DNA of 64,000 bases from Thermotoga neapolitana DSM 4359 (GTDB lineage Bacteria > Thermotogota > Thermotogae > Thermotogales > Thermotogaceae). Below are positions 1 through 64,000 of this stretch, in pieces. A program made the translations under genes and the position numbers. A model generated the notes under the pieces. It searched no databases. It saw only the letters and a program-made list of their open reading frames with translations, and had not been told where the DNA came from. The DNA lies in assembly GCF_000018945.1 (NCBI RefSeq), contig NC_011978.1, positions 1,768,729 through 1,832,728 of the forward strand, written 5' to 3'. Position 1 is the stretch's first letter; every line of letters begins with the position of its first letter.

Positions 1-1553
1 TCCAGACCCAAGTTCATTGGTTGTTTCTCGCCTATCTCCTGTCCCGTGTTCACGTACGGGATCGCATTCGGCAGAAAGTAGGTCACAAAAGGTGCCAGTT
101 TTTTCATTCTGGAAGCGTGCTTTCTTGTGGCTATACGGGGTGTGTCCGGTGTTTCAACGGATGCCAGAAATGGAAGAACGAGTTTTTCTGCAATTTCTGG
201 TAGTTTTCCTATTTCTTCTGTTCTTCCCGCGAAATACCAGCTGCTCCCAAGTATCACGTCGTAGCCTGCCTCTTTTGCCGCCCTGTCCCTGTTCATGTCG
301 AGTTCTTCGGCTATAATCACAAAGGCCGGATCGTACTCTTTCACGTTCCTTATTATGAGATCGAGGAGTTCCTTTGGAAGGGCGTGCCCCATGTCGAGCC
401 TTGCCCCATCGATTCCGTACTTCTTCTGATAGTGTGGTATCACGTTTGCAAGGTATTCCCAGAGTTCCCTGTTGGGCACTCTTCCCGGGAACTTGCTCGC
501 CTTTATCACGTCGTAGAGAACGTAGGGAGGTTGATCTGGTTCGAGGAACCTTTTCGATGCCTCCGGATGGTCAAGGTACAGTCTCAAGAACGTGACATCG
601 TCCCAAGTAGGCTGAGGATCGTTTATCAGATCGGAAAAACCAGGAGGTGTGATGACTCCAAATTCTTTCACGATAAGCTCCAGGATATTGCCCTCTTCTT
701 TCTTTATCCTTTCCCACTTTTCTGAATCGATCCGATCCGGGGAGAGAGTGAACTTCTTGAGGTGTCTTTTCACGCTTTCTTTTCCGTAAATGATCTCCAG
801 TTCATCCTCATCGGGCACTTTGAAGGGAATCTCCTCTGCCCTCGGTGGAGTGTAGTCTGCAAGTTCTTCAACCTTTATCCAGTAGAACCAGTCCGGGTGT
901 TCTTTTATGAGATCCGAGTCCCTCGAGGCCGTTCTCGGTATGAAATCGAGTATCACCCTGATCCCGAGGATGTGACACGCTTCAACGAAGGCTTTGAACT
1001 CTTCTTCCACGTTGAAGGACTCAAGAAGTGGATCGTGGTATCTTTCATCGAGCATCATGGGATTCTTCACAGAGTACGGAGACGGTGCCCCACCCTTTTT
1101 GAAAAGATCGCTCATCTTGCTCACAGGAAGAAGGTAGATGGCATCCACCCCGAGCGATTTGATGAACGGAAGAAGAAGGATCATCTTGAAGAACGTTCCC
1201 GCCTCACGAAAGCCGAGGGCATCGTCCTCCTCGAAGTAGCCAGAACCCTTGTGATTGTACGAAGTTGTTGTTCTCGGAAGAGAACCGTAGACGACAGAGC
1301 GTTTTATCCAGTCAGGAGAACTTTCACCCTTCAGGAACGAAAGAGGCTGTGAATAATCGAGATCCCTTGAGTGCTTTAAGACCCAGTCCGTAACGGCCGC
1401 AGCGAATTCGTACGGATCGACGAAGTACTTTCCAGACTTCTCCTCGAAGTTCTTGAAAAACCTTGGTATCCAGAGCTTTGGAACTGCGTACAACTTTTTT
1501 CCGGTGATTTTCTCTCTGCAGAAACGGTTTATCTCTTTGAGGATCAACGCCAT
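1..1553 (-). CDS. mmtA: Maltosyltransferase (GH13), 3' end outside window
   Basis: The visible 517 residues match the T. maritima maltosyltransferase (about 639 aa), which moves maltosyl units between maltodextrins inside the cell. GH13 catalytic motifs can be read: the nucleophile Asp in GARLDMGHAL, the acid/base Glu in IAEELD and the transition-state Asp in VETPDTPR. The start is the ATG at 1553-1551, preceded by an AGGAGGG ribosome binding site. The C-terminal roughly 120 residues lie beyond base 1. The gene is divergent from the GntR gene and has its own promoter. Substitutions relative to the remembered T. maritima protein are frequent (roughly one residue in ten), so this is a related species or strain. 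The family is certain; maltosyl specificity is inferred from overall similarity. Confidence 0.93.
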   Translation of the reverse strand, partial: MALILKEINRFCREKITGKKLYAVPKLWIPRFFKNFEEKSGKYFVDPYEFAAAVTDWVLKHSRDLDYSQPLSFLKGESSPDWIKRSVVYGSLPRTTTSYNHKGSGYFEEDDALGFREAGTFFKMILLLPFIKSLGVDAIYLLPVSKMSDLFKKGGAPSPYSVKNPMMLDERYHDPLLESFNVEEEFKAFVEACHILGIRVILDFIPRTASRDSDLIKEHPDWFYWIKVEELADYTPPRAEEIPFKVPDEDELEIIYGKESVKRHLKKFTLSPDRIDSEKWERIKKEEGNILELIVKEFGVITPPGFSDLINDPQPTWDDVTFLRLYLDHPEASKRFLEPDQPPYVLYDVIKASKFPGRVPNRELWEYLANVIPHYQKKYGIDGARLDMGHALPKELLDLIIRNVKEYDPAFVIIAEELDMNRDRAAKEAGYDVILGSSWYFAGRTEEIGKLPEIAEKLVLPFLASVETPDTPRIATRKHASRMKKLAPFVTYFLPNAIPYVNTGQEIGEKQPMNLGL

Positions 1554-1582
1554 CCCTCCTGATTTAATTGATGTCATCATCT

Positions 1583-1611
1583 ATTTTAACAAAACGAAAC
1601 AAAGAACGCAA
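1583..1611 (-). promoter_or_regulatory. Promoter of the maltosyltransferase gene
   Basis: Reading the minus strand, TTGCGT (1611-1606) and TAAAAT (1588-1583) are separated by 17 bases. This is a good sigma-A type promoter about 30 bases upstream of the mmtA start. It lies back to back with the gntR promoter, whose -35 box begins at 1620. Confidence 0.6.
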
Positions 1612-1619
1612 GATGAAAA

Positions 1620-1655
1620 TTGACAGGAATCATTGTGTAATAGTACAATATTACA
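1620..1655 (+). promoter_or_regulatory. gntR promoter with a palindromic operator over the -10 box
   Basis: TTGACA (1620-1625) and TACAAT (1644-1649) are 18 bases apart. A perfect inverted repeat, TGTAATA-N6-TATTACA (1636-1655), covers the whole -10 region. The expected start of transcription near 1656 is only about 14 bases ahead of the TTG start codon, so the leader would be very short. The geometry fits autorepression by the GntR protein encoded immediately downstream; that link is inferred. Confidence 0.7.
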
Positions 1656-1669
1656 GTGAGGTGATAGCG

Positions 1670-2035
1670 TTGTGGTTCAGGATCGATTTCCACTCTTCAA
1701 AACCGATCTACGAGCAGATAAAAGAGAAGATCAAACTGCTCATTCTGTCCGGAAAGTTGAAGGAAGGTGATTTCGTGCCCTCCATACGATCGCTCGCAGA
1801 GGACCTTGGGGTGAACCTGAACACCGTTGCCCGTGCGTACAGAGAACTCGTCCAGGAAGGCGTTCTGGAGGTGAAAAGAGGAGAAGGCTACATCGTATCG
1901 AGGGTGAACAGAGGAAAGTTCCAAGCGCAACTTGAGGAGAAACTCAAAAAGATGCTGGAAGACTGCAAAAAAGCGAAAATTCCTTTAGAGAGGGTGTTGA
2001 AACTGGCAGAAGAGGTTTACAGGGGTGATGAGTGA
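1670..2035 (+). CDS. GntR-family (YtrA-type) transcriptional regulator
   Basis: A short regulator of 121 aa. The N-terminal winged helix carries the usual GntR signature (PIYEQIKEKIK, then PSIRSLAEDLGVNLNTVARA, then a wing with VLEVKRGEGYIV). It is followed by only about 45 residues of effector/dimer helix, the size of the YtrA subfamily that controls ABC exporters. The start chosen is TTG 1670, seven bases after GAGGTGA; a longer reading from 1568 has no ribosome binding site. The stop overlaps the start of the ABC ATPase gene, so the regulator and exporter form one unit, probably autorepressed through the palindrome at 1636-1655. Confidence 0.85.
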   Translation: MWFRIDFHSSKPIYEQIKEKIKLLILSGKLKEGDFVPSIRSLAEDLGVNLNTVARAYRELVQEGVLEVKRGEGYIVSRVNRGKFQAQLEEKLKKMLEDCKKAKIPLERVLKLAEEVYRGDE

Positions 2036-2529
2036 TGTTGAAGGTGGAGAACCTGAAAAAGTTCTATGGAGAAAAACCGGCGGTGGACGGTATCAGTTTC
2101 GAGGTAGAAAAAGGAGAAGTTTTCGCCATTCTTGGTCCCAACGGTGCAGGAAAGACCACCACTTTGAAATGCATAGTCGGCCTCAGGAAGATATCCTCTG
2201 GAAAGATCGAACTGGAAGGTACGTTCACATATCTTCCAGAAGAAAAGAAACTCTACCCTTATCTTAAAGTTAGAGAGATCGTATCTCTCTTCAAAAGAAT
2301 CGGAAAGAACTTCCATGAGGAAAGATCCCTCAAGATGCTCGAAAGATACGGTATAGACCCCAACGAAAAGATCGTAAACCTTTCACACGGTATGAGAACG
2401 ATCCTTTACCTTTCGCTTGTCCTTGCAGAGGACGTGGACCTCTACATACTCGATGAACCTACATGGGGACTCGATCCCATCGTGAGAAGTGAGATCCTCG
2501 AGCACATAAGATCCCTCACTTACAGAAAA

Positions 2530-2602
2530 CTTGCCAGAAAGCACATCCCATTTATGGGATCGTGATGAATGGCAAGAAGTGTTAATATAGCACCAGAGGT
2601 GC
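2530..2602 (+). repeat. Left-end hairpins of the element, including the tnpB ribosome site
   Basis: Three paired segments are visible. The outer stem is CTTGCCA (2530-2536) with TGGCAAG (2570-2576). Inside it is ATCCCAT/ATGGGAT (2545-2551/2554-2560), extended by CAC/GTG across a one-base bulge. Then comes GCACC-AGA-GGTGC (2590-2602), which contains the GAGGTG ribosome site of tnpB (2596-2601). The first two are candidate transposase-recognition folds; the third may limit translation of tnpB. Confidence 0.7.
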
Positions 2603-2607
2603 AGAAC

Positions 2608-3843
2608 ATGGCAAAACATATGAAAACATACAAATTCCCTGCACCACCTGAGTACCACACAAAATGCAAAGAACTATCAAAACTTGCTGGACGAGTATAC
2701 AGCAAGACAGTTTCTCTTGTCAGAAAAATCCACAAGAAAAAAGGCTTCTGGCTTTCTATGAACACGGTACAAAAGTACATCCTTCGATGGGCACAAAACA
2801 TTCCCCTTCACTCTCAGACCAAACAAGCCCTGGTGCAAAGATACTTTGAAGCCCTCAAATCCTACTTCAAGGCAAGTAAAACAAACCAAGGCCTCAAACC
2901 ACCCTTTAGAACACCAAAGTACACAAACGTTGTCTGGAAAAACCAGGCAGTAAAACTTCTTGAAGATGGAACCCTAAGACTTGCGATGGGAAATGGAAAC
3001 GATCCTCTCTACATACCAACAACCCTCCCAAAGGAAGTGGACATAAGACGTGTCGAACTTGTCTACGACAAAAGACAAGACAAATACTTCTTCCATGTGA
3101 CAGTTTCATTCGAAAGCCAGACGAACATTTCTGGTAGTAAAGTAGTCGGCGTCGACCTTGGCGTTGTGCACCCAATCGTTGCCTCAACAGAGGACAAGGC
3201 AGTTATCTACAACGGCGGAGTGCTCAACTCAAAGCTTCGCTACCGAAACAAAAAGCTCGCTGAGCTCCAAAAGAAGCTGGCAAAGAAGAAACCTGGCTCA
3301 AGACGCTACAGGAAACTTGTTCGGGCAAAAAGAAGGCTTCTTGCAAAGCTCTATAACCAGATCAAAGACATTCTCCACAAGTACACAACACACTTTGTCG
3401 GGTGGTGCCTGACAGAAGGAGTAGGCACCATCGCAATCGGAGACCTTCGAGGTATACGAGACAGGGTCGACTACAACTCTACTGCCAACCAGAAGATCCA
3501 TCAGTGGCTGTTCAGAAAAATTTCTGATCTCATCAAGACCAAAGCAGAAGCACTCGGTATTGAAGTGGTCTTCGTTGACGAGTCCTACACATCACAGACG
3601 TGTCCTGTCTGTGGTGCAAAACACAAAACATCGACGAGGAACTTCAGGTGCTTGGGTTGTGGTTTTGAATGGCACAGGGATGCGGTAGGGGCATTGAACA
3701 TCAGGAAAAAGTATACAGGCGAGAGCCTGGTAGTAGGGGCTTTGGCGTCCCCCGTGGGTGTGAGGTACAACTCACACCTTCGTTGCCCGGTGATCATGTG
3801 GTCACCGTGGAAGCCCACCTTCGAGTGGGCAAAAACCTCCTGA
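2608..3843 (+). CDS. tnpB: TnpB RNA-guided nuclease of the IS200/IS605 element
   Basis: An apparently intact TnpB of 411 aa. The RuvC residues are present: Asp183 in GVDLGVVH, Glu325 in VDESYTSQ and Asp358 in HRDAVGALNI. The zinc ribbon CPVCG...CLGCG lies between the second and third. The N-terminal basic wedge/REC-like region is complete. The start chosen is ATG 2608, six bases after GAGGTG; an upstream in-frame ATG at 2569 lies in the left-end hairpin with no ribosome site. The last roughly 40 codons overlap a run of hairpins expected to be the omega-RNA scaffold. Known members cut DNA next to the element's target motif using that RNA and help the element persist; that role here is inferred from the family. 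Confidence 0.9.
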   Translation: MAKHMKTYKFPAPPEYHTKCKELSKLAGRVYSKTVSLVRKIHKKKGFWLSMNTVQKYILRWAQNIPLHSQTKQALVQRYFEALKSYFKASKTNQGLKPPFRTPKYTNVVWKNQAVKLLEDGTLRLAMGNGNDPLYIPTTLPKEVDIRRVELVYDKRQDKYFFHVTVSFESQTNISGSKVVGVDLGVVHPIVASTEDKAVIYNGGVLNSKLRYRNKKLAELQKKLAKKKPGSRRYRKLVRAKRRLLAKLYNQIKDILHKYTTHFVGWCLTEGVGTIAIGDLRGIRDRVDYNSTANQKIHQWLFRKISDLIKTKAEALGIEVVFVDESYTSQTCPVCGAKHKTSTRNFRCLGCGFEWHRDAVGALNIRKKYTGESLVVGALASPVGVRYNSHLRCPVIMWSPWKPTFEWAKTS

Positions 3844-3909
3844 CCCTAAAGGGAATCCTATCCCCTTTAGGGGATTGGGAGGACGTCAAGACGGAAAATC
3901 CGTACTTTA
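3720..3909 (+). ncRNA. Candidate omega-RNA: right-end scaffold plus guide
   Basis: Successive stems overlap the end of tnpB and run to the element border: GGTGTGAG/CTCACACC (3757-3764/3771-3778), GGTGA/TCACC (3789-3793/3802-3806), GCCCAC/GTGGGC (3813-3818/3825-3830), and CCTCC/GGAGG (3836-3840/3878-3882) enclosing CCCTAAAGGG and CCCCTTTAGGGG. The two enclosed stems can also pair with each other. The scaffold would end at TCAA (3889). The guide would be the host sequence from 3890 on, matching the empty site beside TTAC. The 5' limit is an estimate. Confidence 0.7.
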
Positions 3910-4181
3910 CACCAGCCATGTGCTCGCGGAGGTGGAAAAGATAGCAGATAGGGTCGTCATCATGAAAGAAGGAAAGGTGGTTCTTTCAGGGAATCTGGAC
4001 GATATAAAGTCTTCCTATAAACTCGTCGTTTCAAAGGATGAACTGCGTGGCTATCTTCTGAAAACACTCAGAAGTGGAGAAAGGATCTATCTGATGAAAA
4101 AAGAAGAGATACCAGAGAACGTTCAGGTGGAAGATGCTTCGTTCGAGGACATCTTTGAGGCGATCGTCAGGGGTGAGAGAG

Positions 4182-4928
4182 ATGTTCAATAAAGAGTTCA
4201 GGGATATGAGGGTGCGCTTTCTTGTGATGTTCTTCATCCTTCTTGGAACGTTCGTTCTACTTGTGGTGGTGAAGGACTACACGCAAAATCTCTCTGAGAT
4301 CATCAGAAGTGCACCGAAGAACATTCTGGAAAAGTTCGGTGTCACAGATGAGTTCATGAAGAAACTCTCCAGATGGGACTTTTACATCATCACACAGTGG
4401 TACGGAAAAAATCTTGGTCAGTTCGTTCCAATACTCGCAATCATAATGGCTTTTCCGGTTTTTGCAAGAGAGATAGAGAACGAAACGATGGAACTTTTAC
4501 TTGTGAGAGTCAAAAGAAGAAGGCTCTTCATGGTGAAGTTTTTCATTCCCCTTGTTTTCACCCTTCTGGCCCTTGTGGTGCTCGCCGTTCTTCCACTGCC
4601 CGTCAGCTGGATCATCGGTGAGTCACTGGATGCGAGTTCTGTGTTTCGCTATCTTCTGGTGGAAACGATAGGGATCTTTCTGTGGTTTTCCATCACCATC
4701 TTCTTTTCCTTGCTGTTTTCCGATCAGGTCAAGCCCCTCATCGTTTCGATCGCTCTTCTTGCAGGAACAACGGCACTTGGAAGTTTTATCAAACTCCTTT
4801 CCATTTTGAACACCTACCTTTACATACTGAAGGGAGATCTTGTCTTGTGGCCGTCTCTGGCTTACACCCTGGCTGGTGTGGTGTTTACTTATCTTTCCTA
4901 TAAAGTTCTTGAAACAAAAGACTTCTGA
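4182..4928 (+). CDS. ABC-2 type permease, partner of the split ATPase
   Basis: A 248-aa integral membrane protein with about six hydrophobic segments and the cytoplasmic loop FAREIENETMELLLVRVKRR that is typical of ABC-2/NatB-like exporter subunits. The start ATG 4182 overlaps the ATPase stop by 11 bases and follows GGGGTGAGAGAG. With its ATPase gene interrupted just upstream, the permease is probably unpowered unless another ATPase substitutes. Substrate unknown; the GntR/YtrA context suggests export of a cell-wall-active compound or an ion, which is only a guess. Confidence 0.8.
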   Translation: MFNKEFRDMRVRFLVMFFILLGTFVLLVVVKDYTQNLSEIIRSAPKNILEKFGVTDEFMKKLSRWDFYIITQWYGKNLGQFVPILAIIMAFPVFAREIENETMELLLVRVKRRRLFMVKFFIPLVFTLLALVVLAVLPLPVSWIIGESLDASSVFRYLLVETIGIFLWFSITIFFSLLFSDQVKPLIVSIALLAGTTALGSFIKLLSILNTYLYILKGDLVLWPSLAYTLAGVVFTYLSYKVLETKDF

Positions 4929-4941
4929 GGAGGTGTGGAGT

Positions 4942-5262
4942 GTGATCGTCACCACCGTTGAGCAGATACCGGGATACAGGGTGAAAGAGATCCTTGGGGT
5001 GGTTTCAGGAAATGTGGTGATGTCGAAACATCTGGGAAGGGACATAGCCGCCGCATTGAAAACCCTTGCTGGAGGGGAAATCAAAGGCTATACGGAGATG
5101 CTTACGGAGGCAAGAAACATCGCTTTCGAAAGGATGGTGAAAGAGGCAGAAAAACTCGGTGCAGACGCAGTGATAGGATTCAGGTACTCTTCTTCCATGA
5201 TCATGAGCGGTGCGGCAGAGATCCTCGCGTACGGAACAGCGGTGAAACTGGAAAAAATTTGA
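4942..5262 (+). CDS. YbjQ/UPF0145 family protein
   Basis: A 106-aa protein of the heavy-metal-binding-like YbjQ family. It has the typical opening VTTVEQIPGYRVKEILGVV, the middle AAALKTLAGGEIKGYTEM, and the C-terminal block EKLGADAVIGFRYSSS. These proteins form pentameric rings; their function is not established. GTG 4942 is chosen because GAGGAGGTG lies six bases upstream; a longer upstream reading would run into the permease gene. It is probably co-transcribed with the ABC exporter genes and ends at a bidirectional hairpin. Confidence 0.85.
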   Translation: MIVTTVEQIPGYRVKEILGVVSGNVVMSKHLGRDIAAALKTLAGGEIKGYTEMLTEARNIAFERMVKEAEKLGADAVIGFRYSSSMIMSGAAEILAYGTAVKLEKI

Positions 5263-5281
5263 AGGGGCGAGATCGCCCCTT
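5262..5281. terminator. Bidirectional hairpin between ybjQ-like gene and rpsB
   Basis: AAGGGGCGA-GA-TCGCCCCTT forms a 9-bp stem. On the minus strand it is followed by CAAATTTTTT, making a convincing intrinsic terminator for rpsB. On the plus strand no T-run follows, so it would work less well for the YbjQ gene. Confidence 0.75.
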
Positions 5282-6064
5282 TCACACCTCTTCCTCTTCT
5301 TCAAGTTCTTCCAGGTCGACCTCTTCAATCGTCCCCTCAACGGTTTCTTCTACCTTCGATTCTTCCTCCGTCGTAAGAGGAGCTCCCTCTCTTCCTTCAA
5401 GGTACGCATCCGCTATAACGGAAGTGATGAGTTTTATAGATCTGATCGCATCGTCGTTTCCGGGTATCACGTAATCGATCGGATCAGGATCGCAGTTCGT
5501 ATCAACTATGGCCACGATGGGAATACCCAGTTTGTTCGCCTCGGCAACGGCTATCTTTTCTTTTCTCGGATCCACTATGTAGACGATGTCAGGGAGTTTC
5601 CTCATCTCCTTGAGCCCACCAAGGTTCTTTCTGAGTTTTTCCAGCACTCTTCTTATTCTGCTCTGCTCTTTCTTTGGTAGTTCATCGAGTTTTCCGCTCT
5701 GTTCCATTTCCTCGAGTTCGATGAGTTTGTCTATTCTTGATCTGATCGTCTTGAAATTCGTGAGGAGTCCACCGAGCCATCTGTTGTTCACGTAGAAAGC
5801 ACCACATCTTTCCGCTTCAGCCTTTATAACACCCTGGGCCTGTTTCTTCGTTCCTACAAAGAGGATCGTCGCACCTTCACTGGCCTTTTCCCTCACAAAA
5901 TAGTAGGCTTCTTCTAGAAGTTGCTGGGTCTTTTGAAGGTCGATGATGTAGATGCCCTTTCTTTCCGTGTAGATGTAGGGGGCCATCTTCGGGTTCCATC
6001 TTCTCGTTCTGTGTCCAAAGTGCACTCCCGCTTCCAGAAGCTGTTTCATGGTGACAACCGCCAC
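5282..6064 (-). CDS. rpsB: 30S ribosomal protein S2
   Basis: S2 of 260 aa with the family opening [19 protein letters not shown], the segment GTKKQAQ, the conserved NNRWLGG, and [18 protein letters not shown]. The tail is strongly acidic (EELEEEEE). The chosen start is GTG 6064 (MAVVTMKQ), six bases after GGAGGTG; the ATG at 6079 is part of that ribosome site. The gene is not followed by tsf, so it is not the common rpsB-tsf pair. It is transcribed alone from its own promoter and ends at the hairpin at 5262-5281. Confidence 0.97.
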
Positions 6065-6207
6065 AGACAACACCTCCATCCTTTTGGTTTTAAACCTCCG
6101 CTCCCTTCACACCCACGCCGGCCTTTTTACAGGCACCGAGGGTGGGATCCAGGAGCGTGTGTGATAGGCACCTTGAGAATTTTATCATTGGAGTGGGGAA
6201 ATTTCAA
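6065..6207 (-). promoter_or_regulatory. rpsB promoter and structured leader
   Basis: On the minus strand TTGAAA (6207-6202) and TAAAAT (6184-6179) are 17 bases apart, giving a leader of about 108 bases. Within it CGCTCC and GGAGCG (plus-strand 6099-6104 and 6152-6157) can pair, CACAC/GTGTG segments flank them, and GGCACC occurs twice (6132 and 6167). A fold of this size ahead of a ribosomal protein gene suggests autoregulation by S2; not proven. Confidence 0.6.
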
Positions 6208-6258
6208 TCTTCCAGACGATTTCCTCTGAATCTCATGCCCGATCGTAATCTTCGCAAA

Positions 6259-7500
6259 CTAATCCCTCTTCACCCTCGGGTCCACGATGAATTTCACAAC
6301 GTAGAAACAGGCAAGCGTTCCGATCAGTCCTGTGGCGACCATGAGAAACCCGTATCCAAAGGCATCCGCTATCTTCCCACCGATGAGTGGTGCTATGAAG
6401 GAAAACGGTGCGATGGAAAAGTACAGAGATCCCATGTACAGTTCCTTTCTTTTTCCAGAAACAAAATCCAGTGTGATCGCCATGTTACCCACGTTGTTGG
6501 TCGTGTTGACAAGTCCCATCAGAGCGAAGACGAAATAAGCATGAAACGGATCCGTTGAGAAGAAGGCGATCAAAACGGCAAGGGAGTAGAAGATCTTGCT
6601 GAAAAGAAGATTCAACTTGTGTCCTTTCTTATCGCCCAGCGGTCCGAACACAAACGATGAAACACCCTGAGATGTAAGAACTATCGCTGTGAACGCCGCA
6701 GCGGCATCGTCTGGAAGAGAGAACTTTTCCAGAAGATAGACCGTGATGAAACCACTGGAGGCGAACATGAAACTGGTGATGATTCTCTCTATCAAAAAGT
6801 TTCTGAAGTTTCCGTCCAGAAACACGTGTTTCATGTTTTTTATGTAGTTCCATATGGGTTCATCATCCGGAGTGACCTGATCGGGCACCTCCCTGGTGAG
6901 TGCAAGAAAGACAAAAGACACCATGAAAAAGACAAACGCGGTGAGAAAAACATAACCGAAGTTCTCAGGAAACGGGTATTCTGAAAGAAGTCTTTTTGCG
7001 ATGATCGATCCTCCCACACCGAGGATCGCTCCCAGGCCGTTTCCCATGGCAAAGAAAGTGCCTCTTCTTTTCGGGTCGATCACCTTCTCTATCATGCTCA
7101 TCCACGGTGGCCCCAGAAACCCCATGGAGAACGTGGCGATTCCCATCATCAGAATGGAAAGGTACAGAGCCAGTTTGGGAGAAGGCACGGCAAGATAGAA
7201 ACTGATCAGGACCATGAAGAGATAAGGAAGCCTCTCTCCGAGTGTCACTTCCAGGACCAGTTTCAGTTTCCTGGGGGACCTTTCGGCGTATTTTGCGCCC
7301 CATATTGCCGGAATACCCCAGCCGAGGTTCGCAATGGCCGGGATGAGACCGAGTTCCACGTTCGACGCCCCAAGATTTTTCGCAAAAACGGGAAAGAGCG
7401 TGAAAATGGAACCGAGTGTCATTCCAAGGCTGAAAAAGGCATAATCCATGGAGTTGACGAAAAAGTTCCAGCGGTAGTCTTTCTCGGTCAGCTGTCTCAT
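6259..7500 (-). CDS. MFS transporter, substrate unknown
   Basis: A 413-aa polytopic protein with about 12 hydrophobic segments arranged as two six-helix halves around a central loop (near VPDQVTPDDEPIW). The loop motif GPLGDKKGHKLNL at the start of the second half is the MFS cytoplasmic 2/3-type motif, and SMIEKVIDPKRRGTFFAMGN is another typical loop. It starts at ATG 7500 after a GGAGAGTG ribosome site. The neighbours (S2 and a glycosyltransferase) do not indicate a substrate. Confidence 0.85.
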   Translation of the reverse strand: MRQLTEKDYRWNFFVNSMDYAFFSLGMTLGSIFTLFPVFAKNLGASNVELGLIPAIANLGWGIPAIWGAKYAERSPRKLKLVLEVTLGERLPYLFMVLISFYLAVPSPKLALYLSILMMGIATFSMGFLGPPWMSMIEKVIDPKRRGTFFAMGNGLGAILGVGGSIIAKRLLSEYPFPENFGYVFLTAFVFFMVSFVFLALTREVPDQVTPDDEPIWNYIKNMKHVFLDGNFRNFLIERIITSFMFASSGFITVYLLEKFSLPDDAAAAFTAIVLTSQGVSSFVFGPLGDKKGHKLNLLFSKIFYSLAVLIAFFSTDPFHAYFVFALMGLVNTTNNVGNMAITLDFVSGKRKELYMGSLYFSIAPFSFIAPLIGGKIADAFGYGFLMVATGLIGTLACFYVVKFIVDPRVKRD

Positions 7501-7559
7501 AGTTCACTCTCCTGATCTAAAAATATGCAGCATAAGATATTCTATCCTAACCTTTTGTT

Positions 7560-8756
7560 TCAGGAGAAGATGAACTCTTTTAACTTTTCGTAAAGACGGC
7601 TCCAGTCTCTTTCACGCTCAACGTACTCTCGGTTTTTCAGCCCAAGATGTGAATAATCTTTTTTGAGAAGATCCTCCAGAACTTCTTCGAGGTTTCTTTC
7701 GTTGAAGAAAATCGCACCGTTTGTTTCTTTGAACAAAATTCCCTCAACGTCGATGCACAGAACGGGTTTTCCAGACGCCATGTAGTCAAGCACCTTGTAG
7801 GAACTCACCGCGGGATGGGCCATCTTGGTGGGAGAAAGGGTGAAGAGAAGAAAATCCACTTTCTGAAAGAGAGATGGAACACACTTTTTGGGAACAGGAT
7901 CGAAGAAAAAGACGTTCCTGAGATTTCTGAAGGTCTTCTTCAACTCCTCAAGATAGTCTGGCTGGGAAGGCCCCACAAAGATGAAGACAAATTTCTCTCT
8001 TGTATCTTCTTTCACACCTGAGAGCATCTCAAGGAACTCTTTCACTCCGTTGTGCGGAACGATCGATCCTGCATAGAGAACCTTCATTTTGTTCTGCGGC
8101 ACTCTGGAGAGAATTTCTTCTACCCTGGGACAGTGTTCATAATTTTCGAATCGGCTCAGATCCACGCCGTTTGGCACAAAGACGAACCTTTCAGGATGAA
8201 CCCTCAGTCTCTCAAAGTGCCTTGAAAGATCCGGAACAAGAGAGATAATCCCATCGGCCTTCGGATAGTATTTTTTGCACATGAAGTCAAAGAGTTTTGA
8301 GACAGGGTGAGAGTACGAGATTGAGCCGAGTTCCACAAGGTCGTCTGGCCAGACGTCTCTGATCTCAAGAAAGAGTTTTCCTTTCTTTTTTTTCACGTAG
8401 TACCAGCCAAGACTCCAGGAGAAGGGATGTGGTGAAGAGGCGATGATCACGTCGTATTCTCTTTGAACGACCAATTTTTTCCCGTTTTTGTAGTAATCAT
8501 AAGAGGAGAGAAGCCTGGAGAGTGAGTTTCCAGAGTACTCTCTTGTTTTCACAACTATGAAGTTCACTCCCTCTTTTGAAAAACGCCATCCGAACGTTTC
8601 ACTCCACCTTTTTCCTGAAAGGTGCGAAAAGTCCCCAACGTAGACGTCCACGCTGTGGCCGTCCTTCACAAACCTTTTTGCGAGTTCAAAATGCCTCGTC
8701 TCCGAACTTCCCATCTCCGGAATGCTGGCATAGTGGTTGAGTATGGCGATGTTCAA
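7560..8756 (-). CDS. GT4 family glycosyltransferase
   Basis: A 398-aa GT-B enzyme resembling WbuB-type transferases of surface polysaccharide clusters. The N-terminal acceptor domain opens ILNHYASIPEMGSSETRHF. The C-terminal nucleotide-sugar domain has FVPNGVDLSRF, LYAGSIVPHNGVKEFLEML and SSYKVLDYMASGKPVL. It is divergent from the ATP-grasp/HAD/flagellin island and may belong to the same surface or flagellar glycosylation function. ATG 8756 follows a GGAGGAAT ribosome site. Sugar and acceptor unknown. Confidence 0.85.
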   Translation of the reverse strand: MNIAILNHYASIPEMGSSETRHFELAKRFVKDGHSVDVYVGDFSHLSGKRWSETFGWRFSKEGVNFIVVKTREYSGNSLSRLLSSYDYYKNGKKLVVQREYDVIIASSPHPFSWSLGWYYVKKKKGKLFLEIRDVWPDDLVELGSISYSHPVSKLFDFMCKKYYPKADGIISLVPDLSRHFERLRVHPERFVFVPNGVDLSRFENYEHCPRVEEILSRVPQNKMKVLYAGSIVPHNGVKEFLEMLSGVKEDTREKFVFIFVGPSQPDYLEELKKTFRNLRNVFFFDPVPKKCVPSLFQKVDFLLFTLSPTKMAHPAVSSYKVLDYMASGKPVLCIDVEGILFKETNGAIFFNERNLEEVLEDLLKKDYSHLGLKNREYVERERDWSRLYEKLKEFIFS

Positions 8757-8772
8757 GGTTATTCCTCCTTCT

Positions 8773-8801
8773 TTTACAGTCCTCCCTCGTTATTATAGAA
8801 T
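8773..8801 (+). promoter_or_regulatory. Promoter of the ATP-grasp/HAD pair
   Basis: TTTACA (8773-8778) and TAGAAT (8796-8801) are 17 bases apart, and the AAGGAGG ribosome site starts only about six bases after the expected transcript start. It lies in the 69-base gap between two divergent genes. Confidence 0.5.
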
Positions 8802-8825
8802 GAGATTGAAAAGAAGGAGGTGGAG

Positions 8826-9794
8826 ATGGTGAAAATTCTAATAGGTTCATGCGGTGGTCTTACAGGTCTTTATTTAGCGAAAGTTCTGCGAAAAATGGAT
8901 ATTGGAGAGAGGTTCGAGATATATGGTTTCGATATAACAACGAAGGTTCCTACAAAATTCTTTCTGGATAAATTGTTTGTAATAAGCAGATCCAGTGAAG
9001 AGAAGGAGTTTATCGATCAACTCATTGAAATCCTGAACAAAGAAAGGATAGATATCTATATCCCGGTGCACTCTGAAGAATGCAGAGTTGTTTCAAAATA
9101 CCAGACTGAAATACTCAAACGAAGTCGTTCGAAATTCATGATATCACCTTATGAAACATTCAAAATGCTGGATAATAAAGCAAATGCTTATAAAATTCTG
9201 AAGGGGATAGGACTTAAAACGCCAAAAATATACACCTCTTACCACGACGTAGATGAATTTCCCGTGGTTGTCAAACCAGCAGTGGGAAGCGGCAGCAGAG
9301 GATTTTTCATTTGTAGAAACAGGGAGGAATTAGAACTTGCAACAACGATTTATAGAGACGCTCTAATAATGGAATATATCGATGGAAAAGAATACACAGT
9401 CGATGCTTTCTTCAACAAAAAAGGTGAGCTGGTCACATACAATCAGAGAATCAGAATCAAAACGTTGGGAGGCGCTGCTGTTATCTCAGAAAACGACTTT
9501 TCGATTGATGTTCGTGATCAAATTGAAAAAATTGCGGCGAAGTGTAAAATATTTGGGCCTGCAAATTTTCAGTTTTTTCTGACTCCAGAAAATGAAGTAA
9601 TATTTACAGATATAAATCTGAGATTCGCTTCCGGAGGGCTTCCTTTGAGCGTAGAATCAGGTTCCAACATTGTAAAATTGTTAATACTGGAACTTCTGGG
9701 AAAACCTTACAATCCATCTGAGTTTCAGAGTGATAGGAAAAAGCGAATTATGTACAGATATTTTGAGGAGATGTTCGAGGTGACCGAGGGGTGA
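8826..9794 (+). CDS. ATP-grasp carboxylate ligase (CarB-like)
   Basis: A 322-aa ATP-grasp enzyme: an N-terminal Rossmann-like half opening ILIGSCGGLTGLYLAKVL, then the ATP-grasp fold. Seen are the nucleotide-binding lysine region VVKPAVGSGSRGFF, the adenine-contacting MEYIDGKEYTVDAF and the metal-binding VIFTDINLRFASGG, where Asp replaces the more usual Glu. Such enzymes join a carboxylate to an amine or similar acceptor through an acyl phosphate. ATG 8826 follows AAGGAGG; the GTG at 8820 overlaps that site. It overlaps the HAD gene by four bases, so the two are coupled. The base composition is clearly AT-richer than the rest of the window (many ATA, TTA and AAA codons). Placement just ahead of flagellin suggests a role in modifying flagellin or its glycan; inferred. 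Confidence 0.82.
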   Translation: MVKILIGSCGGLTGLYLAKVLRKMDIGERFEIYGFDITTKVPTKFFLDKLFVISRSSEEKEFIDQLIEILNKERIDIYIPVHSEECRVVSKYQTEILKRSRSKFMISPYETFKMLDNKANAYKILKGIGLKTPKIYTSYHDVDEFPVVVKPAVGSGSRGFFICRNREELELATTIYRDALIMEYIDGKEYTVDAFFNKKGELVTYNQRIRIKTLGGAAVISENDFSIDVRDQIEKIAAKCKIFGPANFQFFLTPENEVIFTDINLRFASGGLPLSVESGSNIVKLLILELLGKPYNPSEFQSDRKKRIMYRYFEEMFEVTEG

Positions 9795-10429
9795 TAATTT
9801 TTGACCTCGATGGAACGTTGTTAGATGTTTGGGAAAGATATTTCTTTGTGTTCAATTCATGGTGGAAAATTGAAAACCTCGATCTTGAAACGTTCAAAAC
9901 ACTGAAGAGAAGGTTCGAACAGGATTCGATGATAGTCAACCTTTTCCGCAATGTCTCCGAACAGGAATACGAGTCATACAGAGAATACAAAAGAGAAAAA
10001 CTGGAAGATCCATCTGTTTTAGAACTTGATAGAGACATTGTTGATTGGAGTTTATTAGACAGGTTGAAGGAAAAATACATCATACTGACATTGAGGCGAA
10101 ATCACAAAGCCCTCCTTGAAGATCTGAAAAAGAGAAACGAAAGTATAGTAGACAATGTTGTGGCTTTGAAACCAAACGGAGATCTGTTGATTAAGTACAA
10201 CTGGGTAAAAAACAATGTACCATCAGACGAAGAGATTACAGTTGTTGGAGATTCAGAAACAGATCTTCTCATAGGGAAACAGAAACAAGTACATGTTTTT
10301 CTTGTAAAAACCGGCCTGAGGGATCCAGATATGCTGATAAAAAAATTCTCTGAGCAATTATTCGGGAAAGTGTTCATCGTGAATTCTGTAAACGATTTCT
10401 TGTACCTGTACCTTCAAAATCCATATTGA
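9791..10429 (+). CDS. HAD superfamily phosphatase
   Basis: A 212-aa HAD hydrolase with motif I FDLDGTLLD at the extreme N-terminus, a motif II region IILTLRR, and motif IV VVGDSETDLLIGKQ. The helical cap lies between residues about 15 and 90. GTG 9791 overlaps the ATP-grasp stop (GTGA). Its AT-rich composition matches its partner. ATP-grasp plus HAD pairs recur in surface-polysaccharide loci, where the phosphatase may act on a phosphorylated sugar or cofactor intermediate; the substrate here is unknown. The gene ends 131 bases before flagellin. Confidence 0.82.
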   Translation: MIIFDLDGTLLDVWERYFFVFNSWWKIENLDLETFKTLKRRFEQDSMIVNLFRNVSEQEYESYREYKREKLEDPSVLELDRDIVDWSLLDRLKEKYIILTLRRNHKALLEDLKKRNESIVDNVVALKPNGDLLIKYNWVKNNVPSDEEITVVGDSETDLLIGKQKQVHVFLVKTGLRDPDMLIKKFSEQLFGKVFIVNSVNDFLYLYLQNPY

Positions 10430-10467
10430 AATCTTCAGAAGAACATTTCGTTACAAACATTTAACAT

Positions 10468-10494
10468 TAAAATCCCCTGAAGGACTTCCGATTA
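10468..10494 (+). promoter_or_regulatory. FliA (sigma-28) type promoter of flagellin
   Basis: TAAA (10468-10471), 15 bases, then TCCGATTA (10487-10494). This agrees closely with the flagellar sigma consensus TAAA-N15-GCCGATAA. Transcription would start near 10501, giving a leader of about 60 bases. Confidence 0.75.
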
Positions 10495-10507
10495 AAAATA
10501 ATGGAAA

Positions 10508-10521
10508 ACCCGGCGCCGGGT
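10508..10521 (+). promoter_or_regulatory. Perfect palindrome at the 5' end of the flagellin leader
   Basis: ACCCGGCGCCGGGT is a perfect 14-base palindrome beginning about seven bases from the predicted transcript start. As RNA it gives a GC-rich stem that could protect the abundant flagellin message; as DNA it could be an operator. Confidence 0.6.
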
Positions 10522-10560
10522 ACAGGGAAGTAAAGACTTTCACACGGAGGTGAGTGGTTC

Positions 10561-11724
10561 ATGAGGATCAATCACAACATCAGTGCGTTGAACGCCTGGA
10601 GGAACATCAGTCAGACACAGTACAGCATGAGCAAAACCCTTGAAAGACTCTCCTCTGGTTTGAGGATCAACAGAGCCGGTGACGATGCAGCGGGTCTTGC
10701 CATCAGCGAAAAGATGAGAGGCCAGATCAAGGGTCTGAACATGGCAATCAAAAACGCCCAGGATGCCATCTCCCTGATCCAGACAGCAGAAGGAGCGCTC
10801 ACAGAAGTACACTCAATCCTTCAGAGAATGAGAGAACTCGCAGTCCAGGCAGCATCCGACACCAACACCGACGTTGATAGAGAACAGATCCAGAAAGAAA
10901 TCGATCAGCTCAGAGAAGAGATCGACAGGATAGCAAGAACAACCGAGTTCAACACAAAGAAACTCCTCGATGGAAAACTGGAAAGTTTCAGAAGCCAGGT
11001 CGACGCAAAGGTCGTGACGGGTGGAAACATAAACGTTCAGCTGGGAACTGTGTCCTCGGCTGCTGTTGAAGGAACATACGTTATCGAAGTTGGACAATTC
11101 TCTGGAACGGTCACATCCGAGCTTGATGTCAAGATCACCCTGTTCAGCGTTGGAGGTTCTACCTCTAAGATCGCTACCATAACAGCAGGTACAGCTGCAC
11201 TTGGAAATATCACCTTTACATGGGATACAAACGTTCTCAGCATAAGTGATTTTGGAGGAGCCCTGCCATCCAACGAAGTGGTCGACAGTGCCGTTGTGAG
11301 GGTGGAAGCTGTTTACACAGCGGCATCTCAGCTCATCTTCCAGATCGGAGCCAACGAAGGTCACAACATGGTTGCCGGTATCGATGACATGAGTGCAGCA
11401 GCACTTGGATTGACAACAGCTTCTCTCAAGGTCACCGATCAGGACAGTGCAGAAAGGACAATCATGGTCATAGACGCAGCGATTCACAGGGTGAGCACGG
11501 CAAGGGCAGCACTCGGTGCTATCCAGAACAGGCTCGAACACACCATCTCCAACCTCGGTGTTGCCGCAGAAAACCTCACAGCCGCAGAATCCAGAATCAG
11601 AGATGCAGACATGGCAAAAGAGATGATGGAGTTCACCAAGCAGCAGATCCTGCTCCAGTCCAGTATGGCGATGCTTGCCCAGGCCAACACACTCCCGCAG
11701 AACGTCCTCCAGTTGATGAGATAA
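10561..11724 (+). CDS. fliC: Flagellin
   Basis: A 387-aa flagellin. The conserved N-terminal D0/D1 region begins MRINHNISALNAWRNISQTQ and includes LSSGLRINRAGDDAAGLAIS. The conserved C-terminal D1/D0 region includes GAIQNRLEHTISNL and ends QANTLPQNVLQLMR. The central part (about residues 145-280) is the variable, surface-exposed Thr/Ser/Ala/Val-rich domain where glycans would sit. It has a private FliA-type promoter, a GGAGGTGAG ribosome site and a strong terminator, so it is transcribed as a single gene. It is flanked by glycosyltransferases and the ATP-grasp/HAD pair, which points to post-translational modification of the filament. Confidence 0.96.
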   Translation: MRINHNISALNAWRNISQTQYSMSKTLERLSSGLRINRAGDDAAGLAISEKMRGQIKGLNMAIKNAQDAISLIQTAEGALTEVHSILQRMRELAVQAASDTNTDVDREQIQKEIDQLREEIDRIARTTEFNTKKLLDGKLESFRSQVDAKVVTGGNINVQLGTVSSAAVEGTYVIEVGQFSGTVTSELDVKITLFSVGGSTSKIATITAGTAALGNITFTWDTNVLSISDFGGALPSNEVVDSAVVRVEAVYTAASQLIFQIGANEGHNMVAGIDDMSAAALGLTTASLKVTDQDSAERTIMVIDAAIHRVSTARAALGAIQNRLEHTISNLGVAAENLTAAESRIRDADMAKEMMEFTKQQILLQSSMAMLAQANTLPQNVLQLMR

Positions 11725-11741
11725 AGTCTGGAACTCTGACA

Positions 11742-11772
11742 AAAAGGGGGGCGCACGCCCCCTTTTGTTTTT
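11742..11772 (+). terminator. Intrinsic terminator of flagellin
   Basis: AAAAGGGGG...CCCCCTTTT with a seven-base loop is followed by GTTTTTG: a classical strong terminator 17 bases after the flagellin stop. Confidence 0.9.
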
Positions 11773-11823
11773 GTTCAAGGACAAAACGTCGGATGTGTAG
11801 AAATATTCCGTTGAGGTGAGAGT

Positions 11824-14397
11824 GTGAGAAGATGCCTTCTTTCCGTTGCGATGATAGTGAAAGATGAAGAGCACAACATAAGAAGAGCTCTCGAGAGTGT
11901 CAAAGGTGTTGCAGACGAGATCGTGGTGGTCGACACTGGCTCCACAGACAGAACGCCCAAGATCGTAAAAGAGTACACCGACAGACTCTACTTCCACGAG
12001 TGGAAAAACGACTTTTCTGAAGCAAGGAACTTCTCTTTGAAATTTCCCACCTGTGAGTGGGTTCTCATACTGGACGCAGACGAAGAGGTCTCTGAAGAGT
12101 TCAGAAAGAACATAAGGGACTTTCTGAAAAATCTTCCAGACGATGTGAACACCATCTATCTTCCAACGGTGAGTTATCTGGACTGGGATTTCAAAAAAAC
12201 AGAAGTGGCCTCCACTCCGAGGATATTCAGAAACGGGACGGTGTACTACAAAAACATCGTTCACAACCAGGCTGTCTACAAGCCGAAAGTGGTTCATGCC
12301 CCGTTCAAGGTGTACCACTACGGCTACATCTGGACCAGGAAACTGAAGAAGAAAAAATACGAGCGAACTGCAACGCTCATAAGAAAACATCTCGAAACGG
12401 TGAAAGATCCTGTGGAAAAGATATACTATTTGATACAGCTTTATAAGACAGAAAAGGTAGGTGGTAAAAAGCACGAAGAAAACAAAATCGCCTGGCAGAT
12501 TTTACAGGAAATAAAAAAAATTGGAAAAGTACCGGCAATAGGTTTGGAATTTCTCTATATTTTTGGAATGGAACTGATAACAAGAGGATTTCTCGAAAAA
12601 GGTGAAGAATTGATAGATACCGCACTGAAGGCCTTCCCGGAGAATCCCGATCCTTACTTCGCAAAACTTGCCATCTACGAGAGGAAAAAAGACTGGGAGA
12701 ACCTTTACCGATGGGGAAGCAGATTCTTTGAAGTTCTGAACAGGGCAATGTCACAGGTAGAAAAGTACGAGTTCACCATCATGAGTATAAGAGAGATCGG
12801 AACAGCACATCTTCTCACGTGTCATGCGTGTCTGAAACTGAAGAAATGGGAAGAAGCCGCTCTTCATCTTTCAAAAGCGATAGAAAGCAATGTTGATAGA
12901 TCAAAACTTGCAGTCACACTCCGTCACGTCCTGGAAATAGAAGACAGAGAAGACTTTCAAAAAGCACTTGGCCTCGTGGAAAAAATAGCAGAACACTCCG
13001 AAAATCTCTTCTTCGACAACGTGGTAGAAAAGATAGCAGAATTTGAGATCGATGTTTCCGAAAATCTTCTGAAGAAACTTCCCGTCTCAAAGAAGATCTC
13101 CAGATTCATCGTGAAAAGACTGATTGAGAAAAAAGATTTCCTCTTCGAATACCTCACAGACGAAGACACAAACTCCTTTGTGGAGAGAACAGGCATCCCC
13201 GGTCTTCTTTTCATTTTCGATCTTCTGAAACGGAGAGAAACAGAAGGAAAACTCATCAGAATACTCTCAAAGATCGAAGGCGATGAAAAACTAAGCGGCA
13301 TCATCCAGGCACTCATAGGAGATCTCTATCTGAAACTTGGAAACTTCTCCGAAGCCATTTCAAGATACAGAAAAGCGCTGGAATTGACACCAGAGATGGC
13401 AAACTTCATAAAGCCTGTGATCGAAGACCTGAAAACACGCCTTGATCCGGACACAGAAGGTGTCTACGAAGAACTCTACAGGTACTTCTCAGGCTACAGA
13501 GAGTTCCCGTTTGATCTTCTTGGCTTTGTAAAAGAAGACGCAGAAAAACTGTACCTCATCTCCGACCACCCGGTGGCACTCTATGCTTCTGCTGTGGCTA
13601 CCAGAGACAGGGAAAAATCGAAGAAGTTGCTGATGAAAATAACAGACACCACAAAACTTCCGTTCTACTACTACCGGCTTGCAAAGATCCACGAAGAAGA
13701 AGACCCAAAAAGGGCCTTCGAACTTCACATGAAGGCAGTGGAGGAAAACGAAAACCTGGGAGACATTGCACTGGGAAGGTATAAATACGACGCTCTCTAT
13801 CCGAACCAAGTCCTTCCTTTCATGAGAAAAGAAGACGAAACCATCTGGGCTGGAAACATCACGGAAAAGTTCTCAGGTCTTGGCGTGATCCATCCCGTCA
13901 GATCCTGGAAGAAAAAAGAAAACTTCTTTTACTCGTCCCCATTTCCATCAGATGAGGCTTTGAAGATTTACAGAGAAAGAGAAAAGGAGATCTACAAAGA
14001 TCCTCCATTCAAGATCAAAAAAGAGTACGTCGTTGAAGCACTATCAGAGACCGACCTGACGGATTTGAAAGTCAGAGGAGATCTTCCCGGACTGGAATCT
14101 GTTCTGGAAGAACTCGGAATAGAGTTGAAAGAGAACTCGAAAAACCTCCTTGTTGTTTCTGGTGTAGAAGAGACTCTAGACCTTGAAAAACTCGTTGAAG
14201 ATGCTGAAAGAGTCCTTCTTTTCTTCTTCGTTCCGGATTTGAGTGATAGAAACGATCTTGTATGGTACTATCCTCCTTTCAGGGTGCTCAGGACAACGTC
14301 TCAGATGAAAAACATCCTGGAGAAGGCAGGATTTTCCACTTTGAAAGTGAAAGCATTTGAGAAGAATTTGAGGTTCATAGAGTCCGCGAGGAGGTAA
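11824..14397 (+). CDS. Large GT2 glycosyltransferase with TPR-like repeats
   Basis: An 857-aa protein. Residues 1 to about 230 form a GT2 (GT-A) domain: LSVAMIVKDEEHNIRRALES, VVVDTGSTDRT and the metal-binding LILDADEEV. The long remainder is helical and contains TPR-like units, clearest at DLYLKLGNFSEAISRYRKAL (around residues 503-522). The final 150 residues show no family I recognise. GTG 11824 follows GAGGTGAGA. It is the first gene after the flagellin terminator and is followed three bases later by the next transferase gene. TPR-bearing GT2 proteins near flagellin usually act in filament glycosylation; that role is inferred. Confidence 0.85.
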   Translation: MRRCLLSVAMIVKDEEHNIRRALESVKGVADEIVVVDTGSTDRTPKIVKEYTDRLYFHEWKNDFSEARNFSLKFPTCEWVLILDADEEVSEEFRKNIRDFLKNLPDDVNTIYLPTVSYLDWDFKKTEVASTPRIFRNGTVYYKNIVHNQAVYKPKVVHAPFKVYHYGYIWTRKLKKKKYERTATLIRKHLETVKDPVEKIYYLIQLYKTEKVGGKKHEENKIAWQILQEIKKIGKVPAIGLEFLYIFGMELITRGFLEKGEELIDTALKAFPENPDPYFAKLAIYERKKDWENLYRWGSRFFEVLNRAMSQVEKYEFTIMSIREIGTAHLLTCHACLKLKKWEEAALHLSKAIESNVDRSKLAVTLRHVLEIEDREDFQKALGLVEKIAEHSENLFFDNVVEKIAEFEIDVSENLLKKLPVSKKISRFIVKRLIEKKDFLFEYLTDEDTNSFVERTGIPGLLFIFDLLKRRETEGKLIRILSKIEGDEKLSGIIQALIGDLYLKLGNFSEAISRYRKALELTPEMANFIKPVIEDLKTRLDPDTEGVYEELYRYFSGYREFPFDLLGFVKEDAEKLYLISDHPVALYASAVATRDREKSKKLLMKITDTTKLPFYYYRLAKIHEEEDPKRAFELHMKAVEENENLGDIALGRYKYDALYPNQVLPFMRKEDETIWAGNITEKFSGLGVIHPVRSWKKKENFFYSSPFPSDEALKIYREREKEIYKDPPFKIKKEYVVEALSETDLTDLKVRGDLPGLESVLEELGIELKENSKNLLVVSGVEETLDLEKLVEDAERVLLFFFVPDLSDRNDLVWYYPPFRVLRTTSQMKNILEKAGFSTLKVKAFEKNLRFIESARR

Positions 14398-14400
14398 AGT

Positions 14401-16482
14401 ATGGAAATTTTTGAAAAAATTCAAAAGGCGATAGAACAAAAAGATTTTTCAAAGGCAAAAGAAATGGCAGAAAAAATCGACGATGAAACAGAAAGATACA
14501 ACACACTGGGGATGGTGCACTACTACGAAGGCAGAAAAGAAGAGGCTCAGGCCTTCTTTGAAAAAGCCTTGAAGATAAACCCTGTTCACGATGACGTACT
14601 GTTCAACTATTCGAAGGTTCTACTTGAAAAAGGAGAGTACTTCGAAGCCTGGAGGTATCTGACGAGAATCAATGAGAAAACGTGGGAAGTGTACGACATG
14701 CTCGGTGACACTCAACTGCAATTGAACAACCTCGCAATGGCCCTTCATTACTACAGAAAAGCATCAGAACTTTCTGACATTCCAGAGATGAAAGAAAAGT
14801 ACGAATCACTCAAAAAGCAATTTAAAAAGGATACAAAAGTTGCTTTTCTCTGCCTTCCTGGTCTTGATCATTTCATCAAAGACATAGCAAATATTCTTTC
14901 CGAAATGTACGAAGTGAAACTCGTTGTAACAGCAGATGGAAAGCAGATCGTCGACGCTTACAATTGGGCAGATATCGTCTGGATCGAGTGGGCAAACGAA
15001 CTGGCAGTGGAGATAACAAACAAACTGCCAAAAGGAAACAAAAAAATTCTCTGCAGGCTCCACAGTTATGAAGCCCTTGCAAACTATCCAGAAAAGATAA
15101 ACTGGAACAACGTGGACACACTTATACTGGTTGCCGACCACATGAAAGATGTGCTGAAAAACTACCATCAGAGTGTCTACGAAAAAATAAAAGACAAAAT
15201 CAAAGTGGTTCCAAACGGGGTAGATCTGAACAGGTTCAGATTCAAAGTTCGATCTCCTGGTTTCAACATAGCCGTGGTGGCACACATAAATCACAAGAAA
15301 GCTCCTGAGATGTGGCTTCAGGTGATCGGGTTTTTGAAGAACATCGATGAAAGATACATTCTCCACGTGGCAGGGGATTTTCAGGAGCTAAGATATGCAA
15401 ATTACTTCAAGTATTTCATCAAAGAAGCTGACCTGGAGAAAAACGTCAAGCTGTATGGCTTTGTGCGTAACATAGAAGAATTCCTTGAAGACATGAACTA
15501 CGTACTTTCCACAAGTGTTCATGAAGGTCATCCGTACAACATAATGGAAGCAATGGCAAGAGGTATAAAACCCTTGATACACAATTATCATGGAGCAAAA
15601 AAGCAGTGGCCTGAGGATCTCATCTTTAATTTCATCGATGAAATTCCTGATCTTATAAAGAGAAAGTACGAGAGTGAAAGATACAGACGATACATGGAAG
15701 ACAACTACTCTCTGGAGTCGCAGATCAAAATTATCACAGGTGCGATAGGATCACCGCCTACAAAGATAAATGTGGAAAAAAAGAGCGTATGGGATAATTT
15801 ATGGAGAAAATACACTGAATATGACATATTATCTCTTGTTAACAACCCTGAAGGAAAAGCTTTCAGATCGGAGTTTGTGAATTTGTTAAATCACTTTTTT
15901 GTACTGAAGGGTTCAAGGATACTGGAAGCTGGGTGTGGTTCTGGCACCATTTCCATAGATCTTTCAAAAAGAGGCGCCTATTACACAGGGATAGACATCA
16001 GCCAGGATAGCGTAGAACTCTCAAAGAAAGTAGCCAGTTTTTTCGAACTACGAAATGTGAGCTTCAAGAAAATGGATGGTTTCAAAACGATATTTTCCGA
16101 TAAAGAATTCGATATTGTTTTCAACATCGGTGTAGTGGTACATTTCCAGGATGAGGACATCGTCAAAATGCTCAAAGAGATGGCTCGCGTGGGGAAATTC
16201 ATTGTGGTAGGTGTCCCGTACAGTGGATCGCAGATTTATAAACTCTCAAAAGAGATATCACAGGAGACCGGAACTTGGGAATATGGTTTTGAAAGAGATT
16301 TTTACAGTTTAAAGGATCTGTTCGAAAAAGCTGGAGTAAAATTGCTTCACGAGGAAATCATAGGTTCATTTTCTGAGGCCTTTTATTTGAAAAGGATAAA
16401 CCCCTCACTGATAAAAAACAACTGGCCCAAAACCTTGAAAGAATGCTTCAGGGTGCGAAAAACATTGGAAGCTGGCTTGTAG
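14401..16482 (+). CDS. TPR-GT4-methyltransferase fusion protein
   Basis: A 693-aa three-part protein. Residues 1 to about 140 are TPR helices (for example EEAQAFFEKALKINPVHDDV). Residues about 145-455 are a GT4 (GT-B) glycosyltransferase with KVVPNGVDLNRFRF, NIAVVAHINHKKAPEMW and STSVHEGHPYNIMEAMARG. Residues about 465-690 are a class I SAM methyltransferase with motif I RILEAGCGSGTISIDL followed by YTGIDIS. One chain could add a sugar and then methylate it. ATG 14401 follows GGAGGTAAAGT. The methyltransferase part is AT-richer than the GT part, hinting at a later addition. The next gene starts 40 bases inside its end. Confidence 0.85.
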   Translation: MEIFEKIQKAIEQKDFSKAKEMAEKIDDETERYNTLGMVHYYEGRKEEAQAFFEKALKINPVHDDVLFNYSKVLLEKGEYFEAWRYLTRINEKTWEVYDMLGDTQLQLNNLAMALHYYRKASELSDIPEMKEKYESLKKQFKKDTKVAFLCLPGLDHFIKDIANILSEMYEVKLVVTADGKQIVDAYNWADIVWIEWANELAVEITNKLPKGNKKILCRLHSYEALANYPEKINWNNVDTLILVADHMKDVLKNYHQSVYEKIKDKIKVVPNGVDLNRFRFKVRSPGFNIAVVAHINHKKAPEMWLQVIGFLKNIDERYILHVAGDFQELRYANYFKYFIKEADLEKNVKLYGFVRNIEEFLEDMNYVLSTSVHEGHPYNIMEAMARGIKPLIHNYHGAKKQWPEDLIFNFIDEIPDLIKRKYESERYRRYMEDNYSLESQIKIITGAIGSPPTKINVEKKSVWDNLWRKYTEYDILSLVNNPEGKAFRSEFVNLLNHFFVLKGSRILEAGCGSGTISIDLSKRGAYYTGIDISQDSVELSKKVASFFELRNVSFKKMDGFKTIFSDKEFDIVFNIGVVVHFQDEDIVKMLKEMARVGKFIVVGVPYSGSQIYKLSKEISQETGTWEYGFERDFYSLKDLFEKAGVKLLHEEIIGSFSEAFYLKRINPSLIKNNWPKTLKECFRVRKTLEAGL

Positions 16483-17495
16483 CGATAGGTACTAACGACA
16501 GGATATGCGAAGAGACCTTCAGAAGAGCAAAAGAAAAAAGTAGTAGAGTGAAATTTTCCCCTCAACTCGAAGTTGTAAAAAATCGGTACCCATCTGTATC
16601 CATAGTAATACCTTTCTTGAACGCCAGAAAGTACATCAGCAGAATTGTTGAAAATCTTTGCTTGTTGTCTTATCCCAACTTCGAAGTAGTGTTTGTGAAT
16701 GATGGCTCCACAGATGGAAGTGATAAGGAAATCGGGAAGCTCTTGTCTAAGGACAAGAGGTTTCCATACAAAATCCTGAACCTTGAAAAGAACGAAGGAC
16801 CGTTCCTTGCAAGATACAAAGGAACCTTGGCTGCTGATGGCGAGTACGTTGTTTTCCACGATATAGACGACAGGTTGCAGTTGAATGGCATCGACAGACT
16901 TGTTCTTGATACTGTAAACTTCGGCAACAATGTGCTCCTAGCTGTTTCCTTGGCTCTGATGAAAAACGCAAAATGCACCGGTGATGTGTGGTTCATTGAC
17001 ACAGAAAAAAAACCCATGGATTACTTTCATAAAACAGTGAAACATTTGAGTGGAAGGATTAACCCGGTAGATTCCTTGTTACCCAAAAAAGTTTTGTTAG
17101 AAAGCTACTCTTTGCTCGTTTCTTTGCTGGGAGATTTTGGTAAGAACTTCTCAGTGGGTGAAGACATGCTGCTGGTTTACCACATGTTACTGAATGGCGC
17201 TGTGGAGGAGATAGTACCTGTCTACTACATCTTCAGAGGTTATGAAACAGGAAACAATTTCTCTGTTTCGAAAAATCTCGAAAAGCGTGTTCAATCTTTA
17301 CCTTTAGCTATCTCTTACATTGTTACATCCTTGACAAGAAGACAACTTGCGAACCTCGATCAGTTAGAAGAGATGGAGAACAATATAAGAAGCAGGGCAA
17401 AAGTACTTTACGGAGAGACTTTGGGAGAAAGATTCTGGAAAAATTTCTTGAAGTACAAAAATTATTTTGAAAAAACATTTGGAAAAACGTTATAA
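16443..17495 (+). CDS. GT2 family glycosyltransferase
   Basis: A GT2 enzyme of up to 350 aa with SVSIVIPFLNARKYISRIVE, FVNDGSTDGSDKEI and the metal-binding HDIDDRL. The GT-A core occupies residues about 45-230; the C-terminal 110 residues are helical. The start is uncertain: ATG 16443 overlaps the previous gene by 40 bases and has no strong ribosome site, while an in-frame GTG at 16548 would leave a cleaner N-terminus. It ends 15 bases before the promoter of the flavodiiron gene, so it closes the flagellin glycosylation block. Donor and acceptor unknown. Confidence 0.82.
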   Translation: MLQGAKNIGSWLVAIGTNDRICEETFRRAKEKSSRVKFSPQLEVVKNRYPSVSIVIPFLNARKYISRIVENLCLLSYPNFEVVFVNDGSTDGSDKEIGKLLSKDKRFPYKILNLEKNEGPFLARYKGTLAADGEYVVFHDIDDRLQLNGIDRLVLDTVNFGNNVLLAVSLALMKNAKCTGDVWFIDTEKKPMDYFHKTVKHLSGRINPVDSLLPKKVLLESYSLLVSLLGDFGKNFSVGEDMLLVYHMLLNGAVEEIVPVYYIFRGYETGNNFSVSKNLEKRVQSLPLAISYIVTSLTRRQLANLDQLEEMENNIRSRAKVLYGETLGERFWKNFLKYKNYFEKTFGKTL

Positions 17496-17509
17496 CACAA
17501 ATATTTCTA

Positions 17510-17538
17510 TTGACGCAATTCCAGATGATTGCTATAAT
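17510..17538 (+). promoter_or_regulatory. Promoter of the flavodiiron operon
   Basis: TTGACG (17510-17515) and TATAAT (17533-17538) are separated by 17 bases. This near-consensus promoter would start transcription around 17545, some 33 bases before the ATG, separating this operon from the glycosyltransferases. Confidence 0.8.
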
Positions 17539-17577
17539 GATTTAGGAACCACTAATTTTCTCCTGGAGGTGTCCTGT

Positions 17578-18775
17578 ATGCCGAAAGTCTGGACTGAAAA
17601 GGTCTTCGACGACCCAGAAATTTATATTTTAAGAATAGACGACGATCGGATAAAGTATTTCGAGGCAGTGTGGGAGATATCCGAAGGCATCAGCTACAAC
17701 GCGTACCTTGTGAAACTGGGCAGTGCAAACGTTCTGATAGACGGCTGGAAGAGAAATTACACAGAGGAGTTCATAGAAACCCTCTCCAGTCTCATCGATC
17801 CGAAAAAGATCACCCACATCGTAGTCAACCACACCGAGCCAGATCACAGCGGAACACTGCCTGAAACACTGAAAGTTATAGGACACGATGCGGAGATCCT
17901 CGCATCGAACTTTGGAAAAAGACTCCTTGAAGGTTTCTATGGGATAAAGAACGTGTCGGTGGTATCGGACGGTGAAGAAAAAGAGATAGGCGGAAGGACG
18001 TTCAAATTCGTCATGGCCCCCTGGCTTCACTGGCCCGACACGATGGTGACCTATCTCGATGGGATCCTCTTTGGATGCGATGTGGGAGGGGGGATACTCC
18101 CTTCCTTCCACTCTGGACGACTCGAGCGAAGAAGTGGTGAAAGAATACCTTCCCTACGTCACAAAATACATCGTCACTGTAATAGGACACTACAAAAACT
18201 ACATTCTGGAGGGAGCAGAGAAACTCTCCGCACTCGACATAAAAGCGATACTTCCGGGACACGGGCTGATATGGAAAAAGGATCCGGGAAAACTTCTTGA
18301 GCACTACGTGAACGTTGCGAAGGGTGTTCCAGAGAAAGGAAAAATCACGGTGATCTACGACTCCATGTACGGTTTTGTGGAGAACGTCATGAAGAAGGTG
18401 ATTGACTCTCTCAAAGAAAAAGGACTAAAACCGGTTGTTTACAGGTTCTCCGACGAAGAAAATCCTGCAATGAGTGAGATCCTGAAGGATATTCCTGACA
18501 GCGAGGCGCTGATCTTTGGTATCTCCACCTATGAGGCGGATCTTCATCCACTCATGAGGTATGTCATCTACGAGATCACCGACAAAGCAAATTATGAAAA
18601 ACCCGTTCTTGTCTTTGGTGTGCACGGCTGGGCTCCGTCTGTCGAGAGAAAGTCAGGAGAATTTCTGAAGGAGTCGAAGTACAGAGTGCTTTCTTTCACA
18701 GAGGTGAGGGGTGCTGGCGTGGACGAGAAGAAGGTCGAAGAGGCGATAGATCTTCTCATGAAAGAACTGGAGTGA
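17578..18775 (+). pseudogene. fprA: Flavodiiron protein (oxygen reductase), frameshifted
   Basis: It closely resembles the T. maritima flavodiiron protein (about 398 aa), which reduces oxygen to water. The beta-lactamase-like domain shows the metal ligands NHTEPDHSGTLP and WLHWPDTM. The flavodoxin domain begins VIYDSMYGFVENVM. The reading frame breaks after CDVGGG at a run of six G (18088-18093). One G fewer would continue as GYSLPSTLDDSSEEVV and so on to the proper C-terminus MKELE. Both halves are otherwise fully conserved, so this is a very recent mutation, a slippage-controlled switch or a sequencing error. ATG 17578 follows GGAGGTG. Confidence 0.9.
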
Positions 18776-19857
18776 TGAACGTGAAGGTGCTGATAGTCGG
18801 AAATGGTCCCGGTGGGGTGGAACTGGCAAAACAACTCTCGGAAGATCACGAAGTCACCATCGTCGAAAAGGAAACGGTTCCCTATTACACAAAACCCATG
18901 CTCAGCCACTATGTGGCAGGGGACGTAAAAGAAGAGAACCTCTTTCCCTATTCCCTGGACTGGTACAGAAAAAAGGGCATTGAACTCCTTCTTGGCACGA
19001 CCGCAAAGAAGATCGACACAAAGAAAAAGACTCTGGAAACAGACAGAGGAACCCTCGAATACGACATCCTCGTTCTTGCAACGGGGGCAGGCCCCAGAAA
19101 GCTTCAGATACCGGGTTCTGAAAAAATGCTCACCCTGAGAACAATCGACGACGCAAAAAAACTGAAAGAAGCCATAGAAAAAGAGAGGGAATTGGTCATC
19201 ATCGGTGGAGGCTTTATCGGTCTGGAACTTGCAGGAAATCTCTCGAAGAAGGGCTTCAAGGTGAGAGTCGTCGAAAAGACAACGTCTCTCATGGGACTCG
19301 ATGGGGACCTGACGGAGAGGATAAAAAAGGAACTGGAAAAGTACGGTGTGGAGTTCTATCTTGGAAGAGATGTTGAGAGGATAGAAAACGACGTTCTCGT
19401 TACAGACAAAGAGGAGATCCCTTCAAAGGTTATTCTATGCTCCATAGGGATAGTACCGGAGACAACTCTTGCAGAAGAGAGCGGTCTTGCAGTGAACAGG
19501 GGTGTCCTCGTGGACAGGACTTTCAAGACATCGGAGTCGAACGTCTACGCTATAGGGGACTGCGCAGAGCACAACGGTATCATCTGTGGAACGGCAAAGG
19601 CTGCCATGGCGCATGCGAAAGTTCTGGCGAACAACCTGAGAGGCATTCCGGATGAGTACGACTTCCAGTTCAGGTCTTCCTACTTCAAGTTTGGCGACTT
19701 TCCCATCGCCGTCCTGGGAACCCTCACGAAGGATGGAAACTGGCTGGACAGTGAAACCAAAGCCTTCTACAGGGATGGGAAGATCGTTGGAGTTGTGGTC
19801 TTCGAAGACATGAAAAAGGCAAGGGATTGGGAGGAAAGGCTCAGAAGTTCTCGATGA
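18775..19857 (+). CDS. NAD(P)H:rubredoxin oxidoreductase-like flavoprotein
   Basis: A 360-aa FAD/NADH flavoprotein: an FAD-binding N-terminus VLIVGNGPGGVELAKQL, an NAD-binding GGGFIGLELAGNLSKKG at about residues 143-160, and the FAD ribityl motif NVYAIGDCAEH near 260. It belongs to the rubredoxin reductase/NADH oxidase group. The start overlaps the fprA stop (TGATG). In T. maritima the equivalent enzyme feeds electrons through rubredoxin to the flavodiiron protein, and the gene order here supports the same oxygen-scavenging chain. Rubredoxin itself is not in the window. Confidence 0.9.
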   Translation: MNVKVLIVGNGPGGVELAKQLSEDHEVTIVEKETVPYYTKPMLSHYVAGDVKEENLFPYSLDWYRKKGIELLLGTTAKKIDTKKKTLETDRGTLEYDILVLATGAGPRKLQIPGSEKMLTLRTIDDAKKLKEAIEKERELVIIGGGFIGLELAGNLSKKGFKVRVVEKTTSLMGLDGDLTERIKKELEKYGVEFYLGRDVERIENDVLVTDKEEIPSKVILCSIGIVPETTLAEESGLAVNRGVLVDRTFKTSESNVYAIGDCAEHNGIICGTAKAAMAHAKVLANNLRGIPDEYDFQFRSSYFKFGDFPIAVLGTLTKDGNWLDSETKAFYRDGKIVGVVVFEDMKKARDWEERLRSSR

Positions 19858-20525
19858 GACTCTTCGATGAAATAGCAGAAAGGTACGACCTTCTAAACAG
19901 GATCATCTCCTTTGGAATGGATCTGAAATGGAGAGAACAGATGGTGACCCTTGTCCTGGAAAAGCATCCGAACAAGGTCCTCGACCTTGCCACGGGAACA
20001 GGTGATGTCATCAAACTTTTGAAGGAAAAAGCACCACATCTTGAAGTTACAGGGCTTGATCTTTCGCTGGAGATGATGGAGATAGCAAAAAAGAAAGTGA
20101 AAGGTGCAGAGTTCATCACAGGAGACGCCCACGATCTTCCTTTCGAAGATGAAGAGTTCGATGTCATCACAGTGGCGTTTGGATTCAGGAACTTCTCCGA
20201 CAGAAGAAGAGTTCTGAAAGAATGCCGCAGGGTGCTCAAAAAAGGTGGAAGACTTGTGATTCTTGAACTTCTTCCTCCAAACACCAGAAGGTTCACCGGG
20301 AAACTCTACTCTCTCTACCTGAAACTCTTTGTTCCTCTCCTTGGAGGAGTCTTCAGTGGGGATTTTCGTGCCTACAGGTACCTCTCCAGATCCGTTCTCA
20401 ACTTTCTGACACCTGATCGGATAGTGAAGATGATGGAAGAAGAAGGCTTTGAGGTGAGTTTCAAGCCTCTTCTTTTTTCTGTGGCGGGGATCTTCGCTGG
20501 TGATAAAATTTCCTCAGGTAATTAA
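19854..20525 (+). CDS. UbiE/MenG-family SAM methyltransferase
   Basis: A class I methyltransferase of 223 aa with the UbiE/COQ5 signatures: YDLLNRIISFGMDLKWRE, motif I VLDLATGTGDV, ITVAFGFRNFSDR and RVLKKGGRLVILELLPP. The ATG at 19854 overlaps the previous stop as ATGA; a GTG 27 bases upstream is in frame but lies in the preceding gene. The family normally methylates quinone precursors, yet Thermotoga is not known to make menaquinone or ubiquinone, so the substrate here is open. It is translationally coupled to the oxygen-reduction genes. Confidence 0.85.
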   Translation: MRLFDEIAERYDLLNRIISFGMDLKWREQMVTLVLEKHPNKVLDLATGTGDVIKLLKEKAPHLEVTGLDLSLEMMEIAKKKVKGAEFITGDAHDLPFEDEEFDVITVAFGFRNFSDRRRVLKECRRVLKKGGRLVILELLPPNTRRFTGKLYSLYLKLFVPLLGGVFSGDFRAYRYLSRSVLNFLTPDRIVKMMEEEGFEVSFKPLLFSVAGIFAGDKISSGN

Positions 20526-20544
20526 TTCGTCTCAGAAACGAATT
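20524..20544 (+). repeat. Small inverted repeat before the GH4 gene
   Basis: AATTCGT-N7-ACGAATT (7-bp arms) begins within the ubiE stop codon and lies about 20 bases upstream of the GH4 start, followed by TAAAAA. It may be a weak attenuator or an operator; there is no T-run, so it is not a normal terminator. Confidence 0.4.
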
Positions 20545-20565
20545 TAAAAAGAAGGGGGTAAAAAC

Positions 20566-21975
20566 ATGAAGATCTCCATCGTCGGAGCGGGCAGTGTGAG
20601 GTTTGCCCTCCAGCTTGTGGAAGACATCGCCCAGACAGATGAACTCTCAAGAGAAGACACACACATCTACCTGATGGACGTTCACGAAAGAAGACTCAAC
20701 GCTTCCTACATCCTGGCAAGAAAGTACGTGGAAGAACTGAACTCACCCGTGAAAGTGGTGAAAACGGAAAGTCTCGATGAAGCGATAGAGGGTGCGGACT
20801 TCATCATAAACACCGCCTACCCTTATGATCCGAGGTATCACGACAGCGGATCTCAAAGGTGGGACGAGGTCACAAAGGTAGGAGAAAAACACGGCTACTA
20901 CAGAGGAATAGACAGTCAGGAACTGAACATGGTCTCCACCTACACCTACGTCCTCTCCTCCTATCCCGATGTGAAACTCGCCCTTGAGATCGCTGAGAAG
21001 ATGAAGAAGATGGCGCCAAAAGCATATCTGATGCAGACGGCCAATCCCGTTTTTGAGATCACACAGGCGGTGAGAAGATGGACAGGTGCGAACATTATCG
21101 GGTTCTGCCATGGAGTTGCCGGTGTCTACGAGGTCTTTGAAAGACTCGGTCTTGATCCAGAGGAAGTGGACTGGCAGGTTGCCGGGGTGAACCACGGAAT
21201 CTGGCTGAACAGGTTCAGATACAGAGGAAAGGATGCATACCCACTTCTCGACGAGTGGATAGAAAAAGAACTTTCAAAGTGGGAACCGAAGAACCCCTGG
21301 GACACACAGATGTCCCCTGCTGCGATGGACATGTACAGGTTCTACGGGATGCTCCCGATAGGGGACACGGTGAGGAACGGCACCTGGAAGTACCATTACA
21401 ACCTTGAGACGAAGAAGAAGTGGTTCAGAAGGTTCGGCGGAATAGACAACGAGGTGGAAAGACCGAAGTTCCATGAACACCTCAGAAGGGCAAGAGAGCG
21501 CCTCATAAAACTCGCAGAGGAAGTCCAGGAAAATCCACACCTGAAGATCACAGAGAAACACCCCGAGATCTTTCCAAAGGGAAGACTCAGTGGGGAACAG
21601 CACATTCCCTTCATAAACGCGATAGCAAACAACAAGCGTGTGAGGCTCTTCTTGAACGTGGAAAATCAGGGAGCACTCAAAGATTTCCCCGACGATCTGG
21701 TGATGGAACTTCCGGTCTGGGTGGACAGCAGCGGAATACACAGAGAGAAGGTAGAACCCGATCTCACACACCGAATCAAGATCTTCTATCTCTGGCCAAG
21801 GATCTTGAGGATGGAATGGAATCTGGAGGCGTTCATCTCAAGAGACAGAAAGGTACTGGAGGAGATCCTCATCAGAGATCCGAGGACGAAATCTTACGAA
21901 CAGGTTGTGAAGGTGCTGGACGAGATACTCAGCCTTCCTTTCAACGAAGAGATAAGAAGATACTATGAAAATTGA
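20566..21975 (+). CDS. GH4 glycosidase, probably alpha-glucuronidase type
   Basis: A 469-aa NAD- and Mn-dependent family 4 glycoside hydrolase. The dinucleotide-binding start is ISIVGAGSVRFALQLVED. Other family motifs are MQTANPVFEITQAV, the metal-binding cysteine in FCHGVAGVYEVFERLG (near residue 180) and QVAGVNHGIWLNRF. The CHG motif differs from the alpha-glucosidase-type motif and, as I recall, has been associated with alpha-glucuronidase activity in T. maritima GH4 enzymes; specificity is therefore a reasoned guess. It starts at ATG 20566 after AAGGGGG and ends at a strong terminator. It lies downstream of ubiE with a small hairpin between them. Confidence 0.88.
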   Translation: MKISIVGAGSVRFALQLVEDIAQTDELSREDTHIYLMDVHERRLNASYILARKYVEELNSPVKVVKTESLDEAIEGADFIINTAYPYDPRYHDSGSQRWDEVTKVGEKHGYYRGIDSQELNMVSTYTYVLSSYPDVKLALEIAEKMKKMAPKAYLMQTANPVFEITQAVRRWTGANIIGFCHGVAGVYEVFERLGLDPEEVDWQVAGVNHGIWLNRFRYRGKDAYPLLDEWIEKELSKWEPKNPWDTQMSPAAMDMYRFYGMLPIGDTVRNGTWKYHYNLETKKKWFRRFGGIDNEVERPKFHEHLRRARERLIKLAEEVQENPHLKITEKHPEIFPKGRLSGEQHIPFINAIANNKRVRLFLNVENQGALKDFPDDLVMELPVWVDSSGIHREKVEPDLTHRIKIFYLWPRILRMEWNLEAFISRDRKVLEEILIRDPRTKSYEQVVKVLDEILSLPFNEEIRRYYEN

Positions 21976-21986
21976 TGATTCAAAAC

Positions 21987-22010
21987 AAGCCCCCTCTTCG
22001 GGGGCTTTTT
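21987..22010. terminator. Bidirectional terminator between GH4 gene and tRNA-Gln
   Basis: AAGCCCCC-TCTTC-GGGGGCTT with flanking T-runs on both strands (TTTTTCT on plus, TTGTTTTG on minus) can end both the GH4 transcript and the tRNA transcript. Confidence 0.88.
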
Positions 22011-22013
22011 CTC

Positions 22014-22087
22014 TGGCTGGGGCGGGTGGATTCGAACCACCGATCGCGGATCCAAAGTCCGCCGCCTTACCACTTGGCCACGCCCCA
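22014..22087 (-). tRNA. tRNA-Gln (anticodon TTG), CCA encoded
   Basis: On the minus strand the cloverleaf is complete. The acceptor stem is TGGGGCG/CGCCCCA with discriminator G and an encoded CCA. The D-loop contains CAAGTGGTAAGG. The anticodon arm GCGGA-CTTTGGA-TCCGC carries anticodon TTG, and the T arm GGTGG-TTCGAAT-CCACC is perfect. With CCA the gene is 74 bases. It is transcribed alone between its own promoter and the terminator at 21987-22010. Confidence 0.95.
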
Positions 22088-22104
22088 ACCTTTTCCGTGC
22101 TATA

Positions 22105-22133
22105 ATTTTACCACTGTGGGTGAGCCTTTTCAA
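22105..22133 (-). promoter_or_regulatory. Promoter of tRNA-Gln
   Basis: Minus-strand TTGAAA (22133-22128) and TAAAAT (22110-22105) are 17 bases apart, with the tRNA 5' end 18 bases downstream. The -35 overlaps the ribosome site of the divergent uridine-kinase-like gene. Confidence 0.65.
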
Positions 22134-22146
22134 GGAGGGAGCAAGC

Positions 22147-23813
22147 GTGCGAAAAGTCGTTCTTCGCTCCAGACTGGACAACAGAGAGATCGTCCTTGAA
22201 GAGGGGGAAGATCTCTTTCATCTGGCCGAAGAATATCAAAAGTACTTCAAATACAGAATACTCGCAGCGAAAGTGAACAACCGCATAGTGGAACTCTTCA
22301 GAACACCGGACAGAAGCGGTGAACTGGACTTCATAGATCTCACCGACCCGGACGGACTCAGGATATACCAGAGAGGCCTCGTCTTTCTGGCGAGTCTGGC
22401 TGTGAGAAAACTGAACCCAGACTGGAGGTTGAAGGTCCTTCACTCCCTCGGAAAGGGCATCTACTGCGAAATTTACGAAAAGGACAGACTGATCGTTCCT
22501 GACTCTCAACAGGTCATCTCCATAAAAGAAAAGATGGAAGAACTCGTGCAGAAGGACCTCCCTATAGAGAAGAGGACGTTCTACAAGGATGAGGCAAGAG
22601 AGATTCTTTTAAGGGAAGGACTCGAAAAAACCGTAAGGCTTTTCAAGTACAGAAAGAAGAGAACCGTGAAGCTCTACCACTGCGATGGATTCTGGGCTTA
22701 CTTCTACGGGTACCTTCCACCCAGCACCGGCAGGATAAACGTCTTCGATGTTCAACCATACAACCAGGGAATCGTCCTCGTTCATCCGGACCCAAAGACG
22801 GGAGATCTACCGACGATTCACATGCCAAAACTTTCCCGGGTGTTTCTCGAATACGCACGCTGGCTCAGTGTTCTGGAGATCGAGTACGTCTCGGATCTCA
22901 ACGATCTCATCGCCCACAGTGAAAGAAAGGTAGCCGAACTCATGCTCCTTTCCGAAGCGCTTCACGAGAAGAAAATATCGGACATAGCAGATGAAATAAC
23001 GAAAGACAGAAGAAGGCGTCTTGTCCTGATAGCGGGACCATCGTCCTCTGGAAAGACCACCTTCGCAAAGAGACTCTCACTGCAGCTCAGGGTGAACGGG
23101 CTGAAACCTGTTGCCATATCCCTCGACGACTATTTCGTGGACAGGGAGAAAACACCCCGTGATGAAAACGGAAACTACGACTTCGACTCGATTGAAGCCC
23201 TCGACGTAGATCTCTTCAACAGGCACCTTCAGGATCTTCTCGCAGGGAAAGAGGTGGTGCTTCCGAAGTTCAACTTCAAAACCGGAAAGAGGATGAGGGG
23301 CCAGTTCTCAAACTCGAAAAGGACAACATCATAATCGTCGAAGGAATACACGGCCTGAACGAGCGGCTGACGGCTTCGATACCGAAGGAACAGAAGTTCA
23401 AGATATACGTGAGTGCCCTGACACAGCTGAACATCGACGATCACAACAGAGTCACAACAACGGACACCCGTCTTCTCAGAAGGATCGTGAGGGACTACAA
23501 GTTCCGTGGACACACGGCGTACGACACCCTGAAGATGTGGCCAAATGTCAGAAAAGGGGAAGAAAGAAACATCTTTCCCTATCAGGAAGAGGCAGATGCG
23601 ATGTTCAACTCGGCTCTGGTGTACGAAATTCCTGTGCTCAGAATCTTTGCTGAACCTCTTCTTGTTCAGGTTCCGGAGGACACCCCAGAGTACTCGGAGG
23701 CACTGAGACTTTTGAAACTTCTGGACTTCTTCTTGCCGATCACGAACATAGAGGATATTCCTGACAAATCGATCTTGAGAGAGTTCATAGGAAGGAGTAT
23801 CTTCAAATACTGA
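22147..23813 (+). pseudogene. TGS/ThrRS-like domain-uridine kinase fusion, frameshifted
   Basis: It belongs to the nucleoside-kinase family in which an N-terminal ThrRS-like region (residues 1 to about 270) precedes a uridine kinase/PRK domain. The P-loop is AGPSSSGKTTFAKRL and the substrate segment is ISLDDYFVDREKTPRDENGN. The frame is lost between about 23283 and 23296. The upstream reading ends at a stop at 23332-23334. The other frame supplies EGPVLKLEKDNIIIVEGIHG and the full C-terminus to 23813. A single missing base (probably one G in AGAGGATGAGGGG) explains it. GTG 22147 follows AAGGAGGGA. It is the first gene of a long plus-strand operon; the physiological role of the family is unsettled. 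Confidence 0.87.
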
Positions 23814-24691
23814 TGATGAGGGTGCTCTGGTTGATATCAATCCTTTTTGTCACCGTTTCTCTGGCGGATACTTTAACGCTGGATGCAACCCTGCTGAACT
23901 TTGATGAGACTCTGCAGATCCTTCTGGAACACTCAAAGATCTTCGAAATCACACCACCGTCCACGGGAACGGTGGGAAGTCTCAAGTACCTGGAGTACAA
24001 CGGCCACGTTCTTGCCAATGTGGAAGACCTCTACATCCTCGACAACAACAAGTTGCCAAATCCAGGCGTTCCAGTGGAGACCCTGAAACTGTTCGGTGTG
24101 GATTATGTTCAGGCAGATGGAAACATCAAGATAATCACATGCAGAGTGAACTCCATAGAGGAGATCGGAAGAACAATCGTTGTAAACTACGAAGGTGAGA
24201 GAAACTTCGATATCGAACAGGCGGAAGACTCTATGAAGATTGTCGCAAAAGACTGGCTCGTCTTCAGGGGAAAACCGGCCGCACCCGGAGATGTGCTCTT
24301 TGAAAAAAGAGAAGTTGTGGTAGAAAAAACTGCAGAGAGCGATGGTCAGTTCAGAGTCTTGCTGAAACTCAAAGAATCGGCTGGTTACATCGTGAAACCA
24401 CTGGGAGAGCGGATCGATCCCTTCGAAAAAGACACGGTCTTCCTGGTGGGATACGGTGATGGAAGGGTGATCGTGAGGAGTTTCTCCAAGGACCTGAACG
24501 GGCTCGATCTTCCCGCCTACTCGAATTCTTTGAAGATCGCAAAAAGAATTGCAGATGAGATGAACTACAGAATTGAGATATGTCCCATATACGATATTCC
24601 CGTTGGGGTCACGGGGGTTGTGGTTCTTCTGAGAGAAGAGGAAGATATGCCAGAACTTCTGGATGTCATTGAGAGGTTGATGAAGGAATGA
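23813..24691 (+). CDS. Secreted or membrane-anchored hypothetical protein
   Basis: 292 aa. An N-terminal signal peptide (LWLISILFVTVSLAD) precedes a beta-rich region opening LTLDATLLNFDETLQILLEH. The C-terminal part is also mixed alpha/beta, and no catalytic motif is recognised. The start overlaps the preceding stop (TGATGATG); either of two adjacent ATGs could be used. It overlaps the next gene by four bases. The neighbours (GerMN-type protein, CtpA protease) suggest a periplasmic or envelope role. Function unknown. Confidence 0.75.
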   Translation: MMRVLWLISILFVTVSLADTLTLDATLLNFDETLQILLEHSKIFEITPPSTGTVGSLKYLEYNGHVLANVEDLYILDNNKLPNPGVPVETLKLFGVDYVQADGNIKIITCRVNSIEEIGRTIVVNYEGERNFDIEQAEDSMKIVAKDWLVFRGKPAAPGDVLFEKREVVVEKTAESDGQFRVLLKLKESAGYIVKPLGERIDPFEKDTVFLVGYGDGRVIVRSFSKDLNGLDLPAYSNSLKIAKRIADEMNYRIEICPIYDIPVGVTGVVVLLREEEDMPELLDVIERLMKE

Positions 24692-25023
24692 AAAGATACG
24701 CTTCTTTTATAATCCTTCTGGTGACAGTTGCTGTCTTTTCAACGGAGTTGAAGATATGCTATCTGAGCGAAGACCTTTTGCCTGTTGTCAAGGTGATAGA
24801 GGCAAAGGAAAATCCTGTCCTTGAGATCTTCGAGGCGCTCTCATCCCCTCCTTCGGGGTTGAAGAGTTTTGTGCCTCAGGATGTGCTCAGGGCCTACTTC
24901 TTCGTTGGAGACTATTTGATTCTTGACCTCTACAGTGAAAGGCTGAAGGGAATGGATTTTGAAGCGGAAAGATACTTTCTACACCAGATGCTCTACACGG
25001 TCTTTTTGAACGTGAAGGGGTGA
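24688..25023 (+). CDS. Small secreted GerMN-like protein
   Basis: 111 aa with a signal peptide (FIILLVTVAVFS) and a single domain that reads like GerMN. It has VLEIFEALSSPPSGLKSFVP, then two strands ending YLILDLYSERLKGMDFEAE and a helix HQMLYTVFLNV. GerMN domains occur in lipoproteins of spore formers and of the general cell envelope; Thermotoga does not sporulate, so a cell-wall role is more likely. It overlaps the previous gene by four bases (ATGA). Assignment by pattern only. Confidence 0.65.
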   Translation: MKRYASFIILLVTVAVFSTELKICYLSEDLLPVVKVIEAKENPVLEIFEALSSPPSGLKSFVPQDVLRAYFFVGDYLILDLYSERLKGMDFEAERYFLHQMLYTVFLNVKG

Positions 25024-25028
25024 ACAAC

Positions 25029-25133
25029 GTGTACATTCTTGTGGATGGAAAAAGACGCAACGTGCTCGTCAAGCACGTGGACATCAGATTCAGTTTTCCA
25101 AGAGAGGTGTGGGAGAAGTGGCCGATACACTGA
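25029..25133 (+). CDS. Possible 34-aa small protein
   Basis: A short frame, GTG 25029 to TGA 25133, follows the GerMN-like gene by five bases with an AAGGGGTGA ribosome site at proper distance. It begins MYILVDGKRRNVLVKHVDIR and ends EKWPIH. Its end overlaps the trmI start by 25 bases in another frame. It may be a real micro-protein, a translational coupler for trmI, or chance coding. Confidence 0.4.
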   Translation: MYILVDGKRRNVLVKHVDIRFSFPREVWEKWPIH

Positions 25134-25903
25134 AACCAGGAGACAGAGTGCTTCTTTTGTTCGAGGACGGGAGTGAATTTCTGATCGATCTGGAAAAAGA
25201 CAAAAAAATGCATACACACCTTGGTGTGATCGATCTCAACGAGGTCCTTGAAAAAGAAACCGGGGACATCATAAGAACGTCATCTGGAAAAAAGGGCTAC
25301 ATCCTGAAACCCCGGCTGATCGATGAAATCATGAACATGAAACGAAGAACTCAGATTGTCTATCCAAAGGATTCTTCCTTCATCGTTATGATGCTCGATG
25401 TGAAGGAAGGTGACAGGGTCATCGATACAGGTGTGGGAAGTGGGGCGATGTGTGCAGTTCTCGCACGGGCCGCTGGAAGCTCTGGAAAGGTCTTCGCCTA
25501 CGAAAGAAGAGAAGAGTTCGCAAAACTTGCACAGAGCAACCTGACGAAGTGGGGACTGGTTGAAAGAGTTACAATAAAGGTGAGGGATATATCCGAAGGG
25601 TTCGACGAGAAAGATGTGGATGCGCTGTTTCTGGACGTGCCCGATCCCTGGAACTACCTGGATCGATGCTGGGAAGCCCTGAAAGGTGGTGGAAGGTTCG
25701 CAACCGTCTGTCCAACTACGAATCAAGTTCAAGAGACACTGAAGAGATTATACGAACTTCCCTTCGTGAAGGTGGAGGTATGGGAAAGTCTCTTCAGACC
25801 TTACAAGCCCGTTCCAGAGAGACTGAGACCGGTGGATAGAATGGTTGCTCACACAACTTACATGATATTCGCCACAAAAGTCTGTAGAAAGGAGGAAATA
25901 TGA
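25109..25903 (+). CDS. trmI: tRNA (adenine-58-N1)-methyltransferase
   Basis: 264 aa, very similar to the structurally known T. maritima enzyme that makes m1A58 in the T loop. The N-terminal beta barrel is GDRVLLLFEDGSEFLIDLEK. The catalytic domain begins RRTQIVYPKDSSFIVMMLDV, with SAM motif IDTGVGSGAMCAVLARA and the catalytic-site LDVPDPWNYLD. Starts at GTG 25109 and GTG 25118 are both possible; the second has the better distance to GAGAGGTG, the first matches the remembered homologue. It is important for tRNA stability at high temperature. Confidence 0.93.
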   Translation: MGEVADTLKPGDRVLLLFEDGSEFLIDLEKDKKMHTHLGVIDLNEVLEKETGDIIRTSSGKKGYILKPRLIDEIMNMKRRTQIVYPKDSSFIVMMLDVKEGDRVIDTGVGSGAMCAVLARAAGSSGKVFAYERREEFAKLAQSNLTKWGLVERVTIKVRDISEGFDEKDVDALFLDVPDPWNYLDRCWEALKGGGRFATVCPTTNQVQETLKRLYELPFVKVEVWESLFRPYKPVPERLRPVDRMVAHTTYMIFATKVCRKEEI

Positions 25904-27111
25904 TGAAACTCAATCAACTCTCCAGGTTTGTCATCATCAGCGTTCTGGTGCTGGTTTTAACTCTCATCCTCGGTGGTTCATCAAGGACAGACCTCACCAT
26001 AGAAGAAGTGAACAAGGCGCTGGAGCCGTTCTTCGATTCTCTCTCTTACATACTGAATTACTACTACGAGGCAGACAAACTGGACATCAACAAGCTCATA
26101 GATCATGCCATAGATGGACTTGTGAAGGGAACAGGGGATGACTTTTCCTACTATCAGGATCCAGAAACCTACCGTGAAAACCAGATAGAAATGAAGGGAG
26201 AGTACGGCGGTCTTGGAATAGAAGTGACTTACGATACAGAACACAGTGCCATAAAGGTGGTAGCACCCATGTATGGAACACCGGCATGGCGAGCTGGATT
26301 GAAGGCGGGAGATCTCATCATAACAATAGACGGAACACCGGTCTCCAAGATGACGTACATGGAGGCGGTGAACAATCTGAGAGGTGAGCCGGGAACGTCT
26401 GTGACGATAGAGGTTTTGAGAGATGGAGAAAAACTCACTTTCACCATCGTCAGAGAAAAGATAGAGATAAAGATGGTACTCTACTCGTTCATAGAGACGG
26501 AGAAGGGAAGAATCGGATACGTGAGAATAACCCGATTCGGTGAGAAGGCCGACTCGGATATGAAGAACGCGCTGGACAAGATCTTCGAAAAGGGTGTCAA
26601 GGGATTGATCATCGACGTGAGGGACAACCCTGGAGGATACCTCGATGTTGCGCTGAAGATCGTCAGTATGTTCGTCGACAAGGGCGTGATCCTGAAGGTG
26701 AGAAACGGCTTTGGAGAAGAGGACGTTTACGAGTCTTACGGAAACAACTATCCAAACGTTCCGATAGTCGTTCTGGCGAACGAAGGCTCGGCCTCTGCAT
26801 CCGAGATCCTAACGGGTGCGCTGAAAGATCTTGGTATCGCCACCGTGGTCGGCAGAAAAACCTTCGGCAAAGGTTCTGTCCAGACAGGATTTCCTCTGAG
26901 CAACGGCGGAGTACTCTTTTTGACCACGGCACACTATCTCACACCTTCAGGAAAGGACATACACAGAATAGGCATAGAACCAGACGTTGTGGTTGAAGAA
27001 GAGGTGGAAGAAGAACTGCACGCAGAGACAAGAGAACAGATAGAGATAGACCCGGAAAAGGATCCGTTCATAAAGAAAGGTCTGGAAGTTCTGCTCGAGA
27101 AGATAAAATGA
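25900..27111 (+). CDS. ctpA: Carboxyl-terminal processing protease (S41, PDZ)
   Basis: 403 aa. One N-terminal hydrophobic anchor (VIISVLVLVLTLILGG). A PDZ domain at about 90-180 has GLGIEVTYD and GLKAGDLIITIDGTPVSKM. The S41 protease core has the catalytic serine in NEGSASASEILTGAL and the lysine in RKTFGKGSVQTGFPL. Such proteases sit outside the cytoplasmic membrane and trim C-termini of envelope proteins. ATG 25900 overlaps the trmI stop and follows AAAGGAGG. It is followed without a gap by two small membrane-protein genes. Confidence 0.93.
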   Translation: MMKLNQLSRFVIISVLVLVLTLILGGSSRTDLTIEEVNKALEPFFDSLSYILNYYYEADKLDINKLIDHAIDGLVKGTGDDFSYYQDPETYRENQIEMKGEYGGLGIEVTYDTEHSAIKVVAPMYGTPAWRAGLKAGDLIITIDGTPVSKMTYMEAVNNLRGEPGTSVTIEVLRDGEKLTFTIVREKIEIKMVLYSFIETEKGRIGYVRITRFGEKADSDMKNALDKIFEKGVKGLIIDVRDNPGGYLDVALKIVSMFVDKGVILKVRNGFGEEDVYESYGNNYPNVPIVVLANEGSASASEILTGALKDLGIATVVGRKTFGKGSVQTGFPLSNGGVLFLTTAHYLTPSGKDIHRIGIEPDVVVEEEVEEELHAETREQIEIDPEKDPFIKKGLEVLLEKIK

Positions 27112-27494
27112 CGAGAAACGGCTTTCTTCTGATCCTTCTGGTGGTGGCGCTTTTCTTGTTTCTGACAGATCTGTCCTTCAAATCAGAGAGGAGGGAGTTC
27201 ACACGGCTTCCTTCCTTTGGTGTTAGCGTGCACACCCCTTGGAAATCCACTGTTGAGCGTATCAAAAATGAACTCAATGGATCTATTCTGGTGAACGAAA
27301 TCCTAAAGGAAGTGACGGATGTCGATTATTACCCGGAATGGAAGTCGTTCGTCTTCAAAGATCTAGAAAGTTTTGAGAAAGCAATGAAGGTGGTGAAGAG
27401 AGAAACAGGAAGGAGCGTATCCGTTGAAAAGACGGAAGAGAACGTTGAGTACTTCTCCGAAGAGGGTATGTACTTCATTCTGAAGGTGAAATGA
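27108..27494 (+). CDS. Single-pass membrane hypothetical protein
   Basis: 128 aa. An N-terminal hydrophobic segment (GFLLILLVVALFLFL) is followed by a soluble part of about 100 residues rich in Lys and Glu; no family is recognised. It overlaps ctpA and the next gene by four bases each (ATGA), so it is certainly translated in this operon. Probably a small envelope protein anchored at its N-terminus. It could be a substrate or adaptor of the protease, but nothing in the sequence proves this. Confidence 0.65.
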   Translation: MTRNGFLLILLVVALFLFLTDLSFKSERREFTRLPSFGVSVHTPWKSTVERIKNELNGSILVNEILKEVTDVDYYPEWKSFVFKDLESFEKAMKVVKRETGRSVSVEKTEENVEYFSEEGMYFILKVK

Positions 27495-27910
27495 TGTCTG
27501 TGAAGCTGGATGAGTCCATGAAGAAGTTCTCCTTTGTGGTACCGATCACGGTGTTCTTTGTGAACGTTCTTGGTTTCTGGAACGAAATAGTGGTGGTGTA
27601 CAACTCTTTGAGAGTTCCGTTAAAGGTGGCAGAGCTTTTTCTCTGTTTCATGATCTACTCTCTGGTTGTGTCTGGTGTCTACAAAATGACGACCGGCAGA
27701 TCTCCGGATGAGATGATGGTTTCGTTTTCCCCCTACATATTCTTGCCCCTTCTTTCTGTGTTTTTTGACCCAAGAAAGGCCGTTTTGATACTGTTTCTTG
27801 TCTCTGTTTTTTTCTTTCATAGAATGGATAAAAAAACGATCTTCGTCGTTCTGATCAGGGTTTCTGCTCTTTTCTTCTTCATATGGAAGATTTCTTCGTG
27901 GATGAGGTGA
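27491..27910 (+). CDS. Small polytopic membrane hypothetical protein
   Basis: 139 aa with four or five hydrophobic helices (for example FVVPITVFFVNVLGFW, VAELFLCFMIYSLVVSGVY, AVLILFLVSVFFFH). It reads as a small integral membrane protein without recognised motifs. The start overlaps the preceding stop, and it is followed seven bases later by a glycosyltransferase that probably works at the membrane surface. Function unknown. Confidence 0.65.
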   Translation: MMSVKLDESMKKFSFVVPITVFFVNVLGFWNEIVVVYNSLRVPLKVAELFLCFMIYSLVVSGVYKMTTGRSPDEMMVSFSPYIFLPLLSVFFDPRKAVLILFLVSVFFFHRMDKKTIFVVLIRVSALFFFIWKISSWMR

Positions 27911-27917
27911 ATGGAGT

Positions 27918-29138
27918 ATGAACATCGGGATGTTCAGCGATACTTACGCACCTCAGGTGAACGGAGTGGCAACGTCCATAAGACTTTACAAGAAAAAGCT
28001 CACAGAGCGGGGACACAGGGTGTTTGTGGTTGCACCCTCTGCACCGGAAAATGAAAAAGATGTCCTTGTAGTGAAAAGCATCCCCTTTCCCTCAGAAAGA
28101 CAGCACAGGATTTCCATTGCCTCAACCAGAAAGATTCTGGATTTTGTGAGAAAAGAAGAAATTCAGGTGGTGCACAGTCATTCACCTTTTTTCATGGGAT
28201 TCAAAGCGCTCAAGGTTCAGGAGGAACTGAAACTTCCGCATGTTCACACGTACCACACACTCCTTCCTGAGTACAGGCACTACATCCCCAAGCCTTTCAC
28301 ACCCTCGAAAAGGATGGTTGAACACTTCAGTGCGTGGTTCTGCAATCTGGTGAACGTGGTGATTGCACCGACAGAGGACATAAAGGCAGAACTGGAAAGT
28401 TACGGGGTGAAGAGGCCCATCAGGGTCCTTCCAACGGGGATAGAGGTCGAAAGGTTCGAATCGGCTGAGGCTGGAGATCTCAGGAAAAAACTGGGACTGG
28501 AAGGAAAAAAGGTGCTGCTGTACGTCGGAAGGATAGCGAAGGAAAAGAACGTGGATTTCCTTCTGAGAATCTTCGAGAAATTGAACTCCCCGGATCTGTT
28601 TTTCGTGATGGTGGGGGATGGTCCCGAGAGAAAAGAGGTCGAAGAGATCGCAAAAGAAAAAAAACTGAACCTCATCGTGACCGGATACGTTGACCACGAG
28701 GAAATACCAGAGTATTACAAACTGGGAGATGTCTTTGTGTTTGCTTCGAAGACGGAAACACAGGGGCTGGTGCTTCTGGAGGCCCTGGCTTCCGGCCTTC
28801 CGGTTGTGGCCTTGAAGTGGAAGGGTGTGAAAGATGTCCTCAAGGGTTGCGAGGGAGCGATACTTCTGGACGAAGAGAATGAAGAAGTCTTTGCTAAAAC
28901 CCTGAGAGAGATCCTCACGAACACCCGCCTCAAAAACGAACTTTCCAGAAAAGGAAGAGAGTTCGTGAAAAGAGAATGGTCTGTGGAGCGCTTTGTAGGA
29001 AAACTGGAGGAGATATACATGGAGGCGATAGAAGAGGGACCTCTTGAGATCAACGCCTCCCTTATGATAAAGGAATTTGTGAAGTTCGAGAAGTTGAAAA
29101 ACTTCTTCTCCAAACTGGAAGAGAGGATCTGGAGGTGA
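27918..29138 (+). CDS. GT4 glycosyltransferase, glucosyl-diacylglycerol synthase-like
   Basis: 406 aa, GT-B fold. The opening MNIGMFSDTYAPQVNGVATS and the basic HTYHTLLPEYRHYIPK are characteristic of bacterial 1,2-diacylglycerol 3-glucosyltransferases and relatives. The donor domain has VLPTGIEVERFES, LLYVGRIAKEKNVDFLLRIF and the EX7E-type block SKTETQGLVLLEALASGLP. It would act on the inner face of the membrane using a UDP- or GDP-sugar to build glycolipids. ATG 27918 follows GGTGAATGGAGT. The lipid acceptor is inferred from the N-terminal motif. Confidence 0.87.
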   Translation: MNIGMFSDTYAPQVNGVATSIRLYKKKLTERGHRVFVVAPSAPENEKDVLVVKSIPFPSERQHRISIASTRKILDFVRKEEIQVVHSHSPFFMGFKALKVQEELKLPHVHTYHTLLPEYRHYIPKPFTPSKRMVEHFSAWFCNLVNVVIAPTEDIKAELESYGVKRPIRVLPTGIEVERFESAEAGDLRKKLGLEGKKVLLYVGRIAKEKNVDFLLRIFEKLNSPDLFFVMVGDGPERKEVEEIAKEKKLNLIVTGYVDHEEIPEYYKLGDVFVFASKTETQGLVLLEALASGLPVVALKWKGVKDVLKGCEGAILLDEENEEVFAKTLREILTNTRLKNELSRKGREFVKREWSVERFVGKLEEIYMEAIEEGPLEINASLMIKEFVKFEKLKNFFSKLEERIWR

Positions 29139-29787
29139 TCTGGTTGTTTCCGTTTCATCTTTTTCTCGGTCACGTCGTGGCAGATCATGGTTTCACGAAC
29201 AACGCGAAGATAAGAGAGTACACTGGTTGGAAATTGATAGGTCATATGATCTGGTCTGTCTTTGCGATTCTGGCTTTCACCTTCGACGTTGTGTTCGAGT
29301 CAGTGAGCGGTACGGTTGTCTTCTTTGTGGCAGTGGCGGTTCATCTGATGGGGGATGTCCTCAGGGTGTATCTGCACAGAAGAGGAAAGAAACGGGCGAT
29401 AGATCTGCTGGAGATTTCTCTTCTTGCCGTGTTTCTGATCCTGAATCTTTACATCAAGGATCTCTTCGCAAACTCCTATCTCACGTCGGAGTTCGTTTTC
29501 TATCTTCTCGGGATGAACGCTGTTTCTGTGGCTATAACGTATCTTTTCCGCAACTTCGTGCCCGGTGATCCAAAGATCTCCGATATAGAGGGAATCTCTG
29601 AAAGACTTGCTTTCTTCGTTTTTCTCCTTGCTGGAAAGGAGGTTTTCGCTTTTCTTTCTCTTGCCCTCGGTTTTCTCTATAGACTCTGGAAATTCAGAAA
29701 ACCCGACGTGAGGTGGTGGTTGAGTCCTGCTCTTGGTGTGGCCGTGTCTTTCATCTGGAACTGGATGATGTACGGGAGGATCATCTG

Positions 29788-29788
<1 letters not shown>
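29135..29788 (+). CDS. DUF3307-family membrane protein
   Basis: 217 aa, mostly hydrophobic (about six helices). The N-terminal motif FPFHLFLGHVVADHGFTN followed by K and a later HMIWSV matches DUF3307, and VAVHLMGDVLRVYLHRRGKK is the second conserved block with His and Asp. GTG 29135 overlaps the preceding stop (GTGA) and follows GGAGGTGA. Polar residues inside helices hint at metal binding or catalysis, but the family has no known function. Confidence 0.75.
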
Positions 29789-32819
<3,031 letters not shown>

Positions 32820-32823
<4 letters not shown>

Positions 32824-33674
32824 GAATGAAGTGCTTTTTCGAGGAAGAAGACTTTGAAAAAATCGTGGAGAAGATAGACAGGCTTTACACGAGAGTGGAT
32901 GATCTGGAGGAATCAGATATAGCCTTCTTAAAGAAGAAGATTCCCTTCTCCGGTGTTTCGGTTGTGAGAGAAAAAGATGGTTACGCAATCTACAGGGGAG
33001 AGGAAAAACTTCTGGAGACTCCTGGAGACAACAGAGAACTCCCGGCTGTCGTGGCTTATGTTCTTTCAGGTGAGAAAATGCTCGCTGGAAGCTGGGTTCG
33101 GAGAATGGTGAGTGGTCTTCTTCAGGCGATGGTGGTTCTGATGGAGATAGAGGATGAGAACGGCTGGAGTCATTCTCAGAGGGTGGCAAGGCTTGCTGAA
33201 CGCGTTGGGAAAAAACTGGGACTCTCCGAAGAGCGGCTTTCTCTTTTGAAGGAATACGCCATGCTCCACGACGTTGGAAAGATAGGTATCGAACAACTAA
33301 TGCTCTACACACCAACGAGGATCCGGATATTCGAGCAATACCCCCAGGATCACACGATCATGGGTTCTGTTTTTCTGGCGTCTCTTGAAGTACTCTGGGA
33401 TGCCGTTCCCATCGTAAGACACCACCACGAAAACTGGGATGGAACGGGTTATCCGGATGGTCTCAAGGGTGAGGAGATACCTCTTGAAGCACGCATCATA
33501 GCCGTTTGTGACTATTACGACGTTCTCACCAATTTCGTCTCGTCCGAGTGGGAAGGGCGCGCGAAGACCCACGACGAGGCTGTAGAGATCATCAAAAAGG
33601 AATCGGGGAAAAAATTTGATCCGTCGGTGGTGGATGCTTTCCTGAAGGTATTCTCAGACGAGGCTGTCGAGTAA
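32820..33674 (+). CDS. HD-GYP domain phosphodiesterase-like protein
   Basis: 284 aa. The N-terminal 100 residues are unassigned. An HD-GYP domain follows with [29 protein letters not shown] and [20 protein letters not shown], which keeps the GYP triad. HD-GYP proteins usually hydrolyse cyclic di-GMP. It overlaps thrS by four bases and closes the plus-strand operon; its last 21 bases overlap the convergent gene at 33654. Confidence 0.88.
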
Positions 33675-34127
33675 CACTCCTACAAGAAGTTCCGGTGTCC
33701 TGAGACCTGCTTTCAACACGCTGAGTGCCAGTTTCAGCCTTTCTATATCTTCTTTCAATCTTTCTCTTTCAACTGGATCGGTTTCTTGACTGAGACGCCT
33801 TTGAAGTTCCAGGATCTTTCTTTCTATTTCATCCTGTCTGTCCTGAAAATCATTCACTTTCTCTCCATTCTGGGACACCGGAGTGTATATGTAAACCTGC
33901 GTTCGCCCTGCGATCGCCGCAAGGAAGGATCCACGCTTTCTCATATCGAGGGCTATGTTGCTGTATACGACGTACCCGCCCTCTCTGAGGGCTTCTTTCT
34001 TGAACGCCAGCAGATTCGATATCTCCTGGGAAAGTACCCTGAGCACACTACGACTTGCGGGAGCCGAATACGGAATTCCCGGTTCTCCCGGATCCAGCCT
34101 GTAACCAAGAACAGGGTTAGAGATCAT
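33654..34127 (-). CDS. Coiled-coil hypothetical protein
   Basis: 157 aa, no recognised family. The N-terminal 75 residues include VLGYRLDPGEPGIPYS and a Ser/Leu-rich helix. A charged coiled coil (DEIERKILELQRRLSQETD and following heptads, about residues 85-135) leads to a hydrophobic C-terminus. ATG 34127 follows GAGGGGGAG; a longer start lies in the upstream gene. It is the last gene of the minus-strand series and overlaps the HD-GYP gene tail to tail by 21 bases. Possibly a scaffold or regulator; function unknown. Confidence 0.65.
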   Translation of the reverse strand: MISNPVLGYRLDPGEPGIPYSAPASRSVLRVLSQEISNLLAFKKEALREGGYVVYSNIALDMRKRGSFLAAIAGRTQVYIYTPVSQNGEKVNDFQDRQDEIERKILELQRRLSQETDPVERERLKEDIERLKLALSVLKAGLRTPELLVGVLLDSLV

Positions 34128-34137
34128 GGTCTCCCCC

Positions 34138-35319
34138 TCAAATCTTTCCAATCATGTTCGTAATCGACGCCTTCACCTCAACCCTGCCGTTCGAAAAGTC
34201 CATCGTTATCTTCGGAAGCTCTGCCTTTTTGTGAAAGCCGTGTTTTCTCTTCATCCCGATCTTTTCCAGAACGGGCCTCCAGCTACCACAGTTCACGTAC
34301 AGTTTTTTTCCATCAGGTGCTGGAACTATCCTGTAGGTGAAGTGGTGAACGTGTCCCATTACAAGTATATCGACTCTGTCAATTTTGTCCAAATCTTCGG
34401 CGTAGCCCACCATGAATCTCTTCCACTTTTGACTTCCCTTCAGTACAATCCTGGCCCACTTCTGAAGGTAGTCCACCCTGCGAAGTTTTCTGAACGTGTA
34501 GACCGTCCTCACAAGAATTCTGCCCATTTCCAGACCACCGAACCTGTTCACGAACAACCTGGAGATCCAGTGAGTCCTTGGAAAGTTGTTTCTCATCCAT
34601 CTCTTTGCTTCACTCGTTTTCAACATGGTGAGAAAGCTTTTCAACCAGAGTTCCACCAGGTCGACACCGATGTCGTAGATCTCCGTTACATACTCGAACC
34701 AGTGAAAAACATCGAGAAGAGGTCTCACGTTGTCATAGTCTCGTACCACCTCTTCTGGAGCAAAGTTTATGACGTTTTCGTCGAAGTTCACCATCATGTA
34801 CCTCGCTATGAAATCGCCAAGCGGTGGTATTACTTTTCCGCTTTTTCTGTCCAGTGAGAAGCGATTTATAACGTCGAACTGGTTACCGTGAAGAACTAGG
34901 AGCTTTGTTTTTTCATCGTAGTAGTAGGGCAGGATCTCAAGGTGCTCGAATCTTTCCTTCAAAGCCTTTTGCAGGTTTTTGTTTTTGAGAATATGATAAT
35001 CGTGATTTCCCACCACGTAGTAGATGGTGTGTCTTTTTGCGAACTTCTTGAGTGTTTCGAAGATCTTTTCATGCTTTTTCTCTATCTCGTTTATTACGGT
35101 GTCATCGAGGCTCTTCAGTACTTCATCGAAGGAGACAAGCCCCAGTTCTTTCACAACACGGCTTTCGAGAATCTCAAAGCCGTCTCCTACGATGAAGAGT
35201 TCCACTTCTTTTTCATTCAGTATGTCTTCCAGAAAATCTGAAAGTTCGCTATCGAAAAAGAAATCATCCTTGGCGGACCCATCTCCTATGTGAAGATCGC
35301 TTATGAAGACTCTCTTTAT
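34138..35319 (-). CDS. LpxH-like metallophosphoesterase, apparent AUA start
   Basis: 393 aa calcineurin-like phosphoesterase. The metal-ligand motifs are VFISDLHIGDG at the N-terminus, ELFIVGDGFE, YYVVGNHDYHI, LVLHGNQFD and LVMGHVHHFTYR. The first motif is encoded upstream of any ATG, GTG or TTG in frame. The only well-placed start is ATA at 35319-35317. It overlaps the manA stop as ATAA and has GGGGTGA six bases upstream. A GTG start at 35205 would delete the first metal motif. Substrate unknown: the N-terminus resembles UDP-diacylglucosamine hydrolases, but the middle 150 residues are helical and family-specific. Confidence 0.82.
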   Translation of the reverse strand: MKRVFISDLHIGDGSAKDDFFFDSELSDFLEDILNEKEVELFIVGDGFEILESRVVKELGLVSFDEVLKSLDDTVINEIEKKHEKIFETLKKFAKRHTIYYVVGNHDYHILKNKNLQKALKERFEHLEILPYYYDEKTKLLVLHGNQFDVINRFSLDRKSGKVIPPLGDFIARYMMVNFDENVINFAPEEVVRDYDNVRPLLDVFHWFEYVTEIYDIGVDLVELWLKSFLTMLKTSEAKRWMRNNFPRTHWISRLFVNRFGGLEMGRILVRTVYTFRKLRRVDYLQKWARIVLKGSQKWKRFMVGYAEDLDKIDRVDILVMGHVHHFTYRIVPAPDGKKLYVNCGSWRPVLEKIGMKRKHGFHKKAELPKITMDFSNGRVEVKASITNMIGKI

Positions 35320-36152
35320 GTTCTCTCACCCCATCCTTCGAAGAAACTGCCAAGTTTTATTTCAAGAGCGAGTGCGTTCAAATAGGCACTCTCTCCCTCT
35401 GGAACGATGAACGTTTCAAAGGGTTCTACCCTTCTTCCATCGAGCTCTCCTCTTTCAAGAACAACGATTGCACAAAACCCCTTCAGAGTTTCCTCGCGCG
35501 TCTTTCTGATCCTGAAGTATTCACACTCGAACTTTTCGAAGTTCTTTATCAGAAGATCTTCAATCTTTCTTTTTTTCATCACCTTGAAAGCCTTTTCCAC
35601 GTGGAGCTCTCTGCCCCGGTCCCAGTCGTAGACTCTGTAGGTGAGATCTGAAGACTGCTGAACTTCCACAAGAAAGCCGCTGGGCCCCAGTGCGTGCACC
35701 GTTCCTGCGGGAAGAAAGACAAAAGTTCCGGGCTGGACATTCACCTTTTTCAACGCTTCATCCCAGTTTCCACTCGAAAATGCTTCTTTGATTTTTTCAG
35801 GATCTTCCCCAATGGCTATCTGTCCGTTTTCCACGAAGTACCATGCTTCCGTCTTCCCCCAGGGTTCCTTTTCCAGTTTCTGTGCTTCTTCGTCGTCTGG
35901 ATGCACCTGTACCGAGAGCCAGTCTTCGGCGGAGATGAGTTTCACAAGGAGTGGAAAGCGAGGAAAGACCTTCCCCAAGATCTTCTCCATGTCTTTGTTG
36001 AGATCCAGGCCTTCCGATGTTTCGGTGATGAACAGAGGATGTCCTGAGAGAAGCCAAACCTCACCTATCTTCTCTTCCGATCCAAACATTCTTCCAAGGC
36101 GATGGCTGCCCCAGATCTGTTTCCTCAATTTTGGAAGAACCTTGATCGTCAT
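35316..36152 (-). CDS. manA: Mannose-6-phosphate isomerase, class I
   Basis: 278 aa cupin-type isomerase of the short bacterial class. The opening PKLRKQIWGSHRLGR is followed by the zinc-site segments LSVQVHPDDEEAQ, WGKTEAWYFV and FVFLPAGTVHALGPSG and the catalytic YRVYDWDR. It links fructose-6-phosphate to mannose metabolism and so to GDP-mannose for glycans. ATG 36152 overlaps the fapA-like stop and follows GGAGGTTATTCGG. Confidence 0.92.
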   Translation of the reverse strand: MTIKVLPKLRKQIWGSHRLGRMFGSEEKIGEVWLLSGHPLFITETSEGLDLNKDMEKILGKVFPRFPLLVKLISAEDWLSVQVHPDDEEAQKLEKEPWGKTEAWYFVENGQIAIGEDPEKIKEAFSSGNWDEALKKVNVQPGTFVFLPAGTVHALGPSGFLVEVQQSSDLTYRVYDWDRGRELHVEKAFKVMKKRKIEDLLIKNFEKFECEYFRIRKTREETLKGFCAIVVLERGELDGRRVEPFETFIVPEGESAYLNALALEIKLGSFFEGWGERT

Positions 36153-37516
36153 TCCGAATAACCTCCCACCCTTATTTCGCCGTCTCTGTAGTAGAAAACC
36201 GCTTTTGTGAGTTCTTTCTCCACACGAAACACTTTGTTGAACATGACGACCTCAACACCCGGATAAACGACTTCCTTCACAATGACCGCGGCGTTCTTTG
36301 CCATCTCCTCAGCTATCTCGTTCAACCTTTTTAGCTCCTGCTCGTTCTTCTGTATGGAATCTCTGAGATTTATCAGTGTGTTGCTCACCTTGTTCAGGAG
36401 AGCTTCCTTGTCGGGGGGAAATTTGTCCTTGAGAGTGCTCTGCATCTTTCTGAGCTCAACCAGAACCTTGGTGAGTTTTTGAACGTTTGCCTTATCGAGC
36501 GAAACCTGAGCAGAGATGATCTTTATCTTCTCGTTCACTTCCGGATCGACACCCACTTCCACTCTCGTTTTGACTCCTATGGGAGAGCCAAGCTGAAAGG
36601 TTTCAACCCTGACTCGAGCGATTGTCACACCACCCCTTATGCTGCCTTTACTTCCCGTCACCGTTACACTACTGGCTTTGACAGTGGAATTTTCTATGTT
36701 CTTTTCCACCACCACTTCCTCGGCTTCCACCTCTGCGTTCTCTACGAAGACCGTTTTGATCGTTTTCTTTGCCTTCACGAAAGCCTTTCCTCTTCCCTTT
36801 ATACCACCTGCTGTGATGCTGCCGTTGAAGGAAACGACCGTTGCCGCTTCTATGACCCCCTTCACTTCGATGTCTTCCTGGGCCCTCACAACGAAATCCG
36901 GCTTCACATCACCCTTCACGATCACCCTGCCCGGAAAATCTATGTTCCCGGTGGAATAGTCAACTGATTCCACTTCCAGAGTATCGTTCACATGTATCGT
37001 TCCGTTCGGTTCGATGATCAGTATGCCGCTCTTTGTGGCGATGATCTCGTTGTCCTTCATCGTCACGTTGTATCCAAGGTGGTACTCTGGCATCCTTCCC
37101 GGTTTTGGTTTTACGGGATTTCCAAAAACATCCCTTCCCTCTTTGCCGGAAGTGGGTGGTATGATGCGAGCAATGGTCTCTCCCCTTTTAACGATGACCC
37201 TTTGCTTTGCAGGGATTTCCCTGAGATCGACTCTACCGTCACTCTGAGAAACGCCCTCCACTTTCTTCAGAAGCTCCACTCTTCCATCTTCGCCATCGAC
37301 GGGTGGAGTGCCCTCTGCGATCAGAACGGGTGTGTTGTAAACTGGAGATTTTATAAGATCATCAATCATCTCCTCCTTTATTCCGTACTTTATCCTGGCA
37401 GACTGCAGAGCACTCATGAACTCTTCCTTCGACAGGGGAGGTTCGTCAGGTCTTTCTTTCCTCACGATAGCGTAAGCCTGCATTCTGTCTTCCGATACAG
37501 TGAACTCCACCTTCAC
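36149..37516 (-). CDS. FapA-family (DUF342) protein
   Basis: 455 aa with the DUF342 layout. The N-terminal helical lobe is residues 1-120, with LIAEGTPPVDGEDGRVELLK. The hinge RIIPPTSGKEGRDVFGNPV leads into a right-handed beta-helix (about residues 160-320) with successive Val/Ile-rich rungs such as FPGRVIVKGDVKPDFVVRA. A coiled coil follows (about 340-410) and a short tail. FapA proteins are often linked to polar flagella and chemotaxis, but also occur alone; function not settled. GTG 37516 follows GAGGGGGTAGGG. Confidence 0.87.
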   Translation of the reverse strand: MKVEFTVSEDRMQAYAIVRKERPDEPPLSKEEFMSALQSARIKYGIKEEMIDDLIKSPVYNTPVLIAEGTPPVDGEDGRVELLKKVEGVSQSDGRVDLREIPAKQRVIVKRGETIARIIPPTSGKEGRDVFGNPVKPKPGRMPEYHLGYNVTMKDNEIIATKSGILIIEPNGTIHVNDTLEVESVDYSTGNIDFPGRVIVKGDVKPDFVVRAQEDIEVKGVIEAATVVSFNGSITAGGIKGRGKAFVKAKKTIKTVFVENAEVEAEEVVVEKNIENSTVKASSVTVTGSKGSIRGGVTIARVRVETFQLGSPIGVKTRVEVGVDPEVNEKIKIISAQVSLDKANVQKLTKVLVELRKMQSTLKDKFPPDKEALLNKVSNTLINLRDSIQKNEQELKRLNEIAEEMAKNAAVIVKEVVYPGVEVVMFNKVFRVEKELTKAVFYYRDGEIRVGGYSE

Positions 37517-37531
37517 CCCTACCCCCTCGCT

Positions 37532-38839
37532 TCACCAGGGATTTTTCTCCAGAAACTCTCTCATCGCCTTCATAGCCCGTTCTGCGAGGCGTTTTCTGCG
37601 CTCGAACTTGTTTCGAACCCGGACAGAAAGAGGAGGAAGCAGTCCAAAGTTTGCGTACATCGGCTTCAGATCTCCTTCGACCTTTTCTATTATATAACTG
37701 AAGAGCGCTCCCATCATGGTTTCCTCAGGAAGACGAAGCGGAGAAAGACCCCTCAGGATCCTGTACACGTTGTACGCCACGTAGATCCCGGACGCTGCCG
37801 ATTCCATGTAACCTTCCACACCGGTGATCTGGCCGGCGAAGAAAACGCTGGGATGTTTCTTCAAACGAAAGAAGGGATCGAGAACCCTGGGAGAATTGAT
37901 GTATATGTTTCTGTGCATCACACCGTAGCGGACGATCTCCGCGTTTCTCAAGCAGGGAATCTTCTGGATGACCTTCTTCTGTTCTCCCCATTTTAACCTG
38001 GTCTGAAATCCAACGAGGCTGTAAAATTTTCCTTCTTTGTCTTCACGACGAAGTTGAACCACGGCGTACGGTTCTTTACCGGTTCGAGGATCCACCAGCC
38101 CTGTCGGTCTCAAAGGACCGTATCTCAGAGCGTCTTTTCCGCTTCGAGCGATCTCCTCAACGGGCTGGCATCGTTCGAAGAGAAGACTCCTGTCGAAATC
38201 CTCCATTTCAATGACCTCTGCCTCAACGAGTGCTTTCCAGAGTTCCTCGTACTCTTCCTGGGTGAGAGGACAGTTTATGTAATCGTTTCCCTTTCCGAAT
38301 CTATCTCCCCAGAAAGCCCGACTCATGTCTATGGACTCAAAGCTCACAATCGGAGAGACAGCATCGAAGAAGAACAGAAAGTCTTCTCCCAGAAGCTCCT
38401 TCAGAAAAGAAAGAAGCCCTTCCGAGGTAGCCGGTCCCGTTGCCACTATCCAGATACCCTCATCGGGATTGAAACTGGTCACTTCCTCCCTCACGATTTC
38501 AACGTTTTCCATATCCTCTATGATTTCTGTAACCTTCCTTGCGAAGGCGTTTCTATCCACAGCCAGCGCTTTTCCTGAAGGAACGCGCGTTCTTTCTGCC
38601 ACTTCGAGCACCACAGATCCCATCATCTTCATCTCGGCCTTCAGAAGACCCTCGGCGTTTGTGACCTCTTCTGATTTGAAAGAATTGCTACAGACAAGTT
38701 CTGCAAAGTACCCGGTTTTGTGTACTTCTGTCATCTTTTTTGGACGCATTTCGTAGAGGCGTACCTTCACTCCGCGTTTTCCGAGGTTGTAAACAACTTC
38801 CGACCCTGCAAGCCCTGCTCCGATGACGTTCACAACCAT
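37532..38839 (-). CDS. trmFO: tRNA (uracil-54-C5)-methyltransferase, folate type
   Basis: 435 aa. The FAD-binding start NVIGAGLAGSEVVYNLGKRG, the family block ELVCSNSFKSEEVTNAEGLL with its catalytic cysteine region, PSGKALAVDR, and the C-terminal GQITGVEGYMESAASG identify TrmFO (formerly Gid). It makes ribothymidine-54 using methylenetetrahydrofolate and FAD. GlyA, which supplies that cofactor, also lies in this window. The start follows GAGGTGACACG. Confidence 0.95.
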   Translation of the reverse strand: MVVNVIGAGLAGSEVVYNLGKRGVKVRLYEMRPKKMTEVHKTGYFAELVCSNSFKSEEVTNAEGLLKAEMKMMGSVVLEVAERTRVPSGKALAVDRNAFARKVTEIIEDMENVEIVREEVTSFNPDEGIWIVATGPATSEGLLSFLKELLGEDFLFFFDAVSPIVSFESIDMSRAFWGDRFGKGNDYINCPLTQEEYEELWKALVEAEVIEMEDFDRSLLFERCQPVEEIARSGKDALRYGPLRPTGLVDPRTGKEPYAVVQLRREDKEGKFYSLVGFQTRLKWGEQKKVIQKIPCLRNAEIVRYGVMHRNIYINSPRVLDPFFRLKKHPSVFFAGQITGVEGYMESAASGIYVAYNVYRILRGLSPLRLPEETMMGALFSYIIEKVEGDLKPMYANFGLLPPLSVRVRNKFERRKRLAERAMKAMREFLEKNPW

Positions 38840-38843
38840 CGTG

Positions 38844-39254
38844 TCACCTCAAATCTTTCCTGACCACGGTGAGATTTCCCCGTTTCAGGGGTCGTATTCT
38901 GAACTCGTCAGCGACCTGATGGATTATGTAAAGACCGTACCCTCCCTCTCTGGGGTTTTTCAAATCGGGAGGAATGGGTTTCAACCTGGAGGGATCCACA
39001 GGCTCACCAAAATCCCTCACAAGTATGTAGAAGGTTTTATCTTTCACCACATAACTTACAACGATCTTTTTCGTCTCATCCTTCTTGTAGGTGTGCTTGA
39101 TCACATTGGCGAGGATCTCTCCAAGGACGATCTCCATGTCCACAACCACGCTGTTTGGAAAGTCGTTGAGCAACAAAAAATCACGCATGGCAGAGCGTGC
39201 AATCTTTATGTATGAACGCCTGGAAGGAACAATGAGAAACATCAGGTTCTGCAA
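38844..39254 (-). CDS. RsbW-like serine kinase/anti-sigma factor
   Basis: 136 aa GHKL ATPase of the anti-sigma kinase type. The N-box VLGEILANVIKHTYK and the G-box region LVRDFGEPVDP and GGYGLYIIHQVADEF are intact. TTG 39254 follows GGAGGGCTGAAG; the ATG five codons in is an alternative. There is no anti-anti-sigma factor or sigma factor beside it, so partners must be elsewhere. It may regulate a stress or motility sigma factor. Confidence 0.85.
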   Translation of the reverse strand: MQNLMFLIVPSRRSYIKIARSAMRDFLLLNDFPNSVVVDMEIVLGEILANVIKHTYKKDETKKIVVSYVVKDKTFYILVRDFGEPVDPSRLKPIPPDLKNPREGGYGLYIIHQVADEFRIRPLKRGNLTVVRKDLR

Positions 39255-39256
39255 CT

Positions 39257-40030
39257 TCAGCCCTCCCTTAGCAATAAGAAGGCTTCCAGGGGAATCCTTG
39301 GAGAAATGAGAAAATTTCGTTCGAACTCGAGAATTTCCCTGAACACCTCTTCTTCACTTTTTTTCATCGTGTCGGCTGTCTTCGAAACGTCTCCCGTCAT
39401 CAGGAAAATTCTCACAGCGTCCGAGACGGGTACCTTCATCGTGAAGGTGTACTCGTAGAGTCTCTCGTAAAAGGACACGCTCTGTTCAACATATCTGATC
39501 ATCATCAGGGCCTTTCTTACTGCTTCCCGGAGTTCTTTTTCCGGATCTGAAAATGCGATCTTTCCCCCCGAAATTGCCTCATGAAAAGAAACGTTCGAAG
39601 GAGAAATTCCAGCGTCGAAATCTCCAGCGTTGTAAACAGCATCCACAAACGAAGAAATCTCTTCTCTGAGATGAAGGCGCTTTTCGAAACTTTCTGCCTG
39701 TGCCACAAAGACCCTTTTTCCAGGGCGCCAGTTTTCAGAAAGGACCTCCACCACCTTCTCCACTTCTTCATTGTACCACCTTGTTTTGAGGAATTCATGG
39801 TTCAAAAGATCGACGATCAGATCACGGGGCTCGATTCTTGTTTCAACAAAAACTGCCATTTTCCCAAGAACCGTCTTTGCAGGAAAACAGTAGACCTTCC
39901 CTTTCACGGGAACATTCGACTCCAGAACGGTCTTTGCGGTCTCGAGGATGGAGGAGTCGGAGAGTCCAAGACCGTTCCACAGGATTTTTTCACCGTCACA
40001 AACTGTTATTCTCTCTGGAAGCTTCAACAT
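39257..40030 (-). CDS. Conserved hypothetical protein, helical C-terminus
   Basis: 257 aa, not recognised. The N-terminal half looks alpha/beta (KLPERITVCDGEKILWNGLG, VKGKVYCFPAKTVLGKMAVF). The C-terminal half is helical and ends with a possible helix-turn-helix (DAVRIFLMTGDVSKTADTMK). ATG 40030 follows AAGGAGGAAG; its start lies 34 bases inside queH. It lies between queH and the RsbW-like gene, and a regulatory role with the latter is only a thought. Confidence 0.65.
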   Translation of the reverse strand: MLKLPERITVCDGEKILWNGLGLSDSSILETAKTVLESNVPVKGKVYCFPAKTVLGKMAVFVETRIEPRDLIVDLLNHEFLKTRWYNEEVEKVVEVLSENWRPGKRVFVAQAESFEKRLHLREEISSFVDAVYNAGDFDAGISPSNVSFHEAISGGKIAFSDPEKELREAVRKALMMIRYVEQSVSFYERLYEYTFTMKVPVSDAVRIFLMTGDVSKTADTMKKSEEEVFREILEFERNFLISPRIPLEAFLLLREG

Positions 40031-40571
40031 GTGGCTTCCTCCTTTTTCTTTCCAGGAGACTGAACACGCATCCACAGTAGTTCTGTCTGTAAATCCCCAG
40101 TTCTCTGGAAAGTCTCACACCTTCCTGATATGCTCCTTTCTTTCTGAAATTCTTGAAATAGAACACCACACCGTACTTTTTCTCCAGAACCCTTCCTATC
40201 TCCTCGATCATGGAAAGATCTTTTTTTGGACTTGCAAGGAGGGTGGTGGAAAAGAAATTGTATCCTCTCTTCAAAGCCTCCTGAGCGGTTCGTTCCAGAA
40301 GGAAACTGATACATCTTCTGCATCTTTCACTGCCTTCGCCGAGATCTCTGTAATCTCGAACGATGGAATACCACCTTTTCACCTCGTCCACCGAGTATTC
40401 CCCGAAAATCACCTTCAGAGAAAAGTAAGACGCCACGATCCTCACGGCGTCTTCTCTCTTTCTGTACTCTAGAGGAGGCTGGATGTTCGGATTGTAAAAG
40501 AAGAACTCCGCATCTTTCACATGAAAAAGCGTTGTGAGAAGATCCGGTGCACAGCAAACGTGTATCAGCAC
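39996..40571 (-). CDS. queH: Epoxyqueuosine reductase QueH
   Basis: 191 aa, DUF208 family. The start HVCCAPDLLTTL gives the vicinal cysteine pair, EGSERCRRCISFLLERTA supplies the CxxC, and RQNYCGCVFSLLER supplies the second cluster. These cysteines hold an iron-sulphur cluster and a second metal in the T. maritima enzyme. It reduces epoxyqueuosine to queuosine in tRNA, replacing the unrelated QueG. GTG 40571 follows GAGGTGAGAGG. Its end overlaps the next gene by 35 bases. Confidence 0.93.
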   Translation of the reverse strand: MLIHVCCAPDLLTTLFHVKDAEFFFYNPNIQPPLEYRKREDAVRIVASYFSLKVIFGEYSVDEVKRWYSIVRDYRDLGEGSERCRRCISFLLERTAQEALKRGYNFFSTTLLASPKKDLSMIEEIGRVLEKKYGVVFYFKNFRKKGAYQEGVRLSRELGIYRQNYCGCVFSLLERKRRKPHVEASRENNSL

Positions 40572-40580
40572 CCTCTCACC

Positions 40581-41030
40581 TCAAAAGAGCCTGGAGGAAT
40601 CCAGAAGGAGTGTGACGGGTCCATCGTTTACCAGATGAACATGCATGTGTGCTCTGAAGATACCCTTTTCCACTTTCAACCCTTTCTTTTCCAGAAGGTC
40701 TACGAACTTCTCGTAAAGTTCCTTTCCTTTCTCGGGAGGAGCGGCTTCTGTGAATGAAGGCCTCTTCCCTCTTCGGCAGTCTCCGTAGAGTGTGAACTGA
40801 GAGACGACGAGCACTTCTCCCCCAACATCCATGATCGAGAGGTTCATCTTTCCTTCTTCATCTTCGAATATCCGAAGTCCAGATACCTTCTCGGCGAGCC
40901 ATTCACAGTCTTTCTCCGTATCGTCCTTTCCAACACCGACAAAAACAAGGAGCCCCTTCCCAATGGCTCCCACCACCTTTTCATCTACGATCACCTTCGC
41001 CTCGTTCACTCTCTGAACAACTGCTCTCAC
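40581..41030 (-). CDS. dtd: D-aminoacyl-tRNA deacylase
   Basis: 149 aa, standard length. It starts [20 protein letters not shown] and has the signature [20 protein letters not shown]-like block ([17 protein letters not shown]) and the Gly-cisPro region [10 protein letters not shown] that excludes L-amino acids. It hydrolyses D-Tyr-tRNA and similar mischarged tRNAs. It overlaps relA by four bases, an arrangement seen in many bacteria. Confidence 0.96.
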
Positions 41031-43171
41031 TGTATCACCCTTTCTGCGTCCAGAACGTACCTGTAAGCCTTCAACCTGCTCAAAAATTCGTTCAATTCAC
41101 CGGTGTTGGAGATCCTTATATGGAGCTGGACGAGGATGGGATTTCTGTCTTTCAAAGTCTTCACACCGACAAACTCGGCTCCGAGGTTCGTCACACGGTC
41201 TATAAGACTGGGAAGGCTTTTTTCAGAATCGAGAACAACCCTTACATAGGCATCGAACATCTCCGACGCTTCAAGATTCCATTCCGCCGGGAATATCTTC
41301 TCCTGAGAAATACCCTTCAGGTTTTTGCAATCACTTCTGTGAATGCTCATTCCCCTTTTGCTCACAACAGCCACAATCGGATCTCCCTTTATTGGATGGC
41401 AGCACCTGGCTATATGAAACTCTATGCTTTCTATTCCGTCGACTGTCACGATATTCTGAGATTGCGCCTTTTTCTTCTTTGTTTTTCTCTTTACGACAAT
41501 TTTCTTTCCCAGGATGGCCTCTATCAGATCCTGCGTCGTGATACTGCCTTCTCCAATTTTCATGAAGAAGTCTCTCTCTGGGTAAGAGTTCAGGTACCTT
41601 TTTATTCCATCTGACTGCATCACTTCCTCAAAGGATTTTCCCAGTTTTCTGCATATCCTTCTGAGGGTTTCCTTTCCCTTTTCAACAAGTTCTGGAGCGA
41701 GTTTTTCTTTCAGAAACCTTCTGATCTTTGCCCGTGCGTTGTGCGTTCTGGCGTATTTCAACCAGTCGACGCTGGGACCGGAAGAATTCTTGTTCACGAT
41801 GATCTCCACAACGTCTCCGTTCTTCAACTGATAGTCGATGGGAACGATCTTTCCGTTCACCTTTGCACCGCTGTAGTGATGCCCTACTTCCGTGTGTATA
41901 GCGTAAGCAAAGTCAATGGGGGTGGCACCTTTGGGAAGGTGGATGATATCACCCTTGGGTGTGAAGACGAAAACCTCGTCCATTTGGAGTTCCTTCTTTA
42001 TGTCCTCAAACTCTGTAAACCCCTGAGCGAGTTCTTTTCTCCAGTCAAGGAGCCTTTCTATCCATTCTTTTGCCGTCTTCACGTCGGGCTTTTCTTTGTA
42101 TATCCAGTGAGCAATGAGACCGTACTCAGCCTCTCTGTGCATCTCCTCGTCTCTGATCTGTATCTCCAGAGGTTCACCATATCCAGTGATGACCGTTGTG
42201 TGGAGAGACCTGTAACCGTTCGATTTTGGAGCAGCGATGTAGTCTTTGAACCTACCAGGAAGGGGTTTCCAGATGTTGTGTACTATTCCAAGTACAGTGT
42301 AACAGGTGGTAACATCCTTCACCACCACTCTGAGGGCTATGAGATCGTAGATCTCCTCGAACTTTTTTCCCTTTTCTTTCATCTTCCTCCAGATGCTGTA
42401 GTAGTGCTTGTACCTTCCTTCAACGGTGGCCTTTATTCTGTGTTCCTCGAGGGCGCTTTTCAGGATTGAGATGTACTCGTTCGTTCTCTTTTCCCTTTCT
42501 TTCTTTTTCTCTGCAACGAGTTCTTTTATCCTGTAGTACTCCTCTGGATACAGAACCTTGAAAGCAAGATCCTCGAGTTCCGATTTTATGGAATATATGC
42601 CCAGTTTGTGAGCCAGTGGTGCGTACACCTCTAGGGTCTCATAGGCCTTGTATTTTTTCTTCTCCGGGTCCTGAACGTACTGTATGGTACGCATGTTGTG
42701 GAGTCTGTCGGCGAGTTTCACGAAGATCACACGCATATCCTCGGCCATCGCGAGAAACATCTTCTGTATGGTCTCCATTCTTTTTCTGGAATCCTGATCC
42801 GGTCCGACGGGAGCGTTTATGCTGCTCACCTTGGTGACCCCATCCACTATCCTTGCGATCTCATTTCCAAAGAGTTCCTTTATTTGATCGAGACTGACAC
42901 CTTCACCGTCCTCGATCGTATCGTGAAGAAGGGCCGCAGCCAGCGTGGTGGAGTCGACCCCAAGTTCGGCCAGGATCTTTGCAACCTCTACAGGATGTGA
43001 AATGAACGGATCTCCAGAGAACCTTTTCTGTCCCTCATGAACGATCCATGCGAACTCGTAGGCTTTCATAAGAAGCCTTTTTTCTTCCCTGGAAAAGTTC
43101 TTTTTTCTCAGCGATTCCAGTTCTCTGACCACCGCTCTGGCTTCCGATTCGAGTTCAATTCTGTTCAGCAT
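41027..43171 (-). CDS. relA: Bifunctional (p)ppGpp synthetase/hydrolase
   Basis: 714 aa Rel-type protein. The HD hydrolase domain is intact ([43 protein letters not shown]). The synthetase domain shows [17 protein letters not shown] and [23 protein letters not shown] domain ([20 protein letters not shown]), a conserved-cysteine region ([13 protein letters not shown]) and a C-terminal ACT domain follow. It is the single stringent-response enzyme expected in this lineage. It is followed by dtd and preceded by the RNase P RNA gene. Confidence 0.96.
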
Positions 43172-43214
43172 CGTTTCACCACCGATTGAGACCTTGTGAA
43201 AAAATTATAGCACG

Positions 43215-43549
43215 GGAGAGGGGTATAAGCCGGATTCTGTCGTGGGTGGTCATCAATCTGGGGTGTGCGTTACCGCACACCTCAAGCGGCCAACCCGGGG
43301 GAATAGGGGGAGCAACCCAACCCCCTGCTTGGCCTTGCTCCAGGTGGGGGTTGCCAAGCCGCCGGGTTGCCCCGACGCTGGTGGGCTCTTACCCCACCGT
43401 TCCACCCTTGCCCTCATCGGGCGGTCTTCTTCTCTATGGCCCTGTCCGAGGGTCACCCCTCCCGGGCGTTACCCGGCACCCCGCTCCAGAGTCCGGACTT
43501 TCCTCGGGGAACGCGAGTGTGCGTCCCCGCGACCACCTACCCCTCTCCC
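43215..43549 (-). ncRNA. rnpB: RNase P RNA, type A
   Basis: Read on the minus strand, the RNA begins near GGAGAGGGGTAGGTGGTCGC and ends near CGGCTTATACCCCTCTCC, which pair as helix P1. The universal segment GAGGAAAGTCCGGACTC (CR-I), the AGAGAAGAAGACCGCCC stretch and the late ACAGAATCCGGCTTA (CR-V) are all present. The GC-rich insert stems (for example GGTGTGCGGTAACGCACACC) are typical of the thermophilic Thermotoga RNA. Length about 335 bases. It starts only about four bases after the EamA stop codon. Protein frames across it are spurious. Confidence 0.96.
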
Positions 43550-43552
43550 TAT

Positions 43553-44380
43553 TTATGTAGACCTTTTCTTCCTCACACATGTTCCGGTGAAAAAAGCAAA
43601 AGCTGTGATCAGTCCTCCCACAAACTGCAAGACACTCATTTTCTCCCCAAGCAGCAAAATCGAAAGCACCAGGGAGATGAAGGGTTGAGTCATGTAAACC
43701 AGGGCAGTTGTGTTGCTTCCAACCTCTTTTTGATAGCGCATCTGCCAGAGTATCCCAAAAGCCGTGGCGAAGACACCACTGTACAGACCAACAGCCAGAG
43801 CATCGACTGGAAGATGAAAACTGCCTGCTCCAAATACAAAGTTGATCATCGCAACGACCAGAAACTGCCAGAACATCATATCCTTTTCTCTTTCCACTTT
43901 TGAAAATCTGGTGATCAACACCACGTGGAGCGCAAAAAGCACAGCACAGATCAACTGGAAAAGATCTCCGGAGGAAAAACTCCCCATTCCTCCTGTGAGC
44001 AGGTAGATTCCGAAAAAACCGAGTGCAAAAGAAAGAAGGTGCATCTTTCTGAGTCTTTCACCTTCCAGAAGGAAAGAAAAGATCGGAACGAAGAAGACAA
44101 AACTTGAGACGATGAAGCCACTCTTTGCTGCACTGGTGAACCTCAGTCCCCATATCTGGAAAATGTACGCCCCACAGAGTACAAGTCCCAGCAGAAATCC
44201 CCTCTTGAACCTTCCTGGACCGAACATCCACAGAGAAAGCAGTGCGGCGATCCCAAACCTGACCGCGTTGTAGACGAAGGGTGAAATATCACTCACCACG
44301 AGTTTTTGCAGTGGAAACGTTGAGCCCTGCAGAGTGGCGGTCAAAAGAAGAAAGATGAGAGCTTTACTTTCCCGCCACAT
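43553..44380 (-). CDS. EamA/DMT-family transporter
   Basis: 275 aa with ten hydrophobic helices in two EamA repeats. The first begins ALIFLLLTATLQGSTFPLQK, and the second ends with the typical TALVYMTQPFISLVLSILLLGE. ATG 44380 follows GGTGGAGGTACTGG and lies 17 bases inside pmbA. It is a drug/metabolite exporter or importer of unknown substrate. Its stop almost touches the RNase P RNA, whose promoter must therefore lie within this gene's 3' end unless it is processed from a joint transcript. Confidence 0.87.
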   Translation of the reverse strand: MWRESKALIFLLLTATLQGSTFPLQKLVVSDISPFVYNAVRFGIAALLSLWMFGPGRFKRGFLLGLVLCGAYIFQIWGLRFTSAAKSGFIVSSFVFFVPIFSFLLEGERLRKMHLLSFALGFFGIYLLTGGMGSFSSGDLFQLICAVLFALHVVLITRFSKVEREKDMMFWQFLVVAMINFVFGAGSFHLPVDALAVGLYSGVFATAFGILWQMRYQKEVGSNTTALVYMTQPFISLVLSILLLGEKMSVLQFVGGLITAFAFFTGTCVRKKRST

Positions 44381-45668
44381 CCAGTACCTCCACCAGGACA
44401 CTGGGCGCTATCGTGCGGTAGGACACCTTCACGTCGTTTCCAATCAGAACAATCTTCTTCAAAAAGTCAAGGAAGTTCCCTGAAATGGTGAACTCCTCCA
44501 GGCCGTGCATGATCTCTCCGTTTTCTGCCCAGTATCCCTTTGCAAAAAGGGAAAATTCACCGGATATGGAGTTTGCACCTGCGTGCATTCCTTCAACTTC
44601 CGTTATGACCACGCCCTTTCCCATCTCTTTCAAAAGATCGTTGAAGGATGAATTTCCCGGAACCATCATCAGGTTGACGGGCTGTATTCCGTTTTCAAAA
44701 CCGTTTCCAGTTGGGTTCACACCCTCTTTCTTCGCTGTCTTCAGGTTGTGAAGGAAGGTTTTCAATACACCGCTTTCCAGAACGTACTTTTCGGTCGTAG
44801 GAACTCCCTCATCATCGAAGGGAGTACTCGCAAGTCCTCTGGAATGGTAAGGAAGATCCTTTATGGACACAACAGCGTTTCCCACCTGGTTTCCAAGTTT
44901 GCCTTTCAAGGGTGACAGGTTTTTCTGCACGTTCTCTGCCGAAATCATCGGAATGAACATCTCCATGAGATCAAGAAGGGCCGTGTTTCTCACAACAGCA
45001 GGGTATTTCCCGGATTCTATCGATTTTGACCCTATGAGGGAAACGGCCTCCTTTGACGCCCGGTTTCCTACCTCTTCGGGGTTGAGATCTTCCGGAACTC
45101 TTGCAATTTCGAACCAGAAACCCGATCTTGGGTTTTGGTCCTTTGCAACCGCCATCACGAAGATGTACCCTCCATCTGCCGTTATGCTTGCGTTGAGACC
45201 CAGGGTGTTCGAAAGATGCTTTCTTGTGACAAAGTCCCGATACATCACTGTCGGAACCATGATGATCCTCTCATCACTTGAGGCACTTTCATGGGCCCGT
45301 TTTGCCATTTCCATCTTTTCTTTCACAGAGAGCCTTTCAAACTTGCCGGCATAGGTTTCCATGGGCTTGTACTCGCCGCCTTCGAAGAAGAACTCTTCTT
45401 CCTCACTGTCTTTGACCCGAAGGTTGCCCAGGGCTTCCTCGAGGCAGCGTTCGGGATCTTCGAGAACCTGCGTTCGAAACACACCGGTTTTTCCTTCTTT
45501 CAGAACCTTTACCTCGATGCTGGACTTTCCGGCGTCCGTGTACTGATCGAGTTCACCGTTTGCAAGCCGAAGTGAAAATTCCCTTGTTTCCACAAAACTT
45601 ACCTGTGCCTCCACTCCTTTTCTCTTTGCGATCGCAAACAGTTTATCTTTGAACTCTTCGAGTGTCAT
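44364..45668 (-). CDS. pmbA: TldE/PmbA-type metalloprotease subunit
   Basis: 434 aa, without the HExxxH site, as is usual for the TldE/PmbA partner. The family is recognised by GLASTPFDDEGVPTTEKYVL, SGVLKTFLHNLKTAKKEG and GANSISGEFSLFAKGYWAENG. With TldD it forms a heterodimeric protease that trims unfolded peptides or peptide precursors. ATG 45668 follows GGGGGCG, and it overlaps tldD by four bases. Confidence 0.93.
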   Translation of the reverse strand: MTLEEFKDKLFAIAKRKGVEAQVSFVETREFSLRLANGELDQYTDAGKSSIEVKVLKEGKTGVFRTQVLEDPERCLEEALGNLRVKDSEEEEFFFEGGEYKPMETYAGKFERLSVKEKMEMAKRAHESASSDERIIMVPTVMYRDFVTRKHLSNTLGLNASITADGGYIFVMAVAKDQNPRSGFWFEIARVPEDLNPEEVGNRASKEAVSLIGSKSIESGKYPAVVRNTALLDLMEMFIPMISAENVQKNLSPLKGKLGNQVGNAVVSIKDLPYHSRGLASTPFDDEGVPTTEKYVLESGVLKTFLHNLKTAKKEGVNPTGNGFENGIQPVNLMMVPGNSSFNDLLKEMGKGVVITEVEGMHAGANSISGEFSLFAKGYWAENGEIMHGLEEFTISGNFLDFLKKIVLIGNDVKVSYRTIAPSVLVEVLDVAGK

Positions 45669-47053
45669 CTGTTTCGCCCCCCTACCACTATCTCTTTGAC
45701 TCTTATGGTGGGTTGTCCCACATCGGCAGGAATCGACCCGGAGAACGAACCGCACATTCCCTGATCGCGTGCCAGATCGTTCCCCACCATGTCTATCTTC
45801 TGTATAATCTCATGACCCTTTCCTATCAACGTGGCTCCGCGCACGGGTTTTGTGATCCTTCCTTTTTCTATGAGATAGGCTTCAGAGACAGCGAAATTGA
45901 ACTCTCCCGTTGCGGGATTCACGGAACCTCCACCCATCGTCTTGGCGTAGAGTCCATATTCTGTGGCGGAGATGATTTCCTCTGGATGGTAATCACCGGG
46001 AAGGATGAAGGTGTTACTCATTCTTGAAGTGGGCGGGAAGGTGTAATCCTGTCTTCTACCACTTCCCGTGCTTTTCATCCCCATTCTCCTTGCACCGAGT
46101 CTGTCCACGAGGTATCCTACGAGAATCCCTTTGTCTATCAGTAAGGTTCTCTGTGTGGGAGTTCCCTCATCGTCCACGTTCGCAGAACCCCATCCATTTG
46201 GAATAGTGGCATCGTCCACTGCAGAAACACATTCTGCCGCCACTTTCTGACCAAGTTTTCCAGCAAAAACAGAGGCCCCTTTGGCCACAGATGTTGCTTC
46301 CAGGCCGTGTCCCACCGCCTCGTGGAAGATCACTCCACCGAACCCGTTTGCTATCACGACCGTCATCTTCCCGGCAGGAGCAGGTTCTGCCTCAACCATC
46401 CTAGCAGCGATCCTTGCAGCCTTTCTTGCAGCTTCCTCCACGTCTATTCGTTCGAAGAACTCAAAGCCCATCCCGGCCCCAGGACCGTAGAAACCTCTTT
46501 CGAGAACCCCATCTTTCTCGGCAACGGCGTTTATCATAAGGCGTGTCCTCACACGCCTGTCTTCGGCCCACACTCCCTCGGAGTTTGCCACCAAGATCTC
46601 CTGATCGTAGTCCCAGTACCAGACGACCACCTGCTTTATGAGACTCGAATAGTCTTTCGCCGCCTGGTAGGCCCTTTTCATGACAGCAACTTTCTCTGTT
46701 TTTTCCACCCGATCAGGAGGTACGATCACAACGTGCCTTTCCTTTCTCTTTGTCCTGTTGAAGTTGAAGGTGAGATCCTCGATTTTCGTCTCTTCCAGGG
46801 CTTCTCCCACTTTCTTTGCCACGTTCAGCAGGTTGTCTCTTGAGAGGTCGTTCGTGTAAGCGTAGACAGCCTTTGTTCCCAGAAATCCCCTGATTCCCAC
46901 ACCGACGATCTCCCCGCTCGTTGCACGCTCCACCTTTCCATCCTTCAGCTCAAAGCGGTTTTCGTATTTTCTCTCGAAAAACACCTCGGCAAAATCTCCT
47001 CCGTTTTTCAAAACAGCCGAAAGAACATCTCTGACGACACTTTCACTGAGCAC
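45665..47053 (-). CDS. tldD: TldD-type metalloprotease subunit
   Basis: 462 aa. The zinc-binding HEAVGHGLEA (HExxxH) is intact, together with DDATIPNGWGSANVDDEGTP, YTFPPTSRMSNTFILPG and GEFNFAVSEAYLIEKGR. GTG 47053 is preferred because GGAGGG lies six to seven bases upstream; a longer reading from 47113 would start within the promoter. The protein carries the active site of the TldD-PmbA pair encoded here as an operon. Confidence 0.94.
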   Translation of the reverse strand: MLSESVVRDVLSAVLKNGGDFAEVFFERKYENRFELKDGKVERATSGEIVGVGIRGFLGTKAVYAYTNDLSRDNLLNVAKKVGEALEETKIEDLTFNFNRTKRKERHVVIVPPDRVEKTEKVAVMKRAYQAAKDYSSLIKQVVVWYWDYDQEILVANSEGVWAEDRRVRTRLMINAVAEKDGVLERGFYGPGAGMGFEFFERIDVEEAARKAARIAARMVEAEPAPAGKMTVVIANGFGGVIFHEAVGHGLEATSVAKGASVFAGKLGQKVAAECVSAVDDATIPNGWGSANVDDEGTPTQRTLLIDKGILVGYLVDRLGARRMGMKSTGSGRRQDYTFPPTSRMSNTFILPGDYHPEEIISATEYGLYAKTMGGGSVNPATGEFNFAVSEAYLIEKGRITKPVRGATLIGKGHEIIQKIDMVGNDLARDQGMCGSFSGSIPADVGQPTIRVKEIVVGGRNR

Positions 47054-47078
47054 TTTGATCCCTCCTTCCCTGGTTTCC

Positions 47079-47084
47079 ATTATA
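47079..47084 (-). promoter_or_regulatory. -10 box of the tldD-pmbA operon
   Basis: A perfect TATAAT on the minus strand lies about 25 bases before the chosen GTG start. No convincing -35 box is visible at 16-18 bases. A TAAAAT at 47135-47140 on the plus strand probably serves the divergent PEGA gene in the same way. Confidence 0.45.
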
Positions 47085-47159
47085 CTACGCTCCAAGTTCG
47101 TTTTCCGAACCACATTTGTCTTTTATTTTCAGTGTAAAATAGAGACAGGAGGTGAAATT

Positions 47160-48014
47160 ATGAGAAAACTCCTGCCGATCTTTCTTGTTCTGGCGGCCAC
47201 CGTGATGGCGGGCAATTACGTTCTCGTAGTGTACTCAGAACCCCTTTCACAGGTCTTCATAAACGGAAACTACGTGGGAACGGTGGACGTGACCGGTCAG
47301 ATGGTTTTGACGTTGAATTCTTCAGGAAAGTTCGTCATAACTGTGAAGAAGGCCTGGTACGTTCCCTTCGAAGGTGAAGTCATCATCACAAGTCCAGGAG
47401 AGTTCGTGGTCTTTGCCAATCTGAGAGAGGCCGGTGCACTGAGGGTCTTTTCGAACGTCTATCCTGTGGAAGTTTTCGCAGAGGGAAGGTACATTGGAAA
47501 GGTCTACAGTGTGAAAGACGTTCTTTACGTACCAGCCGGGACGGTGACACTCACCTTTAAAGCAGAGGGATACAGAGAAAAAACTGTGACGGTCCAGATA
47601 TCTCCACGTGGAGAGAGAACCCTGAATATATATCTGGAAGAGAAGGTGCTTGAGTTGAACCTGAAGATAGAACCACAGAAGTTCTCTCCAAACGGTGACT
47701 GGTACGAAGATCAGACGACCTTTTACGTGTACCTGTCCAAACCAGCGAACCTGAGTATAGAGGTACTGGATGATCAGGGAAGAGTTGTCTGGTCGAAAAG
47801 ACTGATGGGCTCTGAAGGAACAAACAAAATCATCTGGAACGGGAAAGGGGTTCCAGACGGAAGGTACAGGGTCAGAGTCACCGCAACGACGGAAAGCGAA
47901 GTTCAGTCTGTGGAACAGGAAGTGATCATCGACAGAAGCGAGTACACCTACTTCAAAGAACTCTTCATAGGTTCCACTCTGCTGGTGGTGCTACTGCTGC
48001 TGCTTGTTCACTAA
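47160..48014 (+). CDS. Secreted PEGA-domain protein with C-terminal anchor
   Basis: 284 aa. The signal peptide (LLPIFLVLAATVMAG) is followed by PEGA-like repeats with SQVFINGNYVGTVDVTGQ and VEVFAEGRYIGKVYS. A FlgD-type Ig domain follows (FSPNGDWYEDQTTFYVYLSK, then WNGKGVPDGRYRVRVTA). A single C-terminal hydrophobic segment (FIGSTLLVVLLLLLVH) has only one residue after it. ATG 47160 follows GGAGGTG. It is the only plus-strand gene in a 30-kb minus-strand region and has a private -10 box. Probably an envelope protein displayed outside the inner membrane; function unknown. Confidence 0.75.
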   Translation: MRKLLPIFLVLAATVMAGNYVLVVYSEPLSQVFINGNYVGTVDVTGQMVLTLNSSGKFVITVKKAWYVPFEGEVIITSPGEFVVFANLREAGALRVFSNVYPVEVFAEGRYIGKVYSVKDVLYVPAGTVTLTFKAEGYREKTVTVQISPRGERTLNIYLEEKVLELNLKIEPQKFSPNGDWYEDQTTFYVYLSKPANLSIEVLDDQGRVVWSKRLMGSEGTNKIIWNGKGVPDGRYRVRVTATTESEVQSVEQEVIIDRSEYTYFKELFIGSTLLVVLLLLLVH

Positions 48015-48943
48015 CCTCTGCTTACAACAAGGTAGATGTAAAAGGAATAAACGAGCAGAAGAGATACTCCTTCAAGACGAGATATCCTTTTCCTTGAAAC
48101 CGAAAACACGAACACAAGAATTGATGTGACGAGCAGAAACACCAGGTCCATGGTGTAGTTTGACACGTCCACAGTCAGTCTGTTAAAGAAAGAACTCACA
48201 CCGAGTATGAGCAGGATGTTGAAGATGTTGCTTCCCACTATGTTGCCAACGAGTATGTCGCTCTCTTTCTTCACCGTCGAAACTACGCTGACCACAAGTT
48301 CTGGAAGAGAAGTTCCCACGGCGACGATGGTGAGTCCAACGAACGCCTGAGAAAGGCCGAAATTTCTTGCTATCTTAACGGCGTTTTCAATGGCAAGGTT
48401 TCCACCGAACCAGAGTGCCAGAATGCCTCCCGATATCATCGCAACACTCAAAGGAACACTCTTTTGTTCCTTTATCTCTTCCATTTCCTCTTCCACCACA
48501 TCCCTTGCAGAGGTGACCAGATAGTACATGAAGATCGCCATGAAAGAGAGGAAAACCACTCCATCGTTCCATGAGAGGTAGTTGTTTTTCAAAAAAAGAC
48601 TGATGAAAGAGAGCGTCGAAAGGATCATGAAAGGTATCTCCGATCTGATCGTGCTTTTCTTGACAGGAATTGCCCTGAAGAGGGCTGCAAGACCAAGACA
48701 AAGTCCCACGTTCGCTATGTTGCTTCCGACCACGTTCGAGATGGCGATGCTCGTGTAACCCTTTGAGGCGGAAACGATCGAGGAAACAAGTTCTGGAAGA
48801 GAGGTCCCGAAGGCCACAACCGAAAGACCGACTACCAGTTTGGAAATTCCAAGTCTCAAAGCGAGCGAAGATGCGCCCTCTATGAGCCAGTTTGCACCAA
48901 GAACCAGTATGGTGATTCCAAGGCCGGTCAGCAAAAATTCCAC
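48011..48943 (-). CDS. Calcium/cation antiporter (CaCA family, YrbG-like)
   Basis: 310 aa with ten helices. Both alpha-repeats are present: GTSLPELVSSIVSASKG leading to SNVVGSNIANVGLCLGL, and GTSLPELVVSVVSTVKKE leading to GNIVGSNIFNILLILG. The acidic loop EEEMEEIKEQK separates the halves. It exchanges Na+ or H+ for Ca2+. Its end overlaps the PEGA gene by four bases tail to tail. Confidence 0.92.
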   Translation of the reverse strand: MEFLLTGLGITILVLGANWLIEGASSLALRLGISKLVVGLSVVAFGTSLPELVSSIVSASKGYTSIAISNVVGSNIANVGLCLGLAALFRAIPVKKSTIRSEIPFMILSTLSFISLFLKNNYLSWNDGVVFLSFMAIFMYYLVTSARDVVEEEMEEIKEQKSVPLSVAMISGGILALWFGGNLAIENAVKIARNFGLSQAFVGLTIVAVGTSLPELVVSVVSTVKKESDILVGNIVGSNIFNILLILGVSSFFNRLTVDVSNYTMDLVFLLVTSILVFVFSVSRKRISRLEGVSLLLVYSFYIYLVVSRG

Positions 48944-48950
48944 GATTCCA

Positions 48951-49370
48951 TCACTCTCCGATGATCTTGACCAGAACTCTTTTCGGCCTCATTCCGTCGA
49001 ATTCTCCGTAGAAGACCTGTTCCCATGGCCCCAGATCCAGTTTCCCATCCGTGATCGCTATGACCACTTCTCTTCCCATGATCGTTCGTTTCAGATGGGC
49101 GTCTGCGTTGTCTTCACCGGTGTCGTTGTGCCTGTACTGGGAATAGGGTTTCTCCGGTGCGAGCTTTTCAAGCCATACCTCGAAATCATGGTGAAGACCC
49201 GGTTCATCGTCGTTTATGAAAACACTCGCTGTGATGTGCATGGCGTTGCACAGAAGAAGACCTTCCTTTATACCACTCTCCTTCACGCACTCTTCCAGAA
49301 GGGGTGTTATGTTGATGAATTCTCTCCTCTTCTTCGTGTGAAACCAGAGCTCTTTCCTGTAGGATTTCAT
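48951..49370 (-). CDS. YjbQ/UPF0047 family protein
   Basis: 139 aa. The family signatures are clear: [40 protein letters not shown] and [20 protein letters not shown]. The protein forms trimers with conserved His and Glu residues, and some members have weak thiamine-phosphate synthase activity; its role is not established. It overlaps the RNase R stop by four bases. Confidence 0.9.
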
Positions 49371-51499
49371 CCTTCTTTCTCCTCCTTCTCTACGAGTTCG
49401 AAGTCTATTTCCCCTCTGATCTTGTCTGCCCTCACAACCTTTGCTTTGAGGACATCTCCAAGTCTGAAGATGCGCCCTTTCCTTCTTCCGATCAGCATGT
49501 TCTTCGATTCATCGTAGTAATAGTAGTCGTCGAGCGTCGATATGTGTACGAGACCTGAGATGCTCTTTTCTGGAATCTCCACGAAAAGACCGAATTTTGT
49601 GATGTTTGTCACCACCACATCGAACACTTCACCTATGTGGCGGGAGATGTACTCGACTTTCTTCATGGCGATGAGGTCCCATTCTGCTTCATCCGCTACT
49701 CTTTCTCTCCTACTGCAGTGTTTTGCGATCTTTGGAAGCACTTTGGAGAACTTGTCGATCTGTTCAGGTGTGAAGTATCCATTTTGCTCAAGATACAGTT
49801 TCAAAAGCCGGTGAACAACAAGGTCTGGATACCTTCTTATGGGAGAGGTGAAGTGTGTGTAAGCGTAAGAGGCAAGCCCAAAGTGTCCGATGTTCACAGC
49901 GGAATACATTGCCCTCTTCATCGATCGGACAAGGAGTCTCTCCACACTGCTTCTTAGGGGATGGTCCTTCACCTTCTCGAGGAGTTTCTGAAGCATGCCG
50001 GGATGTATGTTGTGTGAGAACTTTGCCCTTATTCCCATCGCTTCGAGGTAGTTCTTCAACTGAAAGATCGTCTCGGGATCGGGTTCTTCGTGGACCCGGT
50101 ACATGAAGGGAAGTCCGGCGTGGTCGAAGATCTCCGCGATCGTTTCGTTTGCCCTTATCATGAACTCCTCTATCAACCTCTCTGCGATGCCTCTTTTTCT
50201 GGGAACGATGTCCACCACCTGGCCGTTTTCGTCGAGTACAACCTTCACTTCGTCGCTTTCTATGTCTATTATGGCACCTCTTTTCCTCCTTGCCTCTCTC
50301 AGGATCTCGGCAAGTTCCACGGCGTTGTGTATCAGTTCACTGAAGGGTTCGTATTCTTTCACCGAAGAGGGATCTTCCAGGAACTCGTTAACCCTTTCGT
50401 AGATCATTCTCTTTTTGCTTCTTATCACGCTGGGAAAGACATCGTACTTCACAACGCGGCCTTCCCGGTCTATCTCCATCTCCACACTCATCGTGAGCCT
50501 GTCTTTTCCCTCTACAAGGCTGCATATTCCATTGGAGAGTCTGAACGGAAGCATCGGTATGACGGTGTCTATGAGGTAGACACTCGTTCCTCTTCTGAAA
50601 GCCTCCTGATCCAGAGCGGATCCTTCTTTCACGTAGTGGGAAACGTCCGCTATGTGAACACCGAGAAGGTAATTCCCGTTCGGTAGTTTTTCCACCGAGA
50701 TGGCATCGTCGAAATCTTTGGCGTCTTCTCCATCTATGGTGACGATGACCCTGTCCCTCATGTCTTTTCTTCCCACAAGATCTTTTTTTCTCACCCTTGA
50801 TGGTATCGCATTTGCCTCCTTCAGCACTTCTTCGGGAAACTCTCCTGGTTCTGGAAGGTCGTGCTTCACTATCACACTGGGCAGGTCAATGGATGGGTCG
50901 TCCAGATCTCCAAGAACTTTCACAACCCTTGCTTCCGGATTTCTTCCCGGAGAGGGGTACTTCAATATCTCTGCTATCACCTTCTGATTCGGCTTTGCTC
51001 CGTCGATGTTTTCAGGGGCAACGTAGAAGTCGTAGGCGATCTTTGGATCGTCAGGCACGACAAATCCGAAGGTCCCCTTGTGATCGAAGACACCAACAAC
51101 TCTCTTCAAGCCTCTCTCGAGGACCCTCACAACACGTCCCCTTGGAAGTCCTCGCCAGGTACCCACTATTTCGACTACCACTCTGTCCTTGTGCATGGCA
51201 TATTTTGTATCCTCAACGGGTACTGCTATCTCTTCGAATTCGTCCGTGATGACGAAGGCAACGTATCCACTGCGGGTGAATTCTATGGTCCCAACCTTCA
51301 GATCTTCCCCGAGCTTTCTGTACCTTCCCTTGCTGTCCCTGAATATCTTTCCTTCTTTCTCAAGTTTCTTCACAACTTCTCTGATTTTCCTTCTTTTCTC
51401 CCTCGTCTTTGCTTTGAATCTTTTGTAGATCTCCTTCAAAACCATCGGTTTGTAATCCTCTGACAAAATGAACCTTTCCACTTCTTTCTTCAAACTCAT
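49367..51499 (-). CDS. rnr: Ribonuclease R
   Basis: 710 aa RNase II/R exoribonuclease. A short N-terminal helix-turn-helix region is followed by cold-shock domains ([20 protein letters not shown]). The RNB domain has the catalytic acidic cluster [19 protein letters not shown], and a C-terminal S1 domain has [20 protein letters not shown]. It degrades structured RNA from the 3' end. ATG 51499 follows GGAGAAGG. It lies 16 bases after upp. Confidence 0.96.
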
Positions 51500-51515
51500 G
51501 CGTTCACCTTCTCCT

Positions 51516-53425
<1,910 letters not shown>

Positions 53426-53436
53426 AAAGGATCACC

Positions 53437-54819
53437 TCACTCGACACTGTATTCTGTTCCCGAAGGGGTATCCCTCAGGATGATTCCATTCTCTCTCAGA
53501 CGATCTCTGATCCAGTCGGAAAGGTCGTACCTTTTCTCTTTTCTCAAAGTCTCTCTCACTTCTATCAATATTCCAAGGAGAGACTCACCTGCAACTTCTC
53601 TTCTTTCTTCGTTCAGATCGAACAGACCAAGAACGGGACCAAACTCTCTTCTGATGAGGTGATAGAAGAGGAGGGCATTTTCCTGATCGCCTTCTTCCAT
53701 GGATTTGCTAAGATTTTTTGCAAGTTCAAAGAGAATGGACACGGCCACCGGCGTGTTGAAGTCATCGTCGAGTGCCTCCACAAATCTGTTCACGTACTCT
53801 TCATAAACGGTGTTTCTCTTTGGAATGCCGGTCACGCCGTTGCTTTCGTATCTTCTGAGAATCTCCCAGACACGGCGAACTGCCTTCGAGTAATCACTCA
53901 GAAGATCCTCCGAGAAATCCATCGGAGAGCGATAGTGTTTTGAGAGGATCATGTACCTCAGACCGTCTCTTCCGTACTTTTTCACAGCCTCACGAACGGT
54001 GAATATATTCCCCGTCGACTTGCTCATCTTGTCACCGAGGAATCTCACCATTCCGTTGTGCATCCAGTACTTCGCAAAAATTTTCCCCGTCAGAGCCTCA
54101 GCCTGGGCCTTTTCATTCTCGTGGTGGGGAAATACCAGGTCCTCTCCTCCTGCGTGGATGTCGAAACTTTCACCCAGAATTTTCACCGACATGACGGTAC
54201 ACTCTATGTGCCAGCCCGGCCTTCCCTCACCCCATGGAGAATTCCAGCACGGTTCTCCCGGTTTGGCCCTCTTCCACAGCGAAAAGTCGAGTGGAAAATT
54301 CTTCGTCTCGTCCACCTCAACCCTGGCACCGGCGATGAGGTCTTCGATCCTCTTCTTTGAGAGTTCGCCGTACTTTTTGAATTTTCTCACGTCGAAGTAA
54401 ACACCTGTTTTTGTCTGATAGGCGTATCCTCTTTCGACGAGTTTTTCTATGATTTCAACGATGTCATCGACAAAATCGGTGGTTCTGGGGTGAAAGTTCG
54501 CAGGTCTTATTCCAAGTGCGTGGGCATCCCTCCAGTACTCCGCTATGAACGTATCTGCCACCATCTTTGGATCAACGCCGAGTTGATTTGCCTTGTTTAT
54601 GATCTTGTCGTCTATGTCCGTGAAGTTCTGAACCATGATCACCCTGTAACCTCTGTATTCGAGGTACCTTCTGAACACGTCGAATACGACTGCAGGTCGT
54701 GCGTTTCCCACGTGTATCAGATCGTAAACGGTGGGACCACACACATACATCCTTACAACACCGGGTTGTAACGGTACAAACTCCTCCTTCTTCCCGGTCA
54801 GAGTATTCGTTATCCTCAT
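53437..54819 (-). CDS. cysS: Cysteinyl-tRNA synthetase
   Basis: 460 aa class I synthetase. Zinc-site cysteine/HIGH region: [20 protein letters not shown]. Then WHIECTVMS and [20 protein letters not shown], and the KMSKS loop [19 protein letters not shown]. The C-terminal anticodon domain is complete. The start follows GGAGGTGTGTGA, and the gene is 12 bases upstream of glyA. Confidence 0.97.
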
Positions 54820-54836
54820 TCACACACCTCCGGGTT

Positions 54837-55289
54837 TCACACGTTGATGTTGCTGATCTCCACCAGTTCTTCCGATGTGAGAACCTCCTCTATGTTCAGA
54901 ATGATCACAATATCGTCTCTCACCTTTGCAAGACCGAGGATATACTCTCTTCCCCTTCCGGCAAGGTTCTGGGGAGGCTGCTCTACATCTTCCTCCGTGA
55001 GGGTCAAAACCTCACTCACGTCATCCACCAGAAATCCAACCTGCGTGTCCTTCACCATGGCAACGATGATCTTCGCCCTGGTCTTGTCTTCCATATCCGG
55101 CATTTTGAATTTCTTCCTGAGGTTCACCACCGGAATGATCTTTCCTCTCAAGTTCATCACACCTTCAATGAACTCTGCTGTCTCGGGAACAGGCACGATC
55201 TTTTCCACCTCAACGATGCTTTCGACCTTCATGATGTCCACACCGAACACCTGATTCCCCAGCTTGAAGGTCACTACCTTCAGCTCCAT
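54837..55289 (-). CDS. cheW: Chemotaxis coupling protein CheW
   Basis: 150 aa with the two intertwined beta-barrel segments of CheW: FKLGNQVFGVDIMKVESIVE, VPETAEFIEGVMNLRGKIIP, VVNLRKKF and TQVGFLVDDVSEVLTL. It couples methyl-accepting receptors to CheA at the inner membrane. No other chemotaxis gene lies beside it; its neighbours are metabolic and translation genes. Confidence 0.94.
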   Translation of the reverse strand: MELKVVTFKLGNQVFGVDIMKVESIVEVEKIVPVPETAEFIEGVMNLRGKIIPVVNLRKKFKMPDMEDKTRAKIIVAMVKDTQVGFLVDDVSEVLTLTEEDVEQPPQNLAGRGREYILGLAKVRDDIVIILNIEEVLTSEELVEISNINV

Positions 55290-55302
55290 TTCCTTCCCCC
55301 CT

Positions 55303-55716
55303 TCACACTATCTTCATGAGTACCTGACCGGTTTCTATGTTCTCTCCTTCCTTCACGAGTATCTCCTTCACCGTCCCGGAGAACTCCGACTGGAGTTCGT
55401 TTTCCATCTTCATGGCTTCAAAGACGAGCAGTTTGTCTCCCACCTTCACTTGCTGTCCTTCTTTCACCAGAATCTTCAGAACGATTCCTGCCATTGGGGC
55501 TTTAACGAGCTTTTCTTCACCACCCGGAATTTCTTCTCTTTCAACGATTTCTGGTTTTGGTTCCTGTACCTGTTTTTTCTCTTCCACTGCAGTGGAAGGA
55601 ACGGAACTTACAGGATTTGTTTTCGGCTTTTCTTGAACTTTCTGGGGGTTTCCGATCTCTTCTACTTCAACTACGTATTCTTTTCCATTCACCACCACCC
55701 GGAATTTTCTGACCAT
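55303..55716 (-). CDS. Biotin carboxyl carrier subunit of a sodium-pumping decarboxylase
   Basis: 137 aa. The N-terminal 25 residues form a strand pair (FRVVVNGKEYVVEVEEIG). A Pro/Lys/Glu-rich linker of about 40 residues follows. The C-terminal biotinyl domain has the target lysine in LLVFEAMKMENELQSEFSG. ATG 55716 follows GGAGGAGAAG and lies within the OadG gene. It carries CO2-biotin from the carboxyltransferase to the membrane decarboxylase. Confidence 0.92.
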   Translation of the reverse strand: MVRKFRVVVNGKEYVVEVEEIGNPQKVQEKPKTNPVSSVPSTAVEEKKQVQEPKPEIVEREEIPGGEEKLVKAPMAGIVLKILVKEGQQVKVGDKLLVFEAMKMENELQSEFSGTVKEILVKEGENIETGQVLMKIV

Positions 55717-55988
55717 CTTCTCCTCCTCCATCCGCTCTTTTTCCACACCTCAAATCCACGTTCGTTCGTTTTTCGCTTTATGGAAACGATTCTGTACTCT
55801 CCTTCGAGAACCTGCGCGATGACCGCCGATATCACCGCAACGACCTCTTCCTCTACCCCACGGGGCCTTTCTTCCACAACAGCGGGGCGATCACGTTTTG
55901 AGAAGTATCTCAAAAGCACAGAGAAGAAAAACAGTATCAGAAAGATCAGAAAAACTGCTGTGATGCCGAAAACGAATATCTGAACCAT
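55689..55988 (-). CDS. OadG-like small membrane subunit of the decarboxylase
   Basis: 99 aa. One N-terminal transmembrane helix (FGITAVFLIFLILFFFSVLL) is followed by a charged linker and a helix EEVVAVISAVIAQVLEGEYR. This is the layout of the OadG/MmdD gamma/delta subunit that holds the complex together. Its last 28 bases overlap the biotin-carrier gene, longer than the usual four-base coupling. The extreme C-terminus (Arg/Trp-rich) is atypical. Confidence 0.8.
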   Translation of the reverse strand: MVQIFVFGITAVFLIFLILFFFSVLLRYFSKRDRPAVVEERPRGVEEEVVAVISAVIAQVLEGEYRIVSIKRKTNERGFEVWKKSGWRRRRWSENSGWW

Positions 55989-55997
55989 CGGTTCACC

Positions 55998-57545
55998 TCA
56001 CAATGGGATGTTCCCGTGTTTTTTCTTCGGTCTGTACTCGACCTTTGTTTCACACACTTCGAGGGCTTTTGCTATGTACTTTCTCGTATCCCGCGGATCT
56101 ATCACCATGTCCACGTATCCTCTGCTCGCCGCTATGTAGGGATTTGCAAACTGCCCTTTGTACTCCTCGATGAGTTTCCTCCTTGTTTCTTCTGGATTCG
56201 AAGAGGACTCGATTTCTTTCTTGAAAATGATGTTCGCCGCTCCCTCTGGCCCCATGACGGCAATCTCGGCGGTGGGCCAGGCGAGTACCATATCGGCTCC
56301 GAGGTGTTTGCTACCCATGGCGATGTATGCTCCACCGTAGGCCTTCCTCAGGATCAACGTGATCTTTGGAGACGTTGCCTCACTGTAGGCATAAAGCAGT
56401 TTTGCTCCATGTCTGATGATTCCACCGTGTTCCTGTGCAACACCGGGAAGGTACCCGGGTGTATCCACGAAGGTCAATATCGGAATGTTGAAGGCATCGA
56501 GAAACCTTATGAAACGTGCAGCCTTATCCGAAGAATCTATGTCCAGAACACCGGCAAGGACCGAAGGCTGATTTGCCACTATCCCCACCACTCTCCCCTG
56601 GACTCTTCCAAAACCGATCACGATGTTTCTTGCAAAGTACGGCTGGACCTCGAAGAATTCACCGTGATCGACCACCCTCCTGATGATCTCCCTTACGTCG
56701 TAGCCCTTGTTCGGGTTGTCGGGTAGAACATCCAGAATATCATCGGACATGTCGAGTTCTGGATCGGGGTTTTCAATGGGAGGCTCCTCTGCGTTGTTGG
56801 AGGGAAGATAAGAAAGGAGCTTTCTTACAAGTTCCATTGCCCTCTCGTCGTCGTTTGCCAGAAAGTGGGCGTTCCCGCTCTTCTGGTTGTGAACCATGGC
56901 ACCTCCGAGGTCTTCCTGGGAGATCTCTTCACCTGTCACTGCCTTTATCACGTTTGGGCCCGTTATGAACATCCTCGCTGTCTGATCAACCATCACGATG
57001 AAATCGGTGAGTGCGGGAGAGTAGACGGCACCTCCGGCACAGGGTCCTGCTATCACGGTGATCTGCGGGATCACTCCCGAGGCGAGGGTGTTCCTGAAGA
57101 ATATCTCACCGTATCCGGCGAGTGCGTCCACACCTTCCTGTATACGGGCACCACCCGAATCGTTTATTCCCACAACGGGAATTCCCATCTTCAAAGCAAG
57201 ATCTAGCAGTTTCACTATCTTCTTCGCGTGCATCTCTCCCAGAGATCCACCCATCACGGTGAAGTCCTGTGAGAAAACGGCCACCTTTCTCCCGTTTATT
57301 TCTCCTATCCCTGTTATAACCCCGTCCCTTGGAAGTTTCATCTTATCCAGGCCGAAGTAGGTGTTTCTGTGCTCGACGAATTTGTCCATCTCCACGAAGG
57401 TTCCAGGATCAAGGAGTAATTCCAGTCTCTCCCACGCGGTGAGTTTTCCCGCTCGATGCTGTTTTTCGACCTTCTCTGGTCCTCCACCCTGTTCTATCTC
57501 TTTTTCTCTTCTCTTCAGATCTTCCAGTTTCTCCTTCAAACCCAT
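55998..57545 (-). CDS. Carboxyltransferase subunit (methylmalonyl-CoA/propionyl-CoA type)
   Basis: 515 aa biotin-dependent carboxyltransferase. The opening block is EKQHRAGKLTAWERLELLLD. It has GGSLGEMHAKKIVKLLDLAL, PVVGINDSGGARIQEGVDAL, the oxyanion loop ITVIAGPCAGGAVYSPALTD, and the second-half LTFVDTPGYLPGVAQEHGGI. Together with the biotin and OadG-like genes it makes most of a sodium-translocating methylmalonyl-CoA (or related) decarboxylase; the OadB-type membrane subunit is not in the window. ATG 57545 follows GGAGGGATAG. Confidence 0.93.
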   Translation of the reverse strand: MGLKEKLEDLKRREKEIEQGGGPEKVEKQHRAGKLTAWERLELLLDPGTFVEMDKFVEHRNTYFGLDKMKLPRDGVITGIGEINGRKVAVFSQDFTVMGGSLGEMHAKKIVKLLDLALKMGIPVVGINDSGGARIQEGVDALAGYGEIFFRNTLASGVIPQITVIAGPCAGGAVYSPALTDFIVMVDQTARMFITGPNVIKAVTGEEISQEDLGGAMVHNQKSGNAHFLANDDERAMELVRKLLSYLPSNNAEEPPIENPDPELDMSDDILDVLPDNPNKGYDVREIIRRVVDHGEFFEVQPYFARNIVIGFGRVQGRVVGIVANQPSVLAGVLDIDSSDKAARFIRFLDAFNIPILTFVDTPGYLPGVAQEHGGIIRHGAKLLYAYSEATSPKITLILRKAYGGAYIAMGSKHLGADMVLAWPTAEIAVMGPEGAANIIFKKEIESSSNPEETRRKLIEEYKGQFANPYIAASRGYVDMVIDPRDTRKYIAKALEVCETKVEYRPKKKHGNIPL

Positions 57546-57546
57546 T

Positions 57547-60141
57547 CTATCCCTCCGTTTCCAGTGATGCGAGGATTTCTTCCAGTATCTCTTCCTCGTC
57601 TCTTGTGTCACCATCGAGTTTTTTCATGAGAATTTTCTCAAGCACCTCTCCAATTATTTTACCGGATTTGATACCCTTTTCGATGAGATAGTTCCCATCT
57701 ATCTTCTCGAGTTTTGTGTCTCTGATCTTGAGCAGGTGGGCCTTGAATTTCTCTTCTTCCTCACCCTCAAGATAAGCCAGAAAATGGCATATCGTCTCGT
57801 TGCTGACGCCTTTCACAAGAGGATATATAAAAGACGTCGGTACACCCTCTTTGAGCATTTCCAAAAGGGCTTGAGCGCTCTTTTCCACATGTTTCACTTC
57901 GTTTATCAGGTTTTTCTTGAGAGAGTACCTCTTTTTCACACCCTCCCAACTTTCCTCATCGTAGAACTCAAGAAAAACATGAAGAACCGCATAGAATTTG
58001 TTGACTTCACCGAAGTTTTCTTCCACCCAGGGTATGTTCCTGAAGAGGTTTTCCATCTTCCTGTCCATGACGGGTGTGTAGTAGGTTTTCGGAAAAAGGT
58101 GCTTTATTACGTCAAATTCAGCCATTCTTCTGATGGATTTCAACGGATTTTTCTCCTCTAGTATCTTCTCTATCTCCTGTCTTATGCGGGCACCCGTTGT
58201 CTTTTCGAGGTATCCTTCTTCGACCGCCTGTCTTAACAACCTTTCCGTTGTCTCCTCTATGTGAAAATCGAATCTCTGTTCGAACCTGATGGCACGGAGG
58301 ATCCTCGTGGGATCATCCACAAAACTGAGGGTGTGCAGAACTCTTATGATGCCTTCTTTCAGATCCCTGTATCCGCCGAAGAAGTCCACGAGCAAACCGA
58401 AGTCACCGGGATTGAGTTTTATGGCCATAGCGTTTATCGTAAAATCACGCCTGTAGAGATCTTTTTTTATCGTGCTCATCTCAACGTCCGGCAGTCTGGC
58501 GGGAGATTCGTAGTACTCCATTCTGGCGGTGGCGATGTCTATTCTCAGGCCTCCTTTCAAAAAGAGGGAGGCGGTCATGAATTTTTCGTGTTTCACCAGT
58601 TTTGCAGGCAAAAACTTTTTTGCGTACTCTGCAAATTCCATGGCGTTTCCTTCCACCACGATGTCTATGTCCAGGTTCTCTATCCCAAGGAGCAGATCCC
58701 TCACAAATCCTCCTACGACGTAAACCGGCATGTTCACCTCGTCCCCGAACTTTCCCAGGAGCCTGAAGAGATTGAGCAGCCGTGGCTTTACATGTTTAAT
58801 CAGAAGATCTGTTACGTTTCTGAAGATCTGACCGTTTTCCCTGAAGACGGGTTTCACGTACTTCTTGAAGGGTTTTCCGAATATTGCTCTCAACACATCA
58901 CTTCTGGTCACGATACCAACGAGGATCCCATTTTCCAGTATTGGTATTCTGCCTATGGCGTTCTCCACCATGAGTTCTCTCAATTTCGTCACAGGGGTGT
59001 CGGGTGTTGCCACCACGAGGTTCGGCGTCATGATGGATTTCACGGGTCTGTCTCCCAGGTTGTGGTTCATCGCCTTGTCAACCGCTTTTTTCGTCACGAT
59101 TCCCACCAGTTTGTTTCCTTCCACAACGGGAAAACCGTTGTGACCTGTCTGCTCCATCAATCTGTTCACTTCTTTGATTGTCATGTCCGCAAGGACAACC
59201 TTCACAGGAGATGACATGATGTCCCTCGCTCTGAGAACGGGCACTACATGATCGTGCAATCTGTTCAAAATTTCACTGAGGACCTCTTCTGGTTCTCTTC
59301 CTACGATCGTCGCCGACGCGGCCCTTGTATGACCTCCTCCCCCAAGGCTTCTCATCAACGAACCAAGGTCTACGTCCGGAGAGGACGTCCTTCCAACAAC
59401 GTACACCTTTTTCCCCATCTTCACTATCGCAATGAACGTCTCGCTACCGCTCATTTCCCAGGCCTTGCTCACAACCAGCCCCAGTCCACCAACGAAACCT
59501 TCGTATTCGGCCATCGAGATGGTCACGGGAACACCGTTCACTTCATACTCCCGTGCGTTTTCGAGCAACCTGTCCAGTATCTCCATCTGTTGAGGTGTGA
59601 GTTCTTCTTTCGTGTAGAGTGCCACCTCATCAAGTTTTGCTCCGCTTTCCAGCAAAAACTTTGCAACTTCAAGATCGCGAGGAGTGGTCGAGGAAAAAAG
59701 GAGGTTTCCCGTGTCATCATAGAGAGCTATCATGAAAAGGGTGGCCTCGGTGGCATCTATGGAGATTCCCTCTTTTCTGAGGCGCTCGACTAGAAGAGTG
59801 ATGGTGGCACCAACTCTGTCCACCACGCCGTCGAGAGATTTTTCATCGACGTGATGATCGAAGACCGTTATCTTCGCATCCCGGATTCTCTCTCTGATCC
59901 TTTCTGGAATTCGATCGAGGGAGGAAGTATCAACGATGACAAGATCCGAAACCTCACCATCGAACTCGTGTTCCCAGAGAAATTCAAATCTATCTGAGTA
60001 GATCTTCAGAAACTCGGAAAGGTTCCTTGCGGGATTTCCCGGCAACACGATGAGGTGTTCGGGAAAAAGTTTCTTCGCCGCCACACATGAGGCAAAGGCG
60101 TCGAAGTCGGGTGATCTGTGCGTGGTGATGACCTTCATCAT
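57547..60141 (-). CDS. cca: CCA-adding tRNA nucleotidyltransferase with DHH and CBS domains
   Basis: 864 aa. The N-terminal DHH/DHHA1 phosphoesterase region (about 1-310) has TVFDHHVDEKSLDG and LGGGGHTRAASATIVG. Two CBS repeats follow (about 315-440, for example VVATPDTPVTKLRELMVENA). Then comes a class II nucleotidyltransferase (about 470 on) with VGGFVRDLLLGIENLDIDIV, RRDFTINAMAIKL and DDPTRILRAIRFEQRF. T. maritima has the same large enzyme. It repairs tRNA 3' ends, although the tRNA-Gln gene here already encodes CCA. It overlaps the LptA-like gene by four bases. Confidence 0.94.
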   Translation of the reverse strand: MMKVITTHRSPDFDAFASCVAAKKLFPEHLIVLPGNPARNLSEFLKIYSDRFEFLWEHEFDGEVSDLVIVDTSSLDRIPERIRERIRDAKITVFDHHVDEKSLDGVVDRVGATITLLVERLRKEGISIDATEATLFMIALYDDTGNLLFSSTTPRDLEVAKFLLESGAKLDEVALYTKEELTPQQMEILDRLLENAREYEVNGVPVTISMAEYEGFVGGLGLVVSKAWEMSGSETFIAIVKMGKKVYVVGRTSSPDVDLGSLMRSLGGGGHTRAASATIVGREPEEVLSEILNRLHDHVVPVLRARDIMSSPVKVVLADMTIKEVNRLMEQTGHNGFPVVEGNKLVGIVTKKAVDKAMNHNLGDRPVKSIMTPNLVVATPDTPVTKLRELMVENAIGRIPILENGILVGIVTRSDVLRAIFGKPFKKYVKPVFRENGQIFRNVTDLLIKHVKPRLLNLFRLLGKFGDEVNMPVYVVGGFVRDLLLGIENLDIDIVVEGNAMEFAEYAKKFLPAKLVKHEKFMTASLFLKGGLRIDIATARMEYYESPARLPDVEMSTIKKDLYRRDFTINAMAIKLNPGDFGLLVDFFGGYRDLKEGIIRVLHTLSFVDDPTRILRAIRFEQRFDFHIEETTERLLRQAVEEGYLEKTTGARIRQEIEKILEEKNPLKSIRRMAEFDVIKHLFPKTYYTPVMDRKMENLFRNIPWVEENFGEVNKFYAVLHVFLEFYDEESWEGVKKRYSLKKNLINEVKHVEKSAQALLEMLKEGVPTSFIYPLVKGVSNETICHFLAYLEGEEEEKFKAHLLKIRDTKLEKIDGNYLIEKGIKSGKIIGEVLEKILMKKLDGDTRDEEEILEEILASLETEG

Positions 60142-60755
60142 TCCACCTCTAGAGTAACGGCAACGGAACTCGCTTCCATCGTGTCGGCTTCAAGGTCCAT
60201 AACTACCCTGTCAGCCTTCATCTTGAGGTTCTTTTCGGTGTCGTTCAGATCGACGTCTTCGGCAAGTTCTATGATTCCATCACCTCTTCTGTAAACGAAC
60301 TTTCCACAGGATGCCTCCACCGCTCCCTTTTTTATCTGAACGCTTCCAGAGCCGATGAAGGTGTCCTCTTCCAGGTCGAATACGATCTCATCACAACTGA
60401 CGAGGATGGTTTCCGTACTGGATCTGTCCAGAAAGTCACCTGTCACGTTTCCAGTGATGGTCCCCTCTCTTGTCTCCACGTCGTACACGAGATGGTCTCC
60501 AGAGATTTCACCATTTTCAAGTGTTACAGTCACGGAAGAACTCGCCTCTGTGATTCTCCATTTTCCAGAAAGTTTCCTCACAACAAGACTTTCCGCCTTC
60601 AACGTGAATTTTTCCTCTTCTATCTCTAAAAAAACGTTTCCGGAGTACTCTATCTTTTCCTCAAAAGGTCTCACAAAATCTGCCTTTATGTGTATCGTTT
60701 TCGAAAACACAAAAAGCCCCACAAAGACCAGAAGCATCACCATAACCTTCTTCAT
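60138..60755 (-). CDS. LptA/OstA-like periplasmic protein
   Basis: 205 aa. The signal peptide (VMVMLLVFVGLFVFSK) is followed by repeated OstA beta-jellyroll strands such as LENGEISGDHLVYDVETREG and FDLEEDTFIGSGSVQIKKGA. The first repeat reads IEYSGNVFLEIEEEKFTLKA. LptA proteins carry lipopolysaccharide across the periplasm; Thermotoga has an outer 'toga' but is not known for classical LPS. ATG 60755 follows GGGGGTGAAGAA. Confidence 0.82.
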   Translation of the reverse strand: MKKVMVMLLVFVGLFVFSKTIHIKADFVRPFEEKIEYSGNVFLEIEEEKFTLKAESLVVRKLSGKWRITEASSSVTVTLENGEISGDHLVYDVETREGTITGNVTGDFLDRSSTETILVSCDEIVFDLEEDTFIGSGSVQIKKGAVEASCGKFVYRRGDGIIELAEDVDLNDTEKNLKMKADRVVMDLEADTMEASSVAVTLEVE

Positions 60756-60759
60756 TTCT

Positions 60760-61509
60760 TCACCCCCCAAAGAGTTCCAGGGCTCTCTCGTAGGCTCGCC
60801 GTGCGGTGAACGCAGGTGAGTGAGAAGAACACTCCACTCTCAGAACCTGTTTTGCCCTTTCCATCCTTGTCTTTTCGATCTTCTTTGTTCGTGCAATCGT
60901 TGAAAGAAAGAGATAATCAAGGGCGTTCCGGGGAGACTGTGCTTCTTCTTTCAGTTCAAAAGACACGATCACGTCTCCCTCCGGCACACCGGTGACCCAT
61001 GAGAGTGGAACGTACCTGTCCCTGTATGGTCTATAGAGAATGGGAAAAGAAAGAGATGCCTTCACCGCCTCTCTCAGGTCGTTTCCTTCCCCAAATACTA
61101 CTTCTTTCCCCTCCAGAAGATCGAAAACCCAGATTTCAAGACCAGCCGGAATCTTCTGTGCAGGAAAGAGTCTGTCCACGTACCTGTAGAGGCGTTCGTG
61201 GTTTCGTACCCCGTTCAGGCTGTCTCCCACCCTCATCAGAATCCTGAGGGCATCGAACATGGAGAACCTGTCGATTCCCCTTGAGAAGAACGGGTTCAGA
61301 AGCTTTTCCAGATTCCTCCACTCCCTCACCAGAATGGAGTATGTCCTGTTGGGAGAGCGAGTGAGAAAAAACAGCCCACATGGAACTGCGGATAAACCAC
61401 AGCATCTCACCATCACGTCGTCTTTTCCCATCTCTTTCAGGGCCTTCAACACACCGATGCTTCCAAGGTACGCTCCGTTCTCTCCACCGAAAGAGATCAC
61501 CAGGGCCAT
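60760..61509 (-). CDS. Patatin-like protein, probably inactive
   Basis: 249 aa. The patatin fold can be traced from the oxyanion loop SFGGENGAYLGSIGVLKALK and a serine elbow CCGLSAVPCGL, but the usual DG(G/A) catalytic Asp motif is missing where SWVTGVPEGDVIV occurs. It overlaps the canonical patatin gene by 13 bases. The pair may function together, the degenerate copy as a regulatory or structural partner. Confidence 0.7.
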   Translation of the reverse strand: MALVISFGGENGAYLGSIGVLKALKEMGKDDVMVRCCGLSAVPCGLFFLTRSPNRTYSILVREWRNLEKLLNPFFSRGIDRFSMFDALRILMRVGDSLNGVRNHERLYRYVDRLFPAQKIPAGLEIWVFDLLEGKEVVFGEGNDLREAVKASLSFPILYRPYRDRYVPLSWVTGVPEGDVIVSFELKEEAQSPRNALDYLFLSTIARTKKIEKTRMERAKQVLRVECSSHSPAFTARRAYERALELFGG

Positions 61510-62255
61510 TTCACTCCTTTCAAATCTTCAAGGGCTTTTCTGTAGATTTCATGGTACTTTTCGAACTCGTTCCACGACTCGCTCACGTTGTGCACCACCA
61601 CAAAATCTGCTCGGGAGAGTTCCTCCTGTTCCAGTATGATCTCCTTCCACCTGTCCATCACAAAAAACATCTCAAAATGATTTTTGAACTTTCCATCCTT
61701 TTTCCTGTTAAAGGTGGACGCAACGACAAAGTCTGCTCCCAGTTCCCTGGCCTGTGACACGGGAGTTGGAGAAAGTACACCTCCGTCCAGGACGGGATCT
61801 CCTCCCAGCCAGATTGGCTCAAAGTAACCCGGAACGGAACTGCTTGCAACAACGGCGTCTATGAGGAAACCCTCTGTCACCAGGAGAGACTCCATATTCT
61901 CCGTGTCGAAGACCACAACCCCTAGTTTTTTCCTGCAATCGGAGAATTTCTTTTTGCCAAACACCTCTTTGAGGACAGAGAACAGAAGATCCGCTTTGAA
62001 AAGCGACCGTTGAAACATTCCTCTCCACGTACCTTCGCTTTCGGTCTTTTTCAAATCTTGAAGGTGCCTTTTCATGATGGAGAAGGTGATCTCCCTGACC
62101 ATGCGAGGATCGCTGTACAGGGCGTACAGGGCTCCAACGATCGAGCCGATGGAAGACCCTGTCACCACATCGAAGACGTCCCCTGTTTTTTCAAGGAGCG
62201 CAAGATGAGCCGCCCCTTTGACACCTCCAGCAGCAAGGGCAATTCCCCTCATCAT
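61497..62255 (-). CDS. Patatin-like phospholipase
   Basis: 252 aa. The full catalytic set is visible: oxyanion loop ALAAGGVKGAAHLALLEKTG, serine elbow VVTGSSIGSIVGALYAL (GSSIG) and catalytic Asp in DPVLDGGVLSPTPV. No signal peptide is seen, so a cytoplasmic or inner-leaflet lipid acyl hydrolase is likely. Start at one of two adjacent ATGs (62255 or 62252) after AAGGTGAGAGG. Located between an Omp-alpha-like protein and a degenerate paralogue. Confidence 0.87.
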   Translation of the reverse strand: MMRGIALAAGGVKGAAHLALLEKTGDVFDVVTGSSIGSIVGALYALYSDPRMVREITFSIMKRHLQDLKKTESEGTWRGMFQRSLFKADLLFSVLKEVFGKKKFSDCRKKLGVVVFDTENMESLLVTEGFLIDAVVASSSVPGYFEPIWLGGDPVLDGGVLSPTPVSQARELGADFVVASTFNRKKDGKFKNHFEMFFVMDRWKEIILEQEELSRADFVVVHNVSESWNEFEKYHEIYRKALEDLKGVKWPW

Positions 62256-62259
62256 CCTC

Positions 62260-63477
62260 TCACCTTGACAGCAGTAAAATTCCCAGCACGATCGCAAGTG
62301 CTCCCACACCGATCATCAGCAGCAAGTTTGTGTCGACAGGAATTTTCTGGACTTCCTCCTTTTCTGCGAGTTTCTGAGCCAGCGCCTTCACATCAGACGA
62401 AACACTCTGCAATCTGTCCGAAAGAGCGGCAACCTGCCGTTTGAGATCCTTCACTTCTCTTTCCAGATTGGATTCCGCCGACTGGTAGTCTATCTGTGCC
62501 CTTTCCAGGTTTGAGGTGCGAGAAGACAGCGTTTCCAGATCTTTTTCAACCTCTGTTATTTTGCCTTCAAGATCGAGTATTTTCCCAGAAACTTGAGAGA
62601 TCTTGTTTTCAAGATCGGTCAATTTTGTTTCCAGACTGGATGCTTTGCCAGAAACATTTGAGATGTCTTGAAGAAGTTCCTCTCTCAGTTTCACAAGATC
62701 AGAGGAAAGTGATTTCACATTCTCTGTAGTCTCGTTAAGGCGCTCCGTCAGGCTTTCTACCTTTCCTTTCAGAAGAAGAATGTCACCACCTGCGTCCTTC
62801 TTCCAAGCAAGAAGATTCTGCGTTTCAGTCCCGAGTTTTGTGACCGTCTCTTCCAGATTCGAGAGTCTGTCCTCTGCGTTTTTCAGATTGCTTTCCACAA
62901 CTTCCAGTCTGGAAGAATGTTCACCGGTGATTTTCTCCAGTTCCTGCAACTTCTTTTCGACGGTGTCTATCCTCCTCAATATCTCCGTGTCGAATCCTCC
63001 CGTTTCCTGCTTGAAACTGGCAAAAGCAAGAGAAAGGTTCCTGTAGGCATCTTCGAGGGAACTGACCTTTGTTCCAAGTTCAGAAATGTCACTTGCCGCA
63101 GATGTTAACTTCGATATCACATCTTCAATTCTGGAGTTCAGCGATTTATGATCTTCTTCCAGTTTCGTTGTTCTTTCGTCCAGCGCGATGGTCGCCGCCT
63201 TGATGATGTCGAGTTCGTCTAGAAGGGAGATCTTTTCTCTGATCTTTTCCAGTTCAAACCTCATCACGAGTCTGTATATGTACTGTGCTATATCGTACCT
63301 TGTGACCAGAAGAGCCCCCCGAAAGTTCCCGTTTTCATCGAGTTCCATGAGTTTTGAATCCACAACGTATTTCACGGCTTCAAAAAACGGTGAGTCTGGT
63401 TCCACATCCTTTATGTTCTGTCCAATTAAGGAAAGGGCGATGATCAACAACCCTGCAAAAAAGATCCTTTTCAACAT
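62260..63477 (-). CDS. Omp-alpha-like outer-envelope rod protein
   Basis: 405 aa. The signal peptide (IFFAGLLIIALSLIG) is followed by a single SLH-like domain (DVEPDSPFFEAVKYVVDSKL to about residue 80, with VTRYDIAQYIYRLV). A coiled-coil rod of about 290 residues in heptads comes next (for example DRLSNLEETVTKLGTETQNL). A C-terminal hydrophobic anchor (LLLMIGVGALAIVLGILLLS) completes it. This is the architecture and size of T. maritima Omp-alpha, which spans the wide periplasm between peptidoglycan and the toga. ATG 63477 follows GGGAGGTGAAG. Confidence 0.9.
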   Translation of the reverse strand: MLKRIFFAGLLIIALSLIGQNIKDVEPDSPFFEAVKYVVDSKLMELDENGNFRGALLVTRYDIAQYIYRLVMRFELEKIREKISLLDELDIIKAATIALDERTTKLEEDHKSLNSRIEDVISKLTSAASDISELGTKVSSLEDAYRNLSLAFASFKQETGGFDTEILRRIDTVEKKLQELEKITGEHSSRLEVVESNLKNAEDRLSNLEETVTKLGTETQNLLAWKKDAGGDILLLKGKVESLTERLNETTENVKSLSSDLVKLREELLQDISNVSGKASSLETKLTDLENKISQVSGKILDLEGKITEVEKDLETLSSRTSNLERAQIDYQSAESNLEREVKDLKRQVAALSDRLQSVSSDVKALAQKLAEKEEVQKIPVDTNLLLMIGVGALAIVLGILLLSR

Positions 63478-63534
63478 CTTCACCTCCCTCTTCAACCTTA
63501 AAGCATCCTTGAAAACACCGCATGAAGATAGAGT

Positions 63535-63966
63535 TTACTGTTTGGAAAAATTCTTTTCCATGATGTCTTTCAGTTCTTTGAGAATCTTCAGAATGTTTTC
63601 AGCTTTTTCCTGGCCGAGTTCACTCGTGATCTTTTCTATGAAGCTTTCTCTTCTTTCTATGACCTTTTCTATGACACTTTCTCCTTTTCTGGTTATGGCA
63701 AGAAGGTAAGCCCTTCCATCCGCAGCATCCGGTCTTCTCGTGAGATAGCCATCCGTTTCCAGTCTTTTGACAAGACCGCTTATGGTGCTTTTTGCAACTC
63801 CCAGAAGGAGGCTGAGTTCTCCCGGCCTTTTCGGGCCTTCGAAGTATATCTTCTGTAAGATGTCAAACTGTGCAGGGGTGATTCCAAAATCCCTCAGCAC
63901 CTTTCTTCCTTCCACCTTCACCATAAAACAGATCTCCCTCAGCACTCTCTCGAACGGTTGTTTCAT
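63535..63966 (-). CDS. MarR-family transcriptional regulator
   Basis: 143 aa winged-helix regulator: FGITPAQFDILQKIYFEGPK, recognition helix LGVAKSTISGLVKRLETDGY, wing RRPDAADGRAYLLAITRKGE, and C-terminal dimer helices. It lies 57 bases upstream of the Omp-alpha-like gene and is transcribed towards it, so it may control the envelope genes that follow. ATG 63966 follows GAAAGAGGTGAAAGA. Confidence 0.9.
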   Translation of the reverse strand: MKQPFERVLREICFMVKVEGRKVLRDFGITPAQFDILQKIYFEGPKRPGELSLLLGVAKSTISGLVKRLETDGYLTRRPDAADGRAYLLAITRKGESVIEKVIERRESFIEKITSELGQEKAENILKILKELKDIMEKNFSKQ

Positions 63967-64000
63967 TCTTTCACCTCTTTCCAGAGAGTATCACCGTGAT
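63967..64000. other. Right window edge
   Basis: These 34 bases hold the ribosome site of the MarR gene and, on the minus strand, the sequence ACTCTCTGG. No further gene can be supported. Confidence 0.5.

Follow-up and report, generated by a model that had tools for sequence, protein, structure and literature searches.

An AT-rich cassette of two genes, encoding an ATP-grasp protein (P0001) and a HAD phosphatase (P0002), has replaced the gene for a QdtC/NeuD-like acyltransferase at one site in the Thermotoga neapolitana genome, with sharp junctions. The site lies between a GT4 glycosyltransferase gene and the flagellin gene (Table 1). The gene swap is genuine and site-specific, and the pair is plausibly a glycan-decoration cassette of a widespread kind. 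All positions refer to the window, which is the whole 64-kb stretch of DNA analysed and is part of a host genome of one contig (1,884,562 bases).

Table 1. Features at the site of the gene replacement in T. neapolitana (window positions).
Feature	Position	Strand	Remarks
GT4 glycosyltransferase	7560..8756	-	Divergent from the pair; conserved in the genus
Swapped segment	8769..10448	.	Without counterpart in six other Thermotoga species; replaces ~800 bp with the LbH acyltransferase gene
Promoter-like TTTACA-17-TAGAAT	8773..8801	+	Sigma-70-like, 10/12 consensus match; within the swapped segment
ATP-grasp gene (P0001, 322 aa)	8826..9794	+	Divergent PRK12767-like putative carboxylate-amine ligase
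HAD phosphatase gene (P0002, 212 aa)	9791..10429	+	Motifs DxD, K127, GDSETD
Sigma-28-like flagellin promoter element TTAAcatTAAA...CCGATTAA	10465..10495	+	Kept in 7/7 Thermotoga species; sigma-28 assignment by resemblance
Flagellin	10561..11724	+	Domain match
GT2 + TPR protein	11824..14397	+	Domain match
TPR-GT4-methyltransferase-GT2 protein	14401..17495	+	Split in this genome; intact 1032 aa in G039

The junctions were mapped by blastn and MAFFT against six other Thermotoga species. Homology with G039 stops 12 bp beyond the GT4 start (window ~8768) and restarts at ~10449, and to the right of this point the two genomes are 98.8% identical through the flagellin leader. The gap between the GT4 and flagellin genes measures 913–924 bp in the six other species versus 1805 bp in T. 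neapolitana. In all six, the gap holds one minus-strand gene, for a left-handed beta-helix (LbH, hexapeptide) acyltransferase, in tight order with the GT4 gene directly 3' of it. Among solved structures, QdtC is the best relative of this LbH protein (E 3.5e-31), and WxcM-like and further sugar N-acetyltransferases come next; its best NCBIfam match is NeuD/PglB/VioB. An LbH orthologue is present in 10 of the 14 Thermotogaceae species compared, and none is left in the T. neapolitana genome. The ATP-grasp/HAD pair was not found in 44 other Thermotogales genomes searched.

An ATP-grasp gene is also found beside the LbH gene in another genus (G044). Divergent from the LbH gene there is an insertion of two genes (L233:10427-13003), a 244-aa ORF without a Pfam match and the ATP-grasp gene. 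This unit is missing from the sister genome G042. The association in G044 is independent of that in T. neapolitana, which favours a functional link, with the qualification that the G044 ATP-grasp is of a different subtype.

The earlier note had described two coupled genes of foreign-looking composition, with their own promoter, lying directly upstream of a co-directional flagellin gene and opposite a divergent GT4 gene. This description is borne out. Both ORFs carry their expected Pfam domains, are intact and are translationally coupled: the ATP-grasp ORF starts with an ATG that has AAGGAGG ahead of it, and the HAD ORF starts with the GTG of a GTGA sequence, creating a 4-base overlap. The GC contents of the ATP-grasp and HAD genes (0.379, z = -3.1, and 0.368, z = -3.45, respectively) are the two lowest among the 55 ORFs of the window, as are their GC3 values (0.37 and 0.41 versus a mean of 0.547). 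The pair ends 131 bp 5' of flagellin. The sigma-70-like site in front of the pair is a candidate promoter on the strength of its position and not of statistics, given that the region contains 7 such sites versus 5.3 ± 1.9 by chance and hence no excess. The sigma-28-like element sits immediately right of the right swap junction, an arrangement suggesting that the flagellin promoter was retained and that the cassette supplied its own upstream sequence. The flagellin leader also includes a GC-rich palindrome (ACCCGGCGCCGGGT, window 10508-10521) that is near-invariant in all seven Thermotoga species and might form a leader hairpin.

On the far side of flagellin, the TPR-fused glycosyltransferases resemble FlmG, a modular flagellin glycosyltransferase (PMC7591256), and this resemblance makes a flagellin glycan a plausible target of the pair. 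A Maf (MptE-like) transferase was not found adjoining flagellin, where the flanking proteins are of the GT4, GT2-TPR and TPR-GT4-methyltransferase types as judged by Pfam. Literature searches brought up nothing published on glycosylation of the T. neapolitana flagellin. The split in the TPR-GT4-methyltransferase-GT2 gene corresponds to an A-run one base short relative to G039, and might be a true frameshift, a slippage site or a sequencing error. A second apparent frameshift lies nearby, in a flavodiiron (ODP-type) gene (17467-18775) that is apparently split over two frames.

P0001 is recognized as an ATP-grasp protein by Pfam (5.8e-16), with ATPgrasp_Ter as its best domain match, and it matches PRK12767.1-4 of NCBIfam (3.1e-46) below the curated cut-off. 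Its score for the PRK12767 family (NF009405, carbamoyl phosphate synthase-like) is 157.8 bits, with the curated equivalog cut-off at 390, and by this measure P0001 is a relative of PRK12767 and is not called a member. The ATP-grasp ligand residues K150, E183, E189, N264 and R266 are conserved, with D instead of E262. An AlphaFold model built from 36 sequences (pLDDT 93.7) has 2pn1 as its closest solved fold (TM 0.82-0.86), followed by biotin carboxylases, L-amino acid ligases and PylC. These nearest folds fit a carboxylate-activating ligase, and together with the ligand residues they place P0001 in the ATP-grasp superfamily, among proteins of the carboxylate-amine ligase type. A peptide-pattern search revealed no close homologues in genome or viral contig collections. 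A phage origin of the pair was rejected, as one weak phage match was obtained and P0001 has no PHROG match.

P0002 is matched by HAD_2 of Pfam (E 6.1e-9) and carries the catalytic residues of a HAD phosphatase (D5, D7, T9, K127, D154 and D158). Its best NCBIfam match is PpaX (25 bits), and its AlphaFold model is moderate (73.9) and resembles phosphatase and pyrophosphatase folds only weakly. No plasmid match was found for P0002, and a search of 45 Thermotogales genomes gave no match outside its own genome.

A wider set of 80 loci from many phyla was fetched with a profile of Thermotogota homologues. Of these, 78 extend far enough to show what follows the ATP-grasp gene. In 63 of them the HAD gene lies no more than 400 bp downstream of the ATP-grasp gene or is fused to it, and in 43 it overlaps the ATP-grasp stop. 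The pair of T. neapolitana, with its GTGA overlap, has the same directly downstream arrangement. Neighbours include a DegT aminotransferase (40 of the 80 loci), an SDR dehydratase (39), an LbH protein (4, a count that lacks a control set and is suggestive only) and, within ~8 kb, flagellin (1), with NeuB, NeuA or NeuC in a few. Because such pairs are widespread in sugar loci and rarely near flagellin, ATP-grasp plus HAD is, as judged from gene neighbourhoods, a general surface-sugar unit that is sometimes found at flagellin loci. Two flagellin/nonulosonate loci carry the pair, namely L138 and L116 (Acetoanaerobium), where it resides inside a complete flagellin locus that also encodes Maf, a PseB-like dehydratase and NeuB, among others. 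The 2.6-Mb record containing L116 is labelled a plasmid, bears flagellar genes as well as the flagellin glycosylation locus, and is likely a mislabelled chromosome.

The PRK12767-type pairs (L104, L106, L116, L120-L199) resemble the T. neapolitana pair in gene order, in their usual overlap and in their sugar-locus context. Natural fusions of the two genes occur in a Saccharibacteria MAG (L181:7998-9605) and a Selenomonas MAG (L197:7950-9593). However, P0001 is 28% identical to these proteins, lacks the GRR motif that the main paired subfamily has near its N terminus, and sits on a long branch, with an unreliable tree placement. P0002 belongs to a divergent HAD subfamily, was matched by phmmer to none of the HAD proteins of 92 loci at E<1, and falls outside the TIGR02253-like paired subfamily; the window is also without nonulosonate genes. 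These differences make any transfer of function from the common pairs weak. No study naming the product of PRK12767-HAD pairs was found in the open literature.

These neighbourhoods and the published precedents narrow what the earlier note had proposed. Its idea that a ligase and a phosphatase act together in glycan decoration gains from the nature of the swapped-out gene, which resembles those of NDP-amino-sugar N-acetyltransferases, and from the sugar-locus context of the homologues. In contrast, a role dedicated to flagellin is not sustained by the neighbourhood search, nor is the view that the pair is an undescribed kind of system. Roles of ATP-grasp proteins in flagellin modification have been shown genetically in two species. 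In C. difficile, genetic evidence shows that flagellin acquires its peptidylamido-Fuc3N cap only with the protein CDR20291_0245 (PMC5207246, PMC5207245). This protein is encoded in a flagellin glycan locus (type B) with GT2 and GT-methyltransferase proteins, types that are also encoded near the T. neapolitana pair, but it has FdtB and FemAB-like partners and is not known to have a HAD partner. The Shewanella oneidensis protein SfmE (SO_3265; PMC3765264) affects flagellin modification but differs from P0001 in its length (412 aa), its nonulosonate operon and the lack of a reported HAD partner. Likewise, ATP-grasp plus HAD chemistry on a glycan is not without description. For the C. jejuni HS:2 capsule, enzymatic work showed that Cj1438C amidates glucuronate with either serinol-P or ethanolamine-P, after which the HAD protein Cj1435 removes the phosphate (PMC11800379). 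An exchange comparable to the one described here is known from Geobacillus flagellin islands, where the acyl-changing gene fmt3 occupies the place of the acetyltransferase gene fdtC (PMC5109656), although fmt3 encodes a formyltransferase rather than an ATP-grasp and HAD pair.

The sugar pathway genes of the genus bear on the possible acceptor. A DegT aminotransferase of the 3-amino-sugar type (QdtB/WbpE-like) is kept in all seven Thermotoga species, and an amino sugar may therefore still be made. The ketoisomerase FdtA (PF05523) has no match in the seven Thermotoga genomes, and for this reason the dTDP-Fuc3N/Qui3N (dTDP-3-amino-sugar, Fdt/Qdt) route was rejected. The presence of the aminotransferase together with the absence of FdtA suggests that UDP-GlcNAc3N is the likelier type of sugar. 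A search for NeuB yielded the same 39-bit partial match to PF03102 in all seven species, versus 320 bits for the NeuB of L116, and this match probably represents a related synthase. With no convincing NeuB among the matches, a nonulosonate role in T. neapolitana is not favoured.

We tentatively favour an acyl swap by gene replacement, in which the cassette would decorate a glycan of the cell surface by forming an amide where the relatives would acetylate. P0001 would activate a carboxylate as an acyl-phosphate and join it to an amine, so that a sugar or sugar-nucleotide comes to bear an amide where the LbH enzyme of the relatives would add an acetyl group. P0002 would strip phosphate from the building block or the product, and the neighbouring glycosyltransferases would place the altered sugar on the surface glycan, which is plausibly the O-glycan of flagellin. 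The C. jejuni chemistry counts against this reading in that it runs the opposite way, combining a sugar carboxylate with a phospho-amine. The natural swap, a clean one in the small genome of a non-pathogen, offers, when set against six acetyltransferase-bearing relatives, a simple comparison in which an inter-species difference in glycan mass would reveal the addition made by the pair. If the addition is on flagellin, the swap would show that hyperthermophiles can change the acyl group of their flagellin glycans by replacing a gene. A more specific form of the proposal, which we consider doubtful, is that hyperthermophiles exchange the acetyltransferase for a ligase/phosphatase pair acting on an amino sugar of the flagellin glycan, where the substrate of the ligase is a phosphorylated acid, from which the HAD protein then takes the phosphate. 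If true, phosphorylated-acid ligation would be chemistry so far undescribed for PRK12767-HAD pairs across bacteria.

A strong rival, which we judge somewhat unlikely, is that the target of the pair is a general polysaccharide of the cell surface and not flagellin, and that the pair adjoins flagellin incidentally, having taken the place of a gene that already lay there. The LbH gene lies away from flagellin in other Thermotogaceae genera, so the surface glycan that this site serves may be a general one; the divergent GT4 is, by its domain matches, of a general surface-glycan type, and flagellin is near few of the homologous pairs (the single one of the 80, plus L116). However, the pair is co-directional with flagellin, with no plus-strand terminator-like site found between them, the TPR-fused glycosyltransferase genes lie on the far side of flagellin, and the pairs of L116 and L138 are at flagellin loci.

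It is unlikely that the pair follows C. jejuni-like chemistry, whereby the ATP-grasp protein would couple a phosphorylated amino-alcohol, as an amide, to a sugar carboxylate (uronate), leaving the phosphate to be removed by the HAD protein. This scheme would explain why the ligase is so strictly paired with a phosphatase, and Cj1438C with Cj1435 is a direct enzymatic precedent that, like the proposal made here, couples ATP-grasp amide formation on a glycan to a HAD phosphatase step. A phosphatase step also seems to matter in S. meliloti (L117:5267-6996), where the ATP-grasp gene adjoins a gene annotated as histidinol-phosphatase. By its sequence this gene looks PHP-type instead of HAD, and it may encode a phosphatase partner without homology to the HAD proteins. 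Yet Cj1438C is a TupA-like ATP-grasp of a different subfamily, fused to a GT2 and acting on capsule rather than flagellin, and the cassette has no gene for making a phospho-amino-alcohol. In addition, the resemblance of the replaced gene to those of amine acetyltransferases speaks for an amine as the acceptor.

Synthesis of an unrelated small metabolite after a chance insertion, for example a Ter-operon-like or amino-acid-ligase product, is improbable. The divergence of P0001 and its ATPgrasp_Ter match would fit such a role, but the match covers a generic domain stretch, the site formerly held a sugar acyltransferase gene, and the homologues reside mainly in sugar loci. That the cassette is a recently arrived, non-functional or decaying insert is highly improbable, since its AT-richness, its restriction to one species and the frameshifts in neighbouring genes are set against two intact, overlapping ORFs with a ribosome-binding site, catalytic motifs and a confident ATP-grasp fold.
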